Origin: a virus
DNA length: 38,248 nucleotides
Reading direction: 5' to 3' (one strand)
IMG/VR virus record: IMGVR_UViG_3300027752_000043
Coordinates: 1-38,248 of that record
In this document: positions 1 through 38,248 of the stretch, piece by piece
Layout: every line of letters begins with the position of its first letter
How positions within the stretch are numbered: the stretch's first letter is position 1
Notes under the pieces: model-generated
The model's database searches: none
What the model saw: the letters and a program-made list of their open reading frames with translations, nothing else
Told to the model about the DNA's origin: nothing
Made by a program: the position numbers and the translations under genes

Positions 1-653
1 GTTAAATCTTCATTCCCTATAGCAAAGGAAGTACCTGTACCGGTACTGGTAGTTGCAGTTCGGCCAAACTTTACTTGTCCTGAGTTAGTTATAATAGCAA
101 GCCAGTCTTCATTTTTTTGTAGATTTGTATCAGCTGGAATGCTGGCAATATTAAGAGTTGAATCAAAACGGATTTGGCCGCCGGCGTTGAAAAAACCTCT
201 ACGTGCAGCTTCACTTGTAAAACTTACTTTAATAGTATGATTAACTGCTTGTGGTTGTGATGTGCCGCCCCATGGATTTATTGCGCCGTTTCTTGTACTA
301 TTAACACCAGCAGACGCAAGCTCGGCTTGCCCTGAAGATACAAGGAATCTATCATCTTCTAGTTCTGTTATTAATGTCTCATATGCAGTAAATAATCCAT
401 CTTGTATTTCTGCTGCTGTTGTTACTGTGTTAATAGTTCCCGGAACTTGATTGTTAATATGAATATAAACTTTTTCAAAATCAGTATGTAAAGTATTCAT
501 ATCAGTTACTTGAACATTAGATCCTGCTGCTACAGGATTACTTGCCACAGCCTGATTGTAACCTTTATCGCCTGATCCGATTCCTAGTAATGACGAAATC
601 TTGCCTTGTAACTGATTGTATCTCGCTTCCGAGATAATGTCTCCAACACCCAT
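1..653 (-). CDS. virion structural protein, N-terminal part (cut by window start)
   Basis: An open frame begins with ATG at 653-651 and stays open for 217 codons to the window edge, so the C-terminus is missing. The start is supported by AAAGGAAG just upstream and by a late-promoter motif (GTAAATA, 670-676). The N-terminus reads MGVGDIISEARYNQLQGKIS, followed by a Gly/Ser/Thr-rich beta-type sequence with few charged residues and no signal peptide. From memory, proteins with a similar opening (a YNxLQxKxxxxLGxGSG-type pattern followed by a polar region) occur in the tail-fibre region of marine T4-like phages as virion structural proteins of unknown exact role. It is the last visible gene of the fibre cluster. 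Role in the tail tip or fibres is inferred from position only. Confidence 0.7.
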   Translation of the reverse strand, partial: MGVGDIISEARYNQLQGKISSLLGIGSGDKGYNQAVASNPVAAGSNVQVTDMNTLHTDFEKVYIHINNQVPGTINTVTTAAEIQDGLFTAYETLITELEDDRFLVSSGQAELASAGVNSTRNGAINPWGGTSQPQAVNHTIKVSFTSEAARRGFFNAGGQIRFDSTLNIASIPADTNLQKNEDWLAIITNSGQVKFGRTATTSTGTGTSFAIGNEDL

Positions 654-669
654 AACACTTCCTTTTATG

Positions 670-676
670 TATTTAC
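670..676 (-). promoter_or_regulatory. T4-type late promoter motif
   Basis: On the minus strand the sequence reads GTAAATACAT, 17 nt upstream of the ATG at 653. It matches the TAAATA core used by gp55-containing RNA polymerase in T4 (TATAAATA), though the first bases differ. The TAA stop codon of the preceding fibre gene (673-675) lies inside the motif. Confidence 0.5.
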
Positions 677-2211
677 GTTTTTAAAACGCACTCGACTAAC
701 TTTTCGGTTTCTTCACTGTTACTTTCGAGTGCAATGCCTACAAGTGCTCTAGTAGCTGTAGTACTGGCAACGCCATTCTCCCACGCATACACAGGTTGAC
801 CTTTTTGTACAGACCCTATACATCTTACTGGAACACGACCCTTTAGGCCAACTGCTTGACCGTTACACTCGCTGTTCATTAAGTATGCTGGATTTTCACT
901 TATAACACCAACTGCTATATCTGAAGATTTAGCTGGTCTAACTTCTGCACTAACATCTTTTGTATTAACAAACTCTGGACTTCCAACTGCCATTACTGTA
1001 CCAACTGGATATTCTTCAGCAGTTGTATATTTTTCTGCAAGGTCAGCATAACGTGCTTTGGTTGCAGTACCGTTGAATATAACTGCTGTTAAGTTTCCTG
1101 ACGAATCTCTTGCAGCAATAGTATTTACGCCTGCTGTAGTAGAAGCACTACGGCCAGTGCCGCCAACATCAAGTGCAGATGCGTTAGTTGCAGTACCATT
1201 AAACGTAGTTGCATGTACATTTGCAAACTTTAAGCTACTACTACCCAAACTAAATGTGTTTGTTGTTTCTGGGTATATACCTCTATCTGTACCATTTCTA
1301 AAAGAAATAATATCAGTTGGAGATCCTGCGCCTGCGGCTGTAATAGAAACTAGTATTTTATTACTTGCATTATTTTGGTTTACAAGTCTAGGATCTGCTC
1401 CGTTGCTTACATCTATTTTTAAATCAGCACTAGCACCTACTGTAAATCCAGCATCGCCAAACGTAAGCGAGTCGCTTGTTTTTATATAATCACTAGCCAG
1501 TGATCCACCTAAACGTAAGGAATCATTTACTGTACCCCAGACGATTGGTTCACCCGAAGCACCTGTAATATCTGCACCAATTGAGTTTTTAGTTCTACCA
1601 GTACTACTATTAACTAATGTAATACCATTTTTAATTAATCCAAAGTTTCCAAGGGCCGGAACACCAGCTGGTTGATCAACTTGTGCTGCTAATGTAAATT
1701 CTTCGTTTGATATAACATATATAGCAGTATCATTAATAAGAGCAACAATGATAGTTTTTTCAACTGCTGGATTTGCGTTGTTGTTAACATTTACACTAAG
1801 CATTTGTGTTGTGCCGCTACCAGCTGCTTGTGGGCCAACAAGAATAAATTCTCCAGCACCGTTTTTTCCATACAACTGGTTATTGGTACTTGACCACCAT
1901 AGGTCACCTTCGTCAAGCCCGGCTGGCTGACTTGATGCTACTTCTGTGCCGCCTGCTGTTTTCCAGGCTGCTCCGGTATAAAACTTCAGTTTAGTTGTAC
2001 TTGAGTCGTACCATACTTGTCCTGATATTGCTTTGCTAGGCGATGATGTGCCGCTGAAGTTTTCTAACAAATGAACAATATTTTCATTCTGTGCTTCACC
2101 AAACCCGCTGTAGTTTTTACCGATGAGTTTTAGATCCGTTGTTTGATCTATTGTGCCGTCTTCAACGACTGTTATTTGTGTACCGTTATATCTATTTACA
2201 ATATAGGCCAT
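673..2211 (-). CDS. tail fibre protein, third paralogue
   Basis: 512 residues. The first ~130 residues form the module shared with the next two genes upstream: an LIGKNYSGFGEAQNEN segment, LLENF, then two copies of a pattern like GQVWYDxxxxxLKFYxGxxW (the second being GDLWWSSTNNQLYG). The middle is a low-complexity, Ser/Thr/Asn/Gly-rich beta region with a SLGSSSLKFANVHATTFNGT segment typical of fibre shafts. The last ~130 residues (AEKYTTAEEYPVGTVMAVG to the end, with VPVRCIGSVQKGQPVYA) look like a compact beta domain often found at the C-terminus of marine phage fibres. There is no collar domain, unlike the first paralogue. Start: ATG at 2211 preceded by AAGGAGCAG; a late-promoter motif lies at 2240-2247. 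Likely a host-contacting fibre; the receptor is unknown. Confidence 0.8.
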   Translation of the reverse strand: MAYIVNRYNGTQITVVEDGTIDQTTDLKLIGKNYSGFGEAQNENIVHLLENFSGTSSPSKAISGQVWYDSSTTKLKFYTGAAWKTAGGTEVASSQPAGLDEGDLWWSSTNNQLYGKNGAGEFILVGPQAAGSGTTQMLSVNVNNNANPAVEKTIIVALINDTAIYVISNEEFTLAAQVDQPAGVPALGNFGLIKNGITLVNSSTGRTKNSIGADITGASGEPIVWGTVNDSLRLGGSLASDYIKTSDSLTFGDAGFTVGASADLKIDVSNGADPRLVNQNNASNKILVSITAAGAGSPTDIISFRNGTDRGIYPETTNTFSLGSSSLKFANVHATTFNGTATNASALDVGGTGRSASTTAGVNTIAARDSSGNLTAVIFNGTATKARYADLAEKYTTAEEYPVGTVMAVGSPEFVNTKDVSAEVRPAKSSDIAVGVISENPAYLMNSECNGQAVGLKGRVPVRCIGSVQKGQPVYAWENGVASTTATRALVGIALESNSEETEKLVECVLKT

Positions 2212-2239
2212 TACTGCTCCTTGTGCTTCGTGCTTATGT

Positions 2240-2247
2240 TATTTATC
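2240..2247 (-). promoter_or_regulatory. T4-type late promoter motif
   Basis: GATAAATA followed by ACATAAG on the minus strand, 29 nt upstream of the fibre gene start at 2211. It lies immediately after the TAA stop (2249-2251) of the preceding fibre gene. Confidence 0.5.
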
Positions 2248-2248
2248 G

Positions 2249-4159
2249 TTAAACTGCTGATGCTGCTATTACACCTGTTGATGTTTCCCACAGTCCAGCA
2301 GCAACACTAATTGTTACTACTAGCCTATTTACAGTAAAGTTAACTGCTGCTGTTGGACTTGTAATCGTAAAGTCGCCTATTACGTTAACGTTTTGTGTAC
2401 CAGCACTGTCAACTGCTTGTAAAGTTTTTGTTGTATTAGCATTAATATCGATCGCCGCTGTTGTTGCTGTATAATAATAAGCATGTATTTTTGCTGTTTT
2501 ACCATTAATGTCGCCGCTTGGTGTTATTAACTCTGTAATCATTGTTACAAGATTTGTAATAAGTGTTTCGTCGCCGCCTGCGCCCCATGCGCCTGTAGCA
2601 TAACTGCTGCCTATTCCGGTTACATCTACTGCAAGTGTTAGCTGTGATGCTGCAAGCTCGTCATCGACATATTTTTTAACTGCTACATCATTTGCTGCGC
2701 CTTCTGTTAACAACGCATTATATGATACTTCTCTAGCACTAATTGGTTTTTCAACATTTGTTATTTTTACTTTGTTTATTAAGTTTATACTACCAGTTGA
2801 TGCAAATTCTAAGTTACTAGTTGTTGTAATGCGATCTTCAGTAAATGTCATTGTATCGCTTTGTAGGTTGTTTCCTACTACTAATGTATTAAGCTGACCT
2901 ATTCCTGTTAGACTACTGTTTATTACTGTAGTGCCTAACGTGTTTTGTGACAATACATTTGCAGCGCCAATAAAATAAGAATTTAAGTTGTTTTCAATAT
3001 TAATACTATTTGACGATGTCCAACTGTTTGTTGCATTTCTCCAAGTCCAACGTTTATCATCGCCGGCAACTCTAACAACAACACCTGCATCATCTGCATC
3101 TATTTCTGAAATAAGTGTACTGTCACTCATAATACCAAGTTCAATTTGTTTATCTTCAACTCTTAATGTTGCCACATCAAGTGATACCTGTACACCTTCA
3201 ACAATAAGATCTCCGGTAATACGTAAATCTCCGGTAACATCTAATGTATATGCAGGATTAGTTTTAAATATGCCAATTCTTTTAGTATCTGCATCAAAAT
3301 ACATAGCACTGTATGTACCGGATACATCTTTGAGATCAATTCTCATATCAGCGTCTTGGATATTATTTTGCCATACAGTTGTTTGGCCACTTACTTTTAT
3401 TGCAACGTCACTATCTAACCCAACTACTAGGCCATTGTCATTGGCAATAGTAAGTTTTCCTGTTGAAATATCGTCTACGGTTGCACTAATAAAACTGTTA
3501 GCATCAAATACATTGCCAAACTGATCAATGATCTTGCCAGCACTGGATGCTTTTCCGTACCATTCAAAATCTGAAAATACTGAACTTAGATTGTATCCTT
3601 GCTTTAATGTGTCAAATCCTGTTATTGCAGGGAATGGTGTAAACGCTGCTGCTTCTTTTGATACAACTGCATACAAACTTCCGTTTAAATATTTCTTTAC
3701 AACAACTTTATTTTCGCCCAACGTTGATCTAATAGTTTCAACAAAGTCGCCGGATCTAAGTTGATTCTTAGTATACCCCGGACCTACTAATACTGTTTCT
3801 GTGCCATTATAAAACAACAACTGATCTTTTGAACCGTCGATCCAAATGTCACCAGCAATAAGTTCCGAAGGCTGAGAACTAGCATATAACGTACTATCTG
3901 TACTTCTAAATGTTGTGCCATCATATATTTTTAATCTACCTGTTGCAGTATCGTACCAAAGCTGCCCTCTTAAAGGTTTTACAGGAGCGGTGCTGTTACT
4001 AAAGTTTTCAAGCATCTTAATAAAGTTTTCATTGATGCTTTCACCAAATCCTTGATAGTTTTTACCAACTAATGCAATATCTGCACTTGATATATCTAAT
4101 CTACCGTCTACTAGATCAACTAATAACGATCCGTCTGTCTTGTTTAATTTATAGGCCAT
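2249..4159 (-). CDS. tail fibre protein, second paralogue
   Basis: 636 residues. Residues ~1-125 are the shared fibre module: LVGKNYQGFGESINENF, LENF, GQLWYDTATGRLKIYDG, then the second copy GDIWIDGSKDQLLFYNG and LVGPG. The central part carries beta-rich shaft sequence, including a segment resembling TNPAYTLDVTGDLRITGDL, common in trimeric fibres ending in triple beta-helices. The C-terminal ~120 residues (from about LTLAVDVTGIGSSYATGAWG) are a distinct domain that I do not recognise. The start ATG (4159-4157) overlaps the stop of the upstream paralogue by one base (TAATG), implying translational coupling. Divergence of the C-terminus among the three paralogues, with a conserved N-terminus, fits a common attachment site and different tips. 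Confidence 0.8.
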   Translation of the reverse strand: MAYKLNKTDGSLLVDLVDGRLDISSADIALVGKNYQGFGESINENFIKMLENFSNSTAPVKPLRGQLWYDTATGRLKIYDGTTFRSTDSTLYASSQPSELIAGDIWIDGSKDQLLFYNGTETVLVGPGYTKNQLRSGDFVETIRSTLGENKVVVKKYLNGSLYAVVSKEAAAFTPFPAITGFDTLKQGYNLSSVFSDFEWYGKASSAGKIIDQFGNVFDANSFISATVDDISTGKLTIANDNGLVVGLDSDVAIKVSGQTTVWQNNIQDADMRIDLKDVSGTYSAMYFDADTKRIGIFKTNPAYTLDVTGDLRITGDLIVEGVQVSLDVATLRVEDKQIELGIMSDSTLISEIDADDAGVVVRVAGDDKRWTWRNATNSWTSSNSINIENNLNSYFIGAANVLSQNTLGTTVINSSLTGIGQLNTLVVGNNLQSDTMTFTEDRITTTSNLEFASTGSINLINKVKITNVEKPISAREVSYNALLTEGAANDVAVKKYVDDELAASQLTLAVDVTGIGSSYATGAWGAGGDETLITNLVTMITELITPSGDINGKTAKIHAYYYTATTAAIDINANTTKTLQAVDSAGTQNVNVIGDFTITSPTAAVNFTVNRLVVTISVAAGLWETSTGVIAASAV

Positions 4160-6147
4160 TACGCTGTTACTCCGTGGTAGATAATAAAGTTAAGTGTTAA
4201 ATACGGATTAACGATTGACATTGCATCGTTTGCAACGTCAACTACACCTCCGGATGTACTTAGTCGTGTTCCGGTTCCTGCTGTATCACCATTGTTTGGT
4301 ACAACTTCTGCTGCACTTGCTGTAGCTGTTGTTGTAGCATAGAACTGTTCTCCGGTACTGCTTTTTAAATCGTGTTGGTGATCTGGCAAGTTAGCAGAAA
4401 CAATAGTAACTTCTTCTTCGCCGCCGATGCCGCCCATATTATTAACAGTAGCACTTGTAATTCTGTTAGTACCCGATACTACTTGTCCTTTGCCAACTGC
4501 ACTTCTTCCCCTCATGTCTGGTATTCTAAACAACGAGTTTGGATCACTCGGAGTGCCGTGATACCATGTTGTTGGATCAGCTGAGTTGTAACCTAATACT
4601 GTTGCAAGTCCGCCGTATGTTGATGTTGAATATTCAGCACCATCTAATATAAACCACCCAGTTGGGGCAACAAGTCCGCCAAACATGATCACAGTGCCAA
4701 CCGGCATTGTGTCAATCGATCCAATAATCTGTGCAGGAGTAGCTCTAACTAATGTGCCGCCTTGATTTAGTAATACTTCGTCTGTTGCTTTATTAACTGA
4801 TACTGCGGCTGCTCTACCGGTTATTGCTGCTGCTTGTATTGTTGTGCTAAATGATTTAGTTGCGCCGCCTGTTTGGCCGTCAAATGTAAAACTAGTTGCA
4901 CTTACATCGCCTGTTAGTGCAAAAGTAGTTACACTATTAAGTTTTGCTGTGCTGCCAGCTGTTCCACTAACATTACCTGTAACATTACCAGTTAAGTTGC
5001 CTGTAATACGATTTGCATGAAGTGTATCGTATGGCAGTACTGATGATCCTATTGAATATACACTTCCTGTATCAGGCAATATGCTAGTAGTAGTAAGGCT
5101 TCCATCAACATCAAAGTTTCCACTTACATTTAAGTTACCAGTTACAGTAGTATTTCCAGTTAATGATGTAGTACCAGTTACTGATAGGTTACCGGTAAGT
5201 TTTTGATTTCCTATTACATCCAAACTTTCTGTTGGTGATAAGTTATTAATACCAACATTAGTATTGCTTTTTACTCTAATAGGTATTGCAAAGTTGCCGT
5301 TGTTGTTAACTCTTATATCAATAGGCGCTCCAGGAACTGCATTTTCTACAATACCGTTATTACCTTCAACTAACAAACTTAATGTTTTAGAAACACCAAC
5401 TTCCAAACCTTGATTGGTTTTTATTTGTAGTTTCTCTGATAGTTGATTAACTATATTATTTCTCATAAATGTTGAACTAGCTATTGCTGCGCCACCAATT
5501 AATAAGTTTTCTGCAGAAGTAGCTGTTCCATTTATTTTTGCAGTTGCTAGTGTTTGATTAAAGTTTACACCAACCTTAATGGGTGTATTGCTACTAAAGC
5601 CAGCAAACGTAGTCTTCGGTGAAAACTCTACTCTACTGTAAATAGTTACAGGTATATTTTCAATATAGTTTACAATAACAGTTCTAGTTGTATCCGCTGT
5701 GTCTACTATTTCTAATGCCTGTGCACCTGTAGTATTTCCACTGCTAAAGTTTGGACCTACTAATAACCAGCCGCTGCCTGTGTACAAATACAGTTGGCTA
5801 GTTGACGTATTAACCCAAAGATCGCCTTTGACACTGTTTGTACTTTCTGGCTCAGATGCGTTCTTTTTTAGTCCACCTGCTGCAACCCAATTTGTACCAT
5901 CGTATATTTTAAGTTGATCTACACTGTCTGTTGTGTCGTACCAAAGTTGGCCTTCTACTGGATTAGTTGGAGGATTTACATTTGCAAAGTTTTCTAAAAG
6001 ATGTAAAAAGTTTTCATTAACAGCAACGCCATAATCTGATAACAATCTTCCTGGAAGTTTAAGACTAGTTTCTGTGTTGTTCGATTTATCTTCAACAGTA
6101 ATAATGCCTTTGTTAGCCTGGTCTGTGAACGGAATCTCATATGGCAT
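4159..6147 (-). CDS. tail fibre protein with phage tail collar domain (gp12-like tip)
   Basis: 662 residues. The N-terminal module matches the two downstream paralogues (VNENFLHLLENF; GQLWYDTTDSVDQLKIYDG; GDLWVNTSTSQLYLYTGSGW; LLVGPNF). The middle has shaft-like repeats rich in LTGNLSVTGTTSLTGNTTV-type hexads, expected for a trimeric beta-helical fibre. Residues from about 480 to the end form a phage tail collar domain: MPVGTVIMFGGLVAPTGWFI, LDGAEYSTSTYGGL, LFRIPDMRGRSAVGKG, LPDHQHD and the terminal INPYL-like segment IVNPYLTLNFIIYHG. This family includes the receptor-binding tip of T4 gp12, whose His residues bind metal; LPDHQHD supplies two candidate histidines. It is joined to both neighbours by 1-nt TAATG overlaps. 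Confidence 0.88.
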   Translation of the reverse strand: MPYEIPFTDQANKGIITVEDKSNNTETSLKLPGRLLSDYGVAVNENFLHLLENFANVNPPTNPVEGQLWYDTTDSVDQLKIYDGTNWVAAGGLKKNASEPESTNSVKGDLWVNTSTSQLYLYTGSGWLLVGPNFSSGNTTGAQALEIVDTADTTRTVIVNYIENIPVTIYSRVEFSPKTTFAGFSSNTPIKVGVNFNQTLATAKINGTATSAENLLIGGAAIASSTFMRNNIVNQLSEKLQIKTNQGLEVGVSKTLSLLVEGNNGIVENAVPGAPIDIRVNNNGNFAIPIRVKSNTNVGINNLSPTESLDVIGNQKLTGNLSVTGTTSLTGNTTVTGNLNVSGNFDVDGSLTTTSILPDTGSVYSIGSSVLPYDTLHANRITGNLTGNVTGNVSGTAGSTAKLNSVTTFALTGDVSATSFTFDGQTGGATKSFSTTIQAAAITGRAAAVSVNKATDEVLLNQGGTLVRATPAQIIGSIDTMPVGTVIMFGGLVAPTGWFILDGAEYSTSTYGGLATVLGYNSADPTTWYHGTPSDPNSLFRIPDMRGRSAVGKGQVVSGTNRITSATVNNMGGIGGEEEVTIVSANLPDHQHDLKSSTGEQFYATTTATASAAEVVPNNGDTAGTGTRLSTSGGVVDVANDAMSIVNPYLTLNFIIYHGVTA

Positions 6148-6749
6148 TAGCTATTACCTCCTGAAAGACTTTGTACTCTTACAGTATAATCTATTTGAAT
6201 TAATCTATTCAGTGACTTTTGTACTGGGTGGAAAATAACATGTGTAAGCAGGCGGCCTGTGCCAGTTGCTGAATATCCTACTAATCCTAGTTCGTCAAAT
6301 ACAAACTGTTGTTCGGTATCAGCAGCAGTATCAAATGCATCCTGTCCTTCTGGCTCGCCGTAGTCAAGTAAACAACTTACAACAATATCGGTATAGTTTG
6401 TACCAGTAATGTGACGTGTTTCAATCTTGTTTCTTTGAGGATCAACATTGTTAACACTGCGATCGTCTACCACTTTTGCATATGTTTGATTGTACAAACT
6501 AGCATTTGTTCCTGTACTATTTGGTGTTAAGTATGTAATAATACCTGTCGGATCAACACTGGTGCCGCCGTTTCCAAATCCCATTTGATATATATAACCT
6601 GATCCGGCATTGCCGAGGCTTTCTGCAAGACTAATACTCATATTTTCATAATGAATAGCATTGCGCTTGTTAACAAATACATGCCCACTTTCTGGATTGT
6701 GTATTTTTATGTGTCCTTCAAGGTGTACACCGCTTTGTTCGTTAATCAT
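6147..6749 (-). CDS. virion structural protein, probable baseplate component
   Basis: 200 residues, no signal peptide or membrane segment. The sequence is polar and beta-rich, opening with MINEQSGVHLEGHIKIHN and containing GNGGTSVDPTG, QTYAKVVDD and a C-terminal LLTHVIFHPVQKSLNRLIQI segment. I recognise the general type as a conserved small structural protein between the giant baseplate gene and the fibre genes of marine T4-like phages. Its position corresponds to T4 gp8/gp9, but it is much shorter than gp8 (334 residues) and I see no motif that proves homology. It has its own late-promoter motif (6773-6780) and AGGAACGG upstream of ATG 6749. It is coupled to the collar-fibre gene by TAATG. 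Confidence 0.65.
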   Translation of the reverse strand: MINEQSGVHLEGHIKIHNPESGHVFVNKRNAIHYENMSISLAESLGNAGSGYIYQMGFGNGGTSVDPTGIITYLTPNSTGTNASLYNQTYAKVVDDRSVNNVDPQRNKIETRHITGTNYTDIVVSCLLDYGEPEGQDAFDTAADTEQQFVFDELGLVGYSATGTGRLLTHVIFHPVQKSLNRLIQIDYTVRVQSLSGGNS

Positions 6750-6772
6750 GTTTCCATTCCGTTCCTATACTG

Positions 6773-6780
6773 TATTTATC
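6773..6780 (-). promoter_or_regulatory. T4-type late promoter motif overlapping the stop codon of the giant gene
   Basis: Minus strand reads GATAAATACAGTATAGGAACGG. The TAA stop codon of the 4542-residue gene (6778-6776) is part of the GATAAATA motif. The next gene starts 24 nt downstream at 6749. The 13-base string ATAAATACAGTAT recurs exactly before gp25. Confidence 0.6.
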
Positions 6781-9700
6781 GTGGTAGCGATATTGTTTTG
6801 TCTGTTATAAACTTAGCTATCTGATTTTCGCTATCTGCTAGTGATTTTCCAAAATCATTCCATACTTTGCCTGTTCTTCGAGTAACTTCAATAAGTGTAC
6901 CATCTGCAGGGGCGTCAATATAGTCAGCTAGTGTTAACACTGTTACTGTGCCACTTTCAGTTACTATATTTTCAATAGTGTACTGCGGAGCAACTATTAC
7001 ATCTGCTTCAGGTGAATCTTGATCAACTGTTCTATCAAACGTTACAATAGTGTCTTTGCGCAATCTAGTACCTGCTAAAAATACATCAATCTCATTTACA
7101 CTAGTAGGAACAAAGTCTAATAAAAACTCTGTTGAACTAGCATCGCCAACAAATGTAGTTTTAGTAGTTTCGTCTTTGTATGGAATATTTTCTTCAATTC
7201 CCTGACCTTGTACTATTGTAGCTGTTGGATACTGTTCTTTAATGCCAGTTCCTAGTGTACCTCGTCTAATCTGTCTAAGTAGATTTCCATCAACTGTAAA
7301 ATATTCAATACGCTCTTTGTCAATCCAAACAACACCAGGAACACCTAGTGCTTTGTTAGGCTCTTGGATCCCTGTGCTATCAACTAGTTGAATATTAGAA
7401 TCATAATAGTTTAAAGGTTGCTGTAAAGTATATTGATTGTCTTTATTTAAACGCTTAAAATGGAATCGGTTTAACATATCTTTAAAAATACGATATCCAA
7501 ACTTAGGATTACTTGTTAATGCTGTAAACTGCAATACTTCTACCTTATCGTTTGATGTAACTTTGTCATAAAGTTGTACACCAGTTCTAGAAGCGTCCAA
7601 CTTATAATCTTGCTGAGGTGTTAGCATTATACCGTTTTTAAATACCCAGACATAGTTTGCACTTAATGCTGGTTTTTCAAGTTTAATAAATCCTCTACTC
7701 AACAAGTTTTTATCAATATAAAACTGTGTTCCAAGTGGTGCTTGATTTGTGTTCCAAACAATGTCATATGTGTTTCTTTCAAACCCGTTGATATCATGAT
7801 TACTGAATACATAAATGTCAATAGTTTCCCATTCGTTTGGTGCTTCTGACAACGATAATACATTAGTTTCAACAAGTGCAATATTGCCTATGATTGCCTG
7901 TGTGCTATCAACTTCCCAACTTGCAACAACTTCCGGAGTGTCGTCAATACTTTTAAGCTGGAATAACTCTCTAATGTAACCTTGCAGTTCTAGTGTTAAT
8001 GTGGTGCCACTTCTACTAAATGATTCTACACACGCAATAACAGTAGTACTATCATCTGATAGTTTAAACGCAACATCTGCACCAATAGCAGGATCATTAA
8101 TACCATCGCCGTTTGTTATTTCTACAGTTGTGTTTATAAAGTAATATTCTGCATCACGAATGATAAAGATTTCTAACTCGTCGCCTGCTTTACCAACATT
8201 GTTGTCTAGCAACTCTACTCTGCCATTAATAGTATCATAAAAATAATCAATACGATCAACTATAGAACCGTTAATATAACAAATAACATCAGTTTGTCTT
8301 ACTGCTGTTGTATCTTCAAACTGCCAACGATCAATATCGTATGCTCTGTTACTGTCTATTGTATGTTTTTTTCTATAACCGGCATTTAAGAATCTGCCGT
8401 CTCCACGTTTTACTAAAATATTTTGTGCAAGAGGCTTGTCAATAACAGGCAGTGCAACATCATTAGTAAATCTATGAACTTTATTTACACCATCGGTTAC
8501 AAACGTACTATCAATAACCATTTGACTATATTGATTTATACTGCCGTTATATATGCTATAACCAATAACTATTCCGCTTGTAAGTTTAGTTGGAAACACA
8601 AGTTGTGCAAAACCAGTATCTGATTCTGTAAGTCCATAATCAATGTCTTCAGTTTTTAAAACACCATTAACAGTTACAAACGCACTTAGCGCAGATGTAA
8701 ATCTGATAGAAAGTTCGTATATAAACTTGTCGCCAGTGGCAATAATATTATCACTGTCTATCAAATCAACACCATTTGTGCCAATAGTTAATATAGACAG
8801 ATTCTGATTAGCAGCTAATGCAGTACTATCATTTAAACTTATAAACTTTCTTTCGTAGTCGATGTTTATGTCGGCATGATCAATAATCTCCCCAGCTACT
8901 TTTACAACAAGCGTTGTATCTGATTGCGGATATGCATCAAACTCCCATTCAACAGTTGTACCATCTGTAATATAGTTTCTTACAGTAATAATACCCTGGC
9001 CGTCTGCACTTCTATTATACACTTGAATGTCAACTGTGTCAAGTACTTGGCCTGGAACCTGTTCTTCTGGTCCACCGCTAGTGGTTTCTGTAACAAAGCC
9101 GTCGCCGTCGACAACTATGTCGCCTGACTCAATACCTTTAGCAGTTGTGTATTCAAAGTTTCCACCTTGTAAACTCACATCGTATGCAGTTGATTCAGGA
9201 GTAAAACTACCATCGCTGGTTGATTTTCTTACTATCAATACATCGTCAACATTTACATTAATCACATTGTTGTCCAATGTAATAGTGTTTGTAATATTGT
9301 CGCCTGCTGGTGATACCATTTTAGCACTTGGATTAGCAACAACACTAACTCCATCATATGCCGGATCGTCTATACGAACATTGTTTAAATAAACATTGTA
9401 TGTTACACCTGATTCTAGTACACTTGATAATGTAATAATCTCTTGACCATCTGATAGTATAAAGATCTCATCTTCATAGTTGGTGTCAAACGTGTCAAAA
9501 TCAATACCAAACCCTTTTGCATCAAACCCGGCATCTTCGCCAAATCCGATACTGTCCATTTGAACTCCGCCATAATCAACTCCAGCCATTAACTGACTTA
9601 GTTCTTTGCCTGGCATATTTGTAGTAGGCTTATAGAAGAAGTTGATTCTGTCTTCGGCAGTTAGTAGACTTGTTGACTTTTTATAGTTTATAACAACTGC

Positions 9701-12700
9701 ACTGTTATTTACAGGTGCGTTTGTAAATGTTATTTTACCACGATATCTGTCAAAAGTTTTGGTTGTATCAAGAACATTTGTTGCTACAAAATCACTTATT
9801 AACTGAGGCTCACCTGCTATAGTAACTGAAATGTCAGCACTGTTTGTACTCAATGGCCATTTTAGACTAAACTCAGTTAGGCCGCCATTACCAACAAATG
9901 TTTCTGTTTCATCTAATGTTGTAAAGTAGTATGCGCCAGCAACTCTATCAAACTTCATTAACATGTGTGTTGATCTAATCACACTGTTTCCTATTTGAGC
10001 ATAAACTGTAGCTTCTACACCATCTTCTTCTAAACTACCATTAACTGTAACTGTAGGAGTAGTATAATATTTTGCACCCGCAGTATCAACTTCTATATAT
10101 TGAATAGTGGTGCCACCGATGTATGCTAGTCCTTCTAAGGTTGGGCCGCCACCGCCACTAACTGTTACATTTGCAGTTTCGGTATATCCGCTGCCGCCGT
10201 TGTAAACTACAAAGTTAGTGATTTCAAAACCAACATTGTCTAACCAATGTTTTTGTGGATATGTTTGTGTAATAGCATTTGTTCCAACAATACCATTATT
10301 AAGGAACTTAATAGTTTCGCTAATAATCTGACCGCGGTCTGCATCATACCGAGGAGGCAAATCAAAGTCAGATACGCTAGTTTGTGTTGGCTCTACTTTT
10401 CCGTATGAACTAATATATTCTCTTATTTTAGTACTATACGGTTTTACTTCTTCAATATAATCCTGATAGTTAGGAAGGTTATCGTTTTGATAAGTTACTT
10501 TTTGTTTAAGTTCGCCAACATTGTGCTTGGCTACTACAAAGCTAGATTTAAATATCCAATCTAAATCAACTTGCTCACTCATTGCATATCTAATACTTGC
10601 AAAGAACAGTTTGTTCCACTCTACTTCTAGCTGATCAACAAACAAGTTGTCTCTTAGTGCATATAGTATTATTCTTATTTCTTGTGTTGGCTCGCTATCA
10701 TAAAATGATGCATCATAGATTATATTATCAAACCCAGCTGTTTCATTTTTATATAGTTGACTACTAAATTCAATCGTACCATTCTGTCTACCTACAACTT
10801 TATAGTTAACAGTATAATCAACTTCTGCTTGATTGTCAATTTTTTCTAATAATAGCCATCCTCCAGACCCGATGTTTTCAATCTTAACAGTATTGCCAAG
10901 TTTGTCATTTAGTGCTTCGAGTGCATAACTGCCTTGTATTAAATAATCAACTGATGTAAGACTGCTGTAGCCAGTAGCATACCAATCTTTGTATGTCCAG
11001 TATTTTGTAACATCATACTCTTGAACATAGTTTCTAAACCATTCCTGTGTGCTTGCAATCCAATTGTAAACAGCCCAAATGCCGCCCACTTCTGAATCTG
11101 TGGTTACAAGCACACTAAATGGACGTACAATAATAGTAGTATCACTTAGATAGTTTTTGCCGCCTTCAACTATTTCAACTTCAATAACTTGTCCAAGATT
11201 ATTAATATATGTTTTTAGCTCGGCTCCAAATCCTTGTCCTTCTATTGTAACAGTTGGGCCGTTGCGTTTTCCTGAAACGTAGTTACTGTCAGCATAACCT
11301 CTACCTGTATCTGTAATAGTAACACTTGTAATAGTGCCATCTACAATAACAGGAGTAAGTTTTGCTTGAGATACCTTAGCAGTACCAACAAATCTTAGCA
11401 AACCTTCACTTGCAACTTGTGTGTCCCACTGGTTACTAAACTTACTAGGGATAGGATCAGAAGTAAGCAAAGGCGAAATATCAAAGTCATCAACAATAGT
11501 AGATTGAGACAATATACCATTTACTCTTTCAACGATTTGTTTGAGTGCTTCTGTTCTGTTAACAAATACAGACTGTCTTGGTTCATTTAATATACCAAAG
11601 CGTTGTGCAATACTAACATTTAAATCTGGTAATACATTATCGTGAGTATCATATCCAGCTAAACTATCAACCCATTTGTTAACAATGTCGTTGTTTGGCT
11701 TACTCGATGCTAACCCCTCAACTATTAATGCATACTCACTGTGAATATTCTTGTTTTCTGCATTGTCTTGAATAAAGTAATCAACATGTAAAATAGTATC
11801 TGTATCTTTTATAAGATTTTTAACATTGTGCAATGCAAACTTTTTATTGTCAAGCAATGCAACATATCTATAACCTTGTCCTGATGGATCTGCAATCAAC
11901 TGTGCAACATCAAAAGAACTAATACGTCTTCCGTATGTGTTTGGAATAGTATTCTTATTTTTAACCCAGAAGTAATATGTTGGTATAAATGTATTTGACA
12001 CTGTGTCGTATACTCTAGCTCTTACATATGAATCATCGCTGTATAAACTCAAGCCACTTATGCCAGTTGATAAGCCTTCTGTTGAATCTGCTAGGCTGTC
12101 CCATTCACTCGGTAATAAATCACTTTGCACCCATTCGTAAACATCAACACTAAATCCAGGAACAATTTGATTCCATGTGTTTGATTTGTATTGTATATTT
12201 CCTTGATAAGGATTGTACCACTTTACAGCATTAAGATCCCACCAAAGTTTTCCAACTTGATGACTACCCCAAAGATCTGCTGTTCCTGTATCGGTACTGC
12301 CGATGTTGTAAACTGCCGGATCGTAATACAACTTATAAGTAAGTTCTTGTTCTGCAGGGCCTGCAATACGTCCACTAATAGGATCGATATAATCAAGATA
12401 TGTGATTAAATCATTTGTTGTTTTATCATATAACCAAACACCTTTGATTTTATCAACGTCTACGTGCTGCTCGCCTTGGCTGTTGATTGACCATGCATTT
12501 TTGTTTAGGTCTGATCTATGATCCTGTATTAATCCAAATACATCGCCATTGGGCTGTGCAGGTGCAACTATGTACAAGTGGTTTTTATTTAAAATACCAT
12601 ACGGATCTTTTGCATCAGAAATATCAACTTGTGAATATAGTTTTTCAGCATACACCAGACCGTCATTTATTGTTTCATAAATGTAAACTTGTCCATTATC

Positions 12701-15700
12701 TTTAACACTGTCAGTTAGTACAGTTGCATTATTATCAAGATATGTTGTATCGTTATCAAGTGTAACATATGCAAATGTATCGCCGTTTCTACTTGTTACT
12801 GCAAGTTTATCTACATCAAAACTTACGTTACTACCAAAGCGTTCGTTTTGTTCACCGTTTGGTGCATAAAGTGTTTGATCTAATGCAAACTCACCGTTTG
12901 TTGATTTGTACACATATACTGCGCCGTTGTACGTTCCGTTGGTGCTGGATATCTGTGCGCCGATTGCTATTTTTGTGCCAGCACTGTTTAAACTTATTGA
13001 TGTTCCAAAGTACTCTTGATCAGTAGGCGAGTCAATATTTTGATCAAATACAAATCTTCCATTTGATTTTCTGTAGATTGCAATTCTATATTCACCGTCG
13101 TCTTGAATACCACCAAGTGCTAATACTTCAGCATTGTTACTAATGTCATAACTAGATCCGACTTCTGCTGCATTTCCAAAAGAACTACTATCTTCGTTTA
13201 AGATATCAGTGACTTCATTTAAGTTAGCAGGAATAAATCCTGTATAATCAATATATGTAGAAAGTACATCCCACTGACTAGCATTAAACACATCTCCTGC
13301 AAACACAGTTGTATTTGCTTCACGTAGTTCGCCATCGTAGAACACAATTTCGCCTGCAATATATTTAGAAATAGTCTGCCACTCACCTTTGTAGTTTGTA
13401 TCTTTTGAATATGCATATGATTTTACATCATTTATGCCTTTGTTGTTAACAAAATAAACTCTGCCGTTGTCTGCTAAACTTCTAATAACAAGATTGTGAT
13501 CCCAATCTCCTGGAGATACTACTTTAATAGCAGTACCAAACTTTTCGTTTCCTGCAGGAACAGAACTTAAAATAATATCAACTAGTTGATACGTGCTGTC
13601 TAATAATCTTTCGTAGATATAAACAACACCCTGATCGGATTGACCAAAGCTATCAGCAGTTGCATCTGTTGTTAATATCTCTACCAGAGCCCAGTCTTGA
13701 CTCGACAAGTTAATAGTACTACTGTCTGGAGCTATAGTTTGCTGTGCTTCCCATAGTATACCTCGTTGACTTACAATGTCGCCTGCGTTGTAACTTGACG
13801 CAGGATTTAATACACCTTTGTAGTTTGTTTTGACGTTTGTAGCAGTTGGAGCACCTACATATAGATACTGTCCATTATCTGTTACTGCAACGCTTGTACC
13901 AAAATCGCCAGCATCATGATGTGTTGCTAGTGGCTCTAATGTTTGTTTTAATGTAAAGTCAATAGCTTCGCTACTTCTAGTATAGACGTAAACTTTGCCA
14001 TTGTCGATGTCTGGCGTACCTACTGCCATTATTTTGTTACTACCACTAAATGCTACATCATACCCAAAGTAGTTATTTCCAGCTGTCGGTGCAGGAACAG
14101 ATTGTTTAAAACTACGAATAATATTATTGTCATATACGCCAAAGTTTCCATCAGCATCAATAGAATCAATCCAGAATCTATCGTTGATATCTAAGTTGTA
14201 AACTTTAGTAATATTATTAATGTCTGTTGGTAACGAAACTCGTCTCGAAGACATTTGAGTTACTATTCCTAGTGTGCTATCAGACAAGTCAATAAACTCT
14301 TCTGTGATTGGGTTATCAAGTTGTATTTCAATATCTGTATAGCCAGTGTTTTGAACAATCCAAAAGCCATTAACATCATTGTTAATATTATTAAATCCAA
14401 CAATGTCGCCGTCTACAAAACTAATAGGTTTATTAAACGTTGCTTTAAAACCTAGATCGGTTTTTTCAATAGACTGAATACGTATTGGTGCAACAACGTG
14501 TTTGTATACATTCCAAGTTTGTCCAGCTTTTGGAACCCAAATATAACTTCCAATATCAACACTGTCAACATCTAATACTAAAACATCATTTAATGTTGTT
14601 GTTAAAAAGTTAACTTGATCCAATGTAACATACCCAGCAGTTTTAGAATATTCGTTGGTGCTCGATGTTAACGGCAATGATGTATGTGTATAGCCTGCAG
14701 GTGAAAGATATACATCTTTTCTTGGATACTGATATACTAAGTCTGTACGAGTAGAATTTACTGTTTCTACAAACTCAATAAGCTGTGGTTCAATTCTAAA
14801 CTTACTTTCGTCTAATGCAAACTCAACTTCGTCAAAACTGTTTGTTGCACCATAACGACCAACACGTACTGCCCATTCTTCATACAATTCTACACTGTCT
14901 TGATTTGCTGAACCTAGTTTATCAAATAGTTTTGTAATAGCATTTGATGTACCTTTGTCTTGAATAAATCCTTGATAAAACTTGTACTGACTTACATCAT
15001 CCTGAATAATGTTACCAAGGTATTCGCGCTTTTGATAGCCAATTAAATGCTGTGCAAGTCTTTGCTGCTCACTGTCAAAGTTATCAGTATCTAAGTCATA
15101 AAAATCTGCAAACTGATTTGCTCTATAATCCCAGTTTGGTAATAACTGACTTTTTGGTTTACTGTTTAGTCTGTTCCAGTTTCCGTAAACAAAATCTTGT
15201 GTTCCACTGTGTGCAAATCTTGCTGAATAATAAAACTCTTTAAACTTTACAAGTTCTGCTGTTTTATAATCTTTATAACTTTCCCAAGTAGTAACTTTGG
15301 CATCATCGTAAATAAAGCCTGGAATATTTAAACTACCATTCCAGTCATCAGTTCTATAACCTACTACATTTAGGCGCTCTTGTCTATATCCAGTTTCAGG
15401 AACATAGATTGTATCATTAAATACTGTTGTGTTGTCAATAAGTACAACATGTTCTTTTTGTATCAGCGGCAACTTAATAAGGTAAATGCCTTCTGATTCT
15501 GATGTAATATTAAACATATTAGTATTGTCTCTGTAAATACTCGAACGTGTTTTTGTAATTGCATTTCCGTTTTGATTAAGAACTGCTAAATCATACTGAT
15601 TGTCATAAATGTTATCTACTACATAAAAATCTTTTTCAAATACAACACGATTGGCAGCAGGACTTAATGTCAGTGTACTACTATTTGCCCAGTTTTGTGT

Positions 15701-18700
15701 TGTCCAGAATAAAAACTCTTTTGCAGCAAGCTGCCAGTTTTCAACTGCTTCTGTTGTTTTATTAAAATAATCAAACTTAAATCCTAAAGATTTTAAGTGT
15801 GTTTGGTATCCTAGCAAAAAGTCAACTACTTGTTGCAAATCTAATAATATTGTTCCGTAGTCAAGTTTTGCAGTTTGTGTTTGAAATGCTTTTTTAAAGT
15901 TTGCGCCTTTGCCGCCTGTGATAGGTAGCTCAGGTAATGCTGAATACAAACTAGAATCAAAGGAAGATCCTGTATTATGATTAACATTCACTCTGTAATA
16001 TCTATTGTTGTATCTAACAGTTTTTCCAGCAACAAGAAACTTGTCTTCTGCCCACGAAATAAAGCTCTCACTAATGCCGCCGACATTTATAAACGGATCA
16101 CTAGCATTTTCTATTGCAGGGTAATATTTAAAGTATGGTTGATCTTTATCATAACCCGAGATCTTATAACCTTTGCTAGTTCTTTCAACAATAACACCAC
16201 TGTATATAACAATATCTTGCGGACTCGATGTTCTTAAAATAATATTATAGTTTTCATCAGGTACAAAAATATTGCCTTTGTTTAAAGGAGTTTTACTGTC
16301 TAATACTAGCTTTAGTTTATTCTTTTCTGCAAATCCAGCAAGTTTAAATCCTAACTTGTTTGTTAGTCTTGTTAAGTTATCTACATATGTAGTATAAGGA
16401 TATTGGGAGTTTGAGTTAATATATTCACTGATGTAGTTTACAAATCCTCCACTGATGTTAGTTCCTACTTTAGGAAATACTAAGTTTGCAGTATCAATTC
16501 TTTTTCCAGTTTGACTATAAACTAAGTTTCCTGCAACGTCTCTTTGAATACGGCTTCTGTCAAATCCAACACCCATTGTGTATGCTGGTTTTGTTAACAA
16601 AGCTGCAATCATTAAACTAAACGGATATCCACTGCTTCTTCTCCATGCAGTTTCTGTTGGTGCTTCGTCTCCAAACTTAAACAGTTGTTGGCTTTGTACA
16701 GAAAAGCTAAAGTTTGTAACATAACCACTTTCCAACGGAGACAACAGTTGGCCATTTTCAGTTACAGGAATATGATTTAACAAGTTGTGTCTTACATATT
16801 TTTTGTTTCTTAACACTGTTTTACCTGGTTGTCTAATAACGCCGTTTTGTAAATCTGTCCATAGTATTAAGTTATCGCGGGTGTATGGTGCCGGTCCGTA
16901 AACTGTTTCCCACCAAGTTGGCTTTGTACCATACCCGAGCATTTCCCAAGGATGTGTGTGAGGACGATCAGTGTCAAACGCATGTCTATAAATGCCTCTC
17001 CAAAAACCCGGTACAGCTTCATTGCGATCATTTGTACTTCCATTATAGTTGTAAGTAAAAGGAGATCCTTGTACTACAAAATCATTTTTAGTATAATCGG
17101 ATACTTTTGCAATACTAGTCCAGTCAATAAAATCTTTGATTAAGATGTTGTCGATGTCAGCTGATGGTATTTTAGTATTTCTATCAACTCCGCCTACAAT
17201 ATCATTGATGTCAAAAATATCAGGATTGTATACTACTTTTATGTTGTTATAAATGCGCTTTTCTAGTTCTAAGATCAAGTCATCTCTATAATCATTGTAT
17301 GCTAATGTAATACTGCCGTCATGACCTCTTATAACATATACCGGAGTTGCATACGAAGTGTCGTAAAACTTTTCAGGAGCATATGCAGGGAACATTCCTA
17401 TTTTAGTAGGAGTAGGTGCTACAAAACTACCTTCAGTATTATCATATTCGTGTATAACTAAAACATCGCCATTGGTTAGTGTTGCACTTATATCAACAAA
17501 TCCTGTGCCAGTAAATGTATAATCTACATTGTGTATTAGTTGTACATCGTTTAAATATACATAAAGTGCTTTATTACTAATAGTAGTTGGACTAAACATA
17601 TTACTCAATGCATACACTGTTAATCTACTATCTAAGATTTCGTATTCAATCTTTTTACTTCCGCCTGTGCCTACCATGTCAGTACTGTAAAACGACATCG
17701 TTGAAGTTTTTGCACTGTTTAGTTCATTAAAGATAAAATCTACATAATCTTTTACTGTTCCTTGAAATGCACTTTCGGTAGCAACTTGAATAAACTGTCT
17801 TTTAAACTTAGTGTATTCATTTAACGCATATCTAATAGACTTGACTACATTTGCATTTTTGTTTACCAAATGATATAATGGTAAGTTAACTGGGCCACTA
17901 TGCTGTACAAACTTTCTTCCATATTGTGCAAGTGAACCTAAATCTCTAAGGTTGCCAACACCTGGTTGCGCACCAGTAAATGCTTCTACTTCTGTAACAA
18001 GTCCTTCGACATGGTCGTTTACTTCGCCTAGTGTAAACTCTATAATGTTATTGTTAGATGGGTTTCTTTCAAAGTTGTGTGGAATCTCATAATAACCGTT
18101 GTTATTTTTATCAGCTATACTTTTAGTCTTAATAACAACAATGTCATTAAATCCTATATCTGTAGGAAGTACAACTTTACGAATATTGTTTTCATCTACA
18201 AATGTATAATCAACTTTGTATTCATTGTTAACATAAACTCGAACTATTAAATCTGTTAGACTTGCACTGTGATTATAAACATCAATAGGAAACTTGTTTA
18301 AAAATTCCTGTCCTGTAAATCTTCTTACTACATATTGCTGGCTTTTTACATTAGCACGTTGCCATGCGTTAGAATAAGAAATAACATTTTGATTAAATGA
18401 TTGCAAATAGAAAATATCACTGCTTACAGATTTAAAAACACCTGAAACTTTATACTGGTATGTACTATTAAGAAGTCCAAAATCAAAAACTATATCACCG
18501 ATATTTACAAAGTTTTTATATGTAAGAGGAAATCCTAGTTCAGCATCATTTGCGCCTTCGCCAACTCTATAACTAAACAGTCTGTTTCCTGCAAAATCAG
18601 TTGAGTCATAAACAGTAGCATCGCCTAAGCTATTTCCACTGCTGTCAAACAAGTCAAACTTTGGTGCTTGATTTAATCCTACTTTGTCTTGGGCTAGTTT

Positions 18701-20404
18701 CCAATTGGTACCGTTGTACCAATACATTTTACCAGCATTTTTTGTTCCGTCTTTAACTAGAACTGTTTCGTTTAGTATTGGATCGGTGTCTGTAGTTTCA
18801 ACTAGACTTATTTGTGTAGTATTAGTATGAGTAATAAACTTAACTTCATAGATCTTACCATTTACAAAACTATCCGGATCTGCTGTAAATAAAATACGCA
18901 TCCCATCAACTAAATCTATTCCATCAACATTATAACCAGAAGTACCTTCGATAGTACTGAATACATCTTTAGTAAATGTGTCAACTAGATTTACATTTAG
19001 TTTTGCTGTATTGCCATGATTCCATAAACGCAAGTTTGCTTCAAACTCAATAATAGGACGTTTGGCCCTTGCTGCTTGATCTAATACAACTGGTTGGTTA
19101 TTAATTTCTGCACTTTTTTCAATAACTGATTTATGTATCCAACGGTTATATCTTGCCCATGCGTTTCTACTAGAATCACGTCTGTCTATACAGATATAAT
19201 CTTTTGATCCTGCATAACTTCTTGCATCGCTCCATGGAACACGATCAAACCCATTTGCATCAAACGGCACTTGGGTATCTTGTGTAAAGATAGCAGGGAC
19301 TTCTAAGTTGCCAACCGGGACTAAACTAATAGCGTTGCCTACTCCTTCAACATAGTACAATCCTTGTTCGTAACTTGCAGGTGTTACATTACCTTGGAAG
19401 TAAACTTTCATTCCATTAGAAAGGGCCCAACCATCAATTGTTGTATATGTTTTCTTTCCAATAATTTCTTCGCTTACGTCAATAGCACTACTTTCTTCAA
19501 TATCAAAAATGTTAAATGCGCCACTGTTGTTAATGTCAAGTTGACTAACATAATATAAGTTGTCAGGTGCATCTGCAGGAACAGTAAATTCAAGTATGCC
19601 GTTTTCAATGAAGCCTTCTTCTAAATAATCAGAACTATTAACAAGAGAATCATCTAACTGATCGTGTGTTAATGTAACACCTTCTTGATACAGTGTACTA
19701 ACTAAGGTACTATCTTTTGAATACATAACTTGCTTTTGTCTAGCAGTTGCAATACTAATAGGATGGCCAGGAACGTTAACTTCGAACTTATATGTCTGAC
19801 CTCTATATAACTTGATGCTTTTATTTCTTGTTATACCATCTGGAGAAATAATATATGCAGTATTGTTATCATCTACTACTGTTTCAATAGTAAATGTACT
19901 AGTTACTGCCAACCCTTGTCCTCGTACTGGAACGTCTTGTGGGCCATTTGGTAGCCAATAGTACTCTCTAAAGTTAGTAAACTTGTCAAAGTTAATATGT
20001 GGGTTCCATGCATAAAACTCTTGCTCAAAAAGTTTATTATGATTAGTAGTATTGCCGCCAAAGGCTGATATCTGTCCTAAGATATCTAAGTAGTCGGCAT
20101 CAAACTCTACATTTTCAATATCGTCTTGTACAATAGCATATGGCTCAAGTTGATAATCTTCTCTAAGTGCATTAATATCACTAATATAGTTGTCATCAAT
20201 AGTTACTGCTTTTGCTTCTCTGCGTCCTACAAAGCCATTTATTTTTTCAACAACGCCCGGATTAGTTAACTGATCAACTGTGCTTCCAAGGAACTTTTTA
20301 TTTGCATTAGTTCTAAAATATCTCGGCAGTAATGAAGCTGATGTTCTCTTTACGTTAGAGTTTCCTGGAACAGGATATTCGTTTTGATCATCGTTGTATG
20401 CCAT
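6776..20404 (-). CDS. giant baseplate/tail structural protein in the gp7 position, with internal beta-propeller
   Basis: 4542 residues in one uninterrupted frame. Position directly after gp6 is that of T4 gp7 (1032 residues), but it is more than four times longer and I can claim position, not homology. The N-terminus has LLPRYFRTNANKKFLGSTVD (about residues 25-44), a motif I associate with large structural proteins of marine T4-like phages. Domains visible in order: beta-rich segments with repeated VYVNNEYKVDYTF / VYLNDVQLIHNVDYTF patterns; modules with W, Y and V/Y spacing like small carbohydrate-binding domains (about 1443-1493, 1703-1746, 2191-2241, 2335-2383); a seven-blade FG-GAP-like propeller (about 2110-2640); two GSGY/GRGY-type beta modules (about 3018-3098 and 3391-3461); further repeats of a TEFSLKWP / TEFLLDFVP type near the C-terminus; and IEYFTVDGNLLRQIRRGTLG (about 4355-4375). 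The start ATG is 2 nt from the gp6 stop. Confidence 0.8.
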   Translation of the reverse strand: MAYNDDQNEYPVPGNSNVKRTSASLLPRYFRTNANKKFLGSTVDQLTNPGVVEKINGFVGRREAKAVTIDDNYISDINALREDYQLEPYAIVQDDIENVEFDADYLDILGQISAFGGNTTNHNKLFEQEFYAWNPHINFDKFTNFREYYWLPNGPQDVPVRGQGLAVTSTFTIETVVDDNNTAYIISPDGITRNKSIKLYRGQTYKFEVNVPGHPISIATARQKQVMYSKDSTLVSTLYQEGVTLTHDQLDDSLVNSSDYLEEGFIENGILEFTVPADAPDNLYYVSQLDINNSGAFNIFDIEESSAIDVSEEIIGKKTYTTIDGWALSNGMKVYFQGNVTPASYEQGLYYVEGVGNAISLVPVGNLEVPAIFTQDTQVPFDANGFDRVPWSDARSYAGSKDYICIDRRDSSRNAWARYNRWIHKSVIEKSAEINNQPVVLDQAARAKRPIIEFEANLRLWNHGNTAKLNVNLVDTFTKDVFSTIEGTSGYNVDGIDLVDGMRILFTADPDSFVNGKIYEVKFITHTNTTQISLVETTDTDPILNETVLVKDGTKNAGKMYWYNGTNWKLAQDKVGLNQAPKFDLFDSSGNSLGDATVYDSTDFAGNRLFSYRVGEGANDAELGFPLTYKNFVNIGDIVFDFGLLNSTYQYKVSGVFKSVSSDIFYLQSFNQNVISYSNAWQRANVKSQQYVVRRFTGQEFLNKFPIDVYNHSASLTDLIVRVYVNNEYKVDYTFVDENNIRKVVLPTDIGFNDIVVIKTKSIADKNNNGYYEIPHNFERNPSNNNIIEFTLGEVNDHVEGLVTEVEAFTGAQPGVGNLRDLGSLAQYGRKFVQHSGPVNLPLYHLVNKNANVVKSIRYALNEYTKFKRQFIQVATESAFQGTVKDYVDFIFNELNSAKTSTMSFYSTDMVGTGGSKKIEYEILDSRLTVYALSNMFSPTTISNKALYVYLNDVQLIHNVDYTFTGTGFVDISATLTNGDVLVIHEYDNTEGSFVAPTPTKIGMFPAYAPEKFYDTSYATPVYVIRGHDGSITLAYNDYRDDLILELEKRIYNNIKVVYNPDIFDINDIVGGVDRNTKIPSADIDNILIKDFIDWTSIAKVSDYTKNDFVVQGSPFTYNYNGSTNDRNEAVPGFWRGIYRHAFDTDRPHTHPWEMLGYGTKPTWWETVYGPAPYTRDNLILWTDLQNGVIRQPGKTVLRNKKYVRHNLLNHIPVTENGQLLSPLESGYVTNFSFSVQSQQLFKFGDEAPTETAWRRSSGYPFSLMIAALLTKPAYTMGVGFDRSRIQRDVAGNLVYSQTGKRIDTANLVFPKVGTNISGGFVNYISEYINSNSQYPYTTYVDNLTRLTNKLGFKLAGFAEKNKLKLVLDSKTPLNKGNIFVPDENYNIILRTSSPQDIVIYSGVIVERTSKGYKISGYDKDQPYFKYYPAIENASDPFINVGGISESFISWAEDKFLVAGKTVRYNNRYYRVNVNHNTGSSFDSSLYSALPELPITGGKGANFKKAFQTQTAKLDYGTILLDLQQVVDFLLGYQTHLKSLGFKFDYFNKTTEAVENWQLAAKEFLFWTTQNWANSSTLTLSPAANRVVFEKDFYVVDNIYDNQYDLAVLNQNGNAITKTRSSIYRDNTNMFNITSESEGIYLIKLPLIQKEHVVLIDNTTVFNDTIYVPETGYRQERLNVVGYRTDDWNGSLNIPGFIYDDAKVTTWESYKDYKTAELVKFKEFYYSARFAHSGTQDFVYGNWNRLNSKPKSQLLPNWDYRANQFADFYDLDTDNFDSEQQRLAQHLIGYQKREYLGNIIQDDVSQYKFYQGFIQDKGTSNAITKLFDKLGSANQDSVELYEEWAVRVGRYGATNSFDEVEFALDESKFRIEPQLIEFVETVNSTRTDLVYQYPRKDVYLSPAGYTHTSLPLTSSTNEYSKTAGYVTLDQVNFLTTTLNDVLVLDVDSVDIGSYIWVPKAGQTWNVYKHVVAPIRIQSIEKTDLGFKATFNKPISFVDGDIVGFNNINNDVNGFWIVQNTGYTDIEIQLDNPITEEFIDLSDSTLGIVTQMSSRRVSLPTDINNITKVYNLDINDRFWIDSIDADGNFGVYDNNIIRSFKQSVPAPTAGNNYFGYDVAFSGSNKIMAVGTPDIDNGKVYVYTRSSEAIDFTLKQTLEPLATHHDAGDFGTSVAVTDNGQYLYVGAPTATNVKTNYKGVLNPASSYNAGDIVSQRGILWEAQQTIAPDSSTINLSSQDWALVEILTTDATADSFGQSDQGVVYIYERLLDSTYQLVDIILSSVPAGNEKFGTAIKVVSPGDWDHNLVIRSLADNGRVYFVNNKGINDVKSYAYSKDTNYKGEWQTISKYIAGEIVFYDGELREANTTVFAGDVFNASQWDVLSTYIDYTGFIPANLNEVTDILNEDSSSFGNAAEVGSSYDISNNAEVLALGGIQDDGEYRIAIYRKSNGRFVFDQNIDSPTDQEYFGTSISLNSAGTKIAIGAQISSTNGTYNGAVYVYKSTNGEFALDQTLYAPNGEQNERFGSNVSFDVDKLAVTSRNGDTFAYVTLDNDTTYLDNNATVLTDSVKDNGQVYIYETINDGLVYAEKLYSQVDISDAKDPYGILNKNHLYIVAPAQPNGDVFGLIQDHRSDLNKNAWSINSQGEQHVDVDKIKGVWLYDKTTNDLITYLDYIDPISGRIAGPAEQELTYKLYYDPAVYNIGSTDTGTADLWGSHQVGKLWWDLNAVKWYNPYQGNIQYKSNTWNQIVPGFSVDVYEWVQSDLLPSEWDSLADSTEGLSTGISGLSLYSDDSYVRARVYDTVSNTFIPTYYFWVKNKNTIPNTYGRRISSFDVAQLIADPSGQGYRYVALLDNKKFALHNVKNLIKDTDTILHVDYFIQDNAENKNIHSEYALIVEGLASSKPNNDIVNKWVDSLAGYDTHDNVLPDLNVSIAQRFGILNEPRQSVFVNRTEALKQIVERVNGILSQSTIVDDFDISPLLTSDPIPSKFSNQWDTQVASEGLLRFVGTAKVSQAKLTPVIVDGTITSVTITDTGRGYADSNYVSGKRNGPTVTIEGQGFGAELKTYINNLGQVIEVEIVEGGKNYLSDTTIIVRPFSVLVTTDSEVGGIWAVYNWIASTQEWFRNYVQEYDVTKYWTYKDWYATGYSSLTSVDYLIQGSYALEALNDKLGNTVKIENIGSGGWLLLEKIDNQAEVDYTVNYKVVGRQNGTIEFSSQLYKNETAGFDNIIYDASFYDSEPTQEIRIILYALRDNLFVDQLEVEWNKLFFASIRYAMSEQVDLDWIFKSSFVVAKHNVGELKQKVTYQNDNLPNYQDYIEEVKPYSTKIREYISSYGKVEPTQTSVSDFDLPPRYDADRGQIISETIKFLNNGIVGTNAITQTYPQKHWLDNVGFEITNFVVYNGGSGYTETANVTVSGGGGPTLEGLAYIGGTTIQYIEVDTAGAKYYTTPTVTVNGSLEEDGVEATVYAQIGNSVIRSTHMLMKFDRVAGAYYFTTLDETETFVGNGGLTEFSLKWPLSTNSADISVTIAGEPQLISDFVATNVLDTTKTFDRYRGKITFTNAPVNNSAVVINYKKSTSLLTAEDRINFFYKPTTNMPGKELSQLMAGVDYGGVQMDSIGFGEDAGFDAKGFGIDFDTFDTNYEDEIFILSDGQEIITLSSVLESGVTYNVYLNNVRIDDPAYDGVSVVANPSAKMVSPAGDNITNTITLDNNVINVNVDDVLIVRKSTSDGSFTPESTAYDVSLQGGNFEYTTAKGIESGDIVVDGDGFVTETTSGGPEEQVPGQVLDTVDIQVYNRSADGQGIITVRNYITDGTTVEWEFDAYPQSDTTLVVKVAGEIIDHADINIDYERKFISLNDSTALAANQNLSILTIGTNGVDLIDSDNIIATGDKFIYELSIRFTSALSAFVTVNGVLKTEDIDYGLTESDTGFAQLVFPTKLTSGIVIGYSIYNGSINQYSQMVIDSTFVTDGVNKVHRFTNDVALPVIDKPLAQNILVKRGDGRFLNAGYRKKHTIDSNRAYDIDRWQFEDTTAVRQTDVICYINGSIVDRIDYFYDTINGRVELLDNNVGKAGDELEIFIIRDAEYYFINTTVEITNGDGINDPAIGADVAFKLSDDSTTVIACVESFSRSGTTLTLELQGYIRELFQLKSIDDTPEVVASWEVDSTQAIIGNIALVETNVLSLSEAPNEWETIDIYVFSNHDINGFERNTYDIVWNTNQAPLGTQFYIDKNLLSRGFIKLEKPALSANYVWVFKNGIMLTPQQDYKLDASRTGVQLYDKVTSNDKVEVLQFTALTSNPKFGYRIFKDMLNRFHFKRLNKDNQYTLQQPLNYYDSNIQLVDSTGIQEPNKALGVPGVVWIDKERIEYFTVDGNLLRQIRRGTLGTGIKEQYPTATIVQGQGIEENIPYKDETTKTTFVGDASSTEFLLDFVPTSVNEIDVFLAGTRLRKDTIVTFDRTVDQDSPEADVIVAPQYTIENIVTESGTVTVLTLADYIDAPADGTLIEVTRRTGKVWNDFGKSLADSENQIAKFITDKTISLPR

Positions 20405-20406
20405 TA

Positions 20407-23400
20407 TTAACTATTTCCTTCGGTAATGGTCGTGGTCGAAGTACTCGAACTTTGTACTCCTGTATTTAATACGTCTTCACTAGTGATAACTTTTGCTGTT
20501 GCTTTAAGCCTTGATGCTGTAATGCTGTCTATAATTTCAATATCACTAACAGTAGCACTGCTGATTAATATTTCATCATTTTCGCTTTTTAGTTCATACA
20601 AACTACCAAATGACTGTGCTTCGCTCTTAGGTACAAGAACAATGCTGCTAACATCGGGTGCAACTTGTTTCATTATATATGCTGCTAGTTCACTAAAATA
20701 AAATGTTTCGCCAAAGTCCCAGTTTTCTAATGCAAAGAATTCATTAATACTATCAATAACTCTTGATTTAATATCGTTGTCATTCACAACACGAGAGGCA
20801 TTTTTTACTATTTTAAATGTTGCTTGTACATCTGTATCGCTCTTTGAACCAAATAATGATTTATACTTTACTGGGTGGTAAATTATTTCGTCACTTATTG
20901 ACTTAATCTTATTAATAGACGATCCAAAGTCTAAGAACAATGAATCACTACTAGGTGCTAATGGCATAACTGCATTATCACCTCTAAGATACTTTCTGTA
21001 TTCTACATCGTATGTCTTTGTTAATAGATACAAGTCAATAATGTTGCTACTGCTTGGATCAATACGACGATTTTCAGCAGCCGCATGTCTGTAATCAAAC
21101 CTAATATTGTCTCTGCCAGTATATGCTTTGTAATCAATTGATAACTCTAATGCAGTTTGGGTAGCGTTAAACTTTTTAAATACATCTGTACTACTAATGT
21201 AGAATATTGTTGCAGCATCATAAGAACTATATGAGCCAATGGCTGCTTCAGTTGTTTTGACTTGAATCTTTTCTGTTACTGCACTAATGTATTCAAATGT
21301 TTCTGTATTGTTTTTCATAAACTTTTTAGCAAAAATATATTTTGTACTTGGAAGAGTTGTAGGTGCAACAATATTTGTAAACAAATCTGGATCATCTATT
21401 ACACCGTCAGCATCGCTATCAATAAATCCTATTTCTAGTTTTTTACTGTCTACATAACCTTCGGCTGTTCTATATTCTTTAACAACTTGCCATTTCCAAT
21501 CTTGATTAAATGGTGTTAATACATCTGGTTTGTTGTTGTTACTTAAAATGCTGATTGTATCTGTTACAATCTTTCCTATTTTACTATCATAGATTCTGTC
21601 GTTGCCATCAAAATAGAAACGTATTTGTTTATCACTTTCAAATACATATCTTAAAGCACGACTTGTTACAGTATATGTTTCGCCATTTGTTTCAAATAAG
21701 AATACCCAACTAGAATCCTGGTTTGTACCTGTAGAGTCACCTGTTTTACCTGTGTCAAATGCACTAGTTTTATCAAGATTGCTGTTTGTAATAACTTTCC
21801 AGTTAGTTGTTTCTACATCATAGCGCAAACCAAATGTTCTAAATGCAAATACTTGATCTACCATTTGCGATAGTGTATCGTTAACAATAGTATTATTCAA
21901 TACTGGAATAATTTCAACAAGTTTACTGTTAGTAGGAACTTCGTCATTTAACACAACAGGACCTACTGTGCTACCAATTGCTGCTATTGTTCCATTTTCA
22001 AATACACTTATAACCTTTGTCCAAATGTATTCCTTGTCGCCGAGTTTAGAGACTGCACCTTGTACAAGTTGATTGTCTTTGTCGTAGTGGTATCCAGTAG
22101 GTGGTATGAACTTAATCAAACTTCCTGGACTTACAGCTCGCATAGTAGTTGCTGTAAAACTAGATACTGCTTCAGGAATGTTATATTGATCGTTAAAAAG
22201 ACCAGTACTCTGATTAGTATCATTTGTTGTTGCCGACCAAGTATAACTTAGTTCTGAAATACTTGTATTCCTGTTAAAGTTTTTATAATAAAAGTTTTTT
22301 GTTTGTGTTTCTTTGATTATAGCTAAAATTTGATTATTAATAGTTGCTTCGATATCTGTTTTTGACGTGAAACTAAAACTAAACTTATTTTTTAAGGCTT
22401 CGGTAAAAATACTGCCGTCGTCACCAAACATTAAAGTATTACTGTACTTGCCTGTTGCATCTCTTAAATCGTAATAACGACTTATACCACTACTGGTTCT
22501 GTTTATACTTTTAGTTTTAATGATTTGCTGACTTACACCCAATGGACCAATGTTATAATCTTCGCCAGTGATCAAACGATTCTGAGTATAATATGTACTC
22601 GGTGCATTAGTCTTAATGCTTTCGTTTGATTCTGCACTGTCTGCATTTGAAACAACTGATTGTAGTTCTAAAATAATGCTAAGTGTTTCTGCAGAGTTAT
22701 TTTTACTGATATATGGTAGTTGTATTTGTATACCTGTTAGGTCAGAAGGATTAATATTAAACTGTGCATTGGCCGATGTTCTGTAATATACTTTAAAGTC
22801 GCCTTTTGGCAAAGTGCCAAATGTGCCGTCACTAAAGATAAGACTTATTCTATCATTAACACGGCTTAATACACTATATAAATCACGGATGCCTTTGGTA
22901 ACACTGTTATAAACAATATTATTACCTTCAACGTTTTCTACTTTTTCCCATAGTGCATCTTCATTGCCGTTACTGTCTAGCTTATAAAGCCACACATCAC
23001 TATTGTTAATATTATCACTGTCAATGTTTACAGTTGTATTAGGAACAGGGTTAGTTACTGAGAAAGTATTACTTTGTAATGTGCCTTGTCTAAAGTGCAT
23101 AAAGAATCCACTATTTGAACTGCCTGCTCCTTGCCCATTGTCTCTATAAAGAAACGCTAGTTTGTTTCCAGGGAATGGCTCTTCTTCGTAAATGCTATTA
23201 GTGTCAGTGTTAACGCCTGTACTAACTATTTCAAACTTACGAGAACTATTATCAATAGTCTTTGTAAAACTATACAAAGGTAAATCTGTATTCCTTGCAC
23301 TAAATCTATACTGTTCAGTTGTTACGCCGTCAATAGTAGATTTTTTAACTGGACGGCCAAACGTTGAGTTAGCAGGTAATGATGCGTTTAAAATCTTAAT

Positions 23401-23868
23401 AAACTGTTCGTACCAATCAGAGTTTGTAGGATCATTCCATATAATAGTCTGATTAGACAAGTTGTTATTATTTGCATCTACAACATCTTCTGTGGTACTA
23501 ACACTTTCAATCTTTAACAATCCGTTTGCTGGAATGTTTCTATTCGGATTATAACTAATAAGTCTTGCTAAACGGAGAATACTTTCTCTACGTTCGGCAG
23601 TCTCAATATAGTTTTCTCTTGCATTTAGGTCTGTACGGAAAGCGAGGTTTTGGCCTAAAAATGCAATCATGTCAATGAGCGCAAGATATTCACTAGATTC
23701 AATGTAATCATTGAAATCTTCTGGATAGTTTTCTCTAATGTAACTGATCATAGTTCTACGTAGATTATCAAAGTCATAACTTTGGAAATCTGCATATCTA
23801 AAACTTTGATATATTGTCTTCCAGTCTTCTGCTAGTAGCAGTCTGTTTTGCCTGTCTGTCGTTGACAT
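20407..23868 (-). CDS. gp6: baseplate wedge protein gp6 (baseplate J-like)
   Basis: 1153 residues, longer than T4 gp6 (660). The N-terminus (LLLAEDWKTIYQSFRYADFQ, then RTMISYIRENYPEDFNDYIESS and LALIDMIAFLGQNLAFRTDL) is the typical start of gp6 in marine T4-like phages. RRESILRLARLISYNP follows at about residues 93-108. The C-terminus, containing VIDSINEFFALENWDFGE and FYFSELAAYIMKQVAPDVSS, corresponds to the baseplate J / gp6 core domain that dimerises to build the inner baseplate ring. The middle is a beta-rich insertion that probably accounts for the extra length. gp6 joins gp25 and gp53 in the conserved core wedge; both are encoded nearby. Start ATG 23868 has GAGGAACGG upstream and a late-promoter motif 25 nt away. 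Confidence 0.93.
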   Translation of the reverse strand: MSTTDRQNRLLLAEDWKTIYQSFRYADFQSYDFDNLRRTMISYIRENYPEDFNDYIESSEYLALIDMIAFLGQNLAFRTDLNARENYIETAERRESILRLARLISYNPNRNIPANGLLKIESVSTTEDVVDANNNNLSNQTIIWNDPTNSDWYEQFIKILNASLPANSTFGRPVKKSTIDGVTTEQYRFSARNTDLPLYSFTKTIDNSSRKFEIVSTGVNTDTNSIYEEEPFPGNKLAFLYRDNGQGAGSSNSGFFMHFRQGTLQSNTFSVTNPVPNTTVNIDSDNINNSDVWLYKLDSNGNEDALWEKVENVEGNNIVYNSVTKGIRDLYSVLSRVNDRISLIFSDGTFGTLPKGDFKVYYRTSANAQFNINPSDLTGIQIQLPYISKNNSAETLSIILELQSVVSNADSAESNESIKTNAPSTYYTQNRLITGEDYNIGPLGVSQQIIKTKSINRTSSGISRYYDLRDATGKYSNTLMFGDDGSIFTEALKNKFSFSFTSKTDIEATINNQILAIIKETQTKNFYYKNFNRNTSISELSYTWSATTNDTNQSTGLFNDQYNIPEAVSSFTATTMRAVSPGSLIKFIPPTGYHYDKDNQLVQGAVSKLGDKEYIWTKVISVFENGTIAAIGSTVGPVVLNDEVPTNSKLVEIIPVLNNTIVNDTLSQMVDQVFAFRTFGLRYDVETTNWKVITNSNLDKTSAFDTGKTGDSTGTNQDSSWVFLFETNGETYTVTSRALRYVFESDKQIRFYFDGNDRIYDSKIGKIVTDTISILSNNNKPDVLTPFNQDWKWQVVKEYRTAEGYVDSKKLEIGFIDSDADGVIDDPDLFTNIVAPTTLPSTKYIFAKKFMKNNTETFEYISAVTEKIQVKTTEAAIGSYSSYDAATIFYISSTDVFKKFNATQTALELSIDYKAYTGRDNIRFDYRHAAAENRRIDPSSSNIIDLYLLTKTYDVEYRKYLRGDNAVMPLAPSSDSLFLDFGSSINKIKSISDEIIYHPVKYKSLFGSKSDTDVQATFKIVKNASRVVNDNDIKSRVIDSINEFFALENWDFGETFYFSELAAYIMKQVAPDVSSIVLVPKSEAQSFGSLYELKSENDEILISSATVSDIEIIDSITASRLKATAKVITSEDVLNTGVQSSSTSTTTITEGNS

Positions 23869-23892
23869 TCGCCGTTCCTCACTTCTATACTA

Positions 23893-23899
23893 TATTTAC
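23893..23899 (-). promoter_or_regulatory. T4-type late promoter motif before gp6
   Basis: Minus strand GTAAATATAGTATAGAAGTGAGGAACGG: a TAAATA core, about 25 nt upstream of the gp6 ATG with a Shine-Dalgarno GAGGA between. It sits in the 53-nt gap between gp25 and gp6, the longest gap in the minus-strand block, which favours a real promoter. Confidence 0.6.
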
Positions 23900-23921
23900 C
23901 TGAAGTAAAAAACTGCGTACT

Positions 23922-24362
23922 TTAAATTAAACCATTGGTCTGATCAAACTTGATGCGCATACTTTCGCTAATACTGTAAGGAAGATAAGTTAAGGAACAA
24001 TCTATTTGTATGCCGCTTTCGTAAGAATCGACAATAATACTATTGACTGATACTCGTGGATCGTAGTTTATAATTTCAGTTATGTCTTCAATGATAAGTT
24101 GTTTTAGATCATCTGTAAATGGTTCAAATAGGATATCCCAAATAATAGTGCCAAACGTTGGATCACTTAACTTTTCGCCTTGACGTATATGAAAATGATT
24201 TATAATGTCTTGCTTGATTAGTTGAATATCGTATAAGTTAAATCCGCTAGGATTAGCCACGGTGCTTATACCACGATATTGCTTAGATACAACCGGTGAT
24301 TGTTCTTTTCCTAATCCGGATACTGTAATATTCTTGTAAAGTGATTTTTCATTTGCGGCCAT
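23922..24362 (-). CDS. gp25: baseplate wedge protein gp25 (GPW/gp25 family)
   Basis: 146 residues, close to T4 gp25 (132). The family motif is clear at about residues 62-81: GEKLSDPTFGTIIWDILFEP, followed by the acidic/hydrophobic helix DDLKQLIIEDITEIINYDPR and a C-terminal beta segment. Members of this family form part of the conserved inner baseplate ring with gp6 and gp53. The old label 'lysozyme-like' for the family does not imply enzyme activity. Start ATG (24362-24360) is preceded by GAGCAGGA about 10 nt upstream; a GATAAATA motif ends only 4 nt before the ATG, which is unusually close (see findings). Confidence 0.95.
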   Translation of the reverse strand: MAANEKSLYKNITVSGLGKEQSPVVSKQYRGISTVANPSGFNLYDIQLIKQDIINHFHIRQGEKLSDPTFGTIIWDILFEPFTDDLKQLIIEDITEIINYDPRVSVNSIIVDSYESGIQIDCSLTYLPYSISESMRIKFDQTNGLI

Positions 24363-24366
24363 ACTG

Positions 24367-24374
24367 TATTTATC
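24367..24374 (-). promoter_or_regulatory. T4-type late promoter motif overlapping the preceding stop codon, next to gp25 start
   Basis: GATAAATACAGT lies directly before the gp25 ATG on the minus strand, and the TAA stop of the upstream gene (24372-24370) is inside it. With T4-like spacing, transcription would start at or within the ATG. Confidence 0.45.
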
Positions 24375-25653
24375 CTGCTCTTAATGCAGCAAATGCCGAC
24401 TGGCTCGCTGCTGAAAATTTTGATAATTCAACTGATTGAGTTTCAGGTGTTAATGCTGTTAGCCTATCAAATTCTGTTGAACGCATTGTAAATACTTGCC
24501 CATTTACTACAACGCCTAGTACTGTTTCTTCTTCTACTTGTTGTTTGATGCTTATACCGTATAAGCTGTTCTTTTTGACTAATCTAGTACCAAACTGTTT
24601 TGCACATTTTTTACAGGCTGATGCCATGTCTGCAAAAGCTGGGTCGTTTGTGTTTTTAAAAGTTTTTCTATCTATTTGTTTTGCTAAGTTAGCCATGTTG
24701 TTTAGTTGTGCTCGCGGATCATCATTAAATAATATTTTATTTGCAATATTTTTTCCAACTGACGAAGTTATATTAGACTTATTTGTTAACTTTCCAACTA
24801 AGTTTGCACCAACGTTGAATGCAGCATTGGATAACGCTCCTTTAAGATTAGGAGGCAATCCATTTAATGCACCTGTTAAGTTTTTAGTAAACTCACCTAT
24901 ACCTTTTGTAAACTGGCCAAATACTGGACCTACTCCTGGTATGCTCGATATTGCTGCACCTAATCCATTTGCAAGTTTTCCTGCCATGTCGCCTAATGCG
25001 CCAGACACTGCGCCCAATGCATTACCTAATGCACCGTCTATTGCTCCTAACGCACTACCTAATGCGCCTGATAATCCTGTACTTGATAACAAGTTTCCCA
25101 TTACACCTGGAAGGTTTCCTAATATGCCAGCAAGTCCGCTGCCTATCAAACTACTTAATCCACCTTGCAATCCTTGCAAAAAGCTATCTTTCATTAGCTC
25201 AACTGTATTAGTAGTTGCGTCAATTATTTCTGTACGTAATGTTGATGGGTTTTCTGCGTTTGTTGTTCCTGAATATGTATCTGTGCCCGGTGCACCGGTT
25301 TGGATAGTAACTCTGTCTGAAGCAATACCTGCTACGTTTCCAGCTGCAAGTGTACTAGGTGAAACAAATCCTAAGTTTTCAACAAATGCAGCAGGATTAG
25401 TAATACCTTGCAATGCACCGGCTGCACTTGCAAGAGGTCCTGATAGTGCATTTCCAATTAACGCTCCTGCTGCACCTTCAACAACGCCTCGCAGATTTCC
25501 TGAATTTAATCCGCCAACAATACCGCCTACTAATGCAACCGTTGGCAATGGTGCTCCTGCTGCAATCTGATTTATTCCAGCAGCACCTCGTGATATCGAT
25601 TCTCTTATAGTAGGTGGTAAGAGTTGTGAATTATCTATTCTAAATGCTGTCAT
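24370..25653 (-). CDS. glycine/alanine-rich baseplate-region protein, function unknown
   Basis: 427 residues. Residues ~25-290 are dominated by Gly, Ala, Leu, Ser with GxxxG-like spacing (for example GGIVGGLNSGN, LGSALGAIDGALGNALGAVS), forming a long weakly hydrophobic low-complexity stretch. The C-terminal ~130 residues are of normal composition and include a C-x-x-C pair in ACKKCAKQFGTRLVKKNSLYG and the segment VLGVVVNGQVFTMRSTEFDR. No signal peptide. I do not recognise the family; its place between the gp5-like spike and gp25 suggests a baseplate hub or tail-tip component. It has a late-promoter motif (25670-25677) and TAGGAGCACACC before ATG 25653. The adjacent hub candidate carries a very similar Gly-rich insert. 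Confidence 0.7.
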   Translation of the reverse strand: MTAFRIDNSQLLPPTIRESISRGAAGINQIAAGAPLPTVALVGGIVGGLNSGNLRGVVEGAAGALIGNALSGPLASAAGALQGITNPAAFVENLGFVSPSTLAAGNVAGIASDRVTIQTGAPGTDTYSGTTNAENPSTLRTEIIDATTNTVELMKDSFLQGLQGGLSSLIGSGLAGILGNLPGVMGNLLSSTGLSGALGSALGAIDGALGNALGAVSGALGDMAGKLANGLGAAISSIPGVGPVFGQFTKGIGEFTKNLTGALNGLPPNLKGALSNAAFNVGANLVGKLTNKSNITSSVGKNIANKILFNDDPRAQLNNMANLAKQIDRKTFKNTNDPAFADMASACKKCAKQFGTRLVKKNSLYGISIKQQVEEETVLGVVVNGQVFTMRSTEFDRLTALTPETQSVELSKFSAASQSAFAALRAG

Positions 25654-25669
25654 GGTGTGCTCCTATTAG

Positions 25670-25677
25670 TATTTATT
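25670..25677 (-). promoter_or_regulatory. T4-type late promoter motif
   Basis: Minus strand TATAATAAATACTAATAGGAGCAC, about 17 nt upstream of ATG 25653, in the short gap after the gp5-like gene. TAAATAC core plus an AT-rich upstream. Confidence 0.55.
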
Positions 25678-27181
25678 ATAGATCGTTTATAGGAGTTCTG
25701 TCAGTGTGTACTGGACGTTCTTCCATGTGTATATCTTGGCTTTCTGTATCAACTGCTTCTGTTTTATCAGGAGCTGTTTCAAGTGGGTTCCAGTTTTCGT
25801 GCCCTTGCCACGGTTCGTGCTGCGGAACTCGTTGCGGAAACTTTGCTTTAACTGCATCTGCTGCTGCTTCTGCTGCTGGGCCATTGAGATTGATATCACC
25901 CCCAGAGATTGTTGTATTTGCTGCTCCAACAGAAAAGTCTCCTCCGGCAGTATTTTTAAAGGCACCGCCACTTTTGGCATTGATCTCTCCGCCGGCCGAA
26001 ATATTGCCGTTAGCACCTACTTTTATTTCTAAGTTAACTGCTGCACTTTGATATATACTTCCATTTACAATCATATTAATGTTTCTACCAGCTTCAAAGT
26101 TAATATCTCTGTCTGCTACAAAGTTAAAATCTGTTTCTGTGTGAAAACTAATACTATCTTTTGCATAAACGTCAAGTTTTCCGTTGCTGGTCATTTCAAT
26201 CCATGCAGTTCCTTGACTGTTATTAATATAAATCAAGTCTTCGCTAGTATTAATCATTATTTGGGCGCCGGTTCTAGTTCTAAATCTGATCATTTCGTTT
26301 GCAGGTCTAGTAACATCGCCGCCAGCTTCGCTTGCTTCTTTGTTTAGGTATTTGTAAGGAGTATCAGAAGGCGAGCCTTCTCTTATTAGTTTATCATCGC
26401 CGTCGTCAATAACAAAACTACTGCTTCCTAAGCGATTAGTATGAACAGTTGCTTGACTTTCTTTTAATCCAATTCTACCTTGTGGAGATCCACCTCTTTT
26501 ATCAACAGGTCCAGGACTACTGATTCCAATAACTGCACTAGGGTACTCACGCTGAGCACTACTAGTTGTTATACCTCTAATATCGTCTTCAACTAAACCT
26601 TGTTCTTGTAACTGTGCTAAAAAATCATCATTAACTGGTCTTTTATATTTTACAGGATTGTTTGTTTGTGCTTTTGTTGTTTTTTTATTGTATTCACCGG
26701 CTGGTAACTTTTTACCCTTTAACTCTTTTGGGATATTTCCTGGTGTAAGCTGTTCTGTTGCAGGCTGTCCGCCTGGTAACATAAATGTCATGCCTCTTTC
26801 TGGCACACACCCAAACCAATATCCAAACTCTCTGCTTCCTTCAACAAATGTACACAATACTAACGTTCCTGGATCTGGAGGGATTGCCCAAAAGCCATAA
26901 CTTTTTTGTGTGTTTGAATAACTATCGTTTTTTCCTAAGTGTTGTGCTCCTGTCACACCATAAAACGGACTTGCATAATAAACAATAGAAGTTTGTCCTA
27001 GTGTTTCTCCTGCTCCGCCAGCATCGCTGATCTTTAACAACTCAACTTCTAATGCACCTAAGTATAAAGGATCGGCATGTTTAATAACTCTTGCCAAATA
27101 CGGTCCGGCATTACTAGTTGACTGGCCGGTGTCTACTGATCTAGACTGTTCTGGTTTGATTTGTCCTGTTTGATTTACCAT
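25676..27181 (-). CDS. gp5: baseplate hub / spike protein, gp5-like without a lysozyme domain
   Basis: 501 residues. Residues ~28-125 fit the gp5/VgrG OB-fold: ARVIKHADPLYLGALEVELL, SPFYGVTG, GFWAIPPDPGTLVLCTFVEG and FGYWFGCVPE. A polar linker follows (about 130-280). Residues ~285-440 are a regular beta-helix-like sequence with the alternating pattern typical of phage spikes (LDVYAKDSISFHTETDFNF, DRDINFEAGRNINMIVNGSI, GNISAGGEINAKSGG). The C-terminus has HEPWQGHENWNP. T4 gp5 has a lysozyme domain between OB-fold and needle; no such domain or its catalytic pattern is visible here. The protein should form the trimeric needle that punctures the outer membrane. Start ATG 27181 has AAGGAT upstream, 9 nt after the hub gene stop. 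Confidence 0.82.
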   Translation of the reverse strand: MVNQTGQIKPEQSRSVDTGQSTSNAGPYLARVIKHADPLYLGALEVELLKISDAGGAGETLGQTSIVYYASPFYGVTGAQHLGKNDSYSNTQKSYGFWAIPPDPGTLVLCTFVEGSREFGYWFGCVPERGMTFMLPGGQPATEQLTPGNIPKELKGKKLPAGEYNKKTTKAQTNNPVKYKRPVNDDFLAQLQEQGLVEDDIRGITTSSAQREYPSAVIGISSPGPVDKRGGSPQGRIGLKESQATVHTNRLGSSSFVIDDGDDKLIREGSPSDTPYKYLNKEASEAGGDVTRPANEMIRFRTRTGAQIMINTSEDLIYINNSQGTAWIEMTSNGKLDVYAKDSISFHTETDFNFVADRDINFEAGRNINMIVNGSIYQSAAVNLEIKVGANGNISAGGEINAKSGGAFKNTAGGDFSVGAANTTISGGDINLNGPAAEAAADAVKAKFPQRVPQHEPWQGHENWNPLETAPDKTEAVDTESQDIHMEERPVHTDRTPINDL

Positions 27182-27190
27182 TTAATATCC

Positions 27191-29581
27191 TTAGTTAAAT
27201 CCAGTGTTTAGTTGATCGCCAGGGCCTGCATCTTTAACTTTAAATGCCTGATCGCTTGTTCCAGCAGTATTAGTATCTTCTGGTTGACCTCTGCGTCTTA
27301 ATAATGTAAGTTCTTGTGTAAACTTTCCTCGTTGAATACGGTTTTCAATAGCTGTTACTCTATACAATCCACTAAACTGCGTAACTGGTACTGTATCTTC
27401 AGGAAATATCATTCCGCCTGTGTTAGGATCGTAGTCAATGGGTGTTCTAAAGTTTAAAATAACATCTGACTCGCTGCGTTGATAATCTATTTGTCCATTT
27501 GCAGTACTGTTTAAATCGCCCGGTGCATCTGTCCAGTTTCCCATTCCGCTGTCTACAATAAAATACGGATCGCCAAGTATTGTTAACCTTACTTCCACAA
27601 GATCCATACTACCACTTCCTAGTATTTGATCATGAAACTGTCTAGCCCATCGTATTTTACTATTGTCAATGCCTGCTCCTCCAAATCCTTGTGTACTCAT
27701 TGCAGGACCAAACGCTTGTGTTGCTAATCCTGTAAAACTGTTTGATCCAGACGGGGTAATAGTTAGTCCTAGCTGCTCCGGAGTTTGTTGTAATACTTTA
27801 AACTGTGTTCCTCCAGTTTTTGCATCTAAACTGCCTTGAGATACATCAGGTTGAATAAACTGAAAGAACGATGCTCTAAAGTTTATGTCAAAGTCAATAA
27901 TATCAGTGTTTGCACCAGAGTATATATAGTTGTATTCTTTTTTTGCTTGCTGTCTTAGCGGAGCATACGAGATACCAGCTTGCCCTGGATTTTGTAAGTG
28001 ACTACTATGAACTAGATACTCTACAACTTTATAATGCGTTACTGTTGCATCAGTACCAAACACATTTTCTTGTGTTGAGTTAGGTTTTAAGTACGATTCT
28101 GCATCAATTCTAAACATTGGAATCATACCGTTTTCATCAGGTGCTCGATCTTTTATTTCTTTACCCCAACTGCTTGACAAAATAACATCTTCGATGATTT
28201 TTACCATCGAAGTTCCTTTGCTGTAACTAAAAACTCGCTCGTCATTGCTTATTGTATTCTTGGCTCTAGTGAAAACTTTATTTTTACTGTCGTACACCTG
28301 GCCGGTTTGTGCCATAGGTACTGTACCACTTTCTTCAAACCCATCAATAAGTCTTGCCTGACCAATAGGGTTTAAACTACCAGGAGATTGTGCTATTTTT
28401 GACAACTGATCGCCTATAGAACTCTTAGTTAATATCTGTCCTGTTATCATACTTAGGAAGGATTCAAAGTTTTGTGGGGCTTGAGATCCTAGAAATCCAC
28501 TTATACTTTCAAATAAGCCTTGTACGTTTCCTGCTTTAAAGTTAGTAAGCATTCCTCCAAGACTTTTATCAAATCCGCCAGCTAGTCCACCTAATAAACC
28601 GCCTGCTGCGCCGCCTATGCTGCCCAAAGAGCCGCCTAAGGCACCTGCTACTGCTCCAGCTGCACTATTCTGAAAACTGTTCTTTAGACTGTTGCCATTT
28701 GCAAGGCCGCCTATAACGCCTCCTACTACTCCAGCTGCTACTGCACCAAAAATACCATTGCCTCTGCCACCGCCATTTGACTTTGTGGTAGCTCCTCCGC
28801 CGGTTGTGTTTGCTTGTCTAGCAGGATTAACATCTGTTGCAATGTCGTTTGGAAATGTAATAACATATTCCTTTGCTTCTGCTGTTTGATTTGCATTTTT
28901 GAGCTCACCGAAGAAGCCATTAATAATAGTAACTAGCGATTGCTCACCACTTTGTAATAACTTTTCAATACTATTACCAGTTAATGCTACATCAACTGGT
29001 ATACCTACTACATCATCAAGATATGCTTGCTCATTCCATGGAAGAGCTTCTACTTGGTACGTTGTTCCTCCGGCTCCTACGTCAAACTCTACATTTGTAA
29101 GTTTACAAGGAATGTCTCTACGTAGATTTAGTCCAGATTCAGTAACTATAACGTCACCATCGTCGTCATATCCAATAAACTCCATTGATAACATAAAAGG
29201 AGCGTTTGCATAGTTCTGATATCCGCTCATAGTTGCAGCGATCTGCAATGTTTCAAGGAATAACCCCATGCTATATGGTTCAGATACTTGAAAAGTAACA
29301 AATGTAGCATTTGTACTGCGAGATTTTGTATTTGGAACACACAATGCATCAATACTAACGTTATCAATAAAGTATTCGAGCTTGCCGCCAATAACATCTT
29401 CGTACACTGTAGTAACTTTGTTGTCGCCTGCGCCTCCTCCGCTTCTAAGTATAACATTTTGCGGACCATATGCTCTATAAGTTTCGTTAGGCACAGCTAT
29501 TTCATCTCTTGTTAAACAAGAAAGCGTAAAAATAGTATTAAAACTAGAAAACTGATGTAAACTGTTGGTTTCGATTGCCAT
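27191..29581 (-). CDS. probable baseplate hub protein (gp27-like position) with glycine-rich insert
   Basis: 796 residues. The N-terminal ~250 residues are mixed alpha/beta with FVTFQVSEPYSMGLFLETLQ and FMLSMEFIGYDDDGDVIV, then TYQVEALPWNEQAYLDDV. Residues ~269-367 are an almost pure Gly/Ala/Leu/Ser/Asn stretch with repeated GG and GxxxG spacing (GAVAAGVVGGVIGGLANGNS, GGAAGGLLGGLAGG). The C-terminal part has MDLVEVRLTILGDPYFIVDS and LYRVTAIENRIQRGKFTQEL, a pattern seen in tail hub proteins (gp27/gpD type) that end in a small beta domain. Its place between gp53 and the gp5-like spike supports a hub role, but homology to gp27 is not demonstrated. It is coupled to gp53 by TAATG. Confidence 0.6.
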   Translation of the reverse strand: MAIETNSLHQFSSFNTIFTLSCLTRDEIAVPNETYRAYGPQNVILRSGGGAGDNKVTTVYEDVIGGKLEYFIDNVSIDALCVPNTKSRSTNATFVTFQVSEPYSMGLFLETLQIAATMSGYQNYANAPFMLSMEFIGYDDDGDVIVTESGLNLRRDIPCKLTNVEFDVGAGGTTYQVEALPWNEQAYLDDVVGIPVDVALTGNSIEKLLQSGEQSLVTIINGFFGELKNANQTAEAKEYVITFPNDIATDVNPARQANTTGGGATTKSNGGGRGNGIFGAVAAGVVGGVIGGLANGNSLKNSFQNSAAGAVAGALGGSLGSIGGAAGGLLGGLAGGFDKSLGGMLTNFKAGNVQGLFESISGFLGSQAPQNFESFLSMITGQILTKSSIGDQLSKIAQSPGSLNPIGQARLIDGFEESGTVPMAQTGQVYDSKNKVFTRAKNTISNDERVFSYSKGTSMVKIIEDVILSSSWGKEIKDRAPDENGMIPMFRIDAESYLKPNSTQENVFGTDATVTHYKVVEYLVHSSHLQNPGQAGISYAPLRQQAKKEYNYIYSGANTDIIDFDINFRASFFQFIQPDVSQGSLDAKTGGTQFKVLQQTPEQLGLTITPSGSNSFTGLATQAFGPAMSTQGFGGAGIDNSKIRWARQFHDQILGSGSMDLVEVRLTILGDPYFIVDSGMGNWTDAPGDLNSTANGQIDYQRSESDVILNFRTPIDYDPNTGGMIFPEDTVPVTQFSGLYRVTAIENRIQRGKFTQELTLLRRRGQPEDTNTAGTSDQAFKVKDAGPGDQLNTGFN

Positions 29582-29883
29582 TAGATGCCTAACCCTGGTT
29601 TAAGTTTTGATTTTTTAGGTAAAAATATCTCTGTGCCTGCTACAAAGTCAAATACAGGATCTTTTAGTGTTTCCATGTTACGTTGTGCAAACACCCACCA
29701 TAGATTTTTACTGCCATACAGGTCATGTGCTAATAAATCTGGTCTATTTGAATATTGCGGCATAATAGTATAAAGAACATCATCATCCTCTGCTGGAATA
29801 GGTCTTATTGACAGTATATCCAGCTCTCCAGCAGGTGAAACTTTTGTATTTGCATACGGACTTGTTTTTCCATAGGTTGCCAT
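29581..29883 (-). CDS. gp53: baseplate wedge protein gp53-like (LysM-like)
   Basis: 100 residues. The core YSNRPDLLAHDLYGSKNLWW (about residues 44-63), then VFAQRNMETLKDPVFDFVAG and IFLPKK, is the LysM-like motif found in gp53-type wedge proteins, which clamp the gp6/gp25 ring. It is shorter than T4 gp53 (196), as is usual for marine relatives. The N-terminus (ATYGKTSPYANTKVS) is polar, with no signal peptide. The ATG overlaps the upstream stop, and its own stop overlaps the next ATG, both as TAATG. Confidence 0.85.
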   Translation of the reverse strand: MATYGKTSPYANTKVSPAGELDILSIRPIPAEDDDVLYTIMPQYSNRPDLLAHDLYGSKNLWWVFAQRNMETLKDPVFDFVAGTEIFLPKKSKLKPGLGI

Positions 29884-30677
29884 TAGATAAATCCTTTATT
29901 TGCTAGGTTGCCATTAATAAACTCGTCCATATTAAAGCTAGAAATCTTACTTCTACTGTATGTTGGTCTGACTATGACGTTTAATAAGCTATTTGTAGGA
30001 ACCATTTGGTATGTAGATGCGTAATCGCCGTATTTTGTTGTATTAACCTTAATATAATCAACATCATTTGGTAAAGCAAAACTAAAGTTAGTTACTACCA
30101 CCGGAACATTGTTTAAAACATAGTCTCCATATCCGCTGAGTTTAACAACAGGCGGTGGCGCACCCTTTTCGCTGCTCTCTCCGTAAAACATCTTTGTTAA
30201 ACTTCTAAAAAAGTGTACACAAGCCACCCAATACTGGCCATCATCTTCTGTTTGTACCGGAAACTGTCCAGCAATTGTTATATCTTCGTGGTTACTGTTA
30301 ACATACTGAGGAAATCCATAGTTACTGTGTGTAGGAGTTAATGAATCGTAGCTGGCTGTGGTAGACATTGTTATATCAGGAGTGACCGGGAACACTGCAA
30401 AGCCGTCTGTGTTGTACAAAGGTGCTAGTATAGCACTACTTTTAAACGTTGATATAAAAGGAACCTTTATTTTAACACGCCAGTCCGGTACTGCATCGTT
30501 AGTAGGAGCAAACCGAGCAGTAGTTACAGACTGTGCAGTAGGTTCAGCACCGGCAAGTAAGTCTCCAAGCCGAGCTTGCTTTAAAAAGTTATTTCTGTTA
30601 TAAGATTCCTGTCTCGAATTCTGTTGTCTGTTGTTTTCAGTGTACGATGGAACACTTTGTTTAGTATTATGGGCCAT
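29883..30677 (-). CDS. tail-tube-fold baseplate protein (gp48/gp54-like candidate)
   Basis: 264 residues. After a polar N-terminus (about residues 1-60, Asn/Gln/Arg-rich) comes VPDWRVKIKVPFISTFKSSA, then FPVTPDITMSTTASYDSLTP, ITIAGQFPVQTEDDGQYWVA and VVKLSGYGDYVLNNVPVVVT with NFSFALPNDVDYI. This order of strands and the helix in the middle (WVACVHFFRSLTKMFYG) is what I expect for a tail-tube-type fold as used by tube caps and initiators at the top of the hub. It is the first gene of the leftward late operon, followed by gp53. Which of gp48 or gp54 it represents cannot be decided. Start ATG 30677 has TAGGAGATATAA upstream and a late-promoter motif at 30695-30701. Confidence 0.6.
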   Translation of the reverse strand: MAHNTKQSVPSYTENNRQQNSRQESYNRNNFLKQARLGDLLAGAEPTAQSVTTARFAPTNDAVPDWRVKIKVPFISTFKSSAILAPLYNTDGFAVFPVTPDITMSTTASYDSLTPTHSNYGFPQYVNSNHEDITIAGQFPVQTEDDGQYWVACVHFFRSLTKMFYGESSEKGAPPPVVKLSGYGDYVLNNVPVVVTNFSFALPNDVDYIKVNTTKYGDYASTYQMVPTNSLLNVIVRPTYSRSKISSFNMDEFINGNLANKGFI

Positions 30678-30694
30678 TTATATCTCCTACATAG

Positions 30695-30701
30695 TATTTA
30701 G
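30695..30701 (-). promoter_or_regulatory. T4-type late promoter motif at head of leftward operon
   Basis: Minus strand CTAAATACTATGTAGGAG, 18 nt upstream of the ATG at 30677. It directly abuts the -35 box (30702-30707) of the rightward gp55 promoter. Confidence 0.6.
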
Positions 30702-30730
30702 TTGACAAAATAATGTATGTATATTATAAT
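30702..30730 (+). promoter_or_regulatory. sigma70-type early promoter of gp55
   Basis: TTGACA (30702-30707) and TATAAT (30725-30730) are both perfect consensus boxes with 17 nt between them. Expected transcription start is near 30737, inside or just next to the AAAGGAG ribosome binding site (30736-30742) of gp55, so the leader would be only about 13 nt. It should be read by unmodified host RNA polymerase. Confidence 0.85.
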
Positions 30731-30749
30731 AAATTAAAGGAGTCTATAA

Positions 30750-31571
30750 ATGGCCAGAAAAGTTAACTATCTCAACAATAAAGACATGTTAAAAGAGATT
30801 CATAAGAGTAAAGCAACATTTTGTAGCTATGTTGCGCCAGAATATGCAGATCATGACATTATCTTGCCGGATGTGAGCAAGATCAACATCAGAACTATTG
30901 CAGAAGCAAAGAGAAACAAGGCAAAACTACTAGGTTCTCGTGCTTACGAAGCTGCAAAGGCTGCTGGTCAGAAGGTAAAGATGGCAGAGTTTGAAGTAGA
31001 TTATAGAACTATGGAAAAGAATGAACTAATCTTCCGTGTTATGACGTTTGACCATATTCCTGAAGAACCCGGACGTAAAAAGAACCCAAAAACAGTAGCA
31101 GATCATAAAACCAAGCTAAACTTTCCTCCCTTTATGCATTATAAGTTTGACGACGAAGACAATCTTGTATGTGTAGGCAAAAGTCATTGGGAAGGTGGTA
31201 TGGAAAACGGTTGTTTTAGCAAAACTCACGGAATGGCAACTAGAACACTTGCAAGTATGTGGATGAAACTGTGCGATCGCTATGCTACTCGTGGCAATGT
31301 TCGTGGTTATACATACAATGACGAAATGCGTGGACAAGCTATCCTACAGTTAGCACAGATTGGCTTACAGTTTGACGAATCTAAGTCAGATAATCCGTTT
31401 GCATACTACACAGCAGCAGTTACTAACAGTTTTGTTCGTGTTATCAACATCGAAAAACGTAATCAAAACATTCGCGACGACATCTTAGAGCAAAACGGGT
31501 TAGATCCTTCGCATACAAGACTACACGCAGGCGAATGGGAAGCTGCTGTTAAGCGTGAAGAAAAGAAATAG
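30750..31571 (+). CDS. gp55: late-transcription sigma factor gp55, with long N-terminal extension
   Basis: 273 residues, against 185 in T4. The N-terminus VNYLNNKDMLKEI aligns by eye with T4 gp55 YNYVNNKELLQAI. The sigma region-2-like part is at about residues 168-250: MWMKLCDRYATRGNVRGYTY, DEMRGQAILQLAQIGLQFDE, then NPFAYYTAAVTNSFVRVINI matching T4 [20 protein letters not shown]. Residues ~20-165 form an extra region with FPPFMHYKFDDEDNLVCVG and WEGGMENGCFSKTHG. gp55 replaces the host sigma factor on RNA polymerase and recognises TATAAATA-type promoters; eight such motifs are seen in this window. AAAGGAG lies 7 nt before ATG 30750, under a perfect early promoter. It leads the rightward gene block. 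Confidence 0.92.
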   Translation: MARKVNYLNNKDMLKEIHKSKATFCSYVAPEYADHDIILPDVSKINIRTIAEAKRNKAKLLGSRAYEAAKAAGQKVKMAEFEVDYRTMEKNELIFRVMTFDHIPEEPGRKKNPKTVADHKTKLNFPPFMHYKFDDEDNLVCVGKSHWEGGMENGCFSKTHGMATRTLASMWMKLCDRYATRGNVRGYTYNDEMRGQAILQLAQIGLQFDESKSDNPFAYYTAAVTNSFVRVINIEKRNQNIRDDILEQNGLDPSHTRLHAGEWEAAVKREEKK

Positions 31572-31572
31572 G

Positions 31573-31601
31573 TTGCATCCTTTAATAATCTAGTTTATAA
31601 T
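31573..31601 (+). promoter_or_regulatory. possible weak promoter of gp47
   Basis: TATAAT (31596-31601) is a perfect -10 box, with TTGCAT (31573-31578) 17 nt upstream as a poor -35. Transcription would begin about 31608, just before the gp47 start. It could supplement read-through from the gp55 promoter. Confidence 0.45.
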
Positions 31602-31610
31602 ATACAAGAA

Positions 31611-32636
31611 ATGGAGAATAGCTTGTTTAAAAAAGCAGCAGTGTTTACTGACATACACTTAGGTATGAAAGGTAACAGCAAAGTCCATAATCAGGACTGC
31701 GAAGACTATATCGACTGGTACATTGAACAAGCTAAGGCTCATGGGTGTGAGACTGGGTTGTTTTGTGGCGACTGGCATCATAATCGCAACAGTCTTAACC
31801 TTACAACTATGGGTACAACCATTAGACTATTAGAAAAACTTGGCAAAGCGTTTGAAAAGTTCTATATGTTTGCTGGTAACCACGACTTATACTACAAAGA
31901 CAACAGAGATATTTCATCAACCGAGTTTGCAAGGCACATACCAGGCATTACCGTAATAGATCAAATGATGGTCGAAGACGATGTTGCACTGGTTCCGTGG
32001 CTAGTTGGCGACGAGTGGAAGAAGATTGAAAAGTTAAAAGCAAAATACTTGTTTGGTCACTTCGAACTCCCATCGTTTTATATGAACGCTATGGTACAAA
32101 TGCCCGACCACGGAGAATTAAAAGCTGAACACTTTAAGAACCAAGAGTATGTGTTCAGTGGACATTTCCACAAACGCCAGAAGCAAGGTAAAGTACATTA
32201 CATTGGTAATGCGTTTCCACACAACTATGCCGACACGTGGGACGATGACCGAGGTATGATGGTACTCGACAAAGAGAACAACGCCGAGCCACTGTATATT
32301 AACTGGCCGGACTGTCCTAAGTATCGTACAGTTAAACTAAGTCAGTTGATTGACGAGAAAGATACACTTATCAAACCAAACATGTACATGAGAGTAACAC
32401 TTGATATTGATATTAGCTACGAAGAGGCTAGTTTCATTAAAGAAACATTCATGGAGCAATATGAATGTCGTGAGATTACACTTATACCACAGAAGCACCT
32501 TGAAGAAATGAATTCCGATCTTGATATTGCACAGTTTGAAAGTGTAGATCAGATTGTAAGCAAAGAAATACAAGCCATCGACACCGAGACGTTCGATAAA
32601 AAACTTTTACTAGACATTTATAATGAGCTAACATGA
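31611..32636 (+). CDS. gp47: recombination nuclease subunit gp47 (SbcD/Mre11-like)
   Basis: 341 residues, matching T4 gp47 (339). Metallophosphoesterase motifs are intact: TDIHLG (D14, H16), GDWHHN (D54), GNHD (89-92), FGHFE (H150) and GHFHKR (H185, H187). With gp46 it forms the SbcCD/Mre11-Rad50-type nuclease that resects DNA ends for recombination-dependent replication and helps degrade host DNA. The start is ambiguous: ATG 31611 has no Shine-Dalgarno, whereas TTG 31623 has GGAG at 31613-31616 with 6 nt spacing and would give a product starting four residues later, closer to the short T4 N-terminus. The stop overlaps the gp46 start as ATGA, implying coupled translation. Confidence 0.94.
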   Translation: MENSLFKKAAVFTDIHLGMKGNSKVHNQDCEDYIDWYIEQAKAHGCETGLFCGDWHHNRNSLNLTTMGTTIRLLEKLGKAFEKFYMFAGNHDLYYKDNRDISSTEFARHIPGITVIDQMMVEDDVALVPWLVGDEWKKIEKLKAKYLFGHFELPSFYMNAMVQMPDHGELKAEHFKNQEYVFSGHFHKRQKQGKVHYIGNAFPHNYADTWDDDRGMMVLDKENNAEPLYINWPDCPKYRTVKLSQLIDEKDTLIKPNMYMRVTLDIDISYEEASFIKETFMEQYECREITLIPQKHLEEMNSDLDIAQFESVDQIVSKEIQAIDTETFDKKLLLDIYNELT

Positions 32637-34411
32637 TTAAAATTAAAGACCTAACAGTAAAAAACTTCATGAGTGTGGGTAATGTTACCCAGGCAATTGA
32701 TTTTAATAAAGAACAGTTAACTCTGGTACTTGGAGAGAACTTAGACCAAGGTGGCGATGACACAGGTTCGCGAAACGGCACAGGTAAGACAACAATTATT
32801 AATGCGTTGTCGTATGCACTGTACGGTCAAGCACTTACAAACATTAAACGCAACAACTTGATTAACAAAACTAACAGCAAGGGCATGTTGGTTACTCTTA
32901 ACTTTGAAAGAGCCGGCAATCAATATCGTATTGAGCGTGGTCGTTCACCAAATGTTTTAAAGTTTTATGTAAACAATCACGAACAGAAGGATGAGTTGCA
33001 CGACGAGTCGCAAGGTGACAGTCGTAAGACACAAGAGGACATTGGTGCATTACTAGATATGAGTCACGACATGTTTAAACATGTTGTTGCACTTAATACT
33101 TACACCGAACCGTTCCTTAGTATGAGAGCAAACGATCAACGTGCTATTATTGAGCAGCTACTTGGCATTACTATTCTCACTGAAAAAGCAGATGCACTAA
33201 AAGAAAAAGTAAGACAAACAAAAGATGTTATCAAAGAAGAAACATTAAAGATTGATGCTATTGAAGCTGCAAATAAAAAGATTCAACAGAGCATCGAAAC
33301 ACTTGCTGGCAGACAACGTGCATGGCAAAGTAAAAGTAGACAAGACCAAGAAAAATTGTCTGCGGGCATTGACGAACTTGAAAAACTAGATATCGAAGTT
33401 GAACTAGATGCACATGAAAAGTTGGCTAACTGGAATGAACACAACAACAAAATAACTTCTTTAAGAAAAGAGTTGAGCACACTCGAGCCTGCACTACAAC
33501 GTGCTACTAAAAGTGTAGAGAAGTTAGAGAAAGAGATTGCCGAACTAGAAGATGCAACTTGTTATACATGTGGTCAAGAACTACATGCAGACAAGAAAGC
33601 AGAGATTGCTGAACGCAAAGGCAAGGAACTTGCTGATGCTATATTGTATCAATCAGAAGTTGCTGATAAACTTGCAAGTGTGTTAAAAGCACTTGAAGAG
33701 ATTGGTGACATCAACGGTAAGCCTAATACATTTTACGAAAGTGCCAAAGAAGCATACGAACATCGCAACAATGTAGATAACTTACGTTCGGCACTGGAAG
33801 GTAAAGGACAAGAAGAAGATCCTTACCAAGCACAGATAGATGACTTAACTAACACAGCATTGCAACCCATTGACTGGGGCATTATCAACGAACTTACATT
33901 AGTCAAAGAGCATCAAGAGTTTTTGTTGAAACTTCTTACAAACAAAGATAGTTTTATTCGTAAAAAGATTATTGATCAAAACTTGCTGTACCTCAACAAC
34001 AGACTTACATATTATCTCGACAGGCTAGGACTGCCACATCAAGTACAGTTTCAAAATGATCTCAGTGTTGAGATTACACAACTAGGACAAGACTTAGACT
34101 TTGACAACCTGTCACGTGGAGAACGCAACAGACTTATCTTAGGTATGAGTTTTGCATTCCGTGACGTTTGGGAATCATTGTATCAAGGTGTTAACTTGTT
34201 GTTCATTGATGAACTTATTGACTCAGGTATGGACACTGCTGGTGTTGAATCTGCACTTGCTGTACTAAAGAAGATGGGTAGAGAGCGTAACAAAAACGTT
34301 TTCCTTATTTCGCACAAGGACGAGTTGATTGGAAGAGTCAATCATGTTATGAAGGTTGTTAAAGAAAATGGCTTTACAAATTATGAAAACGATATTGACA
34401 TTGTAGAATAA
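32633..34411 (+). CDS. gp46: recombination nuclease ATPase subunit gp46 (SbcC/Rad50-like)
   Basis: 592 residues (T4 gp46 is 560). Walker A is NGTGKTT at about 48-54, with N-terminal IKIKDLTVKNFMSVGN. Two coiled-coil arms rich in K, E, L, A and Q (about 185-305 and 315-400) flank a zinc hook C310-YT-C313. The ABC signature LSRGERNR is at about 491-498 and Walker B LLFIDE at about 521-526, followed by the D-loop-like SGMD. The SMC-like ATPase opens and positions DNA ends for gp47. It is translated in coupling with gp47 through the ATGA overlap. All key residues are present. Confidence 0.96.
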   Translation: MIKIKDLTVKNFMSVGNVTQAIDFNKEQLTLVLGENLDQGGDDTGSRNGTGKTTIINALSYALYGQALTNIKRNNLINKTNSKGMLVTLNFERAGNQYRIERGRSPNVLKFYVNNHEQKDELHDESQGDSRKTQEDIGALLDMSHDMFKHVVALNTYTEPFLSMRANDQRAIIEQLLGITILTEKADALKEKVRQTKDVIKEETLKIDAIEAANKKIQQSIETLAGRQRAWQSKSRQDQEKLSAGIDELEKLDIEVELDAHEKLANWNEHNNKITSLRKELSTLEPALQRATKSVEKLEKEIAELEDATCYTCGQELHADKKAEIAERKGKELADAILYQSEVADKLASVLKALEEIGDINGKPNTFYESAKEAYEHRNNVDNLRSALEGKGQEEDPYQAQIDDLTNTALQPIDWGIINELTLVKEHQEFLLKLLTNKDSFIRKKIIDQNLLYLNNRLTYYLDRLGLPHQVQFQNDLSVEITQLGQDLDFDNLSRGERNRLILGMSFAFRDVWESLYQGVNLLFIDELIDSGMDTAGVESALAVLKKMGRERNKNVFLISHKDELIGRVNHVMKVVKENGFTNYENDIDIVE

Positions 34412-34413
34412 AT

Positions 34414-34620
34414 ATGAATGATACACATGATCAGATAATGCAAACAGTACTAAGTTACTTGAAGGCAAGTGAAACATTTGAACGTAGGCCCAGTGAAAGC
34501 ACCAAGCGTACTGCTCGTCGTGAGTTAAGAAACTTGATGAGTTTAGCAAAGCAGAGACAAGACGAGATCATAAACACATACGAAGAACATATGATAGAAT
34601 ACCGAAAAGGAAAAAAATAA
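34414..34620 (+). CDS. small basic helical protein, function unknown
   Basis: 68 residues, two bases after the gp46 stop. It is rich in Arg, Lys and Glu, with ESTKRTARRELRNLMSLAKQ in the middle and RQDEIINTYEEHMIEYRKGK at the end, predicting two amphipathic helices and a positive charge. No cysteine and no membrane segment. No strong Shine-Dalgarno is visible, so it probably depends on coupling to gp46. A nucleic-acid-binding or nuclease-accessory role is possible from charge and place but not shown. Its stop codon directly abuts the halogenase start. Confidence 0.72.
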   Translation: MNDTHDQIMQTVLSYLKASETFERRPSESTKRTARRELRNLMSLAKQRQDEIINTYEEHMIEYRKGKK

Positions 34621-36273
34621 ATGAAAATTACAATAGTTGGTGGTGGGTTAGCTGGAGCATTGTCTAGTTGTTTCTTAGCAAAAGAGTTTCCGGATGCAGA
34701 AGTTGAAATGATTCATAGTCCTAATGTTCCAACACTGGGCGTCGGCGAAAGTATTACACCGCATCTTCCAGGTATGTTAAGAGGACTCGGAGTTGATGAA
34801 AAACGTTTTATGAGAGAAACAGGTGCAGTATTCAAGTACGGCAACAACATTGAAGATTGGACCGACACTGCTGACGGTCCTGACGTGCTTCGTATGTTTC
34901 ATTGGAGTAATGGTATTGATAAAGACTTTACTTGGAAAAACGTTACTAGTACCTTTCCGCCTGAAACTAAGACAACTGATGTGTGGCTAGATGTTTATCG
35001 AAACGGCAGTGCGCCAGACTTAGACGTATATCATCATAACGCAGAAGGTTATCAATATCTCAAAGATAAAAAAATGCCGTTTGATGATGACGGAAACTAT
35101 TTAATACCTGCTACTGCTACATATGCTTATCACATCGACGCTGAAAAATGTGCGCCATGGATCATTGAAAACGTTTGTAAGCCGTATGGTGTTGTTGAAA
35201 CTATTGCACATGTCAAAAAAGTTAACACAGGCAAAGAAGGTATTAAAAGTGTAATACTGGATGACGGTACAGAAGTTACTAGTGACATATGGTTAGATTG
35301 TACAGGACTTAGTAGATTTTTAATTAGTCATCTTACAACAGAGTTTGTACAAACAAAAGCAAATGTTATGAACAGTGCTTGGGTATGCCCAATTAGATAC
35401 GAAGACAAGAATTCAGAATTTGTAAACTATACAAGAAGTATTCGGCAAGATATGGGCTGGCAGTTTAAAATTTGTTTAGACGCTCGTATTGGCACTGGAC
35501 TAATTTTTAGTGATGAATATTTTTCTGACGACGAAGCATTAGAATGGTTGAAAAATGAAATAGGTGATAGAAATATTCGGCCGCCAAGATTGTTAAAATG
35601 GAAGCCAGGAAGATTAAAAACTCCAAATGTAGGCAATACATTTGCTGTTGGAATGGCAGCATCATTTACAGATCCATTAGAAGCAAATGCTGTTGTTAGT
35701 ATTATTGCTAGTATCAAACGTATTGCTTGGATGCATCAGCGCAACTTAGATGAAGATTATTACAATAGAAAAATGAAGCATTATTTTCAAGACATAGCAG
35801 ATTACACCGCAGTTCATTACACACTTTCTAATAGAGGTAACAATCATTTTTGGAAGGACATGAGACGCATAGGTAAAGAACTTAATCACAAACAACTTGT
35901 AAGACAAAAATATTACGACATTTCAAACTGTATGGATAGTGTAATAGGTTATGTTTCAGCATTTCCAGATATAAACTGGATTGATATTGCTAACAATTGG
36001 ATGGATAAAGACGACTTAGAAGATTGGCCAAAAAAATCAACTCCAGAACAACAAGCAGCATACATTCGTAGAGTACGTAACGAAAAGTTATTACACGAAA
36101 TACAATCAACTAATAATAAAAAATCAATTGACGAATTCCTCAAGATGTATAATAATGTAGAAGAATATGATAAAGGGTTACATAAGTGGCCAACAGATTA
36201 CTTTAGTAAAATGTTTGGAAGCGAATATATTAACAGGCATAAAACTAATTCAATAAAGAGGTCGACCTTCTAG
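34621..36273 (+). CDS. flavin-dependent halogenase, tryptophan 7-halogenase (PrnA)-like, variant
   Basis: 550 residues, similar to PrnA (538). The FAD-binding start is IVGGGLAGALSS (about 5-16), and the family motif LGVGESITPHLP follows at 39-50. The catalytic lysine of PrnA (K79, in GAFKAA) lines up without gaps with K72 (AVFKYG; the flanking M and W also match). The catalytic glutamate of PrnA E346 (PLESTG) corresponds to E354 in DPLEANA, but the next serine is alanine here. The WxWxIP signature that marks halogenases is altered to GWQFKIC (about 278-284). WLDCTGLSRFLI matches the family's conserved DCSGMRG segment. The enzyme class uses FADH2, oxygen and halide; substrate here is unknown. 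AAGGAA lies 8 nt before ATG 34621. No flavin reductase gene is in view, so host reductase is presumably used. Confidence 0.88.
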   Translation: MKITIVGGGLAGALSSCFLAKEFPDAEVEMIHSPNVPTLGVGESITPHLPGMLRGLGVDEKRFMRETGAVFKYGNNIEDWTDTADGPDVLRMFHWSNGIDKDFTWKNVTSTFPPETKTTDVWLDVYRNGSAPDLDVYHHNAEGYQYLKDKKMPFDDDGNYLIPATATYAYHIDAEKCAPWIIENVCKPYGVVETIAHVKKVNTGKEGIKSVILDDGTEVTSDIWLDCTGLSRFLISHLTTEFVQTKANVMNSAWVCPIRYEDKNSEFVNYTRSIRQDMGWQFKICLDARIGTGLIFSDEYFSDDEALEWLKNEIGDRNIRPPRLLKWKPGRLKTPNVGNTFAVGMAASFTDPLEANAVVSIIASIKRIAWMHQRNLDEDYYNRKMKHYFQDIADYTAVHYTLSNRGNNHFWKDMRRIGKELNHKQLVRQKYYDISNCMDSVIGYVSAFPDINWIDIANNWMDKDDLEDWPKKSTPEQQAAYIRRVRNEKLLHEIQSTNNKKSIDEFLKMYNNVEEYDKGLHKWPTDYFSKMFGSEYINRHKTNSIKRSTF

Positions 36274-36293
36274 TCAAACTAATACATAATAGT

Positions 36294-36728
36294 ATGAGTA
36301 GTTGGACATATCAAGGCAAGACAGTAGACGAACTTCCAGAAGGCTGCGAAGCATTTGTTTACTTGATTACAAACCTAACCAACGATATGAAATACATAGG
36401 CAAAAAACTAGCAAAGTTTAAAGTAACTAAACAACCGCTAAAAGGCAAAAAAAATAAAAGGCGTAGCACTAAAGAAAGTGATTGGAAAACCTATTGGGGT
36501 TCTAGTGACAGATTAAATGCTGCGGTTTTAGATTTAGGCGAAGACAAATTTACTAGAGAAATATTACACATTTGTCCCAGTAGAGGCGTTGCAAGTTATT
36601 TAGAGGCTAGAGAACAGTTCGAACGCAGAGTTTTAGAAACTGATGATTACTACAATGGTATTATCAATGTGCGAGTAGGCGGTTCACAAATTCTCAAAGA
36701 GGCACTCAGAGCAAACAAGGCTATATAG
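36294..36728 (+). CDS. GIY-YIG endonuclease (Seg-like)
   Basis: 144 residues. The GIY-YIG signature is present in a degenerate form: VYLITN (22-27) and KYIGKK (33-38), separated by a short turn. A Lys/Arg-rich insertion (about 48-60, PLKGKKNKRRSTK) follows, then WKTYWGSSDRLNAAVLDLG, FTREILHIC, the YLEAREQFE segment holding the expected catalytic glutamate (E104) and YYNGIINVRVGG with the conserved asparagine (N121). This arrangement matches small Seg-type nucleases of T4-like phages; no separate DNA-binding domain is visible. It starts 20 nt after the halogenase stop with no clear Shine-Dalgarno. Just downstream begins the structured non-coding region. It may be a homing or repair nuclease; which one is not decided by the sequence. 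Confidence 0.82.
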   Translation: MSSWTYQGKTVDELPEGCEAFVYLITNLTNDMKYIGKKLAKFKVTKQPLKGKKNKRRSTKESDWKTYWGSSDRLNAAVLDLGEDKFTREILHICPSRGVASYLEAREQFERRVLETDDYYNGIINVRVGGSQILKEALRANKAI

Positions 36729-37031
36729 GACTCTGTAAAAATCCAAGAATCAGCCGAGGTAATGCTCGTAGCCGGTGGTGTGGATCGTCCAAAGGTAAGA
36801 ACTAACTTAAGGTTTAAATGATGTGGGCTCTGAGAAAAAGCAACCCGCAGGCAAGTGATTTCGCTTAATAGGGATTAACTGCCATCCGTTGATAAGACGA
36901 AGCTAGAGTAAGGGGTACAGGTCAACCGCCTCTGTTGTGAAAGCAAATCTCTTTTATTAAGTGTGGTGAGAGCAACTCGAATAATGTTGTCTACCGCTTC
37001 GCCCTTGAGCGGGCGAAGTATGACTACACAA
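36729..37031 (+). ncRNA. candidate structured non-coding RNA, family unknown
   Basis: No convincing gene is open on either strand. By my rough count this stretch is about 45% GC, peaking near 50%, in a genome that is clearly AT-rich. GAC-(T)-CTGTA at 36729-36737 can pair with TACAGGTC at 36916-36923 (8 pairs, one bulge), closing a ~195-nt domain. Inside are hairpins CGAG/CTCG (36755-36768), TGGA/TCCA (36781-36791), GTGGG/CCCGC (36823-36827 with 36844-36848) and AAGTG/CGCTT (36853-36866). A second part carries the repeated string GTGARAGCAA at 36937-36946 and 36966-36975 and ends in an 8-bp GC hairpin, CTTCGCCC/GGGCGAAG (36997-37018), with outer TTGT/ACAA (36987-36990 with 37028-37031). Strand is assumed from the flanking genes. 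I could not match it to tRNA, tmRNA, RNase P or group I introns. Confidence 0.45.
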
Positions 37032-37166
37032 TCTGAATAATATTAAATGCATATGCATAGCATATGCCTTGTTAGTATCATATTAAGTAATCTTAGTTCA
37101 TCTAAAGACTTTAGTACGTGTTGAGCGACAGCGATAACACAGTTGAACGTAGTTCAACTAATAAGT
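37032..37166. repeat. cluster of short perfect inverted repeats
   Basis: This AT-rich gap holds four inverted repeats in a row: GCATATGC-ATA-GCATATGC (37049-37067, 8-bp stem, 3-nt loop), CTAAAG-A-CTTTAG (37102-37114), GTGTT/AACAC (37118-37140) and AGTTGAAC-GTA-GTTCAACT (37141-37159, 8-bp stem, 3-nt loop). None is followed by a T-run, so they are not ordinary rho-independent terminators. They end 7 bases before the late promoter at 37167. Possible roles are RNA processing or stability elements, protein binding sites or an origin/recombination site; none is proven. Confidence 0.6.
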
Positions 37167-37174
37167 TATAAATA
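37167..37174 (+). promoter_or_regulatory. perfect T4-type late promoter TATAAATA
   Basis: TATAAATA followed by CATTATAATG, 24 nt upstream of the ATG at 37199. It is the only exact match to the T4 late-promoter consensus in the motifs listed here and the only one on the plus strand. It implies that the downstream gene is a late gene although it is in the rightward block. Confidence 0.7.
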
Positions 37175-37198
37175 CATTATAATGTTTGGAATATCTCT

Positions 37199-38248
37199 AT
37201 GAAGTTAAATGAAATCACACTTAAAGACACACATCTGATGTTTGAAGAACAATACGATGGTAGAAACTTGATGAGGTTTTCTCCTGGTGTTGCCCAAGTA
37301 GGAAATGAATGGCATGTGTTTTTACCTGATGAAAAAGCATATGTAGTTGCAGAGAACAAACGTGCAGCAACTCAAATACAAAAAGAAGTCACTAACTTAG
37401 CTAAAAATAACAAAACTCCTGCTCAAATAACTTCTGCAATAAAACAGAACGTAAATAACGGAACGTTAAAGGGTGCATTTAACAAGCAATGGACTGGTAT
37501 CTCTCGTGCTATAAAGAGTTTACAGTTTGGAGATATAGCCAATCGTCCGTGGACTTATAAAAAATTAGCAACGTTAGCAACTACTAATGTATTTAAAACA
37601 ATAGGTGGCTTAGGAAGACTTGTAGGCCCAGCAAACTTTGCTATTATCGGAATGTCATATGGTTGTGCAGTAGCCATTGACGATATAGAAAAAGAAATTT
37701 CAAGTCCTACACCACCACAAAATGTAGACGAACTACGCAGACTTCAGGATATTTTAGTAGCACAAATGATTACATATATGACTGCTGGCTTAATTAAAGT
37801 GTTTGCTTCGGGTGGAATAAAAGTTATTAAATACATGCTAAGGGCTATTAAAACATTAGTTAGGGGAACACAAGCAGTTGGTGTTGTCTCAGGTGTAGGT
37901 ACAATACCAAGTTTGCTCAGTATAATAGTAACTGAATCGGCTTGGATAGTCATACCAATGATTGTTAGTATGCCTGCTGTTCAACGAGCACTTGCAGAAT
38001 TTATATCAGGAACTATGTTTGGCGATTTTGCAGCATGGGCAGGTCTTGAAGGAAGAGCTGCCGCCGAGACAGCGTCAGAACTATTAGATGGCAGATTTGG
38101 AACTGACGCAATGGTACGGGCAATGTCAGGCTTTGATCCTAAAGAAGCTACAGAAGGACCAACAGGTGAATACTACGGTGACAGTGAGTGGGCTAAAAAT
38201 GTTTTCAGCGGATTATTATTTCCTCCTAGTCAAGCAAGTATACTAGTT
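37199..38248 (+). CDS. late protein with hydrophobic segments, possible internal head or injected protein (3' end cut)
   Basis: An open frame of 350 codons from ATG 37199 runs to the window end, so the C-terminus is missing. It begins MKLNEITLKDTHLMFEEQYD, reminiscent of the short capsid-targeting N-termini of T4 internal head proteins (for example MKTYQEFIAE), and contains LNE and FEE, near the L/I-x-E type cleaved by the T4 prohead protease. Two regions are long and hydrophobic: about residues 134-160 (GGLGRLVGPANFAIIGMSYG) and 225-262 (VGVVSGVGTIPSLLSIIVTE, then AWIVIPMIVSMPAV). A Lys/Gln-rich helical part lies at about 50-110. Upstream is a perfect late promoter; Shine-Dalgarno is weak (GGAATATCTCT). 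I do not recognise the family. Internal, membrane-active virion protein is inference only. Confidence 0.65.
   Translation, partial: MKLNEITLKDTHLMFEEQYDGRNLMRFSPGVAQVGNEWHVFLPDEKAYVVAENKRAATQIQKEVTNLAKNNKTPAQITSAIKQNVNNGTLKGAFNKQWTGISRAIKSLQFGDIANRPWTYKKLATLATTNVFKTIGGLGRLVGPANFAIIGMSYGCAVAIDDIEKEISSPTPPQNVDELRRLQDILVAQMITYMTAGLIKVFASGGIKVIKYMLRAIKTLVRGTQAVGVVSGVGTIPSLLSIIVTESAWIVIPMIVSMPAVQRALAEFISGTMFGDFAAWAGLEGRAAAETASELLDGRFGTDAMVRAMSGFDPKEATEGPTGEYYGDSEWAKNVFSGLLFPPSQASILV

What the first reader, a model, noticed from the sequence alone, without database searches (positions are those of the whole stretch)
36729..37031. Unassigned structured RNA candidate downstream of a GIY-YIG endonuclease
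A gene-free, relatively GC-rich stretch in an otherwise tightly packed AT-rich phage genome, with a long-range closing stem (36729-36737 with 36916-36923), several nested hairpins, an internal repeated string (GTGARAGCAA at 36937 and 36966; a looser third copy near 36831-36843) and a strong GC hairpin at 36997-37018. Phages rarely keep ~300 nt without coding, so retained structure suggests function. It matches no RNA class I know; it could be a new phage ncRNA, a regulatory leader, or an RNA connected to the adjacent endonuclease.
Basis: partly seen in the sequence, partly recalled or inferred. Interest (0 to 1): 0.75.

Follow-up and report, generated by a model that had tools for sequence, protein, structure and literature searches.

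The report
New twin-loop phage noncoding RNA family
Between two genes of a marine virus of bacteria lies a large folded RNA of a previously undescribed family, present in hundreds of related viruses, which displays the same short sequence in two neighbouring positions; that sequence is identical within a virus but different between viruses, as if it were a replaceable recognition tag.

Summary
The gene-free stretch is real and is a structured RNA. Relatives lie downstream of the same SegE-type GIY-YIG gene in hundreds of marine viral contigs. Sequence-only alignment of 67 non-redundant cores shows strong covariation in two hairpins and an H-type pseudoknot (88% of cells paired; slid controls 39-52%), and a second pseudoknot and a 5' closing stem also covary. 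No Rfam 15 family matches. The RNA runs from about 36728 to 37160, beyond the given end.

An unexpected feature is a twin element: CUC-X-G, a GC hairpin, then UCU-X-A. X (6-8 nt) is the same in both copies within a phage but differs between phages (window GAAUAAU; others ACAUGAU, UGGUAAU, GCCACAU). Neither a complement of X in the RNA nor a third covarying site in about 600 kb of seven contigs was found.

The RNA also occurs without a neighbouring GIY-YIG, in freshwater phages and probably in cultured jumbo phage PA5oct, where one of three paralogues is annotated as an RNA-Seq-based ncRNA.

Most likely it is an independent trans-acting phage RNA that presents two copies of one recognition tag, with the GIY-YIG a linked mobility gene. 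Function is untested.

The parts
36728..37159 (+). whole noncoding RNA gene (ends inferred)
   Evidence: conserved block from the GIY-YIG stop codon to the 3' hairpins in relatives; no ORF
36294..36728 (+). SegE-type GIY-YIG endonuclease gene, 144 aa, linked to the RNA
   Evidence: PF19835 E 1.2e-32 over residues 4-124; about 100-230 nt upstream of the hairpin-A core in nearly all marine loci
36728..36731 (+). P1 5' strand (GGAC); partner 36787-36790 (GUCC)
   Evidence: compensatory changes GAGC/GCUC, GGAC/GUCC in 13 relatives, 90.8% paired
36787..36790 (+). P1 3' strand
36823..36848 (+). hairpin A (stem 36823-36827/36844-36848) with near-invariant loop CUCUGAGAAAAAGCAA
   Evidence: alignment A1, 93.1% paired, covarying
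36850..36883 (+). hairpin B; stem sequence almost free to vary
   Evidence: 7 of 7 pairs show compensatory changes
36862..36870 (+). loop of hairpin B, pseudoknot PK2 with 36955-36963
   Evidence: 7-12 bp in the window's subgroup; own score 15.6 against permuted maximum 13.3 over all members; fixed 5-bp version in subgroup A2, 165/175 paired
36955..36963 (+). PK2 3' strand
36888..36892 (+). helix a 5' strand (GUUGA); partner 36922-36926 (UCAAC)
   Evidence: 98.8% paired with many compensatory changes
36922..36926 (+). helix a 3' strand
36911..36915 (+). helix b 5' strand (AGGGG), pseudoknotted with helix a; partner 36929-36933
   Evidence: 93.1% paired; one pair is G-U in 59 of 67 sequences, an RNA-level signature
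36929..36933 (+). helix b 3' strand (CCUCU)
36979..36985 (+). X1 = GAAUAAU, framework CUC-X-G
   Evidence: identical to X2 within each phage, different between phages
36997..37018 (+). GC hairpin between the X copies
   Evidence: conserved position with compensating sequences
37035..37041 (+). X2 = GAAUAAU, framework UCU-X-A
37118..37159 (+). 3' end hairpins (GUGUUGAGCGACAGCGAUAACAC and AGUUGAACGUAGUUCAACU), probable end or terminator region
   Evidence: similar pair of hairpins ends class A1 and class B loci; no U tract, so termination is inferred
37167..37174 (+). TATAAATA, T4-type late promoter motif of the next gene, just outside the RNA
   Evidence: only exact copy in the window, 5.25 expected by chance

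Best explanation
The stretch encodes a free-standing, trans-acting structured phage RNA of about 430 nt. Shown by comparative sequence: a 5' stem domain, hairpins A and B, an H-type pseudoknot (a/b), a loop-B pseudoknot, and a 3' domain with two copies of one 6-8-nt element (X) either side of a GC hairpin. Inferred: the body is a scaffold that presents the two X elements, and X recognises, by base pairing or as a protein-binding site, a partner that differs between phages, for example a host RNA or DNA or a phage regulator. The need to keep both copies matched to that partner would explain their concerted change. Also inferred: the adjacent GIY-YIG gene is a linked mobility gene that keeps and moves the RNA at this genomic slot, not an obligate partner of the RNA.
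For: Covariation well above shuffled and slid controls. G-U is the commonest pair at one position of helix b, which points to RNA. X is identical in both copies in 66 of 69 members with 17 distinct X; in a flank-defined subset 18 of 18 are identical against 6.1 by shuffling, maximum 12. Close relatives change both copies together: L115 GAAUAAU to L170 GAAUGAU, L131 GCCACAU to L204 GCCACAG, class B ACAUGAA to ACGUGAA, ACAUAAU and GCAUAAA. The RNA persists without GIY-YIG in L111 (whole 50-kb contig), L163, L189 and L196 and in the PA5oct slot, and with GIY-YIG on the opposite strand in L131, L199 and L204. Downstream genes differ between phages, which speaks against a cis leader. Cultured relative PA5oct has an RNA-Seq-based ncRNA feature at one paralogue.
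Against: No partner of X was found: no complement in the RNA above control, no enrichment in neighbouring DNA, no third covarying site in seven contigs of about 600 kb (these are partial genomes). Transcription in the window's own phage is not shown. The PA5oct link is weak for two of three copies (R1 E 1.3e-4 for the 13-kb copy; the other two do not score significantly on the right strand), and the RNA-Seq feature covers one of those two. Whether X sits in a true hairpin loop is not uniform across members. The very tight GIY-YIG linkage in marine phages leaves room for a functional partnership.
Confidence: 0.5

Rival explanations
1. RNA and GIY-YIG form one machine: the RNA gives sequence specificity to a small nuclease whose Pfam match covers nearly the whole protein, leaving little room for a DNA-binding domain, in an arrangement like TnpB with its 3' guide RNA; X is the guide.
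For: GIY-YIG lies directly upstream on the same strand in 111 of 120 class-B loci, and in every one with room upstream, and in nearly all marine class-A loci. The pair is inverted as a unit relative to flanking genes in one group. The protein has 144 aa with Pfam match 4-124. X varies freely, as a guide would.
Against: The RNA occurs without GIY-YIG in freshwater phages and in the PA5oct slot and with the nuclease on the opposite strand (L131, L199, L204). Related GIY-YIG genes lack the RNA (L026, L030, L059, phage Melnitz). X is short and duplicated, and no target was found.
Confidence: 0.15
2. A DNA-level element: the twin X are identical cores of recombination, packaging or replication sites (like the 7-bp overlap of tyrosine-recombinase sites), and the hairpins are DNA hairpins.
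For: Twin X flanked by fixed bases (CTC/G and TCT/A) resembles paired sites that need core identity; the region lies at a variable gene slot.
Against: G-U pairs are common and even dominant at one helix position; two pseudoknots are conserved; a relative in PA5oct carries an RNA-Seq feature; no recombinase was recognised among the neighbours examined.
Confidence: 0.1
3. A ribozyme or a derivative of a self-splicing intron or self-cleaving element whose processing sites are the two X elements, left with its homing endonuclease.
For: Homing-type nuclease next to a compact pseudoknotted RNA with near-invariant loops; twin sites resemble a donor and acceptor pair.
Against: No match to the intron or ribozyme families of Rfam even at E 5-10; it lies between complete genes; no intramolecular guide complementary to X.
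Confidence: 0.1
4. A cis-regulatory 3' UTR or leader for the GIY-YIG gene or the downstream gene.
For: It starts at the GIY-YIG stop codon and ends before a late promoter motif.
Against: The downstream gene differs between phages and is sometimes on the opposite strand; the upstream nuclease is absent in some; the structure is far more elaborate than usual leaders.
Confidence: 0.08

Closest known systems
PA5oct putative lncRNA ncRNA004 (NC_071039.1 246116-246734, annotation note 'based on RNA-Seq data')
   Same: Shares its 5' domain (about 83% over 122-126 nt) with a PA5oct noncoding stretch that sits in the same slot (sigma factor, SbcD, SbcC ... baseplate hub, portal) as the window RNA. By eye it has the AAAGGAUG.GCUCUG hairpin, the UUCCG-[a]...[a']-CCGCCUC pseudoknot and a repeated CAUAAG either side of a GC hairpin.
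   Different: Longer (about 620 nt), at another genome position, three paralogues in one genome, no GIY-YIG neighbour; its own score against R1 is not significant (E 0.37).
GOLLD and ROOL large ornate RNAs (often in phages and prophages)
   Same: Large, elaborate noncoding RNAs of phage genomes with unproven function (own knowledge; PMC12286853, PMC9241854).
   Different: No Rfam match; smaller; not next to tRNAs; has twin X elements and a GIY-YIG neighbour.
TnpB/IscB omega RNAs (HEARO)
   Same: Structured RNA beside a small nuclease gene of mobile-element type; a variable recognition segment (own knowledge).
   Different: Nuclease is GIY-YIG and dispensable; X is short and duplicated inside the RNA; no Rfam match.
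IS110 bridge RNA
   Same: Structured RNA with two variable recognition elements (own knowledge).
   Different: There the two loops recognise different DNAs and are paired with a recombinase; here the two elements are identical and no recombinase was found.
phi29 pRNA and ColE1 RNAI/RNAII kissing loops
   Same: Short loop sequences that vary between phages or plasmids while staying matched (own knowledge).
   Different: Those loops are complementary to each other; here they are identical, and no complementary partner was found.

Membership tests
Structured noncoding RNA conserved by base pairing | compensatory changes above shuffled and slid controls on a sequence-only alignment | tested here: met
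   88.4% of cells paired against 69.0% shuffled and 39-52% slid; covariation 0.532 against 0.192
Structured noncoding RNA conserved by base pairing | no conserved reading frame | tested here: met
   no ORF of 40 aa or more in 36729-37176; hairpins of variable length in relatives; codon-bias statistics were not computed
Structured noncoding RNA conserved by base pairing | transcript detected | tested here: inconclusive
   not testable for this phage; an RNA-Seq-based ncRNA feature covers one PA5oct paralogue
Any Rfam 15 family (incl. GOLLD, ROOL, OLE, HEARO, group I/II introns, RNase P, riboswitches) | covariance-model match at gathering score | tested here: not met
   window none at gathering; only an unrelated sub-threshold hit up to E 10; ten further loci none relevant up to E 5; PA5oct slot none at gathering level
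tmRNA / tRNA | ARAGORN detection | tested here: not met
   0 genes in the window
Group I intron | interrupts a gene, leaving exons on both sides | tested here: not met
   lies between complete genes, after a stop codon
RNA-guided nuclease system (TnpB/IscB-like) | RNA always accompanied by the nuclease | tested here: not met
   RNA without detectable GIY-YIG in L110, L111, L163, L189, L196, L156 and the PA5oct slot (only a marginal HMM hit in L110)
RNA-guided nuclease system (TnpB/IscB-like) | nuclease binds the RNA and uses a segment as guide | not testable with these tools
   needs biochemistry; no target of X found
phi29-type pRNA / kissing-loop pair | two loops complementary to each other | tested here: not met
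   the two X are identical; no complement in the RNA above control

The most novel reading that the evidence does not exclude
The RNA is a reprogrammable recognition RNA: its twin identical 6-8-nt elements are guide-like tags that direct a phage effector, in marine phages possibly the small GIY-YIG nuclease, to a partner that changes from phage to phage.
Probability: 0.12. Interest if true: 0.95.

Novelty: categorically new. Interest (0 to 1): 0.8.

Why it matters
Concerted change of two short identical elements inside a conserved scaffold is unusual for a natural RNA and makes a clear prediction of a phage-specific partner. Because probable relatives sit in PA5oct, deletion, tag swapping and pull-down are feasible in laboratory strains. 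The label 'categorically new' refers to the RNA family; in the loosest sense it joins the large structured phage RNAs of unknown function.

Tried and rejected
Rfam at gathering and permissive thresholds: nothing relevant. Blastn of three family members against annotated phages: no homologue; a class-B query likewise gave only a chance-level hit. Folding energy of the quoted region: not significant. Intramolecular complement of X: no better than swapped controls. X or its complement enriched near the RNA: 0.2156 against 0.2173 per kb. Third covarying X site in seven contigs with seven X: only the two RNA copies align. Second R1 hit in the L111 contig (E 0.003): no sign of the family on reading. 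tRNA anticodon-loop, stop-codon and palindrome readings of X failed because members such as GCCACAU, AACGAAA and UGGUAAU do not fit. R1 score on the minus strand of the PA5oct slot (E 0.002): treated as chance. The PA5oct transcriptome paper (doi 10.1111/1462-2920.14979) is not held.

Full report
Context. The window is a 38.2-kb virus record. Its T4-type late sigma factor is closest, among annotated phages, to jumbo phages, with Pseudomonas PA5oct-like phages at 47% and Atu_ph07, Phosso and Munch further off. The candidate lies after a 144-aa SegE-type GIY-YIG gene and before a gene at 37199 that is preceded by the only TATAAATA in the window. There is no ORF of 40 aa or more in 36729-37176.

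Is it more than chance? Folding energy alone does not decide. Homology does. Of 80 viral loci fetched with the GIY-YIG protein, about 35 besides the window match the intergenic stretch by relaxed blastn. A pattern from the most conserved loop, TGAGAAAAAGCAACC, hits the 120-record limit of the viral collection; most of these are members and a minority are chance matches. A sequence-only alignment of 67 non-redundant cores gives 88.4% paired cells, against 69.0% shuffled and 39-52% slid, and a covariation score of 0.532 against 0.192. Helix a of an H-type pseudoknot is 98.8% paired with many compensatory changes, and helix b 93.1%. One helix-b position is G-U in 59 of 67 sequences, which argues for RNA and against a DNA cruciform.

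Further helices. The loop of hairpin B forms a second pseudoknot. In the window's subgroup it has 7-12 bp (for example CUUAACUAGGG/UCUUAGUUAAG, CUAACCU/AGGUUAG). Over all 68 sequences the own-pair mean score is 15.6 against a permuted maximum of 13.3. In subgroup A2 a fixed 5-bp version is paired at 165 of 175 cells, shuffled maximum 142. The 5' closing stem covaries between GAGC/GCUC and GGAC/GUCC in 13 relatives.

The twin element. Across classes the 3' part reads CUC-X-G, GC hairpin, UCU-X-A. X is identical within a phage and differs between phages. It is found in 66 of 69 non-redundant members, with 17 distinct X. To avoid circularity, X was also defined by its flanks alone: 18 of 18 pairs are identical against a shuffled mean of 6.1 and maximum of 12. 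Close relatives show both copies changing together (L170 against L115; L204 against L131; class B ACAUGAA, ACGUGAA, ACAUAAU, GCAUAAA). One class-B locus (L353) has a one-base difference. The partner of X was sought and not found. In the last test, seven contigs with seven different X were compared site by site, and the only homologous positions that carry each contig's own X were the two RNA copies.

Classes. Besides class A (subgroups A1 with the window, and A2), other GIY-YIG loci carry class B, with a different central domain (GUCGACGUAGGUUGGGAAAGGUCAGAGCC) but the same twin-X 3' domain. This pattern also returns 120 records; 111 have GIY-YIG within 2 kb, and none with room upstream lacks it. 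L028/L064 score against the class-A model at E about 1e-4 to 3e-5 and L204 at 1.9e-4.

Relation to the nuclease. In marine phages the pair is tight and in one group is inverted as a unit relative to its flanks. However, the RNA is found without a detectable nuclease neighbour in L110, L111 (50-kb contig), L156, L163, L189 and L196, and with the nuclease on the opposite strand in L131, L199 and L204. That these nuclease-free loci come from freshwater was inferred from their divergence and cargo genes, not read from sample records. Conversely, GIY-YIG relatives occur without the RNA (L026, L030, L059, Melnitz). So the nuclease is best seen as a linked mobility gene, a view that is inferred.

Cultured relatives. 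PA5oct keeps the same gene order (sigma, SbcD, SbcC ... baseplate hub, structural, portal). A noncoding stretch of about 1 kb lies in the slot, where only tiny hypothetical ORFs are annotated. It has two paralogues in the genome, at 13 kb and 246 kb (84% and 83% identical over 122-130 nt). The class-A model finds the 13-kb copy (E 0.0037 in the genome scan, 1.3e-4 in the local scan), while the other two do not score significantly on the expected strand. The 246-kb copy lies in a GenBank ncRNA feature, 'putative lncRNA; ncRNA004; Annotation based on RNA-Seq data'. By eye all three show the UUCCG-[a]...[a']-CCGC element, and ncRNA004 repeats CAUAAG either side of a GC hairpin. This makes PA5oct a probable, not proven, cultured member. 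The paper behind that annotation could not be read (its reference is printed in PMC9241854).

Interpretation. Shown: a conserved structured RNA with two pseudoknots and concerted twin X, no Rfam family, and independence from any one neighbour gene. Inferred: a trans-acting RNA presenting two copies of a recognition tag. Not shown: transcription in this phage, the partner of X, and any role of the nuclease. As a kind it is nearest in spirit to large ornate phage RNAs such as GOLLD and ROOL, but it fails membership in every Rfam family tested.

Noticed in passing
window 37167-37174: TATAAATA, the T4 late promoter motif, occurs exactly once in the window although 5.25 are expected by chance; it lies directly before the gene at 37199.
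   Followed up: partly
window 34621-36273: Tryptophan halogenase gene (PF04820, E 4.8e-74) next to the GIY-YIG/RNA pair; the same gene sits there in several relatives, others carry different cargo genes in this slot.
   Followed up: partly
window 6776-20404 (minus strand): One ORF of 4542 aa, an unusually large phage protein, not analysed.
   Followed up: no
PA5oct NC_071039.1 12900-13307, 75800-76900, 246116-246734: Three paralogous noncoding stretches with a nearly invariant 5' domain of about 130 nt; one is annotated as an RNA-Seq-based lncRNA, the other two are unannotated or covered by tiny doubtful ORFs.
   Followed up: partly
class B loci such as L012, L016, L263-L380: A 29-nt string GTCGACGTAGGTTGGGAAAGGTCAGAGCC is exactly conserved in at least 120 viral contigs as part of a second central-domain class with the same twin-X 3' domain; also without an Rfam match.
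   Followed up: partly
L204 (contig of a Rickettsiales MAG, NZHE01000016.1): A divergent member with X = GCCACAG in both copies and GIY-YIG on the opposite strand, in a contig filed under a bacterial genome; probably a phage contig.
   Followed up: partly
downstream of class A and B RNAs, window 37118-37159: A recurrent 3' ending: a stem around GAGCGAUAGCGA followed by a perfect hairpin without U tract, possibly the terminator type of these phages.
   Followed up: no
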